The notes below the pieces were generated by a model, which was given only the letters and a program-made list of their open reading frames with translations, searched no databases and was not told the DNA's origin. A stretch of DNA of 64,000 nucleotides from Geitlerinema sp. PCC 7407 (lineage in GTDB: Bacteria > Cyanobacteriota > Cyanobacteriia > PCC-7407). Below are positions 1 through 64,000 of this stretch, in pieces. The DNA is taken from positions 1,290,501 to 1,354,500 of the forward strand of contig NC_019703.1 of the NCBI RefSeq assembly GCF_000317045.1, given 5' to 3'. Position 1 is the first letter of the stretch; the number at the start of each line of letters is the position of its first letter. A program made the translations under genes and the position numbers.

Positions 1-6
1 CAACGC

Positions 7-1815
7 ATGGGTCAGCTGGACAACCGACCGGAGTCTTCCGGAGGGACGCATTCCCAAGAGACAGAGGCAGCCCTGAGCAAAGTGACTCAGGAACTGCGGA
101 ATTTGCAGGAAAACCTCATGGTTCAGTTGACGGGAGATGTGGAGTGGCTTCAGTCCGAGAAAGAACGCCTGATGCAGGAGATTCAAACCCTGCGAGCCGA
201 GCACTCCCAACTGAACGCCCAGCAGCAGCAAATTTTGTCTCAGCAGCAGCAGCGCTGGGCGAAACAGCTAGCGCAGACGATCGCCTCGCACTTGCAGACG
301 TCTCTCGCGCGCCAAGTGACTGAGCAGCAGGGCGCTGGAAACTTCGAAGGGCTGCCCAGTACCGCCCTGAATGACTCCAGTGAGGCCGTCTATCGCTCGA
401 TTACTTCCCTGGACGCGACGCTAAGCACGACCTTCAAGGCGCTCCAGCGAGACCTCACCAGCTACCAAAGCTCTCTGTCTCAGCAGCTCAGCCGCATGAA
501 TAGCCTAGAGCAGCAGGGCGAGGCGCTGCTGGCGGCGCTGGTGGAGCGCCTGAGTGAGCAGCTGCAGGCCGTGCCCCTGATGGAGGGAGGGGGCGATCGC
601 CGCGCTCTCACCTCCGAGGCCAATGCATCGGATGGCCGCTCGGTCTGGACCAGCAGCAGCACGCTGTCGTCTACGCCCTTGGACGAGCCGATGCCCTGGA
701 ACGTCACGGTCCCCGAGGAGGCTCGTACCTCTGCGGCTTCCTCATCCTCCAGCAAGACCGTCCCCATTGTGCCCGCCCCTGAGCCCATCGTGCCGCCCCC
801 TGCCAAGGTCAGTGCGCCCAGCAGCAGCGGCAAGCTCCAGATTGGTTTGCTCTGCGTGCTGCTGTCGTCCTTGATGCTGTCCTTCCACAACGTGGTGGTC
901 AAAATCCTCTTCCGGGCTCAAATGGTGTTCAACACCTTTGATCTGGGCGGGGTGATCAGTCCGGGCATGGGCAACTCGATGCTGATCCTGTGGATGCGGA
1001 TGGTGATCGTGCTGCCTTTGATGACGATTTTGGCCCAGCTGCTGTATCCGCCGATGTGGTCTGATCTGCGCAAGCTTGCCTTTGCGCGCGATCGCTCCAC
1101 GCTGCTTTCGGTCATCGTCAGCGGCCTGCTGCTATTTCTCTCCCAGGTACTGATTTATACCGCCCTGGGCCAGATTCCGGCCGGGACGGCGATCGCCATT
1201 TTCTTTATCTACCCGGTCGTGACGACGCTGCTGTCCTGGAAAGTCCTGGGCCAAAGGCCGACTCTGCTACAGCTAGGCGTCATGGTCCCCATCTGCGTGG
1301 GCGGCATCCTCACCCTGCCCGCTGGTAATGCTGCTGCCACGGGCAACCCGGTCCTAGGCATCGTTTCAGCGGTGTTTGCTGGGGTGACCTTTGCTGGCTA
1401 CGTGATTGCGACGGGGATCTGCGCCCGCAACCTGAACCCGGTGCCGGTCACCCTGATGCAGTTTGTGACGATCTTTGTCCTTACCAGCGTGACGCTGCTG
1501 TTGCCCTTCCCCGAGACGATTCTCAAGGTTACGCTCAACCCAGACAACTGGCCTGGCTTCCTCATCGGCTGTCTGGTGCTGGGGGCGGCGACGCTGCTGG
1601 GCTACCTGCTCAACAATTTTGGCATTCGCGCCATCGGCCCAGCCCCTGCTGCGATTGTCAGCGCGACAGGACCAGCGCTGACTGCTCTGCTGGCGCTGAT
1701 TATGATCCAGGAGCAGCTGGGCGCTCTGCAATGGTTTGGGGTGATTTTGGTGACGGCGGCTGTGCTTGCCTTGAGCGTGGAGAAGATGCTGGCCGGGGCG
1801 AAGAAGACTGCCTGA
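7..1815 (+). CDS. EamA/DMT-family transporter with long coiled-coil N-terminal region
   Basis: The C-terminal half (about residues 275-595) is strongly hydrophobic with about ten membrane segments and two EamA-like halves, as in drug/metabolite exporters; the substrate is unknown. The first ~110 residues are Gln/Glu/Leu-rich and look like coiled coil. Residues ~190-270 are a Ser/Pro-rich linker. Typical family members have about 300 residues, so the 602-residue length reflects this added cytoplasmic region. The start is the ATG six bases into the window; a longer protein beginning upstream cannot be excluded. A stem-loop terminator follows about 100 bases after the stop. The transporter call is firm; the role of the N-terminus is unknown. 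Confidence 0.85.
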   Translation: MGQLDNRPESSGGTHSQETEAALSKVTQELRNLQENLMVQLTGDVEWLQSEKERLMQEIQTLRAEHSQLNAQQQQILSQQQQRWAKQLAQTIASHLQTSLARQVTEQQGAGNFEGLPSTALNDSSEAVYRSITSLDATLSTTFKALQRDLTSYQSSLSQQLSRMNSLEQQGEALLAALVERLSEQLQAVPLMEGGGDRRALTSEANASDGRSVWTSSSTLSSTPLDEPMPWNVTVPEEARTSAASSSSSKTVPIVPAPEPIVPPPAKVSAPSSSGKLQIGLLCVLLSSLMLSFHNVVVKILFRAQMVFNTFDLGGVISPGMGNSMLILWMRMVIVLPLMTILAQLLYPPMWSDLRKLAFARDRSTLLSVIVSGLLLFLSQVLIYTALGQIPAGTAIAIFFIYPVVTTLLSWKVLGQRPTLLQLGVMVPICVGGILTLPAGNAAATGNPVLGIVSAVFAGVTFAGYVIATGICARNLNPVPVTLMQFVTIFVLTSVTLLLPFPETILKVTLNPDNWPGFLIGCLVLGAATLLGYLLNNFGIRAIGPAPAAIVSATGPALTALLALIMIQEQLGALQWFGVILVTAAVLALSVEKMLAGAKKTA

Positions 1816-1911
1816 CTCGGTGGCTACTGTCTCGATCGCTTGGAGATCAGGCAATCAGCCTCGGGCCTGGACCGCCAAAAGAATGGGATTTGATCACAGT
1901 CAATAAGTCTG

Positions 1912-1941
1912 AGGGCGAGAACCATGGTTCTTGCCCTTTTT
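1912..1941 (+). terminator. Rho-independent terminator after the EamA gene
   Basis: A ten-base-pair stem (GGGCGAGAAC pairing with GTTCTTGCCC, one G-U pair, loop CATG) is followed by a run of five T. It lies about 100 bases after the transporter stop codon. Confidence 0.75.
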
Positions 1942-2014
1942 CTTGTGAACTGGAGTTTGAGATGGTTGATTGTGTCGAGCGGTTGGCCGATTGAGCGATC
2001 GTAGCGCCCATAGC

Positions 2015-2044
2015 AAAAGCCCCAGTCAAGCGACTGGGGCTTTT
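2015..2044 (-). terminator. Symmetric terminator downstream of tRNA-Ser
   Basis: AAAAGCCCCAGTC and GACTGGGGCTTTT form a perfect 13-bp stem around a four-base loop. A-tracts and T-tracts flank both sides, so it can work in both directions. It sits five bases beyond the 3' end of the tRNA on the minus strand. Confidence 0.8.
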
Positions 2045-2048
2045 GAAA

Positions 2049-2135
2049 CGGAGAGGGAGGGATTCGAACCCTCGTTAAAGTTACCCCTAAACAGCATTTC
2101 CAGTGCTGCGCCTTCAACCACTCGGCCACCTCTCC
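2049..2135 (-). tRNA. tRNA-Ser (anticodon GGA)
   Basis: Read on the minus strand, the 87-nt sequence has a 7-bp acceptor stem (GGAGAGG/CCTCTCC) with discriminator G, a D-arm, an anticodon loop CTGGAAA giving anticodon GGA, a long variable arm typical of class II tRNAs, and a T-arm containing GGTTCGAATCC. CCA is not encoded. It reads serine codons UCC/UCU. A strong stem-loop follows immediately. Confidence 0.97.
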
Positions 2136-2265
2136 AGGGGGATTGCTATGCAATTTTTGTCTGTTTGGCGTTTGCCGTCACAGGCTTAGCTATCCTAGCA
2201 GAATCTAGCGAAGCTTGCCAAGGGGCGATAGAATCAAAACCGCGATCGCCCATAAAAAAGAAATC

Positions 2266-2634
2266 ATGACCCGCGTGCACACCGTCGAGATTCACCACCG
2301 CCAAACTGGCAAAGTCTATACCGTCCGCGTGCCTGAAGACCGCTACATCTTGCAGTCGGCGGAGAATCAGGGGGCGGATTTGCCGTTTTTGTGCCGCAAC
2401 GGTGCCTGCACGGCCTGCGCTGTGCGCGTGGTCTCTGGAGAGCTCGATCAGCCGGAGGCGATGGGCCTGTCGCCGAAGCTGCGCGATCAGGGGTATGCGC
2501 TGCTGTGCGTGAGCTATCCGTGCTCCGACCTGCGGGTGGAAACCCAGGACGAGGACGAAGTGTATGAGCTCCAGTTCGGTCGCTACTTTGGCAAGGGACG
2601 GGTTCGCTTTGGTCTGCCGCTGGATGATGATTAA
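2266..2634 (+). CDS. 2Fe-2S ferredoxin with C-terminal extension (FdC2-like)
   Basis: This is a plant-type [2Fe-2S] ferredoxin fold of 122 residues. The cluster ligands are C43-x4-C48-x2-C51 and C81. The C-terminus carries an extension containing VYELQFGRYF, which resembles the tail of FdC2 ferredoxins of cyanobacteria and plants, proteins linked to chlorophyll and iron metabolism in plants. It is a soluble electron carrier whose partner is unknown here. The start is the ATG at 2266. The 3' end overlaps the start of the following nuclease gene by 11 bases, which suggests translational coupling. The ferredoxin call is firm; FdC2 is inferred from recalled family sequence. Confidence 0.88.
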   Translation: MTRVHTVEIHHRQTGKVYTVRVPEDRYILQSAENQGADLPFLCRNGACTACAVRVVSGELDQPEAMGLSPKLRDQGYALLCVSYPCSDLRVETQDEDEVYELQFGRYFGKGRVRFGLPLDDD

Positions 2635-3196
2635 GGTGGCGTCTGGCTGGCGGCGTTTGCTGACAGGATTTTCGCGGCAATCGCTCATCCTAGGTGCGCT
2701 GCTGACTGTTCTTGGCGGTGGCCTAGGCGCCTGCCAGCAGCCCGACCTGCCCCAGGGCCGGATGGCGGTGGTTCAGTACATTGTCAATGGCCAAACCATT
2801 GAGGTCCTCGATCCCAATCGGCGGCCAGCGCTGATTGAGCGAGTGCGGCTGATCGGCCTGGATGCGCCGGACCTAGAGCAGGTGCCCTGGGGCTCAGACG
2901 CCAAGCAGTACCTAGAAGAGCGACTGCTGCGTCAGTCGGTGCTGCTGGAAACGGACGTAGAAGCCCAAGACCGCTTCGAGCGGCGGCTGGCCTACGTTTG
3001 GCTGGGCCAGGAGCTGATCAATGAATCGCTGATCGCAGATGGGTATGCGCTGGCCGTGGCGCGATCGCCCAACCTCAAACACGACCCGCGCCTGACCCGC
3101 GCCCAAGAAAAGGCGCGCCTGCTGGGACTGGGGATCTGGAACCCCGACTCGCCTCTGCGGACCACCCCAGACGAGTTTCGCGCGGAGGGGCGTTAG
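2624..3196 (+). CDS. Thermonuclease-family (SNase-like) lipoprotein
   Basis: The central region contains the staphylococcal-nuclease signature stretches RVRLIGLDAPDLEQ, WGSDAKQYLEERL and DRFERRLAYVWL, ending with LINESLIADGYA, so it should be a Ca-dependent nuclease. The N-terminus has a hydrophobic stretch ending in GGGLGAC, a lipobox that would anchor the protein in a membrane with the nuclease outside the cytoplasm. Two adjacent ATG codons (2624 and 2627) overlap the end of the ferredoxin gene; the first is used here, giving 190 residues. The link with the ferredoxin looks translational rather than functional. Confidence 0.82.
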   Translation: MMIKVASGWRRLLTGFSRQSLILGALLTVLGGGLGACQQPDLPQGRMAVVQYIVNGQTIEVLDPNRRPALIERVRLIGLDAPDLEQVPWGSDAKQYLEERLLRQSVLLETDVEAQDRFERRLAYVWLGQELINESLIADGYALAVARSPNLKHDPRLTRAQEKARLLGLGIWNPDSPLRTTPDEFRAEGR

Positions 3197-3294
3197 CCTT
3201 TGTCCTGCCTCAAGCGAGCGTCGTGCCGCCCAAAAATTGCTGTACACTTTGGGCGGGTTGCTGCCCCTTGTCCTTACCTGATCTGTCGTGCCCC

Positions 3295-4116
3295 ATGAGT
3301 CCTCCTACGCCTGACCAACTGCAAAATTTTTTGGACATTGCCACCGAGGCAGCTCTCCAAGCCGGTACAGTTCTTCGGTCCTACTGGGGCAAACTCGACA
3401 AGATCGAGGAAAAAGGGCGTCCGGGCGACCTAGTGACCGCTGCGGACAAAGCCTCTGAGGCAAAAATTCTAGAAATCTTCGGTCGCCATCTGCCCGATCA
3501 CGCCATTTTGGCTGAGGAGTCGGGGCAGCTGGGCGATCGCAACGGCGAGTTTTTGTGGGCGATCGACCCCCTCGACGGCACCACCAACTACGCTCACCAG
3601 TATCCGTTTTATGCGGTTTCCCTGGGGCTCTTGGTGCGAGGAGTGCCGGTCGTGGGCGTGATTTATGACCCCTTTCACGACGAGCTGTTTCGGGCGGCTC
3701 AGGGTCTGGGCGCGACGCGCAACCAGCAGCCGATCCAGGTCTCCCAGACGCGCGATCTGAGCAGCAGTCTGCTGGTGACCGGCTTCGCCTACGATCGCCG
3801 CGAGACCCCAGACAACAACTACGCAGAGTTTTGCCACTTTACCCATCTCACCCAAGGCGTTCGGCGCGGTGGCTCCGCCTCCATCGACCTTGCCTATGTC
3901 TCTTGCGGACGCCTCGATGGCTACTGGGAGCGCGGATTGTCTCCCTGGGACATTAGTGCAGGCATTGTCGTGGTACAAGAAGCAGGCGGGCGCGTCACAG
4001 CCTACGATGGTCGCCCCATCGATCTCTGGTCTGGGCGAATCCTGGCCAGCAATGGTCATCTGCATGAGGCCATGCAGCGGGAACTAGGACAGGTTCAGCC
4101 GTTGTCAGTCCCCTAG
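3295..4116 (+). CDS. Inositol monophosphatase family protein
   Basis: A 273-residue Mg-dependent, Li-sensitive phosphomonoesterase family member. The metal-binding and catalytic motifs are intact: DLVTAADKASE, AEESG, WAIDPLDGTTNY and, near the C-terminus, SPWDISAGIVVVQEAGG. The family hydrolyses inositol-1-phosphate and related sugar phosphates; cyanobacterial members can act on several substrates. The ATG at 3295 (protein starting MSPPTPDQ) is preferred over an in-frame GTG at 3223, because the upstream extension is Cys/Pro-rich and unlike the family. Transcribed alone or with the upstream genes. Confidence 0.92.
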   Translation: MSPPTPDQLQNFLDIATEAALQAGTVLRSYWGKLDKIEEKGRPGDLVTAADKASEAKILEIFGRHLPDHAILAEESGQLGDRNGEFLWAIDPLDGTTNYAHQYPFYAVSLGLLVRGVPVVGVIYDPFHDELFRAAQGLGATRNQQPIQVSQTRDLSSSLLVTGFAYDRRETPDNNYAEFCHFTHLTQGVRRGGSASIDLAYVSCGRLDGYWERGLSPWDISAGIVVVQEAGGRVTAYDGRPIDLWSGRILASNGHLHEAMQRELGQVQPLSVP

Positions 4117-4249
4117 GGGCGATCGCCCGTCTCCCCGCCCATCTCAGGCAGATACTGCTTACAGGGGGCATCTATGAATCCCTCGCGTGGCCTGGATCTG
4201 CAAAGTACACTAGAAATAACTCAATTGTCGGGAAGCAGGACGACGCAGG

Positions 4250-5191
4250 ATGTCTTTCCAAATTGATCAAGGACTGTTCAAATTCGACTTTATTGATAAT
4301 CACGCGATCCTCGGGGTGCCCATCAGCGCTGACTCCAAGGAGGTGCGCAAACGCTATCTCAAAATTGCGCGTCGTCTTCATCCAGACAGCCTGACCACCA
4401 ACAGCGACGCCGTCAAACACCAGGCAACCCAGCTCCTCTCGAAGCTGGTCAACCCAGCCTACGAGAAGCTCTCCAAAGACCAGGACCTGGCAGAATACAT
4501 GCTGCTGCTCAAGCTCAAAGGGCAATATGCCGCTCAGCAGCAGGCCCAAAACAATCTGCAAAGCGAAGCTGCCAAAAGCCTCATGACGGCTGGCAACCTC
4601 GACCATGCCTACACAACGGCCCTCAAAGAACTGGCTGAGAAGCAGTACGAGACGCCAGACAAGATCATGGCCATCATCGGCCAGCTCAGCGAGCTCAACC
4701 TGGCCTACCTGATGCGCAAGGAAGGCACGAGCGGCAGTGCTGCCGGGCGCCCTATCGCAACGAGCAGCGCACCCCCCGCCCCCGCAGCAACTGCCAAGCC
4801 AGGGTCGGCCCCGCCCAAGGCCGCTCCGGCCGCCGCCAAGGCAGCGCCGGAACCCGCCCACGAATCGGTGGCGGAGCAGTACTGCCGCCGGGCCGAGGGC
4901 TTCATGGCGAAGAAGAACTATGCCAAGGCGATCTTGGAGCTGCGAGACGCGCTGCAAGTGGAGCCCAACAGCAGCCGCATCCACAGCTTGCTGGGGATGG
5001 TCTATTTCCAGCAAAATCAGGTGACCATGGCTCGGATTCATTTTGATCAGGCGCTCAAGTACAATCCCCAAGACGAAACCGCCTTGAAAGGGAAGCGCGC
5101 CATCGATCAAAAGACGGGCGGCGGCAAAAAAGAAAAAGAGAAGAAGTCCGGCGGTGGACTGTTTGGTCTATTTGGTGGGAAGAAGAAGTAA
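4250..5191 (+). CDS. J-domain protein with C-terminal TPR repeats
   Basis: The first ~75 residues form a divergent DnaJ domain: ILGVPISADSKEVRKRYLKI followed by the HPD tripeptide at 44-46, needed to stimulate an Hsp70 ATPase. A helical middle part, an Ala/Pro-rich linker (~160-205) and two TPR units (~205-280) follow, then a lysine/glycine-rich tail with FGLFGGKKK. There is no G/F region or zinc domain, so this is a type III J-protein, probably directing a DnaK to specific clients. The stop codon overlaps the hisZ start by one base (TAATG). Confidence 0.85.
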   Translation: MSFQIDQGLFKFDFIDNHAILGVPISADSKEVRKRYLKIARRLHPDSLTTNSDAVKHQATQLLSKLVNPAYEKLSKDQDLAEYMLLLKLKGQYAAQQQAQNNLQSEAAKSLMTAGNLDHAYTTALKELAEKQYETPDKIMAIIGQLSELNLAYLMRKEGTSGSAAGRPIATSSAPPAPAATAKPGSAPPKAAPAAAKAAPEPAHESVAEQYCRRAEGFMAKKNYAKAILELRDALQVEPNSSRIHSLLGMVYFQQNQVTMARIHFDQALKYNPQDETALKGKRAIDQKTGGGKKEKEKKSGGGLFGLFGGKKK

Positions 5192-6429
5192 TGGTTTATC
5201 AACCGCCGACAGGGGCGCGGGATTTATTGCCGCTGGATGTAGCGCAGAAGCGCTGGATTGAAAAGCGGCTGCAGCAAGTGTTTCATGCGTGGGGCTATCA
5301 CCGGATTATCACCTCGACGCTGGAGCGCCTCGACACGCTGATGGCGGGCGGAGCAATCCAGCGATCGACGGTTTTGAATGTGCAAACCGTGGACGATGAG
5401 GTGCTGGGCTTGCGTCCGGAGCTGACGGCTTCGATCGCGCGGACAGCGGTGACGCGCATGGCGGGAGCGATTTACCCCCAGCGGCTCTACTACAACGGCA
5501 ATGTGTTTCGGCGAGCAGAGTCGAGCAACCACAACCGCCAAGTCGAGTTTCATCAAAGCGGGGTCGAGCTGCTGGGGGGCGAGGGACTCCTGGCCGACGG
5601 CGAGGTGCTGCTGCTGCTGCGGGACTGCTTGCAGTCCTTGGGGCTGGCGGACTGGCATCTGGTGCTGGGCGAGGCGGAGCTGACGCGATCGCTGCTGTCG
5701 GTCTTTCCGGAGCGGCTGCGGGCTCAGGTGCGCACTCACCTGGCGAGGCTCGATCGCGTGGCCCTCGAGGAGCTGCCGATGGAGGCAGCGCTGAAGGAGC
5801 GAGCGCTGGTGCTGCTGGATCTGCGGGGTCGACCGGCGGACGTGCTGCAGCGGGTGAGCCAGCTGGATCTCAGCGACGCTCAGCGCGCCATCGTTGCCAA
5901 TCTCAAGTCCTTGATGGACCTGCTGAGCAGTAGCTTTGCGAGTCTCCAGGACTCGGCCGCCGGACCCGAAATCATTCTGGACCTGAGCCTGGTTCAGACC
6001 TTTGATTACTACACGGGCATTGTCTTTGAGGTGGTCCAGCGCACGGAAACCGGGACGCTAGTGCTGGCCCAGGGAGGCCGCTACGACCAGCTGCTGGGGG
6101 TGTACCATCCCCAGGGCGAGACGAAGCCGGGGATTGGCTTCTCGCTCAATTTAGAAGATTTGCAGCAGAGCTTGCTGCCGACGGGCCAGCTGCCCCAGGA
6201 GACGGTGGCCACTGACTGGCTGGTGGTACCGGCGGGCCAGGATGCCTTTGCGATCGCCTTTCGCCATGCCCAGGCCCTGCGGGCTTCCGAGCCCGAGACC
6301 CGGGTAGAGGTGTATCTGCACTCGAGCGAGGCTCCGGACGCGGTGCGAGACTATGCGCGATCGCGCCGCATTGGCCAGGTGGCCTGGGTGAGCGCGACCG
6401 GCGAGGCCTCAACAGAGGCGATCGCCTAG
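5191..6429 (+). CDS. hisZ: ATP phosphoribosyltransferase regulatory subunit HisZ
   Basis: A 412-residue paralogue of histidyl-tRNA synthetase that lacks the anticodon-binding domain and partners the short form of HisG in the first step of histidine synthesis. The class II synthetase core shows QPPTGARDLLPLD at the N-terminus, LRPELTASIAR (motif 2 region) and VLAQGGRYDQLLG. The ATG overlaps the stop of the J-domain gene by one base, so translation is probably coupled, although no functional link between the two is known. Length fits the family. Confidence 0.93.
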   Translation: MVYQPPTGARDLLPLDVAQKRWIEKRLQQVFHAWGYHRIITSTLERLDTLMAGGAIQRSTVLNVQTVDDEVLGLRPELTASIARTAVTRMAGAIYPQRLYYNGNVFRRAESSNHNRQVEFHQSGVELLGGEGLLADGEVLLLLRDCLQSLGLADWHLVLGEAELTRSLLSVFPERLRAQVRTHLARLDRVALEELPMEAALKERALVLLDLRGRPADVLQRVSQLDLSDAQRAIVANLKSLMDLLSSSFASLQDSAAGPEIILDLSLVQTFDYYTGIVFEVVQRTETGTLVLAQGGRYDQLLGVYHPQGETKPGIGFSLNLEDLQQSLLPTGQLPQETVATDWLVVPAGQDAFAIAFRHAQALRASEPETRVEVYLHSSEAPDAVRDYARSRRIGQVAWVSATGEASTEAIA

Positions 6430-6564
6430 TTTCGCCGACTCGGCCTTGCGCCGGTTCTGTATATTTTTGTAAAGACCATTTCTTGAGACAATGGCAAGGG
6501 GCGATCGCGACTCGATAAGAGGGCGATTGCCATTGGCCGATCATTGAGTGTTTGAGAGGGAACC

Positions 6565-6789
6565 GTGGCTCATACAATTGTGACCAACGTCTGTGAAGGC
6601 GTCGCCGACTGCGTGGATGCGTGCCCCGTTGCCTGCATTCACGAAGGTCCGGGCAAAAACACCAAAGGCACAGACTGGTACTGGATCGACTTTTCGACCT
6701 GCATCGACTGCGGCATCTGCCTGCAAGTGTGCCCCGTCGAAGGCGCCATCCTGCCCGAGGAGCGCCCCGATCTCCAGCAAACCCCGTAG
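6565..6789 (+). CDS. Bacterial-type 4Fe-4S ferredoxin
   Basis: A 74-residue small ferredoxin with eight cysteines in two groups: C10, C16, C20 (followed by Pro), C24 and C46-x2-C49-x2-C52-x3-C56 (followed by Pro). This supports two clusters (two 4Fe-4S, or 3Fe-4S plus 4Fe-4S). It is a low-potential soluble electron carrier. The start is a GTG preceded by GAGAGGG. It stands alone between hisZ and an ABC ATPase gene and is likely one of several ferredoxins in the cell; three are encoded in this window. Confidence 0.93.
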   Translation: MAHTIVTNVCEGVADCVDACPVACIHEGPGKNTKGTDWYWIDFSTCIDCGICLQVCPVEGAILPEERPDLQQTP

Positions 6790-6891
6790 TATTCTGGGGA
6801 AGACCTGCGGCTCTGCCCCAGCGGCGGATCCGCAGGTCACAGCTTTTGTCCCCACCCACGCTTTTCCTGTTTCCTTGGAGGTCTCGGCCGA

Positions 6892-7623
6892 GTGAACCCC
6901 GGTACTCCCCTTCTGCAAGTCGACTCCGTCTACGCTGGCTATGTCAAAGATCTCGACATTCTCCAGGGGATCAACTTCAGCATTTATCCTGGCGAACTCG
7001 TGACCGTGATTGGCCCCAATGGTGCTGGCAAGTCGACCCTGGCCAAAACCATCTTTGGTTTGCTTACGCCCAATCGCGGCAGCATCACCTTCAAAGGGGA
7101 AGACATCACCCACCTCAAATCCAACGAAATCGTTCAGCGCGGCATGTGCTACGTGCCCCAAATCACCAACGTTTTCGGCTCCCTGACGGTAGAAGAAAAC
7201 CTGGAAATGGGCGCTTTCTTGCGCAACGCCCCCCTCAAGCCCCTCAAGGCTCGCATCTACGACATGTTTCCGGTGCTGGCGAGTCGGCGGCAGCAGCTGG
7301 CGGGAACGCTCTCTGGGGGCGAGCGCCAGATGCTGGCCATGGGCCGGGCGCTCATGCTGGACCCGGACCTGCTGCTGCTCGATGAGCCCTCGGCGGCCCT
7401 GTCTCCCCTCTTGGTGGCCAGCGTCTTTGAGCAAATTAAGCAAATCAACCAGACGGGGAAAGCCATTGTGCTGGTGGAGCAGAATGCCCGTAAGGCTCTG
7501 GAGATGGCGGACCGGGGCTATGTGCTGGAGGCCGGCCGCGATCGCTTCGAAGGACCCGGCCCTGAGCTGCTCAACGACCCCAAGGTCGGCGAACTGTACC
7601 TGGGAGCTGGTCGCCTCCACTAG
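6892..7623 (+). CDS. Branched-chain/neutral amino acid ABC transporter ATP-binding protein (LivF/NatE-like)
   Basis: A 243-residue ABC ATPase with Walker A GPNGAGKST, signature LSGGERQ, Walker B LLLLDEPSAALSP and a switch His region replaced by VEQNARKAL, the arrangement typical of LivF-type subunits of HAAT transporters. These pair with a LivG-like ATPase and LivHM permeases; none lies beside it, so it works with proteins encoded elsewhere, as is common for the scattered nat genes in cyanobacteria. The start is a GTG at 6892, with a TTGGAGG ribosome binding site about ten bases upstream. Confidence 0.9.
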   Translation: MNPGTPLLQVDSVYAGYVKDLDILQGINFSIYPGELVTVIGPNGAGKSTLAKTIFGLLTPNRGSITFKGEDITHLKSNEIVQRGMCYVPQITNVFGSLTVEENLEMGAFLRNAPLKPLKARIYDMFPVLASRRQQLAGTLSGGERQMLAMGRALMLDPDLLLLDEPSAALSPLLVASVFEQIKQINQTGKAIVLVEQNARKALEMADRGYVLEAGRDRFEGPGPELLNDPKVGELYLGAGRLH

Positions 7624-7695
7624 GGCCGCTCCCACGAATCCCAACTTCTGGCTTAAAATAGGGGATTCGGACCTGCATTCAGTCTTTCACCAACT

Positions 7696-8190
7696 GTGGT
7701 TTTATACCTCACCCATACACAGCGCCAGGAGATCCAGGCGCATGCCGAGCGAACCTATCCAGAAGAGTGCTGCGGCCTGCTTTTGGGGACGCTGGGCCTG
7801 CAAGGCGATCGCAAGATCGTGACAGAAGTCTGGGCCACCGAAAACGTCTGGAGCCCCGAAATCGAAGCCGTGATCGGCCTGTTCGGCGATGCCTTGGACG
7901 AGATGCCCCTCAGCAAAACCCATCGCTACTGGATCGATCCCCGCGACATCCTCCAGGCCCAAAAGTACGCCCGCGATCGCAACCTTGATATTATTGGAAT
8001 CTATCACTCCCACACCGATAATCCAGCGATTCCCTCGGAGTGCGATCGCGCCTACGCCTGGTCTCAGTACGCCTATCTGATCGTTGCCGTCCAGAACGGC
8101 CGCGCTACAGAAATGCGTAACTGGTGCCTCAATGACTATCGCCAGTTCGAAGCAGAAAATGTGATGGCCACAGCCTCCGTCCTGGCCTAA
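7696..8190 (+). CDS. M67 (JAMM) family metallopeptidase
   Basis: A 164-residue protein with the full JAMM zinc motif: a glutamate in YPEECCG (23/24) and H104-x-H106-x7-S114-x2-D117. Family members hydrolyse isopeptide or C-terminal bonds of ubiquitin-like sulfur carriers; the mycobacterial Mec protein releases cysteine from CysO. Here the next gene is a MoeZ-like activating enzyme, the same partner type as in that pathway, which supports a role in sulfur-carrier chemistry. The start is a GTG at 7696 in front of VLYLTH. No carrier gene lies between or beside the two genes. Confidence 0.88.
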   Translation: MVLYLTHTQRQEIQAHAERTYPEECCGLLLGTLGLQGDRKIVTEVWATENVWSPEIEAVIGLFGDALDEMPLSKTHRYWIDPRDILQAQKYARDRNLDIIGIYHSHTDNPAIPSECDRAYAWSQYAYLIVAVQNGRATEMRNWCLNDYRQFEAENVMATASVLA

Positions 8191-8289
8191 TCATTTCCCC
8201 TTGGCATTCTTGGCTCTTGAGAGTAAACCCGCAGCCTATGGGCTGCTGCGTTCTCATCTTGTACTCCCCTCCTTCGCCTTAACACTGTC

Positions 8290-9462
8290 ATGTTGAATCC
8301 CAATCTGGATGAAATCCAGCTCTCCAAAGGAGAATATGAACGGTACTCCCGTCACCTGATCCTGCCGGAGGTCGGCCTAGAAGGCCAAAAACGTCTAAAA
8401 GCCGCCAGCGTTCTGTGCATCGGCACCGGCGGTCTGGGCGCTCCTTTGCTGCTGTATTTGGCGGCGGCTGGCGTGGGGCGGATCGGCATCGTCGACTTCG
8501 ACGTCGTGGACCACTCGAACCTCCAGCGTCAGGTCATTCACGGTACCTCCTGGGTTGGCAAGCCGAAGATTGAATCCGCGAAAAACCGGATTCATGAAAT
8601 CAACCCCGACTGCCAGGTCGATCTTTACGAAACCCGCATCAGCTCCGAAAACGCCCTAGAGCTGATGGAGCCCTACGATGTCATCGTGGACGGCACCGAC
8701 AACTTCCCCACCCGCTACCTGGTCAACGACGCCTGCGTTTTGTTGGGCAAACCCAACGTCTACGGCTCGATTTTCCGCTTCGAGGGTCAGGCGACGGTCT
8801 TCAACTATGAGGGCGGACCCAACTACCGTGACCTCTATCCCGAGCCCCCGCCACCCGGCATGGTGCCCTCCTGCGCCGAGGGCGGCGTCCTGGGGATTTT
8901 GCCCGGCATCATCGGCGTCATCCAGGCAACGGAAACCGTTAAGATCATCCTGGGTCAGGGACGGACGCTGAGCGGTCGCCTGCTGCTGTACAACGCCCTG
9001 GAGATGAGCTTCCGGGAGCTGAAGCTGCGGCCCAACCCCGAGCGGCCGGTCATTGAAAAGCTGATTGACTATGAGCAGTTCTGCGGTATTCCCCAAGCGA
9101 AGGCAGCGGAGGCCCAACAGCAAATGGATCTAGCCGAAATGACGGTGACGGAGCTCAAGACTCTGATCGACAGCGGAAAGGATGACTATCTGCTGATCGA
9201 TGTGCGGAACCCCAATGAGTTTGAGATTGGCCGGATTCCGGGATCGGTGCTGATCCCGCTGCCGGATATCGAGAGCGGTGAAGGCGTGGAGAAGGTGAAG
9301 TCCTTGCTCAACGGTCATCGCCTGATCGCCCACTGCAAGATGGGTGGCCGCTCGGCAAAGGCTCTCGGCATCCTGAAGGAAGCGGGAATCGAAGGAATCA
9401 ACGTGAAGGGCGGCATTAACGCCTGGAGCCAAGAAGTCGATCCGTCGGTGCCGCAATACTAG
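8290..9462 (+). CDS. moeB: MoeZ/MoeB-type adenylyltransferase with rhodanese domain
   Basis: The N-terminal E1-like domain (about 1-265) has the ATP-binding GTGGLGAPLLLYLAAAG and the downstream DFDVVDHSNLQRQV, with a conserved cysteine (C195) in PSCAEGG. The C-terminal rhodanese domain (~285-388) has active-site C349 in AHCKMGGRS. It adenylates and then sulfurates ThiS/MoaD/CysO-type carriers for molybdopterin, thiamine or cysteine synthesis. The paired CxxC zinc cysteines of E. coli MoeB are absent, and the IDYEQFCG stretch resembles mycobacterial MoeZ. The M67 peptidase gene lies 99 bases upstream, probably co-transcribed. Which carrier it serves is not visible. Confidence 0.92.
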   Translation: MLNPNLDEIQLSKGEYERYSRHLILPEVGLEGQKRLKAASVLCIGTGGLGAPLLLYLAAAGVGRIGIVDFDVVDHSNLQRQVIHGTSWVGKPKIESAKNRIHEINPDCQVDLYETRISSENALELMEPYDVIVDGTDNFPTRYLVNDACVLLGKPNVYGSIFRFEGQATVFNYEGGPNYRDLYPEPPPPGMVPSCAEGGVLGILPGIIGVIQATETVKIILGQGRTLSGRLLLYNALEMSFRELKLRPNPERPVIEKLIDYEQFCGIPQAKAAEAQQQMDLAEMTVTELKTLIDSGKDDYLLIDVRNPNEFEIGRIPGSVLIPLPDIESGEGVEKVKSLLNGHRLIAHCKMGGRSAKALGILKEAGIEGINVKGGINAWSQEVDPSVPQY

Positions 9463-9540
9463 GCCGCTTTGGGTTAATTTTGGGTCAATCGATGATGCTT
9501 GAGTTGTTGAATGATCGATTGATCTGACAATGTGAGAATT

Positions 9541-9576
9541 CGAAAAGGGGGCGATCGCGCGATCGCCCCCTTTTCG
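9541..9576 (+). terminator. Perfect 36-base palindromic terminator made from two HIP1 octamers
   Basis: The 36 bases are a perfect inverted repeat. The centre is GCGATCGC directly followed by another GCGATCGC, flanked by five G and five C, then AAAAG/CTTTT. It lies 80 bases after the moeB stop and ends in TTTT, so it should terminate the M67-moeB transcript. Being symmetric, it could act in either direction. Confidence 0.75.
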
Positions 9577-9720
9577 AGTGTCTAGAGGGTTTCTCAGCGA
9601 AAGTCATCTCCAGGAGGTTGCAAGTTGAAGATGAACGACTGACAATCAGGGCAACCTTTACACTGAGTTGCCCCGCGCCTTTCTGGGCTTTGCGCGCAGG
9701 AAAGGCCGACCGTTTACTTT

Positions 9721-10536
9721 ATGCAAACCACCCATACAAGCCTGTCTAGTAAGCGCACGACCCTCACGGCAAAAGCCCTATTTTTGGGTGAGGCCATTGA
9801 TATTCAGGATTTCAAAAAAGCCAGCGATCGCCTGGCGCTGCGGCCCTTGGCGATTCGCGTTGGAGATGAAGGCGGCTGCGCCGTGCTGTTTCCCTACGGC
9901 GCCGTTGTGGTTTTTGGCCTGAGCACCCTCGAAGAAATCGCCTTCCTCGATCGCCTCGCTCCCAAGATTCGCGATCCCTTCAGCGAGCCGGAAACCGAAG
10001 AAGCCGAGCTCGTTTTGCGCAGCGTCAGCGAGGACCCGATCCAGGATGAGCGACTGGTGATCCTGGATTTCACCATCGAGCGCCTGCAAATTGTGGCGGA
10101 TATTTTCGCCAAGAGCGTCGTCTTGTCCCACTACGAAAGCCGCATTGCCACGACCTTTGAGCAGGTCGAGCCCTTTGCCGCTAGTCTCCAGGCTGAGGAC
10201 CACCGCCGCCAGCAGGGCAAGGAGCTACTGCGCCAGCTCGGCAATAGCCTCTTGGTCCAGCACAAGATCGTGGGCCGCGTGGAAATCATCGACAAGCCGG
10301 AGCTGCTGTGGGAAGCGCCGGAGCTGGAGCAGATTTATCTGCGCCTGGAAGGGGAGTATGAAATCCGGGAGCGCCACCAGGCCCTAGAGCGTAAGCTGGC
10401 CCTGATCTCGCGCACGGCAGAAACGGTGCTGGAGTTCATGCAGCACCAGACCAGCCTGCGGGTGGAGTGGTATGTGGTCTTTTTGATTGTGGTCGAAATC
10501 TTTCTGTCTCTCTACGACATTTGCTTCATGCGCTAG
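9721..10536 (+). CDS. RMD1/YagE family protein (DUF155)
   Basis: A 271-residue protein of the family that includes yeast Rmd1 and Sif3. Typical features are the central VLDFTIERLQIVADIFAKSVVLSHYE, the helical middle, and a single C-terminal membrane segment (VVFLIVVEIFLSLYDI), so it is probably membrane-anchored facing the cytoplasm. Function in bacteria is unknown. The start is the ATG at 9721; the next upstream in-frame codons do not add family-like sequence. It stands alone between the HIP1 palindrome and the ferritin-like gene. Confidence 0.85.
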   Translation: MQTTHTSLSSKRTTLTAKALFLGEAIDIQDFKKASDRLALRPLAIRVGDEGGCAVLFPYGAVVVFGLSTLEEIAFLDRLAPKIRDPFSEPETEEAELVLRSVSEDPIQDERLVILDFTIERLQIVADIFAKSVVLSHYESRIATTFEQVEPFAASLQAEDHRRQQGKELLRQLGNSLLVQHKIVGRVEIIDKPELLWEAPELEQIYLRLEGEYEIRERHQALERKLALISRTAETVLEFMQHQTSLRVEWYVVFLIVVEIFLSLYDICFMR

Positions 10537-10689
10537 CCCCCTAGCCCGTGGCTCTGCGGGCTGCGAAAATCGGCTTTTCTCGGATAATGGAAAAACTGCT
10601 GCGATCGCCCTGGCTATGAGGGGCGATCGCGCCGATCTCGGCCCTGTTTTGCCGGGAGCAGCCTAGAGGGCAATTTTTCACGGAGTGAC

Positions 10690-11130
10690 ATGAAAGATCT
10701 CAATACCAAGGCGACCGTCGACCTCCTCAACGCCATCATGGAGTACGAGCTGGCGGGCGTTGTGCGCTACACCCACTATTCACTGATGGTGACGGGGCCG
10801 AACCGGATCCCCATCGTGCAGTTTTTGCGGGGGCAGGCGACGGAGTCGCTGACCCACGCTCAGCAGGTGGGCGAAATTCTGACCGGGCTCGAGGGGCACC
10901 CCAGCCTGAAGATCGCGCCGATCACCGAGAGCCACCGCCACGCGATCCAGGACATTCTGGCTGAAAGCTTTGAGCATGAGCAGAAGGCGCTCCAGCTGTA
11001 TAAGCAGCTTTTGGAGACGGTGGAGGGCGCCAGCATTTACCTGGAAGAGTTTGCCCGCGGCATGATTGGCCAGGAAGAGCTGCATACGCTAGAACTCAAG
11101 AAGATGCTGCGCGATTTCAGCGTGGCCTAG
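10690..11130 (+). CDS. Bacterioferritin-like diiron protein
   Basis: A 146-residue four-helix ferritin-like protein. Candidate iron ligands are E18/E20 in IMEYELAG, E52 and H56, E95/E97 in AESFEHEQ, and E129-x2-H132 near the C-terminus. The helix-2 motif reads E-S-L-T-H (ExxxH) rather than the usual ExxH, and no heme methionine is evident, so ferroxidase activity may be reduced or the centre differs. Some cyanobacteria split the ferroxidase and heme roles between two Bfr subunits. The FTR1 iron permease gene follows after 57 bases, which supports an iron storage or detoxification role. Confidence 0.82.
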   Translation: MKDLNTKATVDLLNAIMEYELAGVVRYTHYSLMVTGPNRIPIVQFLRGQATESLTHAQQVGEILTGLEGHPSLKIAPITESHRHAIQDILAESFEHEQKALQLYKQLLETVEGASIYLEEFARGMIGQEELHTLELKKMLRDFSVA

Positions 11131-11187
11131 ACTTTGGGCGATCGCCCCTGCCCGAAACCCTAACCCTGTTTTCATCCCTCTAGCCCT

Positions 11188-12135
11188 ATGAACTTCAGCG
11201 CCGCTATCCCCACGTTTGTTGTGACCCTGCGGGAAGGGGTTGAGGCGGCCTTGGTGGTCGGGATCGTCCTGGCTGCCCTCCGCAAGGCCCAGCGAACCCA
11301 CCTGAATGCCTGGGTTTACGGCGGCATTGGGGTGGGCCTAGGGGGAAGTGTCTTGGTGGGGGTGCTGCTTAGCGGCTTGCTGGCGGGGCTCGATGGCTCC
11401 ACCTGGGCCTACGCACCGGTGGTGAAACCGGCGCTGGCAGCGCTGTTCTGCGGGGTGGCGATCGCCATGCTGAGCTGGATGCTGATCTGGATGACCCAGC
11501 AGGCCAAGTCCCTCAAGGCCGAGATCGAGACTGCCCTGTCGGCGGCCCTGGAAGGCTCTCAGCAAGCGGGCTGGGGCGTGTTCGGCTTGGTGGCGATCGC
11601 GGTTTTGCGAGAGGGCTTTGAGACGGTGCTGTTTCTGGCGGCCCAGTTTCAGCAAGGCCCGGTGCCCCTGCTGGGGGCGATCGCCGGTCTGACGGGCGCC
11701 GTCGTGATCGGGATGCTGCTCTTTTGGCTGGGCATCAAGATCAACCTGCGGCAGTTTTTCAAATTCATGGGCATTTTGCTGCTGCTGATCGTGGCGGGGC
11801 TGGTGGTCTCGGCCCTCAAAAACGTGGATGGGGCGATCGCCGCCCTCAGCGCGCTCCAGCCTGACACCTTCGGGGGACTGTGCTGGTCCTGGCCGGCCTC
11901 CTGTTTGCTGGGTCCCCAGGTGTGGGATGCCCGGGGCGTTTTGCCCGACACGACTTTCCCTGGCATTCTGCTCAAGACGCTGTTTGGCTATCGCCAGCAG
12001 CTTTACGCCTTGCAGGCTGTGGGATATCTAGTGTTTTTGGGGACAGTGGGGCGGCGCTATCTGCGAAGCCTGGATGCTCCGGCGGCGCCGCCTAGCCCAG
12101 CCCCGGCCCAGCCGACTCTGGTTTCCAAGTCCTGA
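11188..12135 (+). CDS. FTR1/EfeU family iron permease
   Basis: A 315-residue polytopic membrane protein with two REGxE iron-transport motifs, REGVEAALVVG near the N-terminus and REGFETVLFLAA around the middle, as in yeast Ftr1 and bacterial EfeU. About seven membrane segments are visible, and the C-terminal tail is Ala/Pro-rich. No multicopper ferroxidase or EfeO/EfeB partner lies nearby. It begins 57 bases after the ferritin-like gene in the same direction, so a two-gene iron unit is likely. Confidence 0.9.
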   Translation: MNFSAAIPTFVVTLREGVEAALVVGIVLAALRKAQRTHLNAWVYGGIGVGLGGSVLVGVLLSGLLAGLDGSTWAYAPVVKPALAALFCGVAIAMLSWMLIWMTQQAKSLKAEIETALSAALEGSQQAGWGVFGLVAIAVLREGFETVLFLAAQFQQGPVPLLGAIAGLTGAVVIGMLLFWLGIKINLRQFFKFMGILLLLIVAGLVVSALKNVDGAIAALSALQPDTFGGLCWSWPASCLLGPQVWDARGVLPDTTFPGILLKTLFGYRQQLYALQAVGYLVFLGTVGRRYLRSLDAPAAPPSPAPAQPTLVSKS

Positions 12136-12144
12136 GGGTTGGCC

Positions 12145-13818
12145 TCAGGTGGTGAATTTTTTGTCAGTGCTTGCCTTGGCCGCGACGCCAAACAGCTGAT
12201 CAAGGGCGATCGCCTGGGCCAGAGGCATTTGACCATAGGTAAAGATCGTCGGAATGCCCTGAAGCGCCGGTCGAAACTGGGCGAGCACGTAGGGGCTACC
12301 GTAAATCACTAGCGCCTCTAGCTGCTGGGTCCGCAGCAGATGCTGGAACCAGGCCTGAGCCATGTGGCTCGTGCCCGCGCTGCCCCGGAACGGATTGCCG
12401 CGAATAAACAGCTGAAGCAGGGTCGGAGCCGGGGTGTCGGTCCGGCAGGCCAGTCCCTCAGCAAAGGAGTGGCGATCGCACAGCTGCAAGCTGTAGCCGA
12501 GGGCCTTGGGACGGGCGATCGCCGGGGTCTGGTGGCCGAGGTAGTGGGCCTCTAACAGATCGTCTACCACGATGACGTTTCGGCGATCGCCCGCGGCCAA
12601 CTCCAGGGGCACCGGCCCGCTGACAACCATCGACGATCGCAAAATTTCTGCGGCCAAGTCCTGGGTCGCTGGCTGAGCAAGCTGCAAGAGCGGGCCTGCC
12701 CAGTCCTGCTGGGGGGGCGGCAGGTTTTCCCAGGCGTGGCTCGTGTCTGCCACCTCCAGCAGCGGCGGACTGACCTTGAGCTTGGCGCGCCAAATCCGCT
12801 CGACCGACGCCGCAATGCGCTCTGGGGCAATGCGACCACACCGCACCGCCTCGCAGACAGCAGCGATCGTGCGCTCCGGGTCCACCGGCATCAGCAAAAT
12901 ATCTGCCCCCGCTTCGATCGCCTGGACGGGGCCTTCCTCGGGGCCGTAGCGCTCCATGGCGCCCATGATCAGGGCATCGGTCACGATCAGCCCGTCAAAG
13001 CCGAGGCGATCGCGCAGCTCTTTCGTCAGAATTCGGTGAGACAACGTGGCGGGCCAATCCGGGTCTAGGGCCGGAATCTGGAGGTGGGCCGTCATCACTG
13101 CGTCAACGCCCGCGGCGATCGCCCCTGCAAAGGGTTTCAGCTCCACCGTTTCCAGGCGATCGCGATCGTGGGGCAGTACCGGCAGCTCCAGGTGAGAGTC
13201 CACCGCCGTGTCCCCGTGCCCCGGGAAGTGCTTGGCCGTGGTCAGCACCGCGTGGCTCTGGGCTCCCCGAATAAAGGCTTGGGCTAGCTTCTCGACCTGC
13301 TCGGACGTCTCGCCAAAGGCCCGCACATTGATCACGGGGTTTTGGGGATTGTTGTTGACGTCCACCACCGGAGCCAGCACCCAGTTGAGACCCACAGCCA
13401 GGGCTTCTTGGGCGATCGCCCCGCCCATCTGCTCAGCCGCCGCGAGGGCCTGGGCCTCATTGGCCTGGGCCAAAGCGCCCAGAGCCATGGGCGGCGGAAA
13501 CCAGGTCGCCCCGCCAAAGCGCTGGCCGACCCCTTCCTCGATGTCGGCTGCCAGCAGCAGCGGAATTTTGGCCCACTCCTGGAGCTGGTGCGATCGCGCC
13601 GCTAGCTCTGCCGCGCTGCCTCCCAGCAAGATGACACCGCCGACCCCCAGCGTCTGCACATAGTGCTGTAGCGTGGCGGTCGGCGGTTCCCAAGCTGGAT
13701 AGCGGATTTGGTGATCAAATAAATGGCCCGACGCCCGCACCACAATCATCTGAGCCACTTGAGCCTCCAAGGGCAGAGACTCTGGATTGGGCAGGCGCGC
13801 GCCCCACAGGTCTATCAA
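12145..13818 (-). CDS. nagZ: Glycoside hydrolase family 3 beta-N-acetylhexosaminidase (NagZ-type)
   Basis: A 557-residue GH3 enzyme. The NagZ signature [18 protein letters not shown] carries the His-Asp acid/base dyad, and TDALIMGAM carries the catalytic aspartate nucleophile. NagZ removes N-acetylglucosamine from muropeptides in cell-wall recycling. It is longer than E. coli NagZ (about 340 residues) because of a C-terminal domain of unknown function. The start codon appears to be TTG at 13818, overlapping the rbfA stop (TTGA), so translation is probably coupled. An internal ATG at 13749 would remove part of the first strand. Confidence 0.87.
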
Positions 13819-14255
13819 TCGTCTAGATCCTCAGCATCAGGAATATCGGCCAATTCGTCGATCTCTTCTTCTAGATCCGCTCCGGTTTGCTCCTTGCTCT
13901 GGCGCTCCTCGGTCAAGCGATTGATCAGCGACAGGACCTGAGTACCGCGCTCGATGGAGCGATCCTCGAGAAACACAACCTCTGGCGTCCGCCGCAGACG
14001 AATGCGGTGGCCCAGCTCACTGCGCACGTAGGGCGTCGCAGACTGCAAGCCCTCCATGGTTTCGGCCCGAGCTTCCTCGGTGCCATAGATACTGACAAAA
14101 ATCTTGGCGTGCTGGAGGTCACCGGACACATCGACATCTGTGACGCTCACCATTCCAGCTCCAACTCTGTCATCCTTGATACCCGACATGAGCATCAAAC
14201 TGACCTCGCGTTTGATGAGGGAAGAAACGCGAGATACTCGGCGACTGGTGGCCAT
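13815..14255 (-). CDS. rbfA: 30S ribosome-binding factor RbfA
   Basis: A 146-residue KH-fold factor for late 30S maturation and 16S rRNA 5'-end processing. Family features include the N-terminal [18 protein letters not shown], the central [20 protein letters not shown] and [15 protein letters not shown]. The acidic C-terminal tail ([18 protein letters not shown]) is normal for cyanobacteria. The ATG at 14255 has a GGAGGG ribosome binding site just upstream and is preferred over longer reading-frame starts. The nagZ start overlaps its stop. Confidence 0.95.
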
Positions 14256-14497
14256 AGCGGTTCCCTCCTGGAAACAATCTGGAGACAATGTCCAAACAAA
14301 AAATGCGGCACCCGCTGACAGAAACAGCGCTGATTCCGCTTTTCCCAGTCTACCAAAGACCATAGCGGTGCTAGGCCTCGAGCGCTTGGCGGTCAGAGGA
14401 TGCTCAAAGGTGTAGGCTGTCCGTTGCGGAGGCAGGGGAGCCAGGCTGGTGGTCTAGCCGCGACGCTGAGGCGCTGGAGACTGCCCCTACTTCCTAG

Positions 14498-14701
14498 TTA
14501 CACAAGGCTGAAGCCTAGCATCGCCCGCAGTGTAAAGGTGATGAAGGCAAAGGCGCCGACCAGGGCTCCCACGAGGGCGATCGCCGTTGTGGGACGCTTA
14601 AACAGCGGTATCATGGGCTGCACAAAGGTCAGCAAAACCCCCAGCACAATGGTGATGAAGTAGCGTGGGTAGCGACTGATATTATTCCAAAATTCTTGCA
14701 T
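14498..14701 (-). CDS. DUF751/Ycf33-like small membrane protein
   Basis: A 67-residue protein with FWNNISRYPRYFITIVLG at the N-terminus and two hydrophobic segments (ITIVLGVLLTFVQPMIPLF and IALVGALVGAFAFITFTL). This matches the recalled pattern of the DUF751/Ycf33 family, found in cyanobacteria and some plastids, of unknown function. It is about 240 bases upstream of rbfA on the same strand and may share its transcript. Confidence 0.8.
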   Translation of the reverse strand: MQEFWNNISRYPRYFITIVLGVLLTFVQPMIPLFKRPTTAIALVGALVGAFAFITFTLRAMLGFSLV

Positions 14702-14926
14702 TGCAGACTCTTCAAGCAGCGTTTCAGCACGTCCTCAACCATTCTAAGCTGGCACCTAGCCCACCGATCACCAGAATCTGGCTGCGTTTGCTCCCCTGTT
14801 AGCGGGGCGCTGTAGAGGCGATCGCCCTTCGCCCTGCGCAGCGCCATTGATGGGCTCGATGCGCCACCCATAGGCTATTTTGCTCAATTTCAGAACTCGG
14901 TTTTCTTCGCTCTTTTCCCCACCGCC

Positions 14927-15742
14927 ATGGTTTCTGCCCATCCCCTGCCCCCGCCGATCAAGCCAGCTCTCAAGTGGGCAGGCGGCAAGCGCTGGCTACT
15001 GCCGCGTCTCCAGACCATCTGGCAGGGCCAAAAGCATCGCCGTTTGGTAGAGCCCTTTGTGGGCAGCATGTCTGTATGTTTGGGCTTGCAGCCTGAGCGG
15101 GCACTGCTCAACGATCGCAATGTGCACTTGATTAACTTCTGCCGCTGGCTGCAGCGGGGCCTTACGGTTGATTTAGCAATGCTCAATGACCAGCAAGCTT
15201 ACTATGCTTGTCGGCAGCGGTTTAATGAGCTGATTGCTAGTGGCGGCCAAGAGACTCAGGAAGCCGCCCAGCTGTTTTATTACCTCAACCGCACAGGCTT
15301 TAATGGTCTGTGCCGCTTCAATAATCAGGGACGCTTCAACGTTCCCTTTGGCCGCTACAAAACCATTAACTATGCCCAGGACTTCTCGGAATATCCGCCG
15401 GTCCTGAAGGACTGGGTGTTTGTGAGTGGAGACTTTGAGGCGCTGTCTCTGGAGGGTGCGGATTTTATCTATGCCGATCCGCCCTATGACGTGGAGTTTA
15501 CGAAATACAGCCAAACTGACTTTACCTGGGAGGATCAGGTGCGAGTGGCTCACTGGCTCGCTCGCCATTCGGGGCCGGTGCTGGTGTCGAATCAGGCGAC
15601 GCCGCGCATTTTGGCGCTGTACCAAGATCTGGGCTTTGGGGTGGAGATTTTGGAGGCACCGCGGCGCATTGCCTGTAACGGCGATCGCACCCCTGCCCAA
15701 GAAATGCTGGCGTATCGAGGCTTGGCGCTACCTGCAACCTAA
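14927..15742 (+). CDS. Dam-like DNA adenine methyltransferase (likely GATC)
   Basis: A 271-residue class D12 N6-adenine methylase. It has KWAGGKRWLLPRL at the N-terminus, the AdoMet-binding PFVGSMSV (43-50), NRTGFNGLCR (121-130) and the catalytic DPPY (184-187). Close relatives of this type in cyanobacteria are solitary GATC methylases. No restriction enzyme gene is next to it, which fits a solitary housekeeping enzyme. Because GATC is the centre of the HIP1 octamer, it would modify every HIP1 site in the genome. Exact specificity is inferred, not shown. Confidence 0.88.
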   Translation: MVSAHPLPPPIKPALKWAGGKRWLLPRLQTIWQGQKHRRLVEPFVGSMSVCLGLQPERALLNDRNVHLINFCRWLQRGLTVDLAMLNDQQAYYACRQRFNELIASGGQETQEAAQLFYYLNRTGFNGLCRFNNQGRFNVPFGRYKTINYAQDFSEYPPVLKDWVFVSGDFEALSLEGADFIYADPPYDVEFTKYSQTDFTWEDQVRVAHWLARHSGPVLVSNQATPRILALYQDLGFGVEILEAPRRIACNGDRTPAQEMLAYRGLALPAT

Positions 15743-15751
15743 ACCCCAGTC

Positions 15752-16252
15752 CTAGCTGGCTTGGTAGCGATCGCCTTCGCTGCTGTTTTCATCTGGGCGG
15801 GGGCTGTCAGCACTGGTAGCTTCGGTGGCCCAGGCCTTGCTGCGGTGGTGAAGACGATCGCGCATGCCAGAGAGGTGAATCTGGCTGTTGACGGGCGATC
15901 GCGGCGGCGGCAGGCTCATGTCGGGCCAGTTCGGCATGTCATTGCAGGGGCAGCTGAGGTCCGAGACGCCTTGGTTGAGCATGGGAACGGGCATCGAGCA
16001 GCGCGCGCAGTCTGCAATGTCCCACTTCGACGTCAGCAGGTCCTCGATGGTGTGGTGGCTTCCTTCGAGATGACACTCGCCCGACTCTGGCGACAGCAAA
16101 AACTGCCAGCATGTTTCAAACTCGTCACTGTAGCGATCGCCCGCGATCACCGTTTTGGGCAAGATGGTGGTGCGACCTGCCTGAACGACGACCGGCTTGC
16201 CTAGCTGAAACCAGTAGGCGAGGTACCTTTTAACTTGATATCTTGCAGCCAT
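15752..16252 (-). CDS. Hypothetical protein with cysteine pairs
   Basis: A 166-residue protein not recognised as a known family. The N-terminal half is well structured (YWFQLGKPVVVQAGRTTILP, then GDRYSDEFETCWQFLL). The middle has cysteines in ADCARCSMP and LSCPCNDMPNWP that could bind a metal, and the last ~60 residues are polar and probably disordered. The start is the ATG at 16252. It is convergent with the methylase gene, nine bases apart. It is probably a real gene, because the N-terminal part has protein-like composition and there is no better overlapping candidate. Confidence 0.6.
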   Translation of the reverse strand: MAARYQVKRYLAYWFQLGKPVVVQAGRTTILPKTVIAGDRYSDEFETCWQFLLSPESGECHLEGSHHTIEDLLTSKWDIADCARCSMPVPMLNQGVSDLSCPCNDMPNWPDMSLPPPRSPVNSQIHLSGMRDRLHHRSKAWATEATSADSPRPDENSSEGDRYQAS

Positions 16253-16562
16253 GATCTAAATAAAGTCTGAAGCGAGCACAAACGGAAGCAACGTTACGCT
16301 GATTTAGAGAAATTCACCTTTTCTCCACAACATTGTTGCGAAGGCTTAAGTTGTCTAACGCTTGATTGATGGTGAATACTTTTGCAATCTAGCTGTTGCT
16401 AAAGTCTAGAGTTGGATTCAATGCTGGCGCTTGCTTGGATTAGGAGCGTCTTCTGGCTCCATGCTAGCGGTTTCAATTTTGATCTATCTCTATCTGACGT
16501 CGAAAGTACACAGAGCCCGGTGAAGAAGCGCTGAAAGGGCGAAACTGGGCTGATGGGCGTGG
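16253..16562. other. Intergenic stretch between cobU and the hypothetical gene
   Basis: About 310 bases, more AT-rich than the flanking genes, with no HIP1 site and no reading frame of protein-like composition. It must hold the promoter of the hypothetical gene at 15752-16252; I see no convincing terminator or RNA gene. Confidence 0.5.
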
Positions 16563-17147
16563 CTACTTGGGAGCCTGTGGGGCGATCGCAAGGGCGGTGA
16601 GCGGTGTGCCCAGCTGAGTCAGGTTCAGCGCGTACCCGCCGGTGACTAGGTGCACGGCATCGGCGATCGCGCTCAGAGAGCGCACCGCCGTCCCCAAGCG
16701 ATCGCGAAACAGCCGCCCCACGGGGTACGCCGGCACCACGCCCCAGCCGGTTTCCTCCGCCACGATAATCACCGCGCTCTGGCGTGCGGCGATCGCCGCG
16801 CACAGATCCGCCAGCGTGCTCTGCCACTGGGTTTCGTCTTGTTCGAGCAGATTGGCCAGCCAGGTCCCCAGAGAGTCGATCAGCAGGCAGGCGCCTGCGG
16901 GCGCCTGGGCGATCGCTCCGGCCAGGTCGACCGGCACCTCTTGCAGCTGCCACTGGGCTGGGCGGCGCTGGCGATGCAGGTCAAGGCGCGCCTGCCACTC
17001 TTGATCGTCAGGATCCGCTTGGGACGTCGCCACATAGATCACGCTTTGCCAAGTGGCTGCCAGCCCCTCGGCCCATTCACTTTTGCCCGAGCGGGCTGGC
17101 CCCGTCACGATCACCAGCGCCTGCGGTCCGAGAGTTGTCTGTGTCAT
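16563..17147 (-). CDS. cobU: Adenosylcobinamide kinase / GTP:cobinamide-phosphate guanylyltransferase CobU
   Basis: A 194-residue bifunctional cobalamin nucleotide-loop enzyme. The P-loop GPARSGKSEWAE (16-27), the downstream VIYVATSQADPDDQEWQARLDLHRQRRP (read as separate YVATS and HRQRRP motifs) and the C-terminal VVPAYPVGRLFRDRLG all match CobU. It phosphorylates adenosylcobinamide and then attaches GMP. The ATG at 17147 (MTQTTLG) is chosen over one eight codons upstream. No other cob gene or cobalamin riboswitch is adjacent. Confidence 0.93.
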   Translation of the reverse strand: MTQTTLGPQALVIVTGPARSGKSEWAEGLAATWQSVIYVATSQADPDDQEWQARLDLHRQRRPAQWQLQEVPVDLAGAIAQAPAGACLLIDSLGTWLANLLEQDETQWQSTLADLCAAIAARQSAVIIVAEETGWGVVPAYPVGRLFRDRLGTAVRSLSAIADAVHLVTGGYALNLTQLGTPLTALAIAPQAPK

Positions 17148-17342
17148 TGCGATCGCCCTTGCTTTCCTCAAAAACGTTTCCCAAAACCTGAAACCCTAGT
17201 CTGCGCCCCACCCTTTCGCCGGTGAGCTTTCTAATCTGGGGGCTTTGGCGGCCCTGCCAGTGGACATAGGTCGAAAGGCGCGATTTCCCGCCCCCGTGGG
17301 GAGATTCTTGCGATCGCCCCTCGAGTCCTTGGAGGCCCACCG

Positions 17343-17348
17343 TATAAT
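17343..17348 (+). promoter_or_regulatory. -10 element upstream of nblB-like gene
   Basis: A perfect TATAAT lies 47 bases before the ATG of the HEAT-repeat gene at 17395. No good -35 hexamer is visible at the usual spacing, so this may be a type of promoter using an activator. Confidence 0.45.
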
Positions 17349-17394
17349 GGAATTAAAGAAAATGTAAAAAAATGTAACGTTAAATCTCGTTGGA

Positions 17395-18081
17395 ATGTCT
17401 ATGAGTCTTCCTGATCTAAGCCTGATTTCTCAGCAGCTCGAAAGCGACAGCACCCGCGATCGCATGGTTGCCCTGGCCTCCCTGCGCAACGTGCCCTCGG
17501 TGGACGCCGTCCCCTTAATCAAAAAAGTTCTAAACGACGAAAGTCTCCAAATCCGCTCCATGGCCGTGTTTGCCCTCGGCATCAAGGCCACAGATGAGAG
17601 CTATCCCCTCCTGCTCGAAATTTTGGAAACTGAGAGTGACTATGGTCTGCGGGCAGACGCGGCGGGTGCCCTCGGGTATCTGGGCGATCTGCGGGCCTAT
17701 GAACCCCTGGTGCGGGCCTTCTATGAAGACACCGACTGGCTTGTGCGCTTTAGCGCGGCGGTCGCCCTAGGAAACCTGGGAGACGTCAGAGCGCGGGACG
17801 TGCTGATGGAAGCCCTCGCCAGCGAAGAGGTCGTGATCCAGCAAGCGGCGATCGCTGCTCTCGGGGAAATCGGCGCCTACGAAGCGATTGATGCCATCCT
17901 GGCCTTTGCGCAGTCAGAAGACTGGCTGGTGCGCCAGATGCTGGCCGAAGCCCTGGCCAAGCTGCCCACGCCCAAGAGCATTTCCGCCCTCAAATACCTC
18001 GAAAAAGACAGCCACCCCAACGTCTCTGAGTCAGCCAGAATTTGCCTCCAGCGCTTGGCAGATAGCGGCCACGCCATCTAG
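17395..18081 (+). CDS. nblB: HEAT-repeat protein, NblB-like phycobilisome degradation factor
   Basis: A 228-residue protein made almost entirely of HEAT/PBS-lyase repeats, for example RADAAGALGYLGDLRAYEPL and RFSAAVALGNLGDVRARDVL. Length and repeat pattern fit NblB, which is needed for phycobilisome breakdown under nutrient starvation and is distantly related to phycobilin lyases (CpcE/F). Assignment as nblB rather than another HEAT lyase-like protein is by recalled resemblance. Start could be the ATG at 17395 or the one at 17401. It is a single gene with its own TATAAT upstream. Confidence 0.72.
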   Translation: MSMSLPDLSLISQQLESDSTRDRMVALASLRNVPSVDAVPLIKKVLNDESLQIRSMAVFALGIKATDESYPLLLEILETESDYGLRADAAGALGYLGDLRAYEPLVRAFYEDTDWLVRFSAAVALGNLGDVRARDVLMEALASEEVVIQQAAIAALGEIGAYEAIDAILAFAQSEDWLVRQMLAEALAKLPTPKSISALKYLEKDSHPNVSESARICLQRLADSGHAI

Positions 18082-18202
18082 CCCGCTTCCCAAGACATTC
18101 CCCGTCTCGGCGTCCCACCCCCAAGAAAACTGCGCGCTGGTCAAACCGCCAGCACGCATTCCTTCTAGAACCCTGATTTAGGGCCAAAAATACCAAAAAA
18201 CC

Positions 18203-18595
18203 CTAAGACGACAGAGAAACCTGCGGAATGCTCAGGTCAGGTCTAAGGGTTTGGGCATCCCGCAGGTAGGGATGGTAGATTGGCGCGTCAGGATTTTGGG
18301 TATTGAAATGAATTAGGAAGCGAATGCAGCGCTCGAGGCTTTCCTTCACATACATCTGCTGAACATCTAGCAGGGGGACGCTGTCCCAGCGGGGGCGCTC
18401 CCGGGCGATCGCCGCCGGAAAAACCGCATCGAGATCGCGAGTAACCGTGAAGGTCGCGCTGATGATTTGTTCGGGATCGAGCTGGTTGTAGGTTTCCAGC
18501 GCTTCTAGCAGTTCGTGGACTGCTTCACGAATCGCTTCAACCGAATTTTCTGAGACAGTCGTTGCACCTCGAATCGCCCGAACTCGCCACTCCAC
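18203..18595 (-). CDS. aroH: Chorismate mutase, AroH type
   Basis: A 130-residue monofunctional chorismate mutase converting chorismate to prephenate for phenylalanine and tyrosine. AroH features are EWRVRAIRGATTVSENS at the N-terminus, ISATFTVTRDLDAVFPA, and WDSVPLLDVQQMYVKESLERCIRFL (the last read as separate VPLLDVQQM and CIRFL motifs). The start is GTG at 18595: an AAGGAGG ribosome binding site sits nine bases upstream, and the family starts at this point. Longer ATG starts add unrelated residues. sppA lies upstream on the same strand, about 180 bases away. Confidence 0.93.
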   Translation of the reverse strand: MEWRVRAIRGATTVSENSVEAIREAVHELLEALETYNQLDPEQIISATFTVTRDLDAVFPAAIARERPRWDSVPLLDVQQMYVKESLERCIRFLIHFNTQNPDAPIYHPYLRDAQTLRPDLSIPQVSLSS

Positions 18596-18773
18596 GCCAA
18601 AATCCTCCTTATTCTCACTCGCAATAAAAAGCCCTGTATCGCTCCTGATAGCAGGTTGCCAGCCCCATTCGCCAGAAGGCCCCGCAATAGGGGCACCTGC
18701 CATCTTAACAAACTCGATTGCCACCCTCTAGACAAGGGTGGCAGATGCTTTCCGAAACCGGGTTTCCTGCGCT

Positions 18774-19610
18774 CTACGGGCGATAGAGCCACAGGGGCAG
18801 GCCGCTGGTTTCCAGCTCGAAGTTCAGCCAATCCATAGATCCTGAGAGATTGCCAAGGCCTAGGCGATCGAGCTGACTTTGGCTGCCCACCACCCGCTGA
18901 ACCAGGGACTTCTTGGAGTCGCCGAGGGTGCAGCAAACCGCTTTCTCAGGGTCGAGGCCGACCAGCTCAGCGGTCCATCGGCGGGCGTCCTCTTCGGTGC
19001 CGAGGCGATCGACGACTCCCAGCTCCAGCGCCTGCTCACCGGTAAAGATGCGCCCATCCGCAAAGCTCTTGACCGTTTCGACGCTCAGCTGGCGAGCGGT
19101 GGCGACGGTGTGGACAAACTGCTGATAGCTAGTGTCGATCAGGCTTTGCAGGATGTCTTTCTCTGGATCGGTCAGCTCGCGATCGAAGGCCAAGATGTCT
19201 TTGTAGGGGCCGGACTTGATGACCTTGAAGGACACCCCAACTTTGTCGAGCAGCCGCTCGAGGTTGTTGCCGCGCAGGATCACGCCGATGCTGCCGGTGA
19301 TGGTGCCAGGATTGGCCACGATGTGGTGAGCACCCATGCCAATGTAAACGCCGCCTGAGGCGGAAATATTGCCAAAGCTGGCAACGATTTTGATTTTTTG
19401 GCCGAGGCGGGTCAGGGCGCTGTAGATTTCCTGGGAGTCGCCGACGGTGCCACCGGGGCTGTCGATGCGCAGCATGAGGGCGGGAAACTTGCGCTCCTCA
19501 ACGGTTTTGAGCGCTTCGAGGACGCGCTTGCGGGTGTCGCCGGCGATCGCGCCGGTGATTTCGATGCGGGCAATTTGTCTGCGGTAGCGGGGCTTAAACG
19601 GCCAAATCAT
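18774..19610 (-). CDS. sppA: Signal peptide peptidase SppA (short form)
   Basis: A 278-residue S49 serine peptidase. The catalytic serine lies in FGNISASGGVYIG and the lysine in KSGPYKDIL; LRIDSPGGTVGDSQEIY is the conserved strand-loop before them. It degrades leftover signal peptides in or at the membrane. The short form has one S49 domain and works as a homo-oligomer. It lacks an obvious N-terminal membrane anchor: the protein starts MIWPFKPRYRRQIARIE. Cyanobacteria usually have one long and one short SppA. Confidence 0.92.
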   Translation of the reverse strand: MIWPFKPRYRRQIARIEITGAIAGDTRKRVLEALKTVEERKFPALMLRIDSPGGTVGDSQEIYSALTRLGQKIKIVASFGNISASGGVYIGMGAHHIVANPGTITGSIGVILRGNNLERLLDKVGVSFKVIKSGPYKDILAFDRELTDPEKDILQSLIDTSYQQFVHTVATARQLSVETVKSFADGRIFTGEQALELGVVDRLGTEEDARRWTAELVGLDPEKAVCCTLGDSKKSLVQRVVGSQSQLDRLGLGNLSGSMDWLNFELETSGLPLWLYRP

Positions 19611-19998
19611 GATGGTTGTGACGGAGAAAACAGTGCGAATTTAAGGAGCGTCAGGGACGGTGCGGGCCTGCCAAACCGCGAGGCTTGGCAGTACGGGGGA
19701 AAGGGGCCAGCGAGAGGGCGATCGCAGAGGAAGCTGCACGCTGCGCCCGTCTTCCCAGCTGATCTTGAGCATCAAGCTTGAGCGTCAAGCCCCTGCAATA
19801 CAACCCCCAAAACCCTCAGGAGCGATCTTCAGTGTGCCTGATTCAGGCGCTCTCTGGACACGTCTGGTGGCGTCGCGAGAGCTGGAAGTGAGCGCGGCAG
19901 GGCAAACTCAGCCAAAACCTCACACTAATACAGAATCCTTAACACAACTATAGGATTGAGTACAATCAAGGGTAAGGTTGTTCCGCCGGACTCGCTGC
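19611..19998. other. Intergenic region between sppA and the EamA gene
   Basis: About 390 bases between divergent genes, so it must contain both promoters. No RNA gene or convincing coding frame is seen apart from the candidate promoter at 19939-19966. Confidence 0.5.
19939..19966 (+). promoter_or_regulatory. Candidate promoter of the EamA gene
   Basis: TTAACA and TACAAT hexamers are separated by 16 bases, and the TACAAT ends 32 bases before the ATG at 19999. Both resemble sigma-70-type consensus. Confidence 0.4.
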
Positions 19999-21075
19999 AT
20001 GACTCTTAGGTCAAATTTGCCAACGCTTCCCTTTGCGCCGCTGCTGCTGATTGCGCCCTTTTTTCTGTGGGGGACAGCGATGGTGGCGATGAAGGGAGTG
20101 ATGCTCCACACGACGCCGTGGTTTTTGGCGGGGGTGCGGCTGGTGCCCGCTGGTCTACTGGTGCTGCTGGCCGCGAAGTGGATGGGGCGATCGCAGCCGA
20201 GCAGCTGGCGGGCCTGGGCCTGGATTGGCGCTTTTGCGGTGGTCGACGGCACGCTGTTTCAAGGATTTTTGGCCCAGGGACTGGCCCGCACCGGTGCCGG
20301 TCTGGGCTCTGTGATGATTGACTCCCAGCCTCTGGCGGTGGCGCTGCTGGCTCTGGTGCTGTTTGGAGAGCGTATCGGTTTGTGGGGCTGGCTGGGGCTG
20401 GCCTTGGGCGTGGCGGGCATCAGCCTGCTGGGGCTGCCGGACCCCTGGATCGTGGCCCTGTTTCACGGGAAGCTGGCAGGGGTTTTGCCCGCGGGGGAGA
20501 ACCTGGTGCAGCAGCTGTTTGAGAGCGGCGAGTGGCTGATGCTGCTGGCGGCTCTTTCGATGGCGGCGGGGACAGTGATGATTCCCATGGTGTCCCGCCA
20601 CGTCGATCCGGTGGTGGCTACGGGCTGGCACATGGTGATTGGCGGTTTGCCGCTGTTTGGTCTGTCGGCGATCGCCGAAGAGCAGCAGTGGCAGGCTCTG
20701 ACCGGGTTTGACTGGCTGGCGCTGACCTACGCGACGGTGTTTGGCAGCGCGATCGCCTACGGCCTGTTTTTCTACTTCGCCTCCCAGGGAAATCTGACGA
20801 GCCTGAGCGCGCTGACCTTCTTGACGCCGGTGTTTGCGCTGCTGTTTGGCAATCTTTTCTTGGCGGAAGTCCTGAGCCCCATTCAGTGGGGCGGGGTGGG
20901 CCTGACCCTGGTCAGCATCTATTTGATCAACCAGCGCGACGTGCTGGAAGGAATGCTGCGGCGATCGCAGGCCAAGAGTGCCGTGAGCTTTCTCGAAGAG
21001 AGCGCAGCGCAGCCGGTGCCCGTCGCCATGGCCGAAACAGAGCCTGAAATTGCTTCCTCTGAAATTGCTTCCTAG
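19999..21075 (+). CDS. EamA/DMT-family transporter
   Basis: A 358-residue membrane protein with ten predicted segments in two EamA halves, e.g. LLLIAPFFLWGTAMVAMKG near the start and ALTFLTPVFALLFGNLFLAEV near the end. Substrate unknown; the family exports amino acids, nucleobases or drugs. The ATG at 19999 is preferred over a TTG 21 bases upstream. The C-terminal tail is hydrophilic and ends with a duplicated EIAS motif encoded by a 15-base tandem repeat. Unlike the transporter at the left edge of the window, it has no coiled-coil extension. Confidence 0.9.
   Translation: MTLRSNLPTLPFAPLLLIAPFFLWGTAMVAMKGVMLHTTPWFLAGVRLVPAGLLVLLAAKWMGRSQPSSWRAWAWIGAFAVVDGTLFQGFLAQGLARTGAGLGSVMIDSQPLAVALLALVLFGERIGLWGWLGLALGVAGISLLGLPDPWIVALFHGKLAGVLPAGENLVQQLFESGEWLMLLAALSMAAGTVMIPMVSRHVDPVVATGWHMVIGGLPLFGLSAIAEEQQWQALTGFDWLALTYATVFGSAIAYGLFFYFASQGNLTSLSALTFLTPVFALLFGNLFLAEVLSPIQWGGVGLTLVSIYLINQRDVLEGMLRRSQAKSAVSFLEESAAQPVPVAMAETEPEIASSEIAS
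21044..21073 (+). repeat. 15-base tandem repeat at the end of the EamA gene
   Basis: CTGAAATTGCTTCCT occurs twice with no gap and encodes the C-terminal EIASSEIAS. The second copy runs into the TAG stop. Confidence 0.85.
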
Positions 21076-21204
21076 GGGCGATCGCCCGCGAGTGGAGGTC
21101 TGGCAAGATTGGCACAGGTGTCTGTGAAGAGCGCCAAAGCGAGTAGGATGGAGTCAATTTCTAGCCTTCCTTCGGGACAGGAACGGGTTTGATTGGCTGA
21201 ATGA

Positions 21205-22680
21205 ATGCTGGATAGAACCTTCGCGCAAATGGGTGCGTCTAAGACTACTGAGTTTGGCCCAAAGCCAGTGAGCAGGGGGCCTGCCTTTCACAAGACAGCC
21301 CTTGCTGGCTCCCCACAGGTTTCTATGGTTGCTTCTCGAACGGCTGCGTTATTGATAACCGGGACGGCTTGGCTAGGCCTGCTGTCGGGTCCGGCGATGG
21401 CGATCGGTGCGTCGCGTAATCTGGCGCTGGCCGCCCCTGCCAGGATGCTCGCCCAGGCGACGGCGCTAGAAGATTTGACCTTTGACTCCCGGGGCGTCGA
21501 GGTAGAGGAGGTGCAGCGAGGGCTGCAAACCCTGGGCTACTACGACGGCCTGATCGATGGGCAGTACGGCGAGGGGACGGCTGAGGCGATCGCGGCTTTT
21601 CAGGCGGCGGAGGGGTTGCCGGTAGATGGCCTAGCAACCGGCGAAACGCGCGATCGCCTACGCCAAGCCCTAGCCGCAGCCCAAGGCACCCAGCTCACCC
21701 AGAGCACCTCGACCCCAGGGGACGCCGATCCAGAAACGACTGGCGACTCGCCCCCCGAAACGGCCAAAACTGCGGGCGGTCTGGGAGTTGGCTTTTGGCT
21801 GATGGTGGTCTTGGTGCCGATCCTGGGGGCCGGAATTGGCCTAGTGGCCTTTTGGCTGGGCCGGCGACAGGCAGCAACGACGCTGCAGCCGGAGCCAGAA
21901 GATTCTCCAACGGCGCCGATCGCCCGCCATGCCCTGCCCGAAGCGGCTGACCCCCGCTCTGCTCCGGAGGCGATCAGCCCCGAACCGGTGGAAGAACCTG
22001 CTTTTTCAGAGAGCCACGGGGCTCAGGAGGCTCAGGCTCCTGCCAATGGCGCGGCCAAAAATGTGTGGGTGAGTCCACCGAGTGATTTCCCGGTGGAGCC
22101 GGATGTCTTGGCGGGACACAAGCCTCACGCTCGAGAGGCGATCGCCGAGTCTGCCAAAGTGCCGGATGGGCCGGGCGCCCTCACGGAGCAAACCACGCGG
22201 CTGCCCAGCATCAACATCGTTGATGAGCTGATCAACGATCTGCGGAGCCCCAACCCTACCAAGCGCCGCAAGGCAATCTGGGAGCTGGGGCAGCGGGGTG
22301 ACTCCAAGGCGATTCAGCCCTTGGTGGATCTGATGCTGGACTCGGACTCCCGCCAGCGCAGCCTGATTTTGGGGGCGCTCTCTGAGATTGGCGGCCGCAC
22401 CCTCAAGCCCATGAGCCGCGCACTGGCGATTTCCCTCCAGGACGACAATGCCGAGGTGCGCAAGAACGCGATTCGCGATCTCACCCGCATCTATGACGTG
22501 GTTGGTCAAATCAGCCAGCTGCTGCGCCACGCCCTGGACGACTCGGATACCGAGGTGCGGGACACGGCCCAGTGGGCCTTGGGCCAGCTGAGCCGCATCC
22601 GGGGGCTGCCGACAACTGACGCGCTGCCTCCTGCTGGCGAGACCAAGGCGCCGCCTGCTCGGGAGGAGCCGCACCTCTAG
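21205..22680 (+). CDS. Peptidoglycan-binding and HEAT-repeat membrane protein
   Basis: A 491-residue protein with an unusual domain order. A hydrophobic stretch at ~44-66 may be a signal or anchor. A peptidoglycan-binding domain 1 follows (~95-155), with VQRGLQTLGYYDGLIDGQYG and AIAAFQAAEGLPVDG. A Gly-rich transmembrane segment (~195-218) comes next, then a long acidic Pro/Ala linker, and HEAT repeats (~330-470) such as RRKAIWELGQRGDSKAIQPL. It may link the cell wall outside to a protein partner inside, but topology and function are inferred. The start is ATG 21205; an internal ATG at residue 41 would place the first hydrophobic segment at the N-terminus, like a signal peptide. Confidence 0.75.
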   Translation: MLDRTFAQMGASKTTEFGPKPVSRGPAFHKTALAGSPQVSMVASRTAALLITGTAWLGLLSGPAMAIGASRNLALAAPARMLAQATALEDLTFDSRGVEVEEVQRGLQTLGYYDGLIDGQYGEGTAEAIAAFQAAEGLPVDGLATGETRDRLRQALAAAQGTQLTQSTSTPGDADPETTGDSPPETAKTAGGLGVGFWLMVVLVPILGAGIGLVAFWLGRRQAATTLQPEPEDSPTAPIARHALPEAADPRSAPEAISPEPVEEPAFSESHGAQEAQAPANGAAKNVWVSPPSDFPVEPDVLAGHKPHAREAIAESAKVPDGPGALTEQTTRLPSINIVDELINDLRSPNPTKRRKAIWELGQRGDSKAIQPLVDLMLDSDSRQRSLILGALSEIGGRTLKPMSRALAISLQDDNAEVRKNAIRDLTRIYDVVGQISQLLRHALDDSDTEVRDTAQWALGQLSRIRGLPTTDALPPAGETKAPPAREEPHL

Positions 22681-22782
22681 GGCAGGGGCTGGCAAAAGCA
22701 GGTGAACAGGCCAGAAAAACCTGCGATCGCCCGCAGTTCAGGGGGTATGATGTTGCCGATGTGACCCTGACCCCCAAGATTT

Positions 22783-23868
22783 GTGACTGTTTCGCCACTC
22801 AAGCTGCTATTTCTTTCGACGCCGGTCGGCCCCCTGGGTTCGGGGATGGGCGGCGGAGTCGAGCTGACCCTCCAGACAGTGACCCAGGAGCTGGCCCGTC
22901 GCGGCCACAAGATCTGCGTGGTGGGGCCGGTCGGATCGCACATTGATGGGGTGCCGGTGGTCGAGGTGCCGGGAGCGCTGCAAACCACGGCCCAAACCCA
23001 AGCGCGAGATCTGCCGGTGGTGATGCCCCATCGCAGCGTGCTGGCCGCCATGTGGGACTATGCGCGCCAGGTCCAAGATCAGTACGACGTCCTGTTTAAT
23101 ATTGCCTACGACTGGCTGCCCTTCTATCTCACGCCGTTTTTGCAGACGCCGGTGGCCCACTTTGTCAGCATGGGCTCGCTGCTGGATGTGGTGGATGACG
23201 CGGTGGTCCAGACCCTAGAGCGCTATCCCGGCACGGTGGGAATGTATACCGCTACTCAGGCCGAGACCTTTGGCCTGGGCGATCGCTGCCGATGCCTGGG
23301 CAGCGGGGTGGATCTGACGCGCTACACCGTGGGCGATCGCCCCGAAGACTGGCTGGTGTGGCTGGGGCGTCTGTCTCCCGAAAAGGGCCTCGAAGACGCC
23401 GTAGCGGCGGCCCACATCAGCGGCGTGCCGCTGAAAATTTTTGGTCGGCTCGAGGATGCGGCCTACTGGGAGCAAATTCAGCGAGACTATCCCGAAGCGC
23501 CGGTGGAGTACGGCGGCTTCCTGACCACGACGGAGCAGCTCCAGAGCGTGGTGCGCCGCAGTCGCGCCCTGGTGATGACGCCGCGCTGGGTGGAGGCCTT
23601 TGGGAATGTGGCCATCGAGGCCCTGGCCTGCGGCGTGCCGGTGATTGCCTATCGGCGGGGCGGACCGTCAGAAATCGTGCGGGACGGCCAAACGGGCTGG
23701 CTGGTGGAGCCGGACAGCGTGGCGGGACTGGTTGAGGCGATCGCCCGTCTAGACCAGCTGGATCGGCGGGCCTGTCGCCAGCAGGCAGAGGCCGAGTACT
23801 CCTTGACGGCTCTGGGCGATCGCTTTGAGGCTTGGTTCCAGGACTTGGTGACTCGCTATGGGCGCTGA
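22783..23868 (+). CDS. Glycosyltransferase family 4 (GT-B) protein
   Basis: A 361-residue GT-B glycosyltransferase. The N-terminal Rossmann domain has the GSGMGGGVELTLQTVTQEL loop. The C-terminal domain has VWLGRLSPEKGLEDAV and the donor-binding region EAFGNVAIEALACGVPVIAY with the E-x7-E spacing, ending in GGPSEIVRDGQTGWLV. It transfers a sugar from a nucleotide donor; acceptor unknown. The start is GTG at 22783. The 3' end overlaps the LD-carboxypeptidase gene by 11 bases, so the two are probably co-translated. Confidence 0.88.
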   Translation: MTVSPLKLLFLSTPVGPLGSGMGGGVELTLQTVTQELARRGHKICVVGPVGSHIDGVPVVEVPGALQTTAQTQARDLPVVMPHRSVLAAMWDYARQVQDQYDVLFNIAYDWLPFYLTPFLQTPVAHFVSMGSLLDVVDDAVVQTLERYPGTVGMYTATQAETFGLGDRCRCLGSGVDLTRYTVGDRPEDWLVWLGRLSPEKGLEDAVAAAHISGVPLKIFGRLEDAAYWEQIQRDYPEAPVEYGGFLTTTEQLQSVVRRSRALVMTPRWVEAFGNVAIEALACGVPVIAYRRGGPSEIVRDGQTGWLVEPDSVAGLVEAIARLDQLDRRACRQQAEAEYSLTALGDRFEAWFQDLVTRYGR

Positions 23869-24760
23869 TCGCGTTTGGCAGCGGCCCGCGCCGCTCCAGC
23901 CCGGCGATCGCCTGGTGGCGATCGCCCCGAGCGGCGCCTTGCGGGAGCAGACTGCCTTCTGGCAGGGCGTGGAGCAGTGGCGCGCCCGGGGCTACGACGT
24001 GCAGTGCAGCCCGGGCTTTGACCAGCGCTGGGGATACCTGGCCGGGACCGACGACCACCGCCGCCAGCAGCTCGCCCAGGCCTGGGCCGATCCGGCGTGC
24101 CGAGGCATTTTGTGCGTCCGGGGCGGCTACGGCGGAACGCGCCTTCTAGAAGACTGGACCTGGCCCGAGGGACCGCCCAAGTGGCTGATTGGTTTTTCCG
24201 ACATTACGGCTCTGCTCTGGAGCCTGGGCTGCCAAGGAATTTCGGGGGTTCATGGACCCGTGCTGACGACCCTGGCCGCCGAGCCCGACTGGTCGAGATC
24301 GCGCCTCTTTGGCTGGGTCCAGGGGCAGCCGCTGCCGCCCTTGCAGGGCGAATCCTGGGCGGCGGGCCGAGCCGCTGGCCCCCTGATTCCCGCCAACTTG
24401 ACCGTGGCAACCCACCTGCTAAACACGGCTCACCAGCCGGATTTCCGGGGCGCTATCTTGGCCCTGGAGGACGTGACCGAGGCGCCCTATCGCATCGATC
24501 GCCTGCTAACCCAGTGGCGGATGAGCGGTGCCCTCGCCTCAGTGGCCGGCATCGCCCTAGGACGCTTTAGCCAGTGCGATCCGCCGCCCAATGTGCCCAG
24601 CTTCACCGTCGAAGAGGTCCTGCGCGATCGCCTGCTGGATTTGGGCGTGCCGGTCGTGGCGCATCTGCCCTTTGGCCATGACGGCCCCAATGCCGCTTTG
24701 CCCCTGGGCGCTTGGGCGGAGCTGGATGCCGACCAAGGAACCTTGGCCATTGCCTCCTAG
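23858..24760 (+). CDS. S66-family LD-carboxypeptidase
   Basis: A 300-residue peptidase related to LdcA, which trims the terminal D-Ala from tetrapeptides in murein recycling. The serine nucleophile sits in WLIGFSDITALLW after the RGGYGGTRLL loop, the catalytic glutamate in ALEDVTEAPYRIDR, and the histidine in LPFGHDGPNA. It starts with an ATG that overlaps the glycosyltransferase gene by 11 bases. Together with the NagZ-type enzyme at 12.1 kb it supports an active peptidoglycan recycling pathway. Confidence 0.9.
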   Translation: MGADRVWQRPAPLQPGDRLVAIAPSGALREQTAFWQGVEQWRARGYDVQCSPGFDQRWGYLAGTDDHRRQQLAQAWADPACRGILCVRGGYGGTRLLEDWTWPEGPPKWLIGFSDITALLWSLGCQGISGVHGPVLTTLAAEPDWSRSRLFGWVQGQPLPPLQGESWAAGRAAGPLIPANLTVATHLLNTAHQPDFRGAILALEDVTEAPYRIDRLLTQWRMSGALASVAGIALGRFSQCDPPPNVPSFTVEEVLRDRLLDLGVPVVAHLPFGHDGPNAALPLGAWAELDADQGTLAIAS

Positions 24761-24768
24761 AGGCTTTT

Positions 24769-26019
24769 CTAGCGTCGCTGAGAGAACTTGCCGCTGCGCT
24801 TTTTGCGGAGCCAGCCCAGGCTAGCGCCGCTGACCGTCACCAGGGCCAGCAAGGCGCCCGGCTCGGGAACCGCCTTGGCCCGACGCAGCGGCGCCCCATC
24901 GCCCCAAGCGGCAGCCACCATCAGCTCGGAATCCCAGCCGCTGAGGGGGATTGCTAGATCGACGTCTTCCGGAAAGAAACCAGGCCCTGGGGAAATTTTC
25001 GGCAAATTCCAGCCGATAACGTCAAATGCCCGCAGGTCTTCTTCACTAATGGGCAAAATCTCGCCTTGGCGGAGGTCGGGGTCCATCATGCCCAGGGTCT
25101 GTCCCTGCTTCCAGTGGCTTGCGGACTGGCCGTCGCCGTGGATCGCCCCCGTCGCAAAGTCGACGATCGCCGTTGTTCCCCCGTCGATGGAAAAATACTT
25201 GCGGCTCTCGCCAGCGGTCCAGTCCGGTATCCCGACGGAGCGGCTCGCGTCGGAGTAGCGAAACAGGTCCAGGGGAGAGACAAAGGCCATTTGGTCGTCG
25301 CGGAAAAAGTAGCGATCGCCCTGCATCTCAAGGGGGCTGTTGGTGTCGAGGACGTCCACGCCGCTGTTGAAGCCGAGAATGTGGCCAATCTCGTGAGCCG
25401 CCGCCCCGATAAAGTCAAATGTCCCTGCAGCAATGCCATCGCTGCGATCGAAATCCCACTGAAAGTCGCGGTTGAACCGGATCAAGCCGTCGCTCAAGCT
25501 GCTGGTGGGCAGACCCAGGGCCTTGGCGTTGGCGCTGGTGAGCCGAAGATTCGCGTTATTGGCGTCGCCGTCGCTGTCGCGGTAGGGAGTTGGGCTGCCG
25601 ACGCCGCTGGGGCTGTTCTCGGTGTAGTTGATCCACAGATCAACGCTGTCTCCCCCTGGCAAAAAACTAGTGGCGATCGCGTCGTCCTGGGAGCTGACGT
25701 CTTGGAGCAGGGCGCTGCGAACGGCGCTGTAGCGGTAGAGCTGCTCAGTGGACTGGGCCCGCCCCAAAATATCTGATTCCAGGGACAAAAAGCTCACTTC
25801 TAGGTTGACCACTACGTCATCGGTCACCACGGAAGACCACAGATCCCCAGCGGCCCGAAAACCCGCGATCGCGCTTTCGGGTGTTCCCGCCGCCGCGCTG
25901 AAGTTGAAAGTCAGCGCCTGGGCTCTGGGGATCGGGCCTGCCAGGTTGGCTGCCGCTGCTAGAGCCAGCGGGATCAACGAGCGTCTCGACTGCTTGGGAA
26001 ACAGCGTGTGCAATTTCAT
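24769..26019 (-). CDS. PEP-CTERM secreted zinc metalloprotease (NF038122-like)
   Basis: A 416-residue exported protein. The N-terminus has a signal peptide ending near AQALTFNF. The zinc motif HEIGHILGF (H209, E210, H213) is intact and followed by NSGVD, and the C-terminus has VPEP (~384), a hydrophobic stretch and KKR, a PEP-CTERM sorting signal read by an exosortase. The PYRDSDGDANNANLRLTSAN stretch and the WDFDRSDGI stretch are shared with the neighbouring paralogue. The substrate is unknown; it probably acts at the cell surface or in exopolysaccharide. The start is ATG 26019. Confidence 0.87.
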   Translation of the reverse strand: MKLHTLFPKQSRRSLIPLALAAAANLAGPIPRAQALTFNFSAAAGTPESAIAGFRAAGDLWSSVVTDDVVVNLEVSFLSLESDILGRAQSTEQLYRYSAVRSALLQDVSSQDDAIATSFLPGGDSVDLWINYTENSPSGVGSPTPYRDSDGDANNANLRLTSANAKALGLPTSSLSDGLIRFNRDFQWDFDRSDGIAAGTFDFIGAAAHEIGHILGFNSGVDVLDTNSPLEMQGDRYFFRDDQMAFVSPLDLFRYSDASRSVGIPDWTAGESRKYFSIDGGTTAIVDFATGAIHGDGQSASHWKQGQTLGMMDPDLRQGEILPISEEDLRAFDVIGWNLPKISPGPGFFPEDVDLAIPLSGWDSELMVAAAWGDGAPLRRAKAVPEPGALLALVTVSGASLGWLRKKRSGKFSQRR

Positions 26020-26347
26020 ACTGCCTTTAACGCGCTGTGCGTCAACAAAAACTACGCAAAACCAACTAGAACACCCTGCCTGCTTGTAAGAAAATTTTTT
26101 CTATAAGAAGTCAAATTTAAGCAATTTCCCTGTTTGCTTAGAGGGAATTGCCTCAGTTTTGATCTTTTGTTCCGCGAAGTCGTGGGTTTTTAGCAGAATT
26201 CACGGAGTCTTTATGAAAAATCAATGACCTTTATAAAGCCTTGTCGAATCTTGTCAGGTCGTTGTGAAGTTGCCATCACGGCGATCGCCCACAGCCAAGC
26301 CACCCGCCCATGCGGCATCAAGCCAATGTTGGTCAAGGGTAAAAAAG
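26020..26347. other. AT-rich intergenic region between the two metalloprotease genes
   Basis: About 330 bases, much richer in A and T than the genes. It contains a hairpin at 26121-26151 (GCAATTTCCCT pairing with AGGGAATTGC) that may end transcription of the upstream paralogue or sit in the leader of the downstream one. No coding frame or RNA gene is seen. Confidence 0.5.
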
Positions 26348-27493
26348 CTACAGGCTGCGATCGCTGCGCCCCCTGAGCCAGCTTCGCGCCCCCAAGCTCC
26401 AGACGGCGATCGCCAGGAGTCCAGCCCACGCCGTCGGTTCGGGCACTCGCGCAGGCGGTTGTTTGGGGGTCCACCCGATCACGTCTAGGGCCATGACATC
26501 CGTGGCCCGATCAACCCGCAGGGCTTGGCCGGGCAGCACCGACGGCTGCATCAGGCCCGAGGGCGATCGCTCCTTCCAGTGGCTGGCCTGCCGCCCGTCG
26601 CCGTAGCGCACTCCGGTCGAAAACTCCGCGATCGCCGTTTCGCCCCCATCAATGGAGAAATACTTGCTCGAAGAACTAGCCGTCCAGTCGATGACCCCGA
26701 CGCCATGCTGGACGCTTTCCTCGGAGAAGCGAAATAAATCAAGCGCCGTCACATAGGTAAAAGCGCTGTCCGGAAAGTAGTAATTCTGGGTGCCCACGGC
26801 CAAGGGGCTGTTGAAATCTAGAACATCAACACCGCTCATGAAGCCCAGGGTGCTGCCGATCGCATGGCTGACGATGCCCACAAAGTCGAGAGTCCCGCTG
26901 TTAATCCCATCCGAAGCGTCAAAATCCCACGGAAAAAGGCTGCTCAACTGCAAAGTCCCATCGCGATCGCCCCCCTGAGGATTTCGCAGTCCCAGGGCTT
27001 TTGCGTTGGCGTGAGTCAGCCGAATGCTCTGATTGTTGGCATCGCCGTCGCTGTCCAGATACGCGGTCGAACTGCCCATGCCGTGGGGATTATTGATTGT
27101 CCGGTTAATCAGTAAATCTACAGAGGGGCCACCCTGGAGGTGGGCGATCGCCGTCAAATCCGCTGTCGTGGTTGCTTTGGCAAAAAGCGCCGTCCGCACC
27201 TGCTCATAGCTGTACAAAGCACTGCCGGACACCGTAAGGCTGGGAACGGGCCGACTCAGAGGGCCGAACTGAACGTCCAGGTTGACCACCACATCATCAG
27301 CGAGCCACGACGACCAGACGGCTCCCGCAGCCTCGACTCCCTCCACAACCGGCTGAGGGACGGGAGCATCAAACCGGAAATTGAAAGTAGCTGCTTCGGC
27401 AGGACTTGCTGCACTCAACAGGGATGCCACGCCGCCGACAAGCTGCACGAGAGAGAAGCGATAACGGACCAGGAGGGCGCTAAAAGTCTCCAT
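26348..27493 (-). CDS. PEP-CTERM metalloprotease paralogue with degenerate active site
   Basis: A 381-residue paralogue of the protein encoded just downstream. Shared stretches include YLDSDGDANNQSIRLTHANA, WDFDASDGINSGTLDFVG and LGFMSGVDVLDFNSPL. The zinc motif reads H210-A-I-G-S214 in place of HEIGH: the catalytic glutamate and second histidine are lost, so it should not be an active protease. Signal peptide (~1-34) and PEP-CTERM tail (VPEPTAWAGLL then SLGARSWLRGR) are intact, and the frame has no stops, so selection seems to have kept it as a non-catalytic protein. Confidence 0.85.
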   Translation of the reverse strand: METFSALLVRYRFSLVQLVGGVASLLSAASPAEAATFNFRFDAPVPQPVVEGVEAAGAVWSSWLADDVVVNLDVQFGPLSRPVPSLTVSGSALYSYEQVRTALFAKATTTADLTAIAHLQGGPSVDLLINRTINNPHGMGSSTAYLDSDGDANNQSIRLTHANAKALGLRNPQGGDRDGTLQLSSLFPWDFDASDGINSGTLDFVGIVSHAIGSTLGFMSGVDVLDFNSPLAVGTQNYYFPDSAFTYVTALDLFRFSEESVQHGVGVIDWTASSSSKYFSIDGGETAIAEFSTGVRYGDGRQASHWKERSPSGLMQPSVLPGQALRVDRATDVMALDVIGWTPKQPPARVPEPTAWAGLLAIAVWSLGARSWLRGRSDRSL

Positions 27494-27902
27494 GCGCGAT
27501 CAATCTGCTCAAGCGTGGGTAGACATTTCCTTCCTAAGGTATCGACAAGCCCCGTAAAAACTCGCAGAAAGTAAGTTGACTTCATGAAAAATTTATATTT
27601 TTCCTCCTAGAGTCTGGCTTTGATGAAGTCTGCTGATTTTGGCATCAAAATGCAATGCCATGGGGAGCCAAAATCAATGTCCGAATCGATGATCCATCCC
27701 TTGACAGATGTTTACATCGAGCAAAATGGCTGCACTAAAAGAAAGAAGATTTTCAACAAGCGCTAGGCAAAATCCTAGAAAGATTGTCTAGATAGTTTTT
27801 TGCTTGAGAAATGATTTCTATAGAGTCAAAAGTGCGCTTTGCAACTAGACGCTGAACAAGCCCTACTGCTTGACTCTGTCCAATGATCTAAGGAGCCTAT
27901 CA
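27494..27902. other. AT-rich intergenic region with candidate -35 element
   Basis: About 410 bases between divergent genes. A TTGACA at 27701-27706 could be a -35 element for the stress-protein gene, but the expected -10 position (AAAATG) is poor. No RNA gene or coding frame is seen. Confidence 0.4.
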
Positions 27903-28670
27903 ATGAGTGCAGCATATCAAGCTGAACGAACCGTTAGTGGTGTGCTAAAGCAAGAAGAGCAAATTGATACTGTCATTCGCCGACTGCTGGATCGAGGCGT
28001 ACCGAGAGAGCATCTTTCGGTGATGGGAAAAGATTTCAAATCCCAAACTCGAATTTCAGGGTTTATTACTAAAAAAGACGTTATTTTAGGCGGCTTGCGA
28101 ACTGGCGCCATCTTCGGTTCGCTGTTTGGCTCTCTGTTGGGACTGCTGACAGGGGTTGGCGTCCTGCTGGTGCCCTTTGTGGGGACCGTGGTGGCCGCTG
28201 GACCCATTGGTGCGGTGCTGCTGGGGGCCGCGAGCGGAGCGATCGCCGGTAGCGCCGGTGCGGGTCTCGCGTCGGTCCTCATGACACTGGGGATGCCCGA
28301 AGAAAAGGCCGCTATCTACGAGACTCGCCTCCAGGCGGGCGAATTTTTGGTGATGGTCGAGGTTCCGGCGGACCGAACTGGTGAGTTTCAGCTGTTGCTG
28401 GAAAGCGCCGGTGCCGAAGAAATCCACGTGAGCGACGGCATCTTGCCCCGCCCCTGTTCCGGGCCTTGCAACAGCCCGGCGGATCTCTCGCCAGAGGTGC
28501 GATCGCACCTCTCCGAAGAGGCGCAGCACGACTTCATCCGCGCCTACAATGGCGCTCTGGAAGCCGGTGAGGATGAAACTCGCGCTGAGCAAACGGCTTG
28601 GGACGCTATTCATCAGCGCTACGAAGAAGATGAATCGGGGATCTGGTCGAAACAAAAAGCCCGGGTGTAG
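27903..28670 (+). CDS. ChaB-domain protein with general-stress-17M-like N-terminus
   Basis: A 255-residue protein in two parts. Residues ~1-175 carry [20 protein letters not shown], a Gly/Ala-rich central segment ([18 protein letters not shown]-like) that looks membrane-interacting, and [20 protein letters not shown], as in GSP17M/DUF1269-type stress proteins. The C-terminal ~60 residues ([20 protein letters not shown], then [12 protein letters not shown]) match the ChaB fold. The start is ATG 27903 with AAGGAGC eight bases upstream. Possibly membrane-associated under ion or osmotic stress; function unproven. Confidence 0.8.
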
Positions 28671-28968
28671 TTTCTGGCTCTGGGTCCTTGCTGAGTGACA
28701 AGGACCCAAAAATTCGCTCTGAGGTGAGCGACAGGCACCAAGAAGAGGTTGTCTGTCGTTTGCCTTGATCATCTTAAAAGCGAATTAAGCTAGATGCCTG
28801 AATGCGTGAATTCAGTGACTTCAGTTTCTAATTTTTTATCTAAGAATTTCGAATTGTCGATGGGTGGATCTGTCTAATAGAAACAAATAATTCTGAGGAT
28901 AGACGTGAAATCCAGAAGCCGTTGCGTAAGCTGTGGCATGTAGCCAGCGTAGATTTGGGCAGGGCATT
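28671..28968. other. Intergenic stretch with a hairpin after the ChaB gene
   Basis: About 300 bases. GGGTCCTTG (28682-28690) and CAAGGACCC (28699-28707) form a perfect 9-bp stem just after the stop, but an A-tract follows, not a T-tract, so termination is uncertain. Nothing else is recognised. Confidence 0.5.
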
Positions 28969-29196
28969 ATGTTGAGCTTTAGTTCTTTGGCAAAAGCAAT
29001 TCAGCCTCTCTCCGAAAATCAAACAGTTTTGGAGACTGCGATGGAGCTTTATCTTGCTGCGCCAGAATCAGCGTCTCCCATCATTAGTTTGCAAGAAATT
29101 TCGCGAAAAACAGGCGTCAGCTTGCTGGAGTGCCGAAACGCGATCGTGAACGCCAATCGAGCTGGAAGATTTCCTAATTGCTCGTTGTCCTACTAG
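28969..29196 (+). CDS. Small hypothetical protein, possible helix-turn-helix
   Basis: A 75-residue protein starting MLSFSSLAKAIQPL. The stretch ISLQEISRKTGVSLLECRNAI looks like a helix-turn-helix or a winged-helix fragment, similar to small DNA-binding proteins, but I recognise no family. The start ATG at 28969 is preceded by a weak GGGC ribosome binding site. It lies in an AT-rich intergenic neighbourhood, which favours a real gene over a shadow frame, but confidence is modest. Confidence 0.45.
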   Translation: MLSFSSLAKAIQPLSENQTVLETAMELYLAAPESASPIISLQEISRKTGVSLLECRNAIVNANRAGRFPNCSLSY

Positions 29197-29405
29197 GTTT
29201 TTGTTGGATAGAAACTGACCTAAAAGACGATTGCCGGTCTTCCTAGAGCCTTGTTTTTGTCCGTAAATCCACTTATGTAATTACCCTGAGATAGATTTGA
29301 CGCGCTTCCCGTTGCCCATCGAGCGCTGCAGTAACGCTAAAAGCTGAGGAGGGCGACATCGAAGGTCCAGGCTCTATGCTGGATGCGATGCTCAGGGAGT
29401 TGCTG

Positions 29406-30233
29406 ATGAAGTGGAAAGTAGGCTGTCAGCTGGACTATAACCTAGCAGGGCTGACGACGTTTGTGTTTAACATCGCGATCGCGGGCGATCGCCACCAGCG
29501 CTGCCTAGAAGAACAGATCCGCCTCACGCCTGCTGAGCCCCTAGAAGAGCATTGCGATGCCAGGGGCAATCGCTATTGGCGCGTCAGCTCGGCGGCGGAG
29601 CACCTGACTGTGACCTACGAAGCGACGGCGGTTTCTGCGCCGCTTGAGGGCGACCCAGCGAGCTTGACGACTCTGCCGGTGGCCAGCTTGCCCATGGATG
29701 TGCTGCCCTACCTCTACCCCAGCCGCTACTGCCAGTCCGATCGGCTGATGACTTTGGCTCGGCGAGAGTTTGGGGCGATCGCCCAGGGCTATGAGCAGGT
29801 CCAAGCCCTGTGCGAATGGATTTATCACCATGTGGCCTACCAGGGGGGCAGCACGGATGTGCACACCTCTGCCTGCGATACGCTGCTAGAGCGCCGGGGG
29901 GTTTGTCGAGATTTTGCCCATTTGGCGATCGCCCTGTGTCGGGCACTGGAGATTCCGGCGCGTTTTGTGTCGGTGTATGCCCATGACCTCAATCCGCCGG
30001 ATTTCCATGCGTGCTTTGAGGTGTACCTGGGCGATCGCTGGTACGTTTTTGACGCGACCCGTCTGGCGCCTCGCCAGGGTTTTATCAGAATTGCCACGGG
30101 CCGCGACGCAGCCGACGTGGCTTTCTGCACGCTTTTTGGTCCCGGCCAAATGACCAATTTACAGATATGGGCGGATTGCTTGGAGTCAAACCCCGCTCTC
30201 CACGATGATCCAAAGCGGGCGATCGCCCTCTGA
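29406..30233 (+). CDS. Transglutaminase-like cysteine peptidase family protein
   Basis: A 275-residue protein. The N-terminal beta-rich region begins MKWKVGCQLDYNLAG. The catalytic Cys-His-Asp triad is seen in RRGVCRDFAHLAI, PDFHACFEVYLG and WYVFDATRLAP. The family includes peptidases and protein-crosslinking enzymes; the biological substrate is unknown. Start ATG 29406 has GGGAG nine bases upstream and matches the usual N-terminus; an ATG at 29376 would add ten residues. No export signal is visible, so it is likely cytoplasmic. Confidence 0.86.
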   Translation: MKWKVGCQLDYNLAGLTTFVFNIAIAGDRHQRCLEEQIRLTPAEPLEEHCDARGNRYWRVSSAAEHLTVTYEATAVSAPLEGDPASLTTLPVASLPMDVLPYLYPSRYCQSDRLMTLARREFGAIAQGYEQVQALCEWIYHHVAYQGGSTDVHTSACDTLLERRGVCRDFAHLAIALCRALEIPARFVSVYAHDLNPPDFHACFEVYLGDRWYVFDATRLAPRQGFIRIATGRDAADVAFCTLFGPGQMTNLQIWADCLESNPALHDDPKRAIAL

Positions 30234-30280
30234 AGCGCAAACGGCCTCCAAAGGCGATCGCTCGAGCGTAACTGCTAGGG

Positions 30281-31012
30281 CTACTGAGCTTGTGCGGCTG
30301 AGCGCTCGCTGGGGTACCAGTCCTGTCGCCACGCCTGCATTTGCTCGATCTCTTGACGCTGGGCCGCGACGATTTCTTCAGACAGCGCCTTGATCTCGGG
30401 GCGCGAAGACTTTTGGAGTGCATCCTCGGCCATGACGAGCGCGCCTTCGTGGTGAGGGATCATGCCGTCAATGAAGGCCAGGTCGACTTCTTCCCCAGCG
30501 CCCCCCAAGTCGCTGCTCATGGTCATGGCGGCTGCTTGCTCTGGCGTCATGGCCATGGTGTGGCCCATCTCGGCGCTGTAGGCGACGGGGGTTGCTGCTG
30601 CGTCGGGATACCAGGCCTTGCGCCATTCCTGGAGCTGCTGGATTTCCTGATTTTGGGCCGCGATGATGGCATCAGCCAGCTGCTGAATTTCGGCGCGCTT
30701 GGATTTGGCCTTGGCCTCTTGGGCCATGTCGATGGCGCCTTGATGGTGCAGCACCATGGCGTCGATGTAGCGCAGGTCGTACTCGGCATCGGCTGGGCCT
30801 AGATCCATGGACATGCTGTGCTCCATGGCGCCCTTGCTCTGACTGCCGTGGCCCGCGTGACTCATGGCGGCAGGGCTAGCGGTGCCGCTGGGTTCTTCTT
30901 GGGCTTGGCTGGTGGGAGGAGCGCTCTGACAGGCGACCAAGCTGCTGCTCAAGAGGGCGATCGCGGTGAGGGCTGACCGACGGCCCAACCCGGAGAAACG
31001 AGAGAGAGTCAT
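30281..31012 (-). CDS. DUF305 lipoprotein with two repeats (CopM-like)
   Basis: A 243-residue protein with a signal peptide ending in the lipobox SSSLVAC, then a Ser/Ala/Met/His-rich segment (MSHAGHGSQSKGAMEHSMSM). Two DUF305 repeats follow, each with a His-His motif (VLHHQGAIDMA and IPHHEGALVMA), a ferritin-like helical fold. In Synechocystis the DUF305 protein CopM binds copper outside the cytoplasm and is co-transcribed with the CopRS two-component system. Here the response regulator and kinase genes lie directly upstream on the same strand, which supports a metal-binding, metal-resistance role. The metal is not proven. Confidence 0.86.
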   Translation of the reverse strand: MTLSRFSGLGRRSALTAIALLSSSLVACQSAPPTSQAQEEPSGTASPAAMSHAGHGSQSKGAMEHSMSMDLGPADAEYDLRYIDAMVLHHQGAIDMAQEAKAKSKRAEIQQLADAIIAAQNQEIQQLQEWRKAWYPDAAATPVAYSAEMGHTMAMTPEQAAAMTMSSDLGGAGEEVDLAFIDGMIPHHEGALVMAEDALQKSSRPEIKALSEEIVAAQRQEIEQMQAWRQDWYPSERSAAQAQ

Positions 31013-31099
31013 AACGTTTGGGTATCTCAACATCGAACAAAAAGGGCTGTGGTTCTACGATGCCACGGGAAGATGAAATGGATATGACTTGGAGGCTCC

Positions 31100-32434
31100 C
31101 TAGCCTAGGGCAAACCGCACGGTGAAGGTGCTGCCTTTGCCGGGACTGCTGTGCACCTGGAGGCTGCCGTGGTGGCTTTGGACGATGCGAGCGGCGATCG
31201 CCAGCCCCAAGCCTGAGCCGCCCGTGTGACGAGAGCGATCGCTGTCCACGCGATAAAAGCGATCGAAAATATGCTGCTGATGCTCGGGCGCAATGCCCAC
31301 GCCGGTGTCAATCACCCGCAGCACCGCCTGATTGTTGCTGTTTGTGAGGTGGATCGTGACGCTCCCGTCTGGCGGCGTGTGCTGGATGGCGTTCACCGTC
31401 AGATTGAACACCAATCGATAAATTTGCTCATCGTCTCCCACAATCTTGATCGCAGCGGCCTTCTCTAACTCCAGCTTGAGCGCGACTCCGGCCGCTTTGG
31501 CCAGATCCATCAGCTCCATAGTCACATCATTGAGAATCTCGCTCAGGTCGCACCACTCTTGGCGTTGGGGATGGCCCTGCTGCTCGATTTGGGCCAGCAA
31601 CAGCAAATCCTGCACGAGCTGAGAGAGCCGGAGATTCTGCCGCTCCAGGGTTCTGAGGGCCTCGCGGGCGTCAGTTTCTGACAGATGGGGCGATCGCAGA
31701 AAGGACTCCACCGTGGCCCGGGCCGCCGCCAGGGGCGTGCGCAGTTCGTGGGCCGCGTCCGTCGTGAACTGCTGAATCTGGCGATAGGACTGATACACCG
31801 GCTGCATTGCCCGCCCAGCCAGCCACCACGCCGCGCTGCCAATCAGGCCCAGAGACACAGGAAGGCCGATCAGAAGCACCCAGCGCAGCTCATTGAGATA
31901 CTCGTCGAATTCCTGGAGCGATCGCCCCACCACCAGATATCCCCAGACCGTCTCAGGATGGGTGCGCAGGGTCAGCATTACCTGCCGATACCGGCCTTGA
32001 TCTTGGGTCTCAAAGGTTTGCAGCTTGGGCTCCCGCTCGAAGTCCATGTTTGGCGGCGGCGTTCCTGCAAAGCCCACTGGCTTGCCGCTCGCATCCAGCA
32101 GATAAAGATAGTATTCATCCCGCGACAAAGATCGATAGGGTGAATTGGCCCGTTCTTGGGGAGACTCAGCACAGCGATCGCCCAGTTTGCAAAAATCCGG
32201 CACCACCTTCCACACCCCCGGCGTCAGCTGGTGGCGGCGATCGAGGCGCATCTGCAATCCCTCCCGCAAAATGCTCGCCACCGACACCAGTTCTCGATCC
32301 AGCGTGATGCGGTGGGCGTGGGCGCTAGCTTCATACACCGCCAGCCCCGCCAGCCCCAAAATCAGCCCCATCACCCCGGCATACCAGCTGGCCAGCCGCC
32401 AGCGAGTCCGCAAAAAGAGTTGGCTAGTGTTCAT
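31100..32434 (-). CDS. Sensor histidine kinase (NrsS/RppB/CopS type)
   Basis: A 444-residue transmembrane kinase. It has an N-terminal membrane helix, an extracytoplasmic sensor region of about 150 residues, a second helix (~LLIGLPVSLGLIGSAAWWL), then a HisKA domain with phospho-accepting histidine in DAAHELRTPLAAARATVE and a HATPase with the N box FNLTVNAIQHT and the G box RVIDTGVGI. It starts at ATG 32434, overlapping the end of the regulator gene by 11 bases, so translation is coupled. Relatives sense nickel or copper. Confidence 0.9.
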   Translation of the reverse strand: MNTSQLFLRTRWRLASWYAGVMGLILGLAGLAVYEASAHAHRITLDRELVSVASILREGLQMRLDRRHQLTPGVWKVVPDFCKLGDRCAESPQERANSPYRSLSRDEYYLYLLDASGKPVGFAGTPPPNMDFEREPKLQTFETQDQGRYRQVMLTLRTHPETVWGYLVVGRSLQEFDEYLNELRWVLLIGLPVSLGLIGSAAWWLAGRAMQPVYQSYRQIQQFTTDAAHELRTPLAAARATVESFLRSPHLSETDAREALRTLERQNLRLSQLVQDLLLLAQIEQQGHPQRQEWCDLSEILNDVTMELMDLAKAAGVALKLELEKAAAIKIVGDDEQIYRLVFNLTVNAIQHTPPDGSVTIHLTNSNNQAVLRVIDTGVGIAPEHQQHIFDRFYRVDSDRSRHTGGSGLGLAIAARIVQSHHGSLQVHSSPGKGSTFTVRFALG

Positions 32435-33125
32435 GCTCCACTCGCAGGCGATAGCCCAGCCCGTAGACCGTCTCAATCAGGGATGCCTGGCCGCACTGAG
32501 CCAGTTTTCGCCGCAGCCGCCGCATCTGCGCCGCCACGACATTGCTGACCGGCTCCGCATCGAGCTCCCAGAGCTGACTGAGCATTTGGTCGCGCGCCAT
32601 GATCTGATTGGGATGCTGCATCAGATACTCCAGCAAATGGAACTCCTTTACCGTCAGGGTGAGCGCTTGAATACTGCCACTGCCCTGATCGACCTCTGCG
32701 AGCAGGCGATCGTAGTCCAGCGTGATCGGTCCCACCTGGAGGCGGCGCGGCTGAAATTGGGGCGGGCGACGCTGCAAAGCCCGCAGCCGCGCCAAGAGCT
32801 CTTCCATGCTAAAAGGCTTGACCAAGTAGTCATCGGCTCCGGCGTCTAGGCCTGCAACCTTATCTTCGAGCCGATCTTTGGCAGTCAGCATGAGGACCGG
32901 CAGCGACGAGGCCTGTTGCCGCAGGCGCTGACACAGCTCCAGCCCTGACACCTGAGGCAGCAGCCAGTCGATCACGGCAATGGTGTACTGGGTCCACTGA
33001 TTGTCTAGATAGTCCCAGGCCTGGCTGCCATCGGTGACCCAATCGACTAAATATCCTTCTTGGGTCAGGGTCCGCTTGATGGCCGCCCCCAAATCTGGCT
33101 CATCTTCTACCAGCAGCAACCGCAT
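32424..33125 (-). CDS. OmpR-family response regulator (RppA/NrsR/CopR type)
   Basis: A 233-residue regulator. The receiver domain has the acidic pair in VEDEPDLGAA, phospho-acceptor aspartate in VIDWLLPQVSG and conserved lysine in YLVKPFSMEELLA. The C-terminal winged-helix domain includes LTLTVKEFHLLEYLMQHP and ETVYGLGYRLRVEHEH. It is the first gene of a three-gene minus-strand unit (regulator, kinase, DUF305 lipoprotein). It probably activates its own operon in response to a metal; relatives respond to nickel or copper. Confidence 0.92.
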   Translation of the reverse strand: MRLLLVEDEPDLGAAIKRTLTQEGYLVDWVTDGSQAWDYLDNQWTQYTIAVIDWLLPQVSGLELCQRLRQQASSLPVLMLTAKDRLEDKVAGLDAGADDYLVKPFSMEELLARLRALQRRPPQFQPRRLQVGPITLDYDRLLAEVDQGSGSIQALTLTVKEFHLLEYLMQHPNQIMARDQMLSQLWELDAEPVSNVVAAQMRRLRRKLAQCGQASLIETVYGLGYRLRVEHEH

Positions 33126-33167
33126 AGATGACTTGAGTGCTCCTGCCGACGTCGTGATCTGTGAGTC

Positions 33168-34058
33168 CTAGCCTAGCGACAGAAACGCCCGCATGTGTTG
33201 GGCCGTTAGCTCGGGCTGCTCCAGGTGGGGGACGTGGCCGCAGTTGGGAATCCAGATCAGCTTGCTGTCGGCGATCGCCCCTTGGAACTTCTCAGCATCC
33301 GCCGTCCCCAAAATGCGATCGTTCTCTCCCCACAAAATCAGCGTTGGCTGCTCCAGCCGGCCCAGCCGCTCCGCAAAAGATCCATAGCCGCCGCTCTTGG
33401 TAAACGCGATCAGGGCCTGCCGCCAGCCCGGCGCCTCTAGGTGCAGCGCCCCGCAGCGCAGCGCGTCCGCCGACGCCCACTGGGCATCGTGGTAGGCCGA
33501 CCGACTAATGCGATCGCGCACCTTCAGATTGCGCAAAAACTCCGTCGCCAAAAATCCCATCGGCGGAAACATCATCTTGCTAGCCGAAGGCCCCGCCGTG
33601 TACCCCGCACTGTCGAGCAGCACCAGCTGCTCCACCGCCTCCGGATAGGTCAGCGTAAAGTCGATCGCCGCCGCGCCGCCCATGGACGCGCCCACCAAAA
33701 TCATTGGTCGCCGAATCAGCGTCTGCCAGCACCCATGCAAATGCGCCTTGATGCTCTCAGGGCTAGGGACGACCCCCGCTGCCCGATCCGTAAATCCAAA
33801 CCCCAATAGGTCGATCGCCCAGACCTCCCCATAGGGCGCCAGCAAAGGAATCAAGCGCCGAAACTCCAGCACCGAACTGTCAAACCCATGCAGCAGAACG
33901 ATCGCCGGCCCGCCGCTGCCCTGCTGAACATAGTTCGTCAAGATCGGCTCCGTCGCCAGAGACGTGGCGATCGCCCGGCGCTGCATCCCCTGCGCCAGCG
34001 CGATCGAAGTCTCCTCCGTCAGTTCTCGGACCGTCAAAGGCAGAAAATCAGCAAACAT
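33168..34058 (-). CDS. Alpha/beta hydrolase
   Basis: A 296-residue alpha/beta hydrolase. The oxyanion region is LLHGFDSSVLEF, the nucleophile serine is in LVGASMGGAAAID, the acid in WGENDRILG and the histidine in NCGHVPHLEQP. The substrate is unknown; chloroplast-related pheophytinase or haloalkane-dehalogenase-like folds are possible. The start ATG 34058 gives a family-like N-terminus (MFADFLPLT). The tnpB element inserted upstream may have taken part of its upstream region. Confidence 0.82.
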   Translation of the reverse strand: MFADFLPLTVRELTEETSIALAQGMQRRAIATSLATEPILTNYVQQGSGGPAIVLLHGFDSSVLEFRRLIPLLAPYGEVWAIDLLGFGFTDRAAGVVPSPESIKAHLHGCWQTLIRRPMILVGASMGGAAAIDFTLTYPEAVEQLVLLDSAGYTAGPSASKMMFPPMGFLATEFLRNLKVRDRISRSAYHDAQWASADALRCGALHLEAPGWRQALIAFTKSGGYGSFAERLGRLEQPTLILWGENDRILGTADAEKFQGAIADSKLIWIPNCGHVPHLEQPELTAQHMRAFLSLG

Positions 34059-34223
34059 ACCCGCCAACACCAATTCCCTAAAACAACCCAACTCTTCCTG
34101 TCGTGATCCGGTCGTGGTTTTGTCGCGAGAGCTGGCGCGACCAGCGACCATCCCCCAGCGTAGCTGCCCTTCCCCAGGCCACCCCTCACCCTCAGCAACC
34201 GGGCACCCCCGAGGCGACCTTCC

Positions 34224-35480
34224 TCAGCAACCCTTGCGTGACATACTCCTCACCGATACTGACGTATCCGGTGTCGGCTTCTCAGTGACCCCTGGTAACC
34301 CATCGGGCGTTTCCTGAGCTTTATTGACGGAATGCCCTACCGCCAAAGACTTGATATTGATCGCTGCATTGTGGTCGCGGTCCAGCGTCAATCCACACTC
34401 AGGACAGGTATGAATCCTGTCCTGAAGTGTCTTGGGAACTTTGACCCCGCAACCAGAGCAGTTCTGAGACGTACCGCTGGGATTCACTGCAACCGTCAAC
34501 AACCCGGCTCTTTCAGCCTTGATTGCCAGAATTTGCAGGAACTGACCCCAACCAGCATCATGGGTCGACTTTGCCAGTTTGCTTCTGGCAATACCTCGAA
34601 TGTTCAGCTTTTCATGAGCGACATGCTTCCTTTGAAATAAAAGCTTGTTTGCGACTTTGTGGTGAAAGTCCTTGCGCTGATTTGAGACTTTTAGGTGCGC
34701 CTTGGCAACTCGTTTAACCGCCTTCTTCCGGCGATTGGACCCTTTTTTCTTGCGTGACAGTGAACGCTGCAACCGCTTCAGACGCTTTTCAGCTTTTCGG
34801 TAGTGCTGGGGAATGGGTTCTTCTTGCCCTGCATCGTCTACCAAAAACGACTTCAAGCCCAAATCAATCCCCATCGTGTTCTCAATGCCGGTGGCATCGA
34901 GAGTGAGAGCTGGGACAGAGGAGTCTTCCAAGCTCAGAGTCACATACCAGCCATCAACTTTGTAGCTGACGGTGGCGGTCTTGACCTTGAAGCCTTCCGG
35001 TAAGGGTCGATGCTGAATCAGTTTCACCCAGCCAATCTTGGGGAGATTGATTTGTTTGCCCTGGATGCAGTCTTGCTTTGCTTGCGGGAAGGTGAAGGAG
35101 CGATAGCGGCCTGCTCCTTTGAAGCGAGGCTTGCCGCTTCGCTTGCCGTTGCAGTCTCCCTTGAGCCAGCGGTCAAAGGTCTTCTTCACCCGGCCAATGC
35201 AGTCTTGCAGAACTTGAGAGTGAATCTGCTGGTACTCCGGAAACAGAGCTTTGGAGTTCACCAGGTCTCGTTTCTGAGAGTAGAAGTCAGGATTCTCTCG
35301 AAGCTCTGGCAGATGACAAATTAAGGGACAGACATTGATGTCACAGCGGTTTTGTTCATACCAAGAGAACCGCTCACCGAGACGGTAGTTGTACTGTCTG
35401 CGCAAGAGTTCCAGCCATTCGCTCATCAAGGCGACTTGACTGGAAGTTGGACGCAATCGGTACTGGTAGGCGGTTCTCAT
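34224..35480 (-). CDS. tnpB: TnpB RNA-guided endonuclease, IS200/IS605-type
   Basis: A 418-residue TnpB. The RuvC residues are present: D206 in GIDLGLKSF, E290 in HEKLNIRG and D367/D369 in LDRDHNAAINI. A zinc ribbon is formed by C341, C344, C359 and C362. The N-terminal helix-turn-helix/WED region begins MRTAYQYRLRPTSSQ. No TnpA transposase is seen beside it, so this is a stand-alone (IS1341-like) element. Its frame is complete, and the last ~35 codons overlap a hairpin. The DNA around it is AT-richer than the neighbours. It is probably still capable of making a guide-RNA nuclease, but needs a TnpA elsewhere to move. Confidence 0.9.
   Translation of the reverse strand: MRTAYQYRLRPTSSQVALMSEWLELLRRQYNYRLGERFSWYEQNRCDINVCPLICHLPELRENPDFYSQKRDLVNSKALFPEYQQIHSQVLQDCIGRVKKTFDRWLKGDCNGKRSGKPRFKGAGRYRSFTFPQAKQDCIQGKQINLPKIGWVKLIQHRPLPEGFKVKTATVSYKVDGWYVTLSLEDSSVPALTLDATGIENTMGIDLGLKSFLVDDAGQEEPIPQHYRKAEKRLKRLQRSLSRKKKGSNRRKKAVKRVAKAHLKVSNQRKDFHHKVANKLLFQRKHVAHEKLNIRGIARSKLAKSTHDAGWGQFLQILAIKAERAGLLTVAVNPSGTSQNCSGCGVKVPKTLQDRIHTCPECGLTLDRDHNAAINIKSLAVGHSVNKAQETPDGLPGVTEKPTPDTSVSVRSMSRKGC
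34236..34345 (-). ncRNA. Possible omega-RNA region at the 3' end of tnpB
   Basis: In IS605-type elements the guide-RNA scaffold lies at the end of tnpB and the adjoining right end. Here, inside the last codons, CACCGATAC (34251-34259) and GTATCCGGTG (34264-34273) form a hairpin with one bulged base, followed on the minus strand by GAGGAGTATGTCAC, a sequence like IS605-type right ends. The exact ends and the guide that follows cannot be fixed from sequence alone. Confidence 0.45.
34251..34273 (-). repeat. Right-end hairpin of the IS200/IS605-like element
   Basis: An imperfect palindrome with a four-base loop (TGAC on the plus strand) at the 3' end of tnpB. IS200/IS605 ends carry such subterminal hairpins. 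No matching left-end hairpin could be assigned upstream of 35480. Confidence 0.5.
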
Positions 35481-36056
35481 TTGAGTATTTTACTGGGTGC
35501 GATTTTTCAGCATCCGTTCCCTGAGCTGGAGAGTAGGAATTTCTGACTTGGGGCAGAAGAGGGGGTTCATGACGGGGCTGGTCGCCTCTCGCGTCAAACA
35601 GGGTTCACCGACCGCCCCGCCATAAACGCGCCTTCCTCTCACGCCAAATCAGAGATTATGGACGTGAGGCTTCTGGCTGAACTAGCTAATTGTCACATTT
35701 CAACACAAAACATCTTGCGCTTGATTAAGGAGAAATTTTTTGTCCCATCCGTCGCCTCTCCTAAATCCAGCCTTGTTTGTTAATTAATCAAAACTTTTCG
35801 ACGCTCTCTCTTCAGACTTTTAAATGATAGTAATCATCTGTTACATCTAAACATCAGAAAATCTGAAAACTCGCCAGCTGAGCCACCTTTGCCAGTATCA
35901 TTAGCTGCTAATGGGGAGTTCAAGGCAGCTGCGGACAAAATTTTACCGAGAAATATTTTGTCCTCATTTCAACCCTGACCCATCAGACTGTCGTGAATCA
36001 TCCTCAACATTGTTAACTCATGACGAATTCCAAAACGAGTTGTAGGTCAACTCACT
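35481..36056. other. AT-rich region between tnpB and the universal stress gene
   Basis: About 575 bases that must contain the left end of the tnpB element and the leader of the stress gene. Two inverted repeats are visible: GTAA-N7-TTAC at 35830-35844, and GGACAAAAT/ATTTTGTCC at 35933-35963. No coding frame or known RNA is recognised. The left boundary of the element could not be placed. Confidence 0.5.
35933..35963 (+). promoter_or_regulatory. Inverted repeat upstream of the universal stress gene
   Basis: GGACAAAAT and ATTTTGTCC are perfectly complementary over nine bases around a 13-base loop, about 95 bases before the stress-protein ATG. It could be an operator or an mRNA leader hairpin; no regulator is implied by its sequence. 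Confidence 0.4.
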
Positions 36057-36890
36057 ATGATTGAAAAAATTCTACTTGCTGATTCTGGTGCAGGTCAGGC
36101 CGAAGCCATGATCAAAACCCTCATGGATCTGCCCTGTATCCAAAGGGCTTCCGTGACTGTCCTGCACGTTGTTCCTTCCCAGGTCACCACCGATGAAATG
36201 ACCGAAAAGTGGGAGGAGGGGGGCAAAATCCTTGCGACCGCCGTCCAATCTCTCAACCTCGACCCCAGCCACGTCTCCACCATGCTCAAGCAGGGAGAGC
36301 CCAAAGACGTCGTCTGCCAGGTCGCAGAAGACATCGGCGCTGACCTCATCATCATGGGCTCTCGCGGCCTCAAGCGCCTTCAGTCCATCCTCGAAAACTC
36401 CGTCAGCCAGTACGTCTTCCAGCTGTCGTCCCGCTCCATGCTCCTCGTGCGCGACGACATCTACGTCAAGAAGCTCCAGCGCATCATGGTTGCTCTTGAC
36501 AACTCCGAATCGGCGAAGGACTGCTTGAAGCTCGCCCTGTATCTCATTCGAGATGTCAAAGGCGGTCAAATCATCCTGACCCACGTCACCAAAGGCCAAA
36601 AAGGCCCCGACAGCCCCGATCAAGATCCGGTCTTGGTAGCCGCAGCCGAAGAAGCCCGAAAACAAGGGGTTTCCTACAAATGCGTTTCCAAGGTGGGTAA
36701 GGCAGGAGAAGAAATCTGCTCCCTGGTGGATGAGATGGGCGTTGATCTCTTGATGCTGGGATCCCCCGATCGCCGTCCCTCCATTGCCAAAGGGCTCCCG
36801 GACCTCGATCGCCTTCTAGGGACCTCGCTGTCTGACTACATCCGGGTCTATGCTAACTGTCCCGTACTCCTAACGCGGACTCTAGCCTAG
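36057..36890 (+). CDS. Tandem universal stress protein (two UspA domains)
   Basis: A 277-residue protein made of two UspA domains. The first (~1-138) ends with DLIIMGSRGLKRLQSILENS-VSQYV, the ATP-binding GxRG-type loop. The second (~142-277) has VDLLMLGSPDRRPSIAK and ends NCPVLLTRTL. Such proteins are induced by stress and bind ATP or other nucleotides; partner unknown. The GMGS-type loop is more degenerate in the second domain (GSPDRR). ATG start 36057. A good terminator follows 30 bases downstream. Confidence 0.9.
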   Translation: MIEKILLADSGAGQAEAMIKTLMDLPCIQRASVTVLHVVPSQVTTDEMTEKWEEGGKILATAVQSLNLDPSHVSTMLKQGEPKDVVCQVAEDIGADLIIMGSRGLKRLQSILENSVSQYVFQLSSRSMLLVRDDIYVKKLQRIMVALDNSESAKDCLKLALYLIRDVKGGQIILTHVTKGQKGPDSPDQDPVLVAAAEEARKQGVSYKCVSKVGKAGEEICSLVDEMGVDLLMLGSPDRRPSIAKGLPDLDRLLGTSLSDYIRVYANCPVLLTRTLA

Positions 36891-36920
36891 CGTTCTCTCA
36901 GTTTTCTCGCTTCACAAATC

Positions 36921-36957
36921 AAAGCTCCCATCCCTTACAGAAAAGGAATGGGAGCTT
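36921..36957 (+). terminator. Terminator of the universal stress gene
   Basis: AAAGCTCCCATCCCTT and AAGGAATGGGAGCTTT form a 16-bp stem with one mismatch around a short loop, flanked by A and T runs. It lies 30 bases after the stop codon and could also serve the converging psbM side. Confidence 0.75.
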
Positions 36958-37045
36958 TGACACATTCAGAGGATGCTAAGACAGCGCATGACTGCGACTA
37001 AATCTTGGAGAGCAAGCTCCAAGACGGCTGATAGCAGCACCCGCT

Positions 37046-37159
37046 CTATTGACCGCTGCTTTCGCGGCTAGCGGTCTGGATGTAGAGAATCAGTAAGAAA
37101 ACTGATGGAACCAAGACAAACAAAATGCTGGCTACAAACCCTAGCTCGTTAACTTGCAT
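37046..37159 (-). CDS. psbM: Photosystem II reaction center protein M
   Basis: A 37-residue single-membrane-span protein starting [20 protein letters not shown] and ending [10 protein letters not shown]. Sequence and length match PsbM, which sits at the photosystem II monomer-monomer interface and stabilises the dimer. The hydrophobic segment spans ~7-27. It is on the minus strand, between the stress gene and the ferredoxin gene that together with it diverge from psbB. It is too short for many gene finders. The start is the ATG at 37159. Confidence 0.97.
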
Positions 37160-37273
37160 TCAATCCAGCCCCTATCTCAACTGCAATTGACCCTTTCAGA
37201 ATATCACCAGAGCTAAGCACTCTGGCAGTGAAGTCCCCTTTCTAGGGCTTGATTCCGACAAGAATTGCTGTCG

Positions 37274-37621
37274 CTAGCGGCTCTGAGGCTTGGTTTTGAT
37301 GCAGACGGGGCCGTTGACTAGAGCCTGACAAGCGAGGCGATAGCTGTCAGCTTTTTTGCGAAGCTTTCGGTCCTCTACATCGGTCCGAGGAGAGAGGTTT
37401 TCCATGCCTTCTAGAACCTCAACAATGCAGGTCCCGCATTGGCCATAGCCGCCACAGTTCATCATTTTGCCCATCAGGGTATAGATGTCTATGCCGTTTT
37501 CCAGAGCTTTGATTCTCAGGTTGGCCCCTTCAGCAACAACAATTTCTTTCTCTTCTTTTGCAAACTGAATGCTGGCCATGCTGGTTTTTCCTGTCGGTGC
37601 TGGTTTTGCGGACTGCGTCAT
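37274..37621 (-). CDS. 2Fe-2S ferredoxin beside photosystem II genes
   Basis: A 115-residue ferredoxin with cluster cysteines C56-x5-C62-x2-C65 and C98, i.e. the adrenodoxin/bacterial-type spacing, in [19 protein letters not shown]. An extra cysteine (C107) lies near the end. The start ATG at 37621 has a strong GGAAAGGAGG ribosome binding site upstream, so it is preferred over a second ATG at 37579. It is divergent from psbB and 114 bases upstream of psbM on the same strand. The partner is unknown; the position suggests a photosystem II or assembly role, which is inference. Confidence 0.88.
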
Positions 37622-37943
37622 GAGTTTATCCTCCTTTCCTAGACCTTATTGTTTTTAACTTTTATTTCTATATGTTTACTTATGTAACTCTCGATTTGCT
37701 ACTGAAATCCTCACGTCTTGCCACGAACCCTAACAGTAGTTACACTTCTTTATACACTTTCATTTTTACAAGCGTACTGTCAAACTGTCTGCGTTGCTTG
37801 GTTTCAGTGGCTAGATTCTGGGTAAGGCAGGCAGTTTTGTATCTTTAGCCAGGTTAGATCTGGTAGCTTTACCAGTATCTGATTCGTTAAAAAACGCTGA
37901 AACAGCCGTTGAAGTAGGAATACACAGAGGAGGAGCGTAGTCA
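37622..37943. other. Divergent promoter region between the ferredoxin gene and psbB
   Basis: About 320 AT-rich bases between divergent genes, so it must hold the promoters of both. A GGAGGAG ribosome binding site precedes psbB. No RNA gene is recognised. Confidence 0.5.
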
Positions 37944-39479
37944 ATGGGACTACCTTGGTACCGAGTACACACAGTCGTCCTGAATGATCCAGGCCGACTG
38001 ATTGCTGTGCACCTCATGCACACCGCTCTGGTTGCGGGCTGGGCTGGCTCAATGGCGCTTTATGAGCTGGCAATTTTTGATCCTAGCGATCCCGTCCTCA
38101 GCCCTATGTGGCGGCAGGGCATGTTCGTGATGCCATTCATGGCCCGCTTGGGTGTGACCCAATCCTGGGGTGGATGGAGCATTACGGGTGAAACTGCTGT
38201 TAACCCTGGTTTCTGGTCCTTTGAGGGTGTTGCCGCAGCGCACATCATTCTTTCTGGTCTGCTGTTCTTGGCAGCTTGCTGGCACTGGGTCTATTGGGAC
38301 CTAGAGCTGTTCCGCGATCCCCGTACGGGTGAGCCGGCGCTCGACTTGCCGAAGATGTTCGGCATTCACCTGTTCTTGTCTGGTCTACTGTGCTTTGGCT
38401 TTGGTGCGTTCCACCTCTCGGGCCTGTTTGGTCCGGGGATGTGGGTCTCTGATCCCTATGGCTTGACGGGAAGTATCCAGCCTGTGGCGCCTGAATGGGG
38501 ACCGGCAGGTTTCAACCCGTTCAATCCGGGCGGTATTGTGGCTCACCACATTGCTGCGGGGGTTGTTGGCATTATTGCGGGTCTGTTCCACCTCAGTGTT
38601 CGTCCGCCTGAGCGTCTCTACCGGGCGCTGCGGATGGGTAACATTGAGACGGTGCTTTCTAGCAGTATTGCTGCGGTTTTCTTTGCGGCGTTTGTGGTTG
38701 CTGGCACCATGTGGTACGGCAGCGCAGCTACGCCCATTGAGCTGTTTGGTCCGACGCGCTATCAGTGGGATAACAATTACTTCCAACAGGAAATCGATCG
38801 CCGCGTTCAGGCTGAAATTGCGGATGGCAAGAGCCTTGATGATGCTTGGGCTGCGATTCCTGAGAAGCTTGCTTTCTACGACTATGTGGGCAACAACCCT
38901 GCTAAGGGTGGTTTGTTCCGCACCGGCCCGATGATCAAGGGTGATGGTGTTGCTGTGGCTTGGCAAGGCCACCCGGTCTTCAAGGATGGTGAGGGTCGCG
39001 AGCTGACGGTTCGTCGTCTGCCCAACTTCTTTGAAACGTTCCCGGTGCTGCTGACGGATTCTGAAGGGATTGTTCGCGCTGACATTCCTTTCCGTCGGGC
39101 TGAGTCGAAGTACAGCTTTGAGCAGACTGGCGTTACGGTTGCCTTCTACGGCGGTGAGCTGGATGGTCAATCCTTCAGCGATCCCGCGACGGTGAAGAAG
39201 TATGCCCGTAAGGCTCAATTGGGTGAAATCTTCGAGTTCGATCGCGAAGTTGCTGAGTCTGATGGTGTGTTCCGTACTAGCCCCCGTGGCTGGTTTACGT
39301 ACGGCCATGCTGTGTTCGCTCTGCTGTTCTTCTTTGGCCATATTTGGCACGGTTCTCGGACGCTGTTCCGCGACGTGTTTGCGGGTGTGGATCCGGAGCT
39401 GTCTGAAGAGCAGGTCGAGTGGGGCTTCTATGCGAAGGTGGGTGATAAGTCCACTCGTAAAGCAAAGGAAGCAGCTTAG
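37944..39479 (+). CDS. psbB: Photosystem II CP47 reaction center protein
   Basis: A 511-residue chlorophyll-binding core antenna protein, starting [19 protein letters not shown]. It has six membrane spans with conserved histidines such as those in [26 protein letters not shown] and [14 protein letters not shown], and the large lumenal loop (~260-445) before the last helix ([15 protein letters not shown]). Length and sequence are normal. psbT follows 144 bases downstream on the same strand, as in most cyanobacteria, and psbM and a ferredoxin lie upstream, divergent. Confidence 0.99.
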
Positions 39480-39517
39480 GACTGTTTCTGGATCGGCGAT
39501 GATCTTCGCTTGATGTT

Positions 39518-39574
39518 ATGAGAATGATCTGATTGTGCCTCCTAGTTAATGGAGCGCGGTTAGATCATTCTCAT
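39518..39574 (+). promoter_or_regulatory. Large stem-loop between psbB and psbT
   Basis: ATGAGAATGATCT (39518-39530) and AGATCATTCTCAT (39562-39574) form a perfect 13-bp stem with a 31-base loop. No T-tract follows, so it is more likely an mRNA processing or stability element, or a partial attenuator setting psbT below psbB, than a simple terminator. Confidence 0.6.
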
Positions 39575-39623
39575 CTGTTCGTTGATACACTGAGTATTAG
39601 GCTGACACACCAGGACTTTTGCC

Positions 39624-39722
39624 ATGGAAGCTGTTGCATACATTTTGATTTTGACTTTGGCGATCGGCGTTCTCTTTTTCGCGATCGCTTTCCGTGAGCC
39701 TCCTCGTATCGGAAAGAGCTAA
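39624..39722 (+). CDS. psbT: Photosystem II reaction center protein T
   Basis: A 32-residue single-span protein starting [20 protein letters not shown] and ending REPPRIGKS. It matches PsbT of photosystem II, which helps dimer stability and acceptor-side repair. It lies 144 bases after psbB on the same strand, its usual place. It is too short for many gene finders. The start is the ATG at 39624. Confidence 0.98.
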
Positions 39723-39955
39723 ACCTTGATTTCGCAGGACCTCTCAGACCTCATGAATTCTTGGAAAGGTTGAACGTGAGACTGTGGGTCAATCGATTTT
39801 CTGCAAGTCTGAGCCATCTGAGTCTGCCGTTAGGCAACAGTTTTCTAAACTGCTTGGATCTGGCTCAGATTTTTGCGTTAAGCACGGATAAAAAGTGCTG
39901 ATTTTGAAGGCTTGAGCGCGTTGTCACCTCATTTTTTAGATTGAGGACTCTCTGT

Positions 39956-40486
39956 ATGCGGTGCCCTTTCTGTCAACACACGGATAGTCGAGTCCTAGAG
40001 TCTCGCTCTGCGGAAGCTGGTCAAAGTGTCCGGCGCCGCCGGGAGTGTTTGCAGTGCAATCGCCGCTTTACGACGTATGAGCGTATAGAGTTCGTCCCGA
40101 TCACGGTATTAAAACGAGATGGTCAGCGAGAGTCCTTCGATCGCTCAAAGCTTGTCCATGGCATTACGCGAGCTTGTGAGAAAACGGGGGTCTTGGCGGA
40201 GCAAATTGAGACTTTGGTCGATGAAATTGAGGCGGAGCTTCAGCAGCAGGTTGTGCGTGAGGTTAGCAGTAACGAGATTGGTGAGCTTGTGCTGCGATCG
40301 CTGCAGTCTTTGAGTGAGGTGGCCTACGTCCGATTTGCTTCGGTATATCGACAGTTTCGAGGAATTCGGGACTTCATTGACACGCTGGATCATCTCCAGG
40401 AGCATAAGGGGCACGTTGATCATTCCCGAGAGGATGCTGTCTCGGAGGAAAGCGATCGTCCCATTTCTAGCTCGCTGCCTCACTAA
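39956..40486 (+). CDS. nrdR: Transcriptional repressor NrdR
   Basis: A 176-residue regulator of ribonucleotide reductase genes. The N-terminal zinc ribbon reads [15 protein letters not shown] and [14 protein letters not shown], followed by the ATP-cone domain, which senses ATP/dATP ([19 protein letters not shown]). ATG start 39956; an upstream in-frame start would add five residues. It follows psbT on the same strand by about 230 bases, a common cyanobacterial order. Slightly longer than usual (about 150-170) because of a C-terminal acidic/serine tail. Confidence 0.96.
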
Positions 40487-40633
40487 GCGTCTCCCCTGGC
40501 GTGGTGGCAGCAGGGTTCGCACAGCCCATAGAGTTTGAGAAGATCAAGGACCTGAGGCGCGATCGCGCTGCTCTCTGATAAGTAGCGCTGAGTTTCGTTT
40601 CAAGGTACTATGGATCTTCTGATGAACTTTAAT

Positions 40634-40651
40634 AGATTCTCACCAGAATCT
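40634..40651 (+). promoter_or_regulatory. 7-bp inverted repeat before the S1 gene
   Basis: AGATTCT and AGAATCT are perfect inverted repeats around a four-base spacer, two bases before a TACAAT (40654-40659) that could be the -10 element of the S1 gene. It may be an operator or chance; its factor is unknown. Confidence 0.35.
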
Positions 40652-40757
40652 CCTACAATAGATTCCGAAGAAATGTGGATGTGACACGCATTTCTTGGTG
40701 TGCGCATCGACAGGGAGACACAACGTTCACGGAGATAGCAACCAGGACTCGATTAGC

Positions 40758-41729
40758 ATGGTCAATCAGGATACAACGGCTACAGATATTGGCTTTACCC
40801 ACGAAGATTTTGCAGCCCTACTCGACAAATACGACTATCACTTCAGCCCCGGCGATATTGTGGCTGGTACCGTCTTTAGTCTGGAGCCGAGAGGTGCTCT
40901 GATTGACATCGGTGCAAAGACGGCGGCTTACATCCCCATTCAGGAGATGTCAATCAACCGCGTTGATGCACCAGACGAAGTGCTTCAGTCCAACGAAACG
41001 CGTGAGTTTTTCATCCTCACCGATGAGAACGAAGATGGTCAGCTGACCCTCTCCATTCGTCGCATCGAGTACATGCGTGCTTGGGAGCGGGTTCGTCAGC
41101 TGCAGCAAGAAGACGCAACCGTGCGCTCCAGCGTGTTCGCAACCAACCGTGGTGGTGCACTGGTGCGAATTGAAGGCCTGCGAGGATTTATTCCTGGCTC
41201 TCACATCAGCACCCGCAAGCCCAAGGAAGAGTTGGTGGGCGAAGAGCTTCCCCTCAAGTTCCTGGAAGTGGACGAAGATCGCAACCGTCTTGTGCTGAGC
41301 CATCGTCGTGCGCTGGTTGAGCGCAAGATGAACCGCCTGGAAGTGGGCGAAGTGGTGATCGGTACGGTCCGTGGCATCAAGCCTTACGGTGCGTTCATCG
41401 ACATCGGCGGCGTGAGCGGTCTGCTGCACATTTCTGAAATCTCTCATGATCACATCGACACGCCTCACAGCGTCTTCAATGTGAATGACGAGGTGAAGGT
41501 CATGATCATTGACCTGGATGCTGAGCGTGGACGGATTTCGCTGTCGACCAAGCAGCTTGAGCCCGAGCCGGGCGACATGGTGAAGAATCCCCAGCTGGTG
41601 TACGAAAAAGCTGAGGAAATGGCGGCGAAGTACCGTGAGCAAATGCTGGCCAGCCAGTCTGGTGGTGATGCAGGCGCGGCTGCTTCTGAAGAGGAAGTGG
41701 GCGAAGAAGCTTTGTCTGCTGACAGCTAG
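40758..41729 (+). CDS. rpsA: 30S ribosomal protein S1 (three-domain cyanobacterial form)
   Basis: A 323-residue protein with three S1 RNA-binding domains (~30-100, ~115-180 and ~195-265), e.g. PGDIVAGTVFSLEPRGALID and GEVVIGTVRGIKPYGAFIDI. The shorter form (E. coli has six domains) is normal for cyanobacteria. It binds mRNA to help translation. The start is ATG 40758 (MVNQDTTATD); upstream in-frame ATGs at 40695 give non-family residues. The tail is acidic. A strong terminator follows 50 bases downstream. Confidence 0.95.
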   Translation: MVNQDTTATDIGFTHEDFAALLDKYDYHFSPGDIVAGTVFSLEPRGALIDIGAKTAAYIPIQEMSINRVDAPDEVLQSNETREFFILTDENEDGQLTLSIRRIEYMRAWERVRQLQQEDATVRSSVFATNRGGALVRIEGLRGFIPGSHISTRKPKEELVGEELPLKFLEVDEDRNRLVLSHRRALVERKMNRLEVGEVVIGTVRGIKPYGAFIDIGGVSGLLHISEISHDHIDTPHSVFNVNDEVKVMIIDLDAERGRISLSTKQLEPEPGDMVKNPQLVYEKAEEMAAKYREQMLASQSGGDAGAAASEEEVGEEALSADS

Positions 41730-41778
41730 ACAGGGTTAAGATTGCTCGATTTAGCATCGAGCTTAAATTCTAAGTTTG

Positions 41779-41806
41779 AAAAAAGAGGGCTTGACCCTCT
41801 TTTTTC
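41779..41806 (+). terminator. Terminator of the S1 gene
   Basis: AAGAGGG pairs with CCCTCTT around a short loop, with six A on the left and six T on the right. It lies about 50 bases after the S1 stop. Confidence 0.85.
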
Positions 41807-41837
41807 GTTGTGACTATTCAAAATTTTGGGGGCTGGT

Positions 41838-42584
41838 TTGGTTTCGCTTCAGTGTGGTGGGCGGCGATTTGAGAGTGTGCAGGCGGTGCTGTTTGATAAA
41901 GACGGTACGCTGGCTCGAGTAGAGGGATATTTGAGCCGAGTGGGTCAGCTGCGATCGCACCTGATTGAGCAAGAAGTGCCGGGAGTGGGCGCTGCCCTGA
42001 GGCGAGCCTGGGGAATGACGGGCGATCGCGTTCATCCGGCTGGCTTGCTGGCGGTGGGGACGCGACAGGAAAATGCGATCGCGGCGGCAGCTTACATTGC
42101 TGAAACCGGTATCCCCTGGATCGAAGCGGTAACCATTGCCCAGACAGCCTTTGTGCAAGCAGACTCCAGGGCAGGCAATAAAGCAGATCAGACACCACTG
42201 ATACCAGGCCTGGATGCTTTGTTGAGTCAGCTGGCTCAAACTGGGCTCAAGCTCGGCATCGTTTCCTCCGATTCCCAGGCCAATATTGAGGCTTTTGTCG
42301 ACGCCTATGGACTGCGATCGCACATTAGCGTCATCGTTGGCGCCGAGATCAGGCCCAACAAGCCCCACCCCGCCGGCTTCCTGCACGCCTGCGCAGTTTT
42401 GGGAGTATTGCCACAGCAAACACTCATGGTCGGAGACTCCGATGCCGACATGACGATGGCCCAATCCGCCGGTTCTTTGGGGGCTCTGGGTGTCCAGTGG
42501 GGCTGGGAGCAGCCCGTGACCCTGAACCATGCCCAGGAAATCTTGGTCGGCCCCAAAGAATTCAAAGTGTTGCAGCTTGCTTAA
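41838..42584 (+). CDS. HAD-superfamily phosphatase
   Basis: A 248-residue haloacid-dehalogenase-type hydrolase. Motif I is FDKDGTLARVE (D nucleophile), motif II is LGIVSSDS, and motif III/IV is NKPHPAGF and VGDSDADMTMA. It probably hydrolyses a phosphorylated metabolite; substrate unknown. The likely start is TTG at 41838, giving VSLQCGG before the motif, as in recalled cyanobacterial homologues; another TTG at 41826 and a GTG at 41877 are possible. A rare start codon without a clear ribosome binding site reduces certainty about the N-terminus. Confidence 0.82.
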   Translation: MVSLQCGGRRFESVQAVLFDKDGTLARVEGYLSRVGQLRSHLIEQEVPGVGAALRRAWGMTGDRVHPAGLLAVGTRQENAIAAAAYIAETGIPWIEAVTIAQTAFVQADSRAGNKADQTPLIPGLDALLSQLAQTGLKLGIVSSDSQANIEAFVDAYGLRSHISVIVGAEIRPNKPHPAGFLHACAVLGVLPQQTLMVGDSDADMTMAQSAGSLGALGVQWGWEQPVTLNHAQEILVGPKEFKVLQLA

Positions 42585-42752
42585 CCCTTGACCCTAGGGC
42601 TTGAAGAGTCTCCCTGCGCCTGAGAGGCAAAGGGCTGTGTTGCTTTTTCCGGCTCTCCAAGTTAACAACTGAGCCAAAAACGCTCGCCCTTTTCTCTGTC
42701 GTGCATAGGTAACGTTCCTGATTTTCGCTGCAATATTTGTAGAACTTTAGAA

Positions 42753-42761
42753 TGATATAAT
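42753..42761 (+). promoter_or_regulatory. Extended -10 promoter element of metK
   Basis: TGATATAAT is an extended -10 (TG-n-TATAAT) ending 94 bases before the metK start. No good -35 lies at 17 bases, which is typical for extended -10 promoters. Confidence 0.5.
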
Positions 42762-42854
42762 CTCTGGACTTGTAACCTGTGCGCTTTGAGGCCTCTTTGA
42801 CCTATAAGCCATCAGAACTCAAACGGTTTGTTTAGCCAAAGAGAGGGTCTATCC

Positions 42855-44129
42855 TTGTCTCGTCGCTACCTATTTACCTCGGAATCTGTAACGGAAGGTC
42901 ACCCCGACAAGATTTGTGACCAGATTTCAGACGCTATTTTAGATGCTCACCTGTCCGCAGATCCCCATAGCCGTGTAGCGGCAGAAGTGGTCGTCAATAC
43001 AGGACTGGTTTTGATCACGGGCGAGATTACGTCTCAAGCTCAGATCAACTATATTGATCTGGCCCGCAAAAAAATCGCTGAGATCGGCTACACCGGAACT
43101 GATAGCGCTGAAGTGAGCGGCTTTGCTGCCAATAGCTGCTCTGTGCTAATTGCTCTGGATAGACAGTCTGCTGACATTGCCCAGGGCGTGGACTCTGCTC
43201 ACGAGCAGCGCGAGCAGATGAGCGACGAGGAGCTGGACACCATTGGTGCAGGCGACCAAGGCATCATGTTTGGGTTTGCTTGCGACGAAACCCCCGAGTT
43301 CATGCCGCTCCCGATCAGCCTGGCCCACCGGATGGCTCGACGCCTAGCCGCTGTGCGCAAGACGGGACAGCTGTCCTATCTGCGTCCCGACGGCAAGACC
43401 CAGGTGACGGTCCTCTATGAAGATGGCCGACCCATCGGCATCGACACCATTTTGATTTCGACTCAGCACACGGCGGCGATCGGCGACGTGATCGACGAAG
43501 CAGCGGTGCAGGCCAAGATCAAAGAAGATCTGTGGGCGCTGGTGGTAGAGCCGATTTTCTCTGACATCAGCGTCAAGCCGGACACCAACACCCGCTTCTT
43601 GGTGAACCCCACCGGTAAATTTGTGATTGGTGGACCCCAGGGCGACTCTGGTCTGACGGGCCGCAAGATCATCGTGGATACCTACGGTGGATATTCCCGC
43701 CATGGCGGTGGTGCCTTCTCTGGTAAGGATCCCACGAAGGTGGACCGCAGCGCTGCCTACGCTTGCCGCTATGTCGCGAAGAACATCGTTGCGGCTGGTC
43801 TGGCTGAGAAGTGCGAAGTGCAGCTGAGCTATGCGATCGGCGTGGCGCGCCCGGTGAGCGTGATGATCGACACCTTTGGGACGGGCAAGGTCCCCGATGA
43901 GCAACTGCTGGAAGCCGTGAAGGCTCACTTCGAGCTGCGCCCAGCGGGCATCATCCAGGAGTTTAACCTGCGTCATCTGCCGAGCGATCGCGGAGGCCGC
44001 TTCTATCAAGACGTGGCAGCTTATGGTCACTTTGGCCGGACGGATCTCGACCTGCCCTGGGAACGCCTGGACAAGGCTGAAACTCTGCGCAATGCCCTAG
44101 AAGGAGTGATGTCTGTGTCGGTGAGCTAG
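42855..44129 (+). CDS. metK: S-adenosylmethionine synthetase
   Basis: A 424-residue enzyme making S-adenosylmethionine from methionine and ATP. Family motifs include [50 protein letters not shown] and GGGAFSGKD. The start is TTG at 42855 (SRRYLFTSE follows), with GAGAGGG about ten bases upstream. The other TTG at 42828 would add nine residues not seen in the family. The SAM it makes would also feed the Dam-like methylase of this window. No SAM riboswitch is recognised in its leader. Confidence 0.96.
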
Positions 44130-44168
44130 GGTTACTGATTCCCCGGTTCACGCTTCGGCGCTAAGTTT

Positions 44169-44228
44169 CGCAAGTCTCTAGGAGCAGGCGATCGCCTTTT
44201 GCGAATAGCCTGCTCCTAAAGACTTGCG
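44169..44228. terminator. 21-bp inverted repeat between metK and the cNMP-binding gene
   Basis: CGCAAGTCTCTAGGAGCAGGC (44169-44189, 21 bases, one mismatch) pairs with its complement at 44208-44228; the loop contains a HIP1 core (GATCGCC). It sits between convergent genes, so it could terminate either or both, though no T-tract adjoins it. Confidence 0.6.
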
Positions 44229-44270
44229 CGAGCCTCAAAAAACTGCCATGCGATCGCCCTTGAACTAACA

Positions 44271-44287
44271 AAGCGATCGCTTTTTTT
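44271..44287 (+). terminator. HIP1-cored T-tailed hairpin
   Basis: AAAGCGATCGCTTTTTTT is a HIP1 octamer extended to an AAAGCGAT/CGCTTT palindrome with a T-tract. It is a plausible second terminator for metK, but the stem is short. Confidence 0.5.
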
Positions 44288-44332
44288 CTGGTTTGATTGC
44301 TGCGTAAAGATTGGCGATGGGGCCAAACGAAC

Positions 44333-44830
44333 TTAGTACACAGGCCCACGACCGTGATTAAGCACCAGGGGCTGGGTGTGCATAGTGGGCAAGCTGTTGT
44401 TCTTCTGGCCGTCGAGGCGGCGGTTGAGCTCTCGGACCCGCCGCGACAGGATCTTGATGATGTTGATGGCGATGCCTGGGGTTTCGTAGATGGCGTCGTA
44501 GAGCTGCTGTTGGGTCAGGACGAGGCATTCGCAGGGTTCAAGAGTGGTGATGGAAGCGGAGCGGGGTTCGGCATCGAAAAGCGCCATTTCCCCAAAAGGG
44601 GTGCCTTCGCTGAGCTGAGCCAGTTCGCGATCGGCGATGTGGACCCGGACGCGCCCGGAAACGACGATGTAGAGCGATCGCCCTTCTTCGCCTTCGGTGA
44701 AAATGGTGTGGCCAGTGTCAAAGGAAATTTCGTCCATGACCGATGCCAGGCGAATCAAAAAATCGTCCCGTAGCTCCTGAAACAGCGGTACTTTGCGAAC
44801 GAAAAGCAAGCGATCGACACTAGTCAGCAT
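44333..44830 (-). CDS. Cyclic nucleotide-binding (CRP-type) domain protein
   Basis: A 165-residue protein with one cNMP-binding beta-barrel (~15-130): FVRKVPLFQELRDDFLIRLA, then GRVRVHIADRELAQLSEG and PFGEMALFDAEPRSASI, the phosphate-binding cassette with its FGEMAL-xx-RSA core. No DNA-binding domain or enzyme domain follows, only a helical tail and a short C-terminal part, so it may act as a regulatory subunit or a free sensor for cAMP or another cyclic nucleotide. The start is ATG 44830. Confidence 0.88.
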   Translation of the reverse strand: MLTSVDRLLFVRKVPLFQELRDDFLIRLASVMDEISFDTGHTIFTEGEEGRSLYIVVSGRVRVHIADRELAQLSEGTPFGEMALFDAEPRSASITTLEPCECLVLTQQQLYDAIYETPGIAINIIKILSRRVRELNRRLDGQKNNSLPTMHTQPLVLNHGRGPVY

Positions 44831-44999
44831 AAGGAAATAAGACGGGACAGAAACCCCAACAACCCAATTTCTCGCTTAGGCGATACTTCCAACCCTAGAA
44901 TGCCCACTGGAGCGGAGGTTTTAGCAATTCAGCACCATCATAAATCAAATCAATTTTCTCCATGGTCGCAGCTCGCAGGCCCGCGCGTGGGCCTGGGAC

Positions 45000-47900
45000 C
45001 TAGGTGGGCCGAAATTGCATGGTGCTGGTAGACCGCTCAGGAGCAGGGCTTCGCGGCGAGGAAGCGGCATTTGCGCCCGGAGCCGAAATCCCCATCTCTT
45101 GCATGAGTCGGGCGACTTGGTGAGCGACCAGTCGATTGGGATCGTTGGCCATCATGGGTAAGATCTCCCGCAGGGTACGGGGAGAAGCCATGGAGAGATA
45201 GCTGAGAACGGCTTCACGGACAAAGCCGATGGGATGGCTCAGGCAGGCAAGGGTCTGCTCGGCGGGAATGCTCCAGCGGGCGCGATAGGCCAGATGAAAG
45301 CAGCAGGCGAGCCCCCAGTCCGAGAGGAAATGCTGGCGATCCATCAGATAGCGCAGGCGATCGCTGGGAGTCATGGGCTCGTAGGTCACGAGATCACTAA
45401 GGCTCTGGAGTTTTTCGAGGGTGGAGCGTCGGTCGAGCACGATGAGCAGCGATCGCTTGCGGCCGAGGTCGAGGGTGTTGTCCAAAATTTCCAGACCCCG
45501 CGCGACGTTGGCCCGAGAGTGGGACTGCAGGTTAAACGCTCCTGCCTGCACGGCCCCGGACGGATAGAGAAAGCGCAAGAGCAAAAACAGGCGCTCGAGG
45601 GTGTCGCTCTGCATGTCTTGGAGCGATCGCTGCAATAGCTCAGCCTCGCGCCCCTGAATATGCTCCGGCGCCAAATCGAGCAGCACCGCGTAGATTTCGC
45701 CCAAGAACCGCAGTTCTTGGTCAATGAGATCTTCGACCTGCTTGCGACCGAGGAGATCTTCGGCGATCGCCGTTTGGTGCTTGGGCAGCTTGAGCAGCAC
45801 CCGCAGCACATTGCGTCGCTCGTTGCCCCAGGACAAAATCACGTACTGCACCAGCGCCTCGATGGCCTCGAGGGTGCCGATCTGACCGATGGCGCTCCAG
45901 GCCTGCATCCGAATCAGCTCGGGCTTGTGCATGTCCTGGGCCTGCTCGATCAGCAGCGGCAGCACCTCATTGCCCAAGCGGACCAAGGCCCGCATGGCTG
46001 CGTCGCGCGTGGACGGATAGTGCAGACCCTGGATGAGGGATGGGTAATATTCTCGCAGCTGAGTGGCGGCGATCGCCTCCAGCAAAGCGCAGCGCACCCG
46101 CAGCGATTCATCCTGGAGCAGCTTGGGAATGTGAATCCGCAGGGCTTGCAGATACAGCGCTTCTCCCAGGGCCAGACAGCCAGTCATCCGTTCCCGCTCG
46201 CGCCTGTGGGTCAGCATCCGCCGCAGCACATTGGTTGCTTCTGCCTTCTGGATCGGGTTGCCCCGCCGCAGCATCATGGCCGCCGCCGTTCCCCGCACGA
46301 TGGGGTCCATCTCGGGGTGCAGATAGGATCGCAGTTGCTGAATATCCGGTTCAGCCTCGGTCAGCCAGATGTAGCGCAGCACCAGGGCCAAGACGTCCGG
46401 CGGCGGGCCCATGGTCAGCAGCGATCGCACCGGCTCGATGTAGAGCGGGCTTGGATGAACCAGCATTGCCTCAAGACCCTGGCGCTGAAGCGTTGGCGAG
46501 AGCTTGGGCAGGATGTGGGCGACGACTTCGCCCACATCCTGGGGATAGAGCTGGCTGAGCATTTCCAGGCAAGAGCGTTTGTGCTCGTCGGTGCCCGGCT
46601 TCTCGAGGGTTTCTGAAACCGCGCGCTTGAGCGATCGCGGGTTGATGTCCGACGTGCCCAGTTCGCCACGCTCAGCGCTCAGCACCAGCAGATCCACATA
46701 GCCCGATCGCAGCCAGTAAACAATGCCAAACCACATCATGGCCGCAATCAGCGTCACCCCAATGAAAATCCAGCCCTGGAACGCCTGCAAATCGCGCGCA
46801 GACAGATTGGGGAAAACGTGGCGGCACACCCAAATCACACACAAAATGCCTAAGCCCGTGAAGCCCGTGGAAATCGGCTCGGCGATGCCGCGCACCACCG
46901 ACTGCACCCGGCTGCTGATCGAATCTGGCAGCGGCTGAAACAGGACGGGGCTAATGCTGGCCACCAGGGTATAGCGCAGCAGCTCGTCCAGGAACTTCAT
47001 CAAAATCACGATCAAGAAGAAGAACAGGGGGCCCACCCACAGGGCAATGAAGGACGAAGCCGCCGTAAAGGCGATCGCCGCGGGCAGCAGCATCGCCGAC
47101 CGGAAAACCCCCACCTGCTCAATCGTGCGGCTGGACGCAAACCACTGCGTCGTCAGCTCAAAAATCCCCAGGACGCCGCTAAAAAGTCCCAGGAAGCTCG
47201 CAATGCTGCCGCCGCTCAGATTCAGCTCTAGCTGGCTCAGGTACTGGAAATCCACCAGCAAAAACAGCACCTGAAGCATGATAAAAAAGCCAAACAGCAG
47301 CATCACGTACCGCTGTAAAGGGCCTTGAATTCGCCGGTTGCGAAAGTGCGATCGCCCTTCTCCCCGGCTCTGGGGCGTATCTGGGAAAAAAGACTGATAG
47401 GTGCGGCTGAGATAAAACAGCACACAGGCCCCCAGCGTCATAAAAACGCACGCCACCAAAATCACATTGGGCAAGCCCAACAGCGCCACCAGCACCGGCA
47501 GTGCAAAGCCGCTGACCACATCCGCCACCAGCACTCCGCTGCTAATGAGGGGAAACGCCCGCTTAATTTCGCGAATATTGAACAGCTGGTTCGCCGTGAT
47601 TGAGGCATTCAGGTCGTTGAGGGTGTAGATCGCCTCTAGCCAGAGCCGCATCCCAAAGACCGTGATCGCCGCTAGGACCGGCCACTGGAGCCCAAACCAA
47701 AACAGCAGTAGCGGCAGCGCCATCAAAAAGCCAATGACGACAATCACCTTGCGCAGCGGAAAAACTCGCTGCATCCAGGAGTACATCAGGCCCAATCCCG
47801 AGGCGATACCTGCGCCAATGACATAAATCCAGGGCAGAGAGTTTGCGCCGTAGCGATCGAGGAACAGCGCAACGGTGCTGGCCTCCATCCACAGCAACCC

Positions 47901-48029
47901 GATGGACGTCACCGTATAGAAGAAAAACATCGAGAACGTGCGATCGCTCTCTTCCGGTCGTAGATTCACCCAGCGCAGCAGCCGTTGACCCCAGGCCGTC
48001 TCAGCTAGCTGCTTTTGTTTGACTCGCAT
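45000..48029 (-). CDS. Large membrane transporter-like protein with HEAT-repeat C-terminus
   Basis: A 1009-residue protein. Residues ~25-440 form about twelve membrane spans and resemble NTT/MFS-type ADP/ATP-carrier-like folds (e.g. VIYVIGAGIASGLGLMYSWM, then FGMRLWLEAIYTLNDLNASI). The rest (~470-960) is soluble, made of HEAT-like repeats (e.g. RGTAAAMMLRRGNPIQKAEA and LLEAIAATQLREYYPSLIQG), and the tail is Ser/Ala/Pro-rich. Such fused membrane-HEAT proteins occur in cyanobacteria, but their function is not known. The start is ATG 48029. Confidence 0.8.
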   Translation of the reverse strand: MRVKQKQLAETAWGQRLLRWVNLRPEESDRTFSMFFFYTVTSIGLLWMEASTVALFLDRYGANSLPWIYVIGAGIASGLGLMYSWMQRVFPLRKVIVVIGFLMALPLLLFWFGLQWPVLAAITVFGMRLWLEAIYTLNDLNASITANQLFNIREIKRAFPLISSGVLVADVVSGFALPVLVALLGLPNVILVACVFMTLGACVLFYLSRTYQSFFPDTPQSRGEGRSHFRNRRIQGPLQRYVMLLFGFFIMLQVLFLLVDFQYLSQLELNLSGGSIASFLGLFSGVLGIFELTTQWFASSRTIEQVGVFRSAMLLPAAIAFTAASSFIALWVGPLFFFLIVILMKFLDELLRYTLVASISPVLFQPLPDSISSRVQSVVRGIAEPISTGFTGLGILCVIWVCRHVFPNLSARDLQAFQGWIFIGVTLIAAMMWFGIVYWLRSGYVDLLVLSAERGELGTSDINPRSLKRAVSETLEKPGTDEHKRSCLEMLSQLYPQDVGEVVAHILPKLSPTLQRQGLEAMLVHPSPLYIEPVRSLLTMGPPPDVLALVLRYIWLTEAEPDIQQLRSYLHPEMDPIVRGTAAAMMLRRGNPIQKAEATNVLRRMLTHRRERERMTGCLALGEALYLQALRIHIPKLLQDESLRVRCALLEAIAATQLREYYPSLIQGLHYPSTRDAAMRALVRLGNEVLPLLIEQAQDMHKPELIRMQAWSAIGQIGTLEAIEALVQYVILSWGNERRNVLRVLLKLPKHQTAIAEDLLGRKQVEDLIDQELRFLGEIYAVLLDLAPEHIQGREAELLQRSLQDMQSDTLERLFLLLRFLYPSGAVQAGAFNLQSHSRANVARGLEILDNTLDLGRKRSLLIVLDRRSTLEKLQSLSDLVTYEPMTPSDRLRYLMDRQHFLSDWGLACCFHLAYRARWSIPAEQTLACLSHPIGFVREAVLSYLSMASPRTLREILPMMANDPNRLVAHQVARLMQEMGISAPGANAASSPRSPAPERSTSTMQFRPT

Positions 48030-48337
48030 ACCGTCATCCTGCCGGAATTGGAGTTAGCCGTTGAACCCTTCAGATCGCCGAAGGTACATTGAAGGTACAA
48101 CAGAAGGTACAACGATTTGGACGCCTGAGCCCAGAATGCCCAGATTGACCGCTATTCTACCCGGCTAGCGTTCTCTTCCTGTGCGGCAAAGGCGCGATCG
48201 CCCCCAGAGCGCTCAGGCCTCAGTCCCCCGTTCGTAGTCTTGCCAAAGGCCCCTGCTCAACGACCCCAGTCAACTCGCCCAATCCTAGCAGTGAGCCTCA
48301 GCAAAACCCGCTAACCCCTGATAAAAGAAAAAATAAA
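48030..48337. other. Intergenic stretch between infC and the large membrane gene
   Basis: About 300 bases containing a short direct repeat (GAAGGTACA twice at about 48079-48110). It must hold the promoter of the large membrane gene. No RNA gene is seen. Confidence 0.45.
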
Positions 48338-48365
48338 AAAGGACGACTCTTCGGCCGTCCTTCTT
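48338..48365 (-). terminator. Terminator of infC
   Basis: On the minus strand AAGGACG pairs with CGTCCTT around a ten-base loop and is followed by a run of T. It lies 22 bases after the infC stop. Confidence 0.8.
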
Positions 48366-48387
48366 TCCTTACCGCAAGCGGTTTGGT

Positions 48388-48921
48388 TTATTTCTTCGGC
48401 GACAACAGCATCATCATGTTGCGGCCTTCCCGCTTGGGGGACTGCTGGATTTCTGCAACCTCTTGCAAATCCGTAGCCATCCGCTTCAGCAAATCTTCTG
48501 CTAGGTCCGTATGCTGGATTTCCCGGCCCCGGAACATGACAGTTGCCTTGACCTTATCGCCCGACTTCAAGAATTTGATGGCTTGATTGATGCGCACTCG
48601 ATAATCGTGCTCTTCGATTTTGTAGCGCATCTTCACTTCTTTGACGCCAGCCGAATGCTGCTTTTTCTTCGCTTCGCGGGCTTTTTTCTCTTGCTCGAAT
48701 TTATACTTGCCATAGTCCATGATGCGGCAAACGGGCGGGTCTGCTTTATCACTGACTAGGACCAAGTCCAATTCTCGCTCGTCGGCGACTCGCATCGCCT
48801 CTTGAGGCGTCATAATGCCAAGCTGCTCACCACCGCTGTCGATGACACGGATTGTCGGAAAGCGGATACGCTCGTTGATTTGGGGTAAATCTCTTTGCTG
48901 TTTTCTTGGGGTTACAGGCAT
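48388..48921 (-). CDS. infC: Translation initiation factor IF-3
   Basis: A 177-residue factor with both IF-3 domains: [20 protein letters not shown] (N) and [20 protein letters not shown] with [10 protein letters not shown] (C), linked by a lysine-rich helix. It prevents joining of ribosomal subunits and checks the initiator codon. Here it has a normal ATG start (E. coli uses AUU for feedback). No rpmI/rplT lies next to it, so it is a single-gene unit as in many cyanobacteria. Confidence 0.97.
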
Positions 48922-49260
48922 GAAGGACAGTTATGAACCGTTTTCGTTGGGATGAGTGAATTAAACAATCCATTAAACCAAGTGTACATGGGGAACCCAG
49001 GAGGTTCCTGGCCACGTGGAATGATCCTTCGATTTTTGGACGATGGGCTACTGATTTTTTAGCAAAAATATAAACTTTTTGGGGTGGCTTTCGGGGGAAT
49101 AGGATGGCGCAATCTATGGCTGGCTGAAACCCAGGAATGCGATCGAATTTTGGCAATGAAGGCCACTGAAGCGGGCTGAGTAAGAGGCTCCCAAAGGCAC
49201 CGAAAACGCCGCACTAAAATGGAACCACAGTCTCTAGCGATCTACATCGAGGCATAACCT
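48922..49260. other. Leader region of infC and divergent hydrolase gene
   Basis: About 340 bases between divergent genes. GGAACC (48992-48997) and GGTTCC (49003-49008) form a short hairpin in the infC leader. Nothing matching a known leader RNA is recognised. Confidence 0.45.
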
Positions 49261-50217
49261 GTGACGGCTTCCTTACATTGGCATCATCGCGTGGGCTATC
49301 AGCGGGACTGGGTTTGGCGCGGCTGGCAGACGCGCTACACCTTTTTGCCGGCGGCCCAGCGAGAAGGAGAGGCACCGCCGCTGATGCTGCTGCACGGCTT
49401 CGGGGCCTCCATTGGCCACTGGCGACACAATATTGAGGCCCTGGGCGATCGCCATTCGGTCTATGCGCTGGATTTGCTGGGGTTTGGGGGCTCCGAAAAA
49501 GCCATCACGGTCTACAACGTGTCTTTGTGGGTGGAGCAGCTCTACGATTTTTGGCGAACTTTTGTGGGCAAGCCGATGGTGCTGGTGGGCAACTCCATCG
49601 GTTCCTTGGTGTGTCTGGGAGCGGCGATCGCCCATCCTGAGATGGTAGAAGGACTGGTCATGCTGAGCCTGCCCGACCCGTCCATTCGCGAAGAAATGAT
49701 CCCGAGGGCGCTGCTGCCCGCCATTACGGCGATCGAAAACGCCGTCAAATTCCTGCTGCTGCGGCCCTTGTTCTATTGGGTGCGGCGGCCCAGCGTCGTT
49801 CGGCCCTGGGCCAAGATCGCCTACGCCAGTGCCGAAGCCGTGACCGATGAGCTGGTGGAAATATTGGCGTATCCTGCGCGGGACAAAGGAGCTGCCCAGG
49901 CCTTTTGTCGCATTATCAGCGCCATGACTCAGGCTGATTTTGGTCCCCGAGTGAAAGCCGTGCTGCCCACTCTAGAGATCCCGATGCTGCTGATCTGGGG
50001 CAAGCAGGATCGAATGATTCCGCCGGGGCTGTCTCAGGAGTTTGTCAAGCACAGCGATCGCCTGGAGTTAGTGGAGCTCGAGAACGCGGGCCATTGCCCC
50101 CAGGACGAGTGCCCCGACCAAGTGAACTCGCTGATTTTGGACTGGGTCGATCGCCATCACCGCCTCGCGGCCCAAGCTTCCCCTTCGACTTCCCCGACTC
50201 TCTCGGTTTCCGCCTAG
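49261..50217 (+). CDS. Alpha/beta hydrolase
   Basis: A 318-residue alpha/beta hydrolase. Oxyanion region LLHGFGASIGHWRHNI, nucleophile serine in VLVGNSIGSLVCLG, acid in LIWGKQDRMIPP and histidine in NAGHCPQDECPDQ are all intact. Cyanobacterial proteins of this type include pheophytinase-like and lipase-like enzymes; substrate unknown. The start is GTG at 49261. A second hydrolase of this family is at 33.2-34.1 kb but the two are not close relatives by motif. Confidence 0.85.
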   Translation: MTASLHWHHRVGYQRDWVWRGWQTRYTFLPAAQREGEAPPLMLLHGFGASIGHWRHNIEALGDRHSVYALDLLGFGGSEKAITVYNVSLWVEQLYDFWRTFVGKPMVLVGNSIGSLVCLGAAIAHPEMVEGLVMLSLPDPSIREEMIPRALLPAITAIENAVKFLLLRPLFYWVRRPSVVRPWAKIAYASAEAVTDELVEILAYPARDKGAAQAFCRIISAMTQADFGPRVKAVLPTLEIPMLLIWGKQDRMIPPGLSQEFVKHSDRLELVELENAGHCPQDECPDQVNSLILDWVDRHHRLAAQASPSTSPTLSVSA

Positions 50218-50313
50218 GGGATCCGCTAAAATAGGAGACTAACCTCAAAGGGCCTGCCACTTTGCCGCCGCGCTAAATAGGCCCCTGCACAGCATTTGTT
50301 GAGTCACTCCGTT

Positions 50314-50832
50314 ATGAAACACACCCTGTCTGTTCTGGTTGAGGATGAGGCCGGAGTCTTAACCCGCATTGCCGGACTTTTTGCCCGCCGTGGCTTCAAC
50401 ATCGAAAGTCTTGCCGTAGGTCCCGCAGAACAGGTTGGGATCTCCCGGATCACCATGGTCGTACCGGGAGACGATCATGTGATTGAGCAGCTGACCAAGC
50501 AGCTCTACAAGCTGATCAATGTTCTCAAGGTGCAGGACATTACCGAGGTGCCCTGCGTAGAGCGAGAGCTGATGCTGCTGAAGGTCAACGCCAACAGCGG
50601 CACCCGCTCCGAAATTATTGAGCTGGCTCAGGTATTCCGGGCGCGAGTCGTCGACATTGCAGAAGATTCCCTGACCCTAGAGGTCGTGGGCGACCCTGGC
50701 AAGATGGTCGCGATCGTGCAGGTGCTCAACCGCTTTGGCATTCGCGAAATTGCCCGCACGGGCCGCGTTGCCCTGACCCGCGAATCTGGCGTCAATACGG
50801 AGTTTCTCAAGTCCCTGGAAGCTAAGTTCTAG
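50314..50832 (+). CDS. ilvN: Acetolactate synthase small (regulatory) subunit
   Basis: A 172-residue protein with an N-terminal ACT domain ([25 protein letters not shown]) that binds valine, and a C-terminal domain ([24 protein letters not shown]). It regulates and stabilises the catalytic subunit for branched-chain amino acid synthesis; the large subunit gene is not here, as often in cyanobacteria. ATG 50314 (MKHTLS) is preferred over one six codons upstream. A terminator follows about 70 bases downstream. Confidence 0.96.
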
Positions 50833-50900
50833 GCCAAAACTCCTTCCCATCAAAAAAGACTTGAAATACTTGCGCTGCCTAGATTGCGAATCCCGCTGCT

Positions 50901-50934
50901 AAAGCCGAGGCCTAGCGTCTAGGCAGCGGCTTTA
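50901..50934 (+). terminator. Terminator of ilvN
   Basis: AAAGCCG...CGGCTTT encloses a second short stem (GCCTAG/CTAGGC), giving a long hairpin with a T-run at the end. It lies about 70 bases after the ilvN stop. Confidence 0.7.
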
Positions 50935-50949
50935 TGGGGAGAGTTTGGG

Positions 50950-50979
50950 AACCGTTGGGGGCGATCGCCCCCAACGGTT
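50950..50979. terminator. Perfect 30-base palindromic terminator centred on HIP1
   Basis: A 15-bp perfect inverted repeat whose centre is GGGGGCGATCGCCCCC, flanked by AACCGTT/AACGGTT. It lies between the convergent ilvN and ABC-F genes, two bases past the ABC-F stop on the minus strand, and may terminate both transcripts. Confidence 0.75.
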
Positions 50980-50981
50980 TT

Positions 50982-52901
50982 CTAGTTAGCCATCTCGGAG
51001 AGCTCAAGCCAGCGCTCTGTCCCGGCATCAATGGCTTGGGTCAGGGTCTCGATGCGCTCGTAGAGCTTCTGAACCTCGCTGACAGAGCCAGGGAGAGCGC
51101 TGTAAATCTGCTTTTCGAGGGCGGCTTTTTCGCTCTCCATGGCCGGAATTTCCTTTTCCAGACGCTGAAATTCCTCCCGCTCTCGGTTGGAGAACTTGCG
51201 GCGGTGGGAGCTACTGCGGGCGATCGCCCCGGCCTCTGGCTCAGACGCGGCTTGTTTAGCCGGGGCAGCCTGCTCCGCCGCCGCTAGCTCTGCCTGCTTG
51301 ATCTCCTGATACACCGAATAGTTGCCGGGATATTGGCGGACCTTCCCCCCTTCTTCTAGGGCAAAAATCGTTTCCACGGTGCGATCGAGGAAATAGCGAT
51401 CGTGGGACACCGTGATCACGCAGCCGCCAAAGTCTTCGAGGTACTCCTCGAGCACCCCCAGCGTCTGCACGTCTAGGTCGTTGGTCGGCTCATCCAAGAT
51501 CAGCACGTTGGGCGCTTCCATCAGCACCTTGAGCAAAAAGAGGCGGCGGCGCTCGCCCCCCGAGAGCTTGTGCAGGGGCAGATACTGCTGATTGGGCGGA
51601 AACAGGAAGCGCTCCAGCATCTGGGAGGCCGTGATGCGGGTGCCGTCGCCCGTCTGCACGTACTCCGCCACTTCCTTGAGATAGTCTAGGACCCGCTGCT
51701 CTGCGTTGGCTCCGGTCACCAGGTCCTCGGAGTGCTGGTCAAAGTAGCCAATATGGACCGTGGAGCCAATGTCCACGCTGCCGGCGTCCGGCTCAACTCG
51801 CCCCGTGATGATATTCATCAAGGTCGACTTGCCGGTGCCGTTGCTGCCGATGATGCCGATCCGGTCTTCGGGGCCGAAGGTGTGGGTAAAGTCGCGAATC
51901 AAGGTGCGATCGCCGTATCCCTTGGAAATACCCGTCAGCTCAATCACCTTCTTGCCCAGGCGGCGACTGGGGGCTGAGATCTCCACCCGCCCCAGGGCCT
52001 GCTTAAATTCCTGCTCCTGCAAAGCCTCGGCTCGGTCGATGCGCGCCTTTTGTTTGGTGCTTCGAGCCTTGGGACCGCGCTTGAGCCACTCGAGTTCGCG
52101 CCGCAGCAGATTGAGGTGCTTGCGCTGGCGACCCACCTCCACCGCTTCAGACTGGGTCTTTTGCTCGAGGTAGTAGGCGTAGTTGCCGCTGTAGCTCGTC
52201 AGGTCGCCGCGATCGATTTCCAGGATGCGATTCGTGACGCGATCGAGGAAATAGCGATCGTGGGTGATCAGCAGCAGCGCCCCCCGGTATCCCTTGAGAT
52301 AGTCCTGGAGCCACTCCACCGCCTCCGCATCCAAATGGTTGGTCGGCTCATCCATCAGCAGCGCATCGGGCTCAGCCAAAAGCGCGGCTGCTAGGGCAAT
52401 TCGCTTGCGATAGCCCCCCGATAGCGTCTGAATAGGCGCATCAAAATCTTCGATGCCAAGCTTCGTCAGAATAATCTTGGCCTGGGTTTCCAAATCCCAA
52501 GCACCAATGGCGTCCATTTGTTGAGTAATGACCGATAGGCGCGCCATGGACTGCGAATCATTGTGATGACCGTGGGCGAGGCGATTGGAGAGGTCTTCGT
52601 ACTCGCGAACCAGGGCCATTTTTTCACCGCTATCGGCAAAGATTTGCTCGAGAACGGTGTGATTTTCGTCGAGGTTTGGCTCTTGGGGAAGATAAGTGAT
52701 GCGAGCCCCAGGATCAACGTTCAACTGCCCGCCATCAATGGGTTCTAGCCCCGCTAGCATTTTGAGGAACGTGGATTTTCCAGAGCCGTTGGTCCCGATA
52801 ATGCCAACTTTATCCGCTGCGTCTAGGCTTAAGCTGGCGTCTTTGAGGATCTCTTTAATCCCGAAGTCTTTACGGACTGATTGCAGGGTAAGAATACTCA
52901 T
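50982..52901 (-). CDS. ABC-F family ATPase (Uup-type)
   Basis: A 639-residue protein with two ABC domains: Walker A GTNGSGKST and GSNGTGKST, signatures LSGGYRKR and LSGGERRR, Walker B LLMDEPTNHLDAEAVEW and LILDEPTNDLDVQ. The linker between the two domains and a C-terminal coiled coil (~560-635) fit the Uup subgroup, which acts at the ribosome and has no membrane domain. In cyanobacteria its function (translation or antibiotic tolerance) is untested. The start is ATG 52901. Confidence 0.93.
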   Translation of the reverse strand: MSILTLQSVRKDFGIKEILKDASLSLDAADKVGIIGTNGSGKSTFLKMLAGLEPIDGGQLNVDPGARITYLPQEPNLDENHTVLEQIFADSGEKMALVREYEDLSNRLAHGHHNDSQSMARLSVITQQMDAIGAWDLETQAKIILTKLGIEDFDAPIQTLSGGYRKRIALAAALLAEPDALLMDEPTNHLDAEAVEWLQDYLKGYRGALLLITHDRYFLDRVTNRILEIDRGDLTSYSGNYAYYLEQKTQSEAVEVGRQRKHLNLLRRELEWLKRGPKARSTKQKARIDRAEALQEQEFKQALGRVEISAPSRRLGKKVIELTGISKGYGDRTLIRDFTHTFGPEDRIGIIGSNGTGKSTLMNIITGRVEPDAGSVDIGSTVHIGYFDQHSEDLVTGANAEQRVLDYLKEVAEYVQTGDGTRITASQMLERFLFPPNQQYLPLHKLSGGERRRLFLLKVLMEAPNVLILDEPTNDLDVQTLGVLEEYLEDFGGCVITVSHDRYFLDRTVETIFALEEGGKVRQYPGNYSVYQEIKQAELAAAEQAAPAKQAASEPEAGAIARSSSHRRKFSNREREEFQRLEKEIPAMESEKAALEKQIYSALPGSVSEVQKLYERIETLTQAIDAGTERWLELSEMAN

Positions 52902-53657
52902 AGATCGGGAGGTTGGTGCAGGAGAAGAGGGCAGAGATAAATCAGAAAAGACGCAAAGAGTAGACTGTAAAATTATAATAAAAACTAATATTTCTGAGTC
53001 CTTTAAAGTGCCCCAAGCCGACTTATTTACCTGATTTTGGATTTAAAGTCTGGGTCTTTTGGTCAGTTTAAAAGTGAATATGAACCTCAGAGATAGAGAT
53101 TTTGAGCCAATTTTTAGATGATTTTATTAATCTTTTATTAAGTTCACGCTTATCGATCATGGCTCTAAATAGCGATCGCACTGGAGAGGCCGACAGACCC
53201 TGGCCTCGGGATTAGGGCTTTGGGTAAGCAATAGTGAGTTAGCCAATCAAGGCGCAAGTAGGCGACTCTATTCTACCAGAATCAGGCAATTTATTAAAAT
53301 TTGTAAATGAATACCGTGGATTTTTACTCTAAAGTATGTCAACAAATGTAAACTAATGTCTCAGAATTTTTATCAAATTGTTTCAGATAAGCCTGAAACC
53401 CTGATTTCAAGGGACATTTTCTGGTAAAAGTACCCATGAGCTACTGTTTGACTATCGCTGCTGGCCGTGAGCTTAGCGCTTGTTACTCAAGTCGCTTCAG
53501 TGCCATGCTCTCTGGGAGAGCGATCGCCTGCGCCCGCGACGCCGTGCGCTAAGGACGAGTTGCTCTGGGGAGTTTCCCCCCTGCCTGCCAGTCAATCGCC
53601 CCTAAAATCCCGACCTCAGAGACACGCAGAGAACACGCATTAAAGGAGCCTACCCGC
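52902..53657. other. Long AT-rich leader region of chlH
   Basis: About 755 bases between divergent genes, one of the longest gaps in the window, AT-rich until about 53400 and GC-richer with a HIP1 site after that. It holds the chlH promoter and a long potential leader; an AAAGGAG ribosome binding site precedes the ATG. No RNA gene or known riboswitch is recognised. Confidence 0.5.
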
Positions 53658-56600
53658 ATGTTCACACACGTCAAGCCCACCATTCGACACATAGCCCCCG
53701 ACGATCTCAACGGGCGGTCATTGCTGAAGGTGGTCTATGTCGTGCTAGAGCCGCAGTATCAAAGTTCGCTGTCCGCGGCAGTGCGCTCGATTAACCAAAA
53801 TAATCCCAATGTGGCCGTTGAGATCAGTGGCTACTTGATCGAAGAACTCCGTTCTCCTGAGAACTACGAGGAGTTCAAGCGGGATGTTTCAGAAGCCAAT
53901 ATTTTTATCGCGTCCTTGATTTTCCTCGAGGATTTGGCGGAGAAGGTGGTGGCGGCTGTTGAGCCCTACCGCGATCGCCTGGATGTGGCGGTGGTCTTCC
54001 CGTCGATGCCTCAGGTGATGCGTCTTAACAAGATGGGCAGCTTCTCGATGGCGCAGCTAGGCCAGTCGAAGAGCGCGATCGCCCAGTTTATGAAGAAGCG
54101 CAAGGAGCAGTCTGGCAGCAGCTTCCAAGATGCCATGCTCAAGCTTCTGAACACCTTGCCCAAGGTGCTGAAGTATCTACCCATCGATAAGGCCCAGGAC
54201 GCTCGCAACTTCATGCTGAGCTTCCAGTACTGGCTGGGCGGCTCCCAGGACAACCTGGAGAACTTCCTGCTGATGCTGGCGGATCGGTATGTCTTCAACC
54301 AAGAAGGTCAAGACCCCAACGTCCTCCAGTACCAGGAGCCGGTGACCTATCCGGATATGGGAATCTGGCACCCCCTGGCGCCTCAGATGTTTGAGGATGT
54401 CAAGGAGTACCTCAACTGGCACCAGTCCCGTCAGGACATCCCTGCCGATCTCAAAGATCCCTTGGCGCCTTCGGTGGGCCTGGTGCTCCAGCGCACGCAC
54501 CTGGTGACCGGCGATGATGCCCACTATGTGGCGATGGTCTCCGAGCTCGAAGCCATGGGCTCGCGGGTGATTCCGGTTTTTGCGGGCGGCCTGGACTTCT
54601 CCAAGCCGGTGGACGCCTATTTCTACGAGCCCATCAACAAGAGCACGCCGATCGTGGATGCGGTGGTGTCGCTGACGGGATTTGCCCTGGTGGGCGGTCC
54701 GGCTCGTCAGGACCACCCCAAGGCGATCGAGGCTCTCAAGCGTCTCAACCGACCCTACATGGTGGCGCTGCCTCTGGTCTTCCAGACGACCGAGGAGTGG
54801 GAAGAAAGCGAGCTGGGTCTGCACCCGATTCAGGTGGCGCTGCAAATCGCCCTGCCGGAGCTGGACGGCGCGATCGAGCCGATTATTTTGTCGGGCCGCG
54901 ACGGCGCGACAGGTAAGGCGATCGCCCTGCAAGACCGCGTGGAGGCGATCGCCCAGCGCGCGATGAAGTGGGCCAACCTGCGTCGCAAGCCCAAGCTTCA
55001 CAAGCGCGTTGCCATCACGGTCTTTAGCTTCCCGCCGGATAAGGGCAACGTGGGAACCGCTGCCTACCTCGACGTCTTCGGCTCCATCTACAAAGTGATG
55101 GAGGCCCTGCGCGACAACGGCTATGACGTCCAAGAGCTGCCAGAGAACGCTGAGAAGCTGATGCTGGAAGTGCTCCACGACGCCCGCGCCCAGTACAACA
55201 GCCCCGAGCTCAACGTCGCCTACAAGATGTCTGTGGAGGAGTACGAGCGCCTGACGCCCTACTCCGAGCGCCTGCACGAGTCCTGGGGTCCCCCGCCCGG
55301 ACACCTCAACACCGACGGCCAAAACCTGCTGGTTTACGGGAAGTCCTTCGGCAATGTCTTCATCGGCGTGCAGCCCACCTTCGGCTACGAGGGCGACCCG
55401 ATGCGCCTGCTGTTTTCCCGCTCCGCCAGCCCGCACCACGGCTTCGCGGCCTACTACACTTACCTGGAGCGCATCTGGCAAGCGGACGCTGTGCTGCACT
55501 TTGGCACCCACGGCTCGCTGGAGTTCATGCCCGGTAAGCAGATGGGGATGTCGGGCGAGTGCTACCCCGATAGCCTGATCGGCACCATCCCGAACCTCTA
55601 CTACTACGCGGCCAACAACCCCTCGGAGGCCACGATTGCTAAGCGCCGCAGCTACGCTGAGACCATCAGCTACCTGACGCCGCCGGCGGAGAACGCGGGT
55701 CTCTACAAGGGCCTCAAGGAGCTGAGCGAGCTCATCGGCTCCTATCAGACCCTCAAAGACTCGGGGCGCGGCGTGCAGATCGTAGACACGATCATGGACA
55801 AGGCCCGCATCTGCAACCTGGATAAAGATGTGGCCCTGCCCGAGTGCAACGCGGCAGAGCTGAGCCAGGAAGAGCGCGATCGCATCGTGGGCAAGATCTA
55901 CATCAAGCTGATGGAAATCGAGTCCCGCCTGCTGCCCTGCGGACTGCACGTGGTGGGCAAGCCCCCGACCGCTGAAGAGGCGATCGCCACCCTGGTGAAC
56001 ATCGCCGGTCTCGATCGCGAAGAGGAAGGCATCAAGAGCCTCCAGCGCCTGATCGCCGAGAGCATCAACCGCGACATTGACGAGATCTACGCCAACAGCG
56101 ATCGCGGCGTGCTCACCGATGTCAACATCCTCAACAACATCAACCAAGCCATCCGCGGCGCTGTCGCCGCCATGGTGCGCGCCCAAGTGGACGAAGAGGG
56201 CCGCGTTTCTCGCACCTCTATGTTGGGGAACCTGTTTAGCGGCTTTTCCAACAAGCGCGAACCCTGGCTCGACGCCCTCTACAACTTGGGCTACAACCGC
56301 ATCGACACCGATGCCCTCAAGCCCCTGTTTGAGTACCTCCAGTTCTGCCTCAAGCAGGTGGTGGCAGACAACGAGCTGGGCGCGCTGCTGACTGCCCTCG
56401 ACGGTCAGTACATCCTGCCCGGCCCGGGCGGCGACCCCATCCGCAACCCCGATGTGCTGCCCACCGGCAAAAACATCCACGCCCTCGATCCGCAGTCCAT
56501 TCCGACGGCGGCAGCGGTTCAGTCAGCCAAGATCGTGGTCGATCGCCTGCTGGCTCGTCAGGCAGCCGAAAACGGCGGCAACTATCCCGAGACGATCGCC

Positions 56601-57653
56601 TGCGTGCTGTGGGGCACCGACAACATCAAGACCTACGGCGAGTCCCTGGCCCAAATCCTCTGGATGGTTGGCGTCAAGCCCCAGCCCGACTCCCTGGGCC
56701 GCATCAACAAGCTGGAGCTGATTCCCCTAGAGGAGCTGGGTCGTCCCCGCATTGACGTGGTGGTCAACTGCTCTGGCGTGTTCCGCGACCTGTTCATCAA
56801 CCAGATGGCCCTCCTCGACCGCGCGGTCAAGATGGCAGCTGAGGCTGATGAACCCGTGGAGATGAACTTTGTGCGCAAGCACGCGCTTCAGCAGGCCGAA
56901 GAACTGGGCATCAATGTCCGCCAAGCGGCAACCCGCGTCTTCTCCAACGCGTCGGGCTCCTACTCCAGCAACATCAACCTGGCGGTGGAAAACGGCACCT
57001 GGGAGAGCGAAGAGGAACTGCAAAACATGTACCTCTCGCGCAAGGGCTTCGCCTTCTCGTCGGATAACCCCGGCGTGATGGAGCAAAACGAAGATCTCTT
57101 CCGGTCCTCGCTCAAGACGGCTGAGGTGACGTTCCAAAACCTCGACTCGTCGGAGATTTCCTTGACCGACGTGTCCCACTACTACGACTCCGATCCCACC
57201 AAGATCGTGGCTCGGCTGCGGGATGACGGCAAAATGCCGGCTTCCTACATGGCGGACACGACGACGGCCAATGCCCAGATTCGGACGCTGTCGGAGACGG
57301 TGCGCCTGGACGCTCGGACCAAGCTGCTCAACCCGAAGTGGTACGAGGGCATGCTCAGCCACGGCTACGAAGGGGTGCGGGAGCTGTCGAAGCGTCTCGT
57401 GAACACCATGGGCTGGTCGGCAACGGCGGGCGCGGTGGATAACTGGGTCTATGAGGACACCAACACCACCTTCTTCAAGGATGAAGAGATGTGCAAGCGC
57501 TTGCTGGACCTCAACCCCAACTCTTTCCGCAAGATGGTGACGACGCTCCTGGAAGCAAATGGTCGCGGCTACTGGGAAACCAGTGACGAAAACCTCGATC
57601 GCCTCCGCGAGCTCTACCAAGAAGTGGAAGACCGCATTGAGGGTATCGACTAA
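53658..57653 (+). CDS. chlH: Magnesium chelatase subunit H
   Basis: A 1331-residue catalytic subunit of Mg-chelatase, the first committed enzyme of chlorophyll synthesis; it binds protoporphyrin IX and works with ChlI and ChlD (Gun4 as helper). Family motifs include [31 protein letters not shown] and [17 protein letters not shown]. Full length and unbroken. The reading frame opposite it gives long shadow ORFs only. It starts at ATG 53658. The Dam-like methylase, FdC2-like ferredoxin and psb genes in the window underline a photosynthetic theme, but none is adjacent. Confidence 0.99.
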
Positions 57654-57663
57654 ATCAGCCTGA

Positions 57664-57697
57664 GCCAGAGAGAGGGGCGATCGCCCCTCTCTCTGGC
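57664..57697 (+). terminator. Perfect 34-base palindromic terminator centred on HIP1
   Basis: A 17-bp perfect inverted repeat with GGGGCGATCGCCCC at its centre and GCCAGAGAGA/TCTCTCTGGC arms. It begins ten bases after the chlH stop codon; a weak T-run (CCTCTTTG) follows. It could also end the convergent SH3 gene. Confidence 0.78.
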
Positions 57698-57795
57698 CTC
57701 TTTGATTGCCTAAGTCTGGTTTAAGTCTGGTCTAAATAGTGCTCTGAAACCGGGTGTGTCACTGTGGTGCGCGCCCGGTTTTTGTTGTTTTGGGC

Positions 57796-58404
57796 TTATT
57801 GGAGTCGCAGCAGATCGCCCCGCACCCAGCCTACAGAGCCAGAGTTGGGGAAGCGGACTTTGTACCAGATGTAGCCTTCGCGATCGCTCGTTTGCTCGAT
57901 GATCCTGACGCGATCGCCGACCAGGCCGTAGCCCAGACTGCGGGCGCGGATGTTGGGGTTGGCGCGCAGCGTGATTTGGGCGTTGGGGTCTGCGGCCCGT
58001 AAGGTTCCCCAGTCCGAGCTGGGCTGGTTGCCATACCAGAAGCGAGTCACCGGCTCTCGCGAAAACAGGGTGCCATCCTCGAGCACGATCAGGTCTTGGG
58101 AGTCGATGATGTAGGTGTAGTTGCCGTTGGTGATCTGGTAGCCCCGCTTGATTGGATAAGCGGTCTGGGTCAGCATATCGCCGGTACTCTTGTTGACGCC
58201 AACGTAGCGAAAACCATCCGGTTCGCGGCAGATATAAATCCAGAAATTGCGCGTTTCGTAGGTGGCGGTGGGTTCACTGACCCCGCAAAACGCCTCGCTA
58301 TTTTGGGCCAGAGCCGGTTGCGAAAAGGGAAAGTTGGCGATTCCGCTGCTGACACTGAGGGAGGTGGCACTCAAAAGGGCGATCGCGACGATTTTGAATT
58401 TCAT
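57796..58404 (-). CDS. Secreted SH3-domain protein
   Basis: A 202-residue exported protein. The signal peptide is MKFKIVAIALLSATSLS and the cleavage is near AQNS. The middle is a beta-rich region of unknown type with a cysteine pair (C in FCGVSEP and YICREPDG). The C-terminal ~65 residues form an SH3b domain (ITLRANPNIRARSLGYGLVG, then VRFPNSGSVGWVRGDLL). Bacterial SH3b domains often bind cell wall. Start ATG 58404 gives the best signal peptide; a longer ATG start (58443) would put it inside. Confidence 0.82.
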   Translation of the reverse strand: MKFKIVAIALLSATSLSVSSGIANFPFSQPALAQNSEAFCGVSEPTATYETRNFWIYICREPDGFRYVGVNKSTGDMLTQTAYPIKRGYQITNGNYTYIIDSQDLIVLEDGTLFSREPVTRFWYGNQPSSDWGTLRAADPNAQITLRANPNIRARSLGYGLVGDRVRIIEQTSDREGYIWYKVRFPNSGSVGWVRGDLLRLQ

Positions 58405-58923
58405 AGAACAGGTGAGGTTGCAAGCATGTGGCAATAGATTCACTGGAGCAGCGTGCTTTTCCTTTCAACCTAAGGGTTTTTGCCAAAAATTCATAATTTT
58501 GGGTACCGAAAGTCTGCGATCGCCGGTCACAAAGCTTGAAGACTTTCTCAGAATGGCGAATCGTGCATTAGGATGCTGCCTGGGTTTTCTTCTGCCTGTT
58601 TTCCGGCGCTAAAAACACAAAAAAATCACGCAGAATCCACGAGTTTTTATTAATTGTTGTTTTAAATCTGTGAAATTACGGAGACGATTGCTTAGAATCA
58701 AAAGCAAATGTCAGTGGTTCAGACGAAGGCGATCGCTAAAGCTAGGCGCGAGATAAAAAATCGCTGAAAAATAGCGAATTTTAATTATCTGCGCCAACTG
58801 GCAGCATCGACTGGTGCACGCTCGAACCTAAATTTGGGACTGATTTGATTGTCGGCTGATCCTAAAGCTCAAGCTAGCCAATGCTTGCTGATCTCTACCG
58901 CTTCATTCTTTGAGGAGATCGTT
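58405..58923. other. AT-rich intergenic region
   Basis: About 520 bases between divergent genes, AT-rich with one HIP1 site. No RNA gene, promoter consensus or coding frame is convincing besides the short gene that follows. Confidence 0.45.
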
Positions 58924-59040
58924 ATGGACCATCTGTCAAAATCGCCTGAAAAGCCTGATGAGAGCAGGGCTGACCTTTTGATTTTCGCCCTTCTGGCTTT
59001 TTGTATCTTGACGGCTGTGATTCTGATTGGAATCTTCTAA
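58924..59040 (+). CDS. Very small single-span membrane protein
   Basis: A 38-residue protein starting MDHLSKSPEKPDESRADLL with one hydrophobic segment (IFALLAFCILTAVILIGIF). A GAGGAG ribosome binding site lies six bases before the ATG at 58924, which favours a real gene; upstream in-frame codons add no structure. It resembles the small Hli-type or accessory single-span proteins in size, but lacks a chlorophyll-binding motif. I recognise no family. Confidence 0.6.
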   Translation: MDHLSKSPEKPDESRADLLIFALLAFCILTAVILIGIF

Positions 59041-59372
59041 AGCCCTAGCGTCTGACAGCGGCGATCGCCGCCCCCCAAAATCTTAAAGCAATTTAGGGCC
59101 TCCTTGATGTTCTTTAGATCGTGCTTGAAGGCTTCAAGGAGCGAGTTTCTGCACGTTATTAAAATGGCCTGCTAAGCCATTAGCTGAAATAGGCAATTTT
59201 CGTAAGCAGAAAGTGCAGAAATTCTAATAAGCGTTGGTGTGAGTGCTGGTGTGAGTCTTGAGCTCTAAAACCTTTTTGTTGAGAAAGAGTTAAAAGCGTT
59301 TTAAAACTGCTTTCCTAGGAGGGATTTTGGGGGCGATCGCCGAATTTATTGCTCTTTTACTGGATCTAAATC
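59041..59372. other. AT-rich intergenic region before the pentapeptide gene
   Basis: About 330 bases. A HIP1-centred GCGGCGATCGCCGC palindrome (about 59060-59074) lies just after the small gene but lacks a T-tract. Nothing else is recognised. Confidence 0.4.
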
Positions 59373-59843
59373 ATGAAAAAACTTCAAATTTTGCAAGCTT
59401 ACGCCAGCGGCCAGCGCGATTTTCAGCAGGCGGCCCTTCACCAGGCTGATTTAGAAGAAGTCAATCTCCAGCAGGCCAACCTCAGCAGCGCTGATCTCAG
59501 CAGCGCCGACCTGAGCCATGCCAACTTGTCTGGGGCCAACCTGAGCCGAGCCAACCTCAGCAACGCCGACCTCACCAACGCTGACCTGCGCAGCGCCGAC
59601 CTGAGCGAAGTCAACCTGATTGGGGCCAACCTGAGCGGCGCAAAACTCGGACGCGCGAATTTATTTCAGGCGGACCTGCGCAGCGCCATCTTGACCGATG
59701 CTGACTTCACCGGGGCGAATCTCGAAGACGTCGATCTCAGTGGAGCAGATCTGAGCGGCACGAATCTCCGGACTGCCGAGCTCAGCAAAGCCGCCTCCTC
59801 CCACGGCGTTTCGAGGCGCTGGGTTTCCTGGTCCGGCCACTAG
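59373..59843 (+). CDS. Pentapeptide-repeat protein
   Basis: A 156-residue protein built mainly from A(D/N)LxX pentapeptide repeats (about 37-142), for example ADLSSADLSHANLSGANLSR. These fold as a right-handed quadrilateral beta helix. The N-terminus (MKKLQILQAYASGQRDFQQA) and the Ser/Arg-rich tail are outside the helix. Function is unknown; pentapeptide proteins are common in cyanobacteria. It is convergent with the GGDEF-EAL gene, seven bases apart. Confidence 0.88.
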   Translation: MKKLQILQAYASGQRDFQQAALHQADLEEVNLQQANLSSADLSSADLSHANLSGANLSRANLSNADLTNADLRSADLSEVNLIGANLSGAKLGRANLFQADLRSAILTDADFTGANLEDVDLSGADLSGTNLRTAELSKAASSHGVSRRWVSWSGH

Positions 59844-59850
59844 GCCCTTC

Positions 59851-62463
59851 TTACCATCGGGGTGCTGCGGCCAGCAGCGCCTCGGCCGCCTCGCTGCTGA
59901 GCGCCGCTGAGAAAAAGTGCCCTTGGGCATATTCGCACTGCAAAGCCCAGAGTTTGACGAGCTGAGCTTCGGTCTCTACGCCCTCAGCGGTCACGTCTAC
60001 GCCCAGATTGTGGGCCAGGGAAACGATTGTCCGCACAATTTCTGAGTTTTCGTCCTCTGCTCCCATTTTGTTGATGAAGGAGCGATCGATTTTGAGCACG
60101 TTGACGGGAAAGCGGTGCAGATAGCTGAGGGACGAGTAGCCGGTCCCGAAATCATCGATGCACAGGTGAATCCGCTGCGATCGCAATCTTTCGAGCAGCT
60201 TGGTCACCATATCAGCGTTTTCGATCAGCACGCTCTCGGTAATCTCCAGGCGCAGACTGCCGCCTTCGAGGCCCGTTTCCGAGAGCACCTGCTCGATGCA
60301 CTCCACCAGTCCCGGTTGGGTGAACTGCCGCCCTGACAAATTCACGCTGATAAACAGGGGCGGGTACTGGGGAAAGGCCTCCTGCCAGGCCCGAATCTGA
60401 CGACAAGATTCCCGCAGCACCCAGTAGCCCAGGGGCAAAATCAGGCCCGTTTCTTCGGCGATCGGCACAAAATCCGCCGGAGACACCATGCCCCGCTCAG
60501 GGTGACGCCAGCGCACTAGGGCCTCGAAGCCCGCGATCCGGCCCATGTCCAGAGAGACGATGGGCTGGTAATAAACCAGAAATTCCTGGCGCTCCACGGC
60601 GCGCCGCAGATCATTTTCCAGGCGCAGCAGCTGCAAGGCGCGATCGTGCATGTGGGTGTCGAAGACCACGCAGCGGGCTTTTCCTTGGGCCTTGGCGCGA
60701 TACATGGCGTTATCGGCGTCGCGCAGCAGGTGCTCAGGCTGTTCGTAGCCGCTCATGCTGCTGGCAATGCCGATGCTGACGCTGCTGAAGACTTCCTGAC
60801 TGCCCAGATTGAAGGGGGTTTTGAGGGTTTGCTGGATGCGATCGGCGACGTCGATAGCGTCCTGGATCGAGCCGATGTCGGTGAGCAAGATCGCGAACTC
60901 GTCGCCTCCGAGGCGGGCCACGGTGTCCTCGGCGCGGACGCAGGCGCTGATGCGCTGGGCAATCTCGACCAAAAGGCGATCGCCCGCCAAGTGCCCGATA
61001 CTGTCATTGACGATCTTGAAGCGATCGAGATCGAGAAACAGCACTGCAAACTGAGCCTGGGAATCGTGCTGGGTGAGGGTCACCGCTTCCTGGAGCCGCT
61101 CCATCAAGAACGTCCGGTTGGGCAGGCCGGTGAGGGTGTCATGGAGGGCTGCCCGCAGCAGCTTCGCCTCGCTCTGGCGCTGCTCGGTAATGTCCTGCAT
61201 CATGCAGATGCTAAACAGCGGCGTCCCCTCAGCGTTGCACACCAGCGAGACGGTCAGGCGCGCCCAGAGAATACGACCATCTTTGCGGACGTAGCGCTTT
61301 TCAATGTCGTACTGGTCTCGCTGGCCGAGCTTCAGCTCTTCATACAGCGTCAGGTCCGGATAGAGATCCTCGGGATAGGTGTAGTGGTCAAAGGAGCACT
61401 GCTGAAGCTCCAGATTGGAGTAGCCCAGCATGGCCTGCATGGCTGGGTTGGCGGCCATGAGCCGGCCCTGCATGTCTGTCAGCGACAGGCCGATCGCCGC
61501 TTTCTCAAAGATGACCCGAAAGCGCTGTTCGCTCTCGCGCAGGGCGTCTTCGGCGCGCTTGTGCTGGGTGACGTCTTCGACAAATCCTTCGTAGTAGAGG
61601 ATGGCGCCGTCTGCATCACGGACGGTGCGGGCGTTTTCGGTGATCCAGATGATGGAGCCATCGCGCTGATAGACCGCAGACTCAAATTCGGTCACGGCGT
61701 CCTCGGTGGCCATCCGGTCGATGAATTCTTGACGGCGATGAGGATCAACGTAGAGCTGTGTCTCGATGTCGGTCAGATTGGCAATCAGCGCTTCGGGGGA
61801 GTCGTAGCCGTAGAGGCGCGCCAGAGCGGGGTTGGCGCTCAGGAAGCGGCCCTCGGGAGTGGTCTGAAAGATGCCTTCGACGGCGTTTTCAAAGATGCTG
61901 CGATACTTGGACTCAGTCTGGCGCAGGACGTCTTCGACGGCCTGACGCTCGGCGATCGCCTGGGCCAAGTTTGTCAGGTTGTGATGGAGCTCAAGTTGGG
62001 CGATCGCCTGCCGCGCTAGCACCCGCAGGATCTCGACTTGCTCATCACTGACGTCGTGAACGACCTCGTCGAGGGCGCAGATCGCCCCCAAAATCTGGCC
62101 GCCCGCTGTCAGCAGCGGCACCCCCACCAGAAAGCGCAGCAGCGATCCCACCGGCAAAGGCGATCGCCCAGGAGCCGTCCCGCTCTCTTGGCTCTGGATC
62201 ACCACAAAAAAATCCTGCTGGCAGGCCATGAATCGCCACAGGCGATCGCTCGCTTCGATCTGGGGAATCTCCAAATCCGCCTTGGCGCGAAACCACTGAC
62301 GGGTACCATCCGCCAAATACACCAGGGCCAAGGGAGTCTGACAGGCGTGGGCGACCAAGCGCGCCAAATCGCCAAACGCCTCATTAATTGGAACTGAATG
62401 CTGGGAAGGAGATAGGTCGAGCCTAGGCTCTGAGGATCTAGGCGCTTGCGATGTCATGGTCAT
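59851..62463 (-). CDS. GAF-PAS-PAS-GGDEF-EAL cyclic-di-GMP signalling protein
   Basis: An 870-residue soluble regulator. A GAF domain (~25-165) is followed by two PAS domains (~180-300 and ~305-430), a GGDEF domain with the intact RLGGDEFAILL motif and an inhibitory-site RAED five residues before it, and an EAL domain with EALVRWRHPERG, ITESVLIENAD, DDFGTGYSSLSYL and AEGVETEAQ. Both synthesis and breakdown of c-di-GMP are therefore possible, probably light- or redox-controlled through GAF/PAS. No chromophore cysteine is obvious in the GAF. The start is ATG 62463. Confidence 0.92.
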   Translation of the reverse strand: MTMTSQAPRSSEPRLDLSPSQHSVPINEAFGDLARLVAHACQTPLALVYLADGTRQWFRAKADLEIPQIEASDRLWRFMACQQDFFVVIQSQESGTAPGRSPLPVGSLLRFLVGVPLLTAGGQILGAICALDEVVHDVSDEQVEILRVLARQAIAQLELHHNLTNLAQAIAERQAVEDVLRQTESKYRSIFENAVEGIFQTTPEGRFLSANPALARLYGYDSPEALIANLTDIETQLYVDPHRRQEFIDRMATEDAVTEFESAVYQRDGSIIWITENARTVRDADGAILYYEGFVEDVTQHKRAEDALRESEQRFRVIFEKAAIGLSLTDMQGRLMAANPAMQAMLGYSNLELQQCSFDHYTYPEDLYPDLTLYEELKLGQRDQYDIEKRYVRKDGRILWARLTVSLVCNAEGTPLFSICMMQDITEQRQSEAKLLRAALHDTLTGLPNRTFLMERLQEAVTLTQHDSQAQFAVLFLDLDRFKIVNDSIGHLAGDRLLVEIAQRISACVRAEDTVARLGGDEFAILLTDIGSIQDAIDVADRIQQTLKTPFNLGSQEVFSSVSIGIASSMSGYEQPEHLLRDADNAMYRAKAQGKARCVVFDTHMHDRALQLLRLENDLRRAVERQEFLVYYQPIVSLDMGRIAGFEALVRWRHPERGMVSPADFVPIAEETGLILPLGYWVLRESCRQIRAWQEAFPQYPPLFISVNLSGRQFTQPGLVECIEQVLSETGLEGGSLRLEITESVLIENADMVTKLLERLRSQRIHLCIDDFGTGYSSLSYLHRFPVNVLKIDRSFINKMGAEDENSEIVRTIVSLAHNLGVDVTAEGVETEAQLVKLWALQCEYAQGHFFSAALSSEAAEALLAAAPRW

Positions 62464-62908
62464 CTACCGTTTCACAGATTGCCGTTGGCCACGCAGTTGG
62501 GACCGGTGGCCTAGAAGGAAAAAATGGGAGGCTCAGAATACGTACTTCACTCAAGCTCAAGATGACCGCAATGTCCCATGACTAGCCCTTGGGGAGCAAG
62601 GGGGCTGTAACCATAGCGATTTGGAGAAGCCCTGCGGGAATTTTCAGCGGCGACGGCGGCGGTCCCAGCACCCTTAGAAATGTGCGAATCGTCAGCCGAA
62701 ATGGCCCTTGCTAGAAAATGCTAGACTCCGCAGACTCTGCCTAGACAGGCTTTGGTTCGGCTCAGCGGATGACTGACAGGGGCAAATGCACGTCATGAGC
62801 TGCTCTGACCTTGCCGAGTCAATATAGCGCTTCTCCCATCAAACCAGGCCAAAGGGATGGGAAGGGGGGCCACTATAATGGACGTCTAGGATTTTTTTGA
62901 TAGGCAGC
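62464..62908. other. Divergent intergenic region before prfC
   Basis: About 445 bases between the GGDEF-EAL gene and prfC. It holds both promoters, including a TATAAT at 62874-62879. No RNA gene is seen. Confidence 0.5.
62874..62879 (+). promoter_or_regulatory. -10 element of prfC
   Basis: A perfect TATAAT lies 29 bases before the prfC ATG. No good -35 hexamer is seen. Confidence 0.45.
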
Positions 62909-64000
62909 ATGTCCAGCGAATTGCAAACAGAAATTCAGGAAGCCATCGATCGGCGGCGAACCTTTGCTATCATCTCGCATCCAGACGCTGGTAAAACGAC
63001 ACTGACCGAAAAGCTGCTGCTGTACGGAGGTGCGATTCACGAGGCGGGGGCAGTCAAAGCGCGTCGAGCTCAGCGCCATGCTACCTCGGACTGGATGGAA
63101 ATGGAGCAGCAGCGGGGCATTTCTATCACATCGACGGTTTTGCAATTTGCGTATCAGGGGTATCACATTAACCTGCTGGACACGCCGGGACACCAGGATT
63201 TTAGTGAAGACACCTACCGGACGCTGGCGGCGGCAGATAACGCGGTCATGCTGGAGGACGGGGCCAAGGGCCTAGAGCCCCAGACCCGCAAGCTGTTTGA
63301 AGTCTGTCGAATGCGATCGCTGCCTATCTTCACCTTCTTCAACAAGATGGACCGGCCCACCCGCGATCCCCTAGAGCTGCTCGACGAAATTGAGCAGGAG
63401 CTGGGGCTGCAGACCTATGCGGTGAACTGGCCCATCGGCACAGGCGATCGCTTCAAGGGCGTATTCGATCGCCGCACGCGCCAGGTCCACCTGTTTGAGC
63501 GGACGGCTCACGGTAAGCGCATTGCGGGAGAGACCGTCTTTGACGCCAATGACCCCCGCCTCAAGGATCTGATCGAGCCGGCCATCTATGGGCAGTTCCA
63601 GGAGGAGCTGGAGCTGATCGAAGGGGCAGCCGCTGAACTTGATATCGAAAAAGTCCACGCGGGCCAAATGACCCCGGTTTTCTTTGGCAGCGCCATGACC
63701 AACTTTGGCGTGGAGCTGTTCCTCGATGCCTTCCTGGACTACGCCCTCAAGCCGGGGCCGCGCCGCAGCTCGATCGGAGAAGTAGACCCCAGCTATCCGG
63801 AGTTTTCGGGCTTTGTCTTCAAGCTCCAGGCCAACATGGACACGCGCCACCGCGATCGCATTGCCTTCATTCGCGTGTGCTCGGGCAAGTTCGAAAAAGA
63901 CATGACGGTCAACCACGCGCGATCGGGCAAAATGGTGCGTCTGTCCCGCCCCCAAAAGCTGTTTGGCCAAGACCGCGAGTCGATTATTACGGCCTATCCC
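62909..64000 (+). CDS. prfC: Peptide chain release factor 3 (5' part, continues past the window)
   Basis: A GTPase that recycles release factors RF1 and RF2. Visible motifs are the P-loop [17 protein letters not shown], the switch [13 protein letters not shown] and the NKMD box ([11 protein letters not shown]). The 364 codons in the window are open to the last base, so the gene is cut by the window end, not broken. The start is ATG 62909 ([13 protein letters not shown]), and GCAGC is a weak ribosome binding site. Confidence 0.95.

Follow-up and report, generated by a model that had tools for sequence, protein, structure and literature searches.

We know of no role for most substrates of the PEP-CTERM/exosortase system. 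A filamentous cyanobacterium has been reported to require cyanoexosortase B for both motility and the formation of biofilms (PMC12188702), and ZepA, a PEP-CTERM exoprotein of Anabaena, acts by zinc binding (PMC10957091). Pseudo-metallopeptidases are likewise a known kind of protein, represented by inactive ADAMs, alpha-MPP, FtsHi, and AEBP1/CPXM, with the reviewed cases being mostly eukaryotic (PMC11266112). In the literature that we searched, we found neither an exosortase substrate nor an NF038122 protein among the described pseudo-metallopeptidases, no paper joining PEP-CTERM with a pseudoenzyme, and no solved structure of the NF038122 family or paper naming it.

The window studied here, which is the whole 64,000-nucleotide stretch of DNA analyzed, contains two adjacent genes of this family. 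Their features are as follows.

26348..27493, minus strand: inactive NF038122-family PEP-CTERM protein (candidate pseudoprotease), 381 aa; NF038122 252.6 bits, E 6.8e-75; ORF intact
24769..26019, minus strand: active NF038122-family PEP-CTERM metalloprotease, 416 aa, HEIGH intact; NF038122 288.4 bits, E 8.3e-86; TIGR02595 18.7 bits, over the cut-off
26020..26347, no strand: spacer between the inactive and active genes; no convincing promoter or terminator
26852..26866, minus strand: altered HExxH of the inactive copy, codons of H210-A211-I212-G213-S214, CAT GCG ATC GGC AGC
25381..25395, minus strand: HEIGH catalytic motif of the active copy (H209-E210-I-G-H213), CAC GAG ATT GGC CAC
26579..26581, minus strand: H305 (in ASHWK), putative third zinc ligand, retained in the inactive copy; invariant in 34 active relatives and lost in the inactive copies of genomes G027 and G003
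26549..26551, minus strand: M315, putative Met-turn methionine, retained in the inactive copy; G[IVLM]M is conserved in the NF038122 family

Both ORFs are complete and on the same strand, with the active one lying 328 bp downstream of the inactive one, and their products are 48% identical over 349 aa. Both proteins score far above the curated NF038122 (metallo_LGF) cut-off of 80 bits, with nearly the whole model covered. Each has a signal-peptide-like N terminus (judged by eye from the translations, not with a predictor) and a visible C-terminal VPEP followed by a hydrophobic stretch and a basic end; the TIGR02595 tail score of the inactive copy is 15.5 bits, just under the cut-off of 16. In the spacer, promoter and terminator site counts were no higher than in shuffles. 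The single-contig 4.68-Mb host genome (58% GC) has one exosortase gene (PF09721 at G000:C1:3865306-3866070, E 6.4e-58), and no third NF038122 member was found in it in addition to the pair in the window.

Members of the NF038122 family have an HExxHxxGF motif, a conserved HW some 80 to 110 residues on, and then a G[IVL]M turn. We interpret the His of HW as the third ligand for zinc (H305 in the inactive copy) and G[IVL]M as the Met-turn (M315), which would make the layout metzincin-like, with a long insertion. A long insertion before the third ligand is also found in leishmanolysin. By alignment, the active copy has the complete metzincin set (putative ligands H209 and H213 with E210, then HW and GMM), whereas the inactive copy lacks the Glu and the second His of that set. 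Weak Pfam M10 matches, all below the curated cut-offs, were obtained for 10 of 13 NF038122 members tested; karilysin in the PDB was a weak match to the family (E 0.013), and one member matched M8 (E 0.18). AlphaFold models built from a shallow alignment had a mean pLDDT of about 52 and were poor beyond the motif, so that the case for fold retention rests on sequence. The top Foldseek matches of these poor models were matrix metalloproteinases, with nonsignificant E values of 0.04 and 0.26.

The inactive copy reads HAIGSTLGF where its partner reads HEIGHILGF and thus departs from HExxHxxGF; as judged from its sequence, the product of 26348-27493 is an NF038122 homologue and not an active member of the family. 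The first-pass annotation had described the altered motif H210-A-I-G-S214 as a loss of the catalytic Glu and the second zinc His, and comparison of the codons with the HEIGH of the partner confirms this. None of 34 active relatives varies at the two lost residues, E211 (E211A) and H214 (H214S). The earlier annotation did not mention that H305 and M315 have been kept. Getting from HExxH to the altered motif takes at least three base changes (one for E to A and two for H to S), and therefore the motif is not a one-base sequencing slip; sequencing error as its cause is ruled out by the spread of these changes across two codons. As a separate observation, the Ala-Ile-Gly codons of the altered motif (window positions 26855-26863) read GCGATCGGC, one base off the HIP1 octamer GCGATCGC, of which the window holds 152 copies, and the CGATCG core at this site was created by the E-to-A change.

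To place the pair in its family, we surveyed the cyanobacterial class, the phylum, and several orders (genomes numbered up to G899), together with four contigs from other phyla. HExxHxxG was present in 126 of the 144 distinct domain-bearing ORFs compared, and most of the others were fragments or short segments. The PEP-CTERM-type clade comprised 34 active rows and three inactive ones, namely, the window copy and those of G027 (QGIAV) and G003 (QGLGV). Inactive NF038122 copies are thus rare but not unique. G027 and G003 belong to two genera of one other cyanobacterial order and were the only genomes of that order compared. Their inactive genes lie in different neighborhoods, without an active neighbor, and retain an intact frame, signal peptide, and PEP-CTERM tail. 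No active NF038122 copy was found in either genome (both are fragmented assemblies), each holding the inactive copy only; nor was an exosortase matched in the fragmented assembly of G003. These solo genes indicate that an inactive copy can persist without an active NF038122 partner. The two proteins (L005 in G027 and L007 in G003) also have common insertions that are absent from active relatives, and a cysteine pair within them (DGDCNN ... LCGL / SCAG) could possibly form a new disulfide.

Outside the PEP-CTERM-type clade, the survey recovered one degenerate gene (G178, L077) and one QEMAH in place of HExxH (G375, L061, at G375:C26:6500-8600, also recorded as L223). The sister of the latter in the same genome, L075, keeps HEIGH, and QEMAH, found in a clade that lacks the PEP-CTERM-type architecture, probably arose by a separate loss. 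Plasmid and viral collections yielded distant relatives only. An active NF038122 domain (HEFAH, lying in L130) was also observed inside a 5,613-aa open frame (L221, G493:C1:1458000-1476000) with apparent Calx-beta, cadherin-like, and RTX-type repeats. Five copies were frameshifted or interrupted by stops (L058, L078, L079, L080, and L081), and all five keep HExxH; judging from these sequences, decay in the NF038122 family looks to break the frame and not the motif.

On balance, we hypothesize that the product of 26348-27493 on the minus strand is an exosortase-sorted pseudoprotease retained for binding, a reading that we consider reasonably probable. The signal peptide of the protein would direct its export, the host exosortase would process and sort it through the PEP-CTERM tail, and its domain would adopt a metzincin-like fold. 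Having lost the general base E211 and the zinc ligand H214, it would not hydrolyze peptides. It may instead have been retained for binding on the cell surface or within the extracellular matrix, with the former substrate groove or loops on the surface of the protein contacting a substrate, a matrix polymer, or a partner.

How the inactive copies arose is a distinct question, and one answer compatible with a binding pseudoprotease is a single ancient subfamily, in which the copies of the window, G027, and G003 descend from an ancestor already without E211 and H214 and the G027/G003 lineage then lost H210 and H305, with the Met-turn being lost as well in G003. We view such a common origin as a possibility to be taken seriously, though not as the expected outcome. 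In trees built with the active-site columns masked, the two window copies were not sisters in the first, smaller tree but were sisters in the larger ones (supports of 87/81 and 88/53), and this pairing in the best free trees speaks against an ancient inactive subfamily. With the three inactive rows forced together in the largest tree, however, the log-likelihood was 1.0 higher than that of the free tree (AU p 0.507), so that a single ancient subfamily and independent losses are both compatible with the data. The absence of E211 and H214 from all three copies, with the remaining losses nested, also fits a common origin, while the minimum number of state changes on the free tree is three, with the outgroup QEMAH counted, and residues diagnostic of the inactive rows are not in excess. 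The candidates for such residues, F41 and F227, were set aside, their number not exceeding that from chance pairings; LDFN and GVMQP occur in an active relative (L178) as well. We can therefore offer only tentatively the broader proposal of a conserved subfamily of exosortase-sorted pseudo-metalloproteases that had already become inactive when at least two cyanobacterial orders diverged and that may serve surface binding without an active partner.

The same three copies differ in what they have lost. The 34 active relatives span several orders and phyla, and 26 positions do not vary among them. In G027 and in G003, the losses are exactly H210, E211, H214, and H305, with the remaining 22 positions intact (hypergeometric p of 6.7e-5 each, the two values not being independent of one another), and smaller active sets (11 and 13 actives) gave a similar picture. 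Between G027 and G003, pS is 0.836 (saturated) and pN is 0.349, with no frame break. Since both already read QG[IL][AG]V, this divergence occurred within the inactive lineage, which is clearly under purifying selection. The window copy loses 3 of the 26 invariants, namely, E211, H214, and a conservative S109T (hypergeometric p 0.05); its frame, an intact 381-aa ORF with the remaining invariants kept, is as first annotated. Taken by codons, at least three base changes fall in its two catalytic codons versus one conservative change in 22 other invariant codons (p about 0.013). For the window copy alone, then, the clustering of changes in the active site reaches only modest significance (p 0.01 to 0.05). 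At 90%-conserved sites, it shows three noncatalytic losses, compared with zero to five in active members. On these sequence comparisons, the G027/G003 lineage has good support as a pseudoenzyme, and the window copy is likely to be one too.

An alternative is that the window copy is a degenerate duplicate that lost its activity very recently and is drifting, its intact frame reflecting mere youth. The copy retains two of its three putative zinc ligands, as would be the case after a young loss, along with the Met-turn; its tail falls slightly short of the PEP-CTERM score cut-off; the branch of the inactive copy is slightly longer than that of the active copy (0.82 versus 0.64); and the host is the sole genome of its order compared, with no close relative among the others. 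We nevertheless consider recent degeneration unlikely. The clustering of changes in the catalytic codons runs against it, as do relative-rate tests of the window copy versus its active sister with 16 outgroups, which gave no significant excess (23 to 37 changes specific to the inactive copy and 20 to 29 specific to the active one). The five broken copies elsewhere in the family, which lost their frames and kept HExxH, likewise argue against it and against ordinary decay of the inactive copies in general. Frameshift decay in relatives and a lone recent loss under relaxed selection were the grounds that the first-pass annotation had named for giving up the pseudoenzyme interpretation. No frameshift decay was seen among the inactive copies and no relaxed selection in the relative-rate tests, while a lone recent loss of the window copy, in an order with no other genome compared, keeps some probability. 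A dN/dS value for the window pair was set aside, with synonymous sites being near saturation.

The earlier suggestion of a pseudoenzyme that binds or regulates has fared unevenly: pseudoenzyme status stands, given the lost active-site residues, the other invariants kept, and the constraint on the inactive lineage of G027 and G003, but the role of inhibitor or decoy for the active partner is not supported. An inhibitor or decoy predicts recurrent active/inactive tandems, and this prediction fails, since in all 18 other NF038122 tandem arrays HExxH is intact wherever the motif of a copy is covered; the proposed survey of tandem neighbors thus returned no further active/inactive pair among identifiable copies. 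Five of these arrays are of the PEP-CTERM type (L013, L185, L186, L187, and L188). The last four, from several species of genus g262, are tandems of two or three active PEP-CTERM-type genes and would be a good system for estimating dN/dS of recent duplicates. A looser arrangement would have the inactive copy bound to the active copy or to the substrate of the latter, inhibiting, stabilizing, or guiding the active copy much as an inactive subunit does in a hetero-oligomer. This arrangement has in its favor the adjacency, common strand, identity, and sisterhood (88/53) of the two genes and the precedent of the inactive alpha and active beta subunits of mitochondrial processing peptidase (PMC11266112), but it is improbable given that the all-HExxH arrays point to another cause for the tandem layout, that G027 and G003 hold inactive copies only, and that nothing about the 328-bp gap points to tight co-translation. 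Together, the failed tandem prediction and the solo inactive genes favor a binding role at the surface or in the matrix.

A lineage that has kept every invariant except the catalytic set suggests that this fold is useful apart from proteolysis. The occurrence of an inactive/active pair in a single-contig genome and of solo inactive copies elsewhere makes such a use testable by simple gene removal. Further, the locus carries a warning for annotation, as matches to NF038122 are named metalloproteases even where catalysis is impossible.

Compared with known systems, the NF038122 family resembles the metzincins (M10 matrixins and karilysin, and M8 leishmanolysin for the gap to the third His) in its HExxHxxGF, distal His, and G[IVL]M turn, but its third ligand is off the HExxHxxGxxH spacing. 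Within the family, the inactive window copy differs by its HExxH, from which the catalytic Glu and the second His are missing. ZepA offers a functional analogy, with no kinship by descent implied, as an exported cyanobacterial protein with a signal peptide and a PEP-CTERM tail that binds zinc rather than catalysing (PMC10957091). The reviewed pseudo-metallopeptidases belong to other families than the window copy; they are alike in that the catalytic base and/or zinc ligands have been lost from a domain otherwise kept, and they are often extracellular, binding matrix or partners (PMC11266112).
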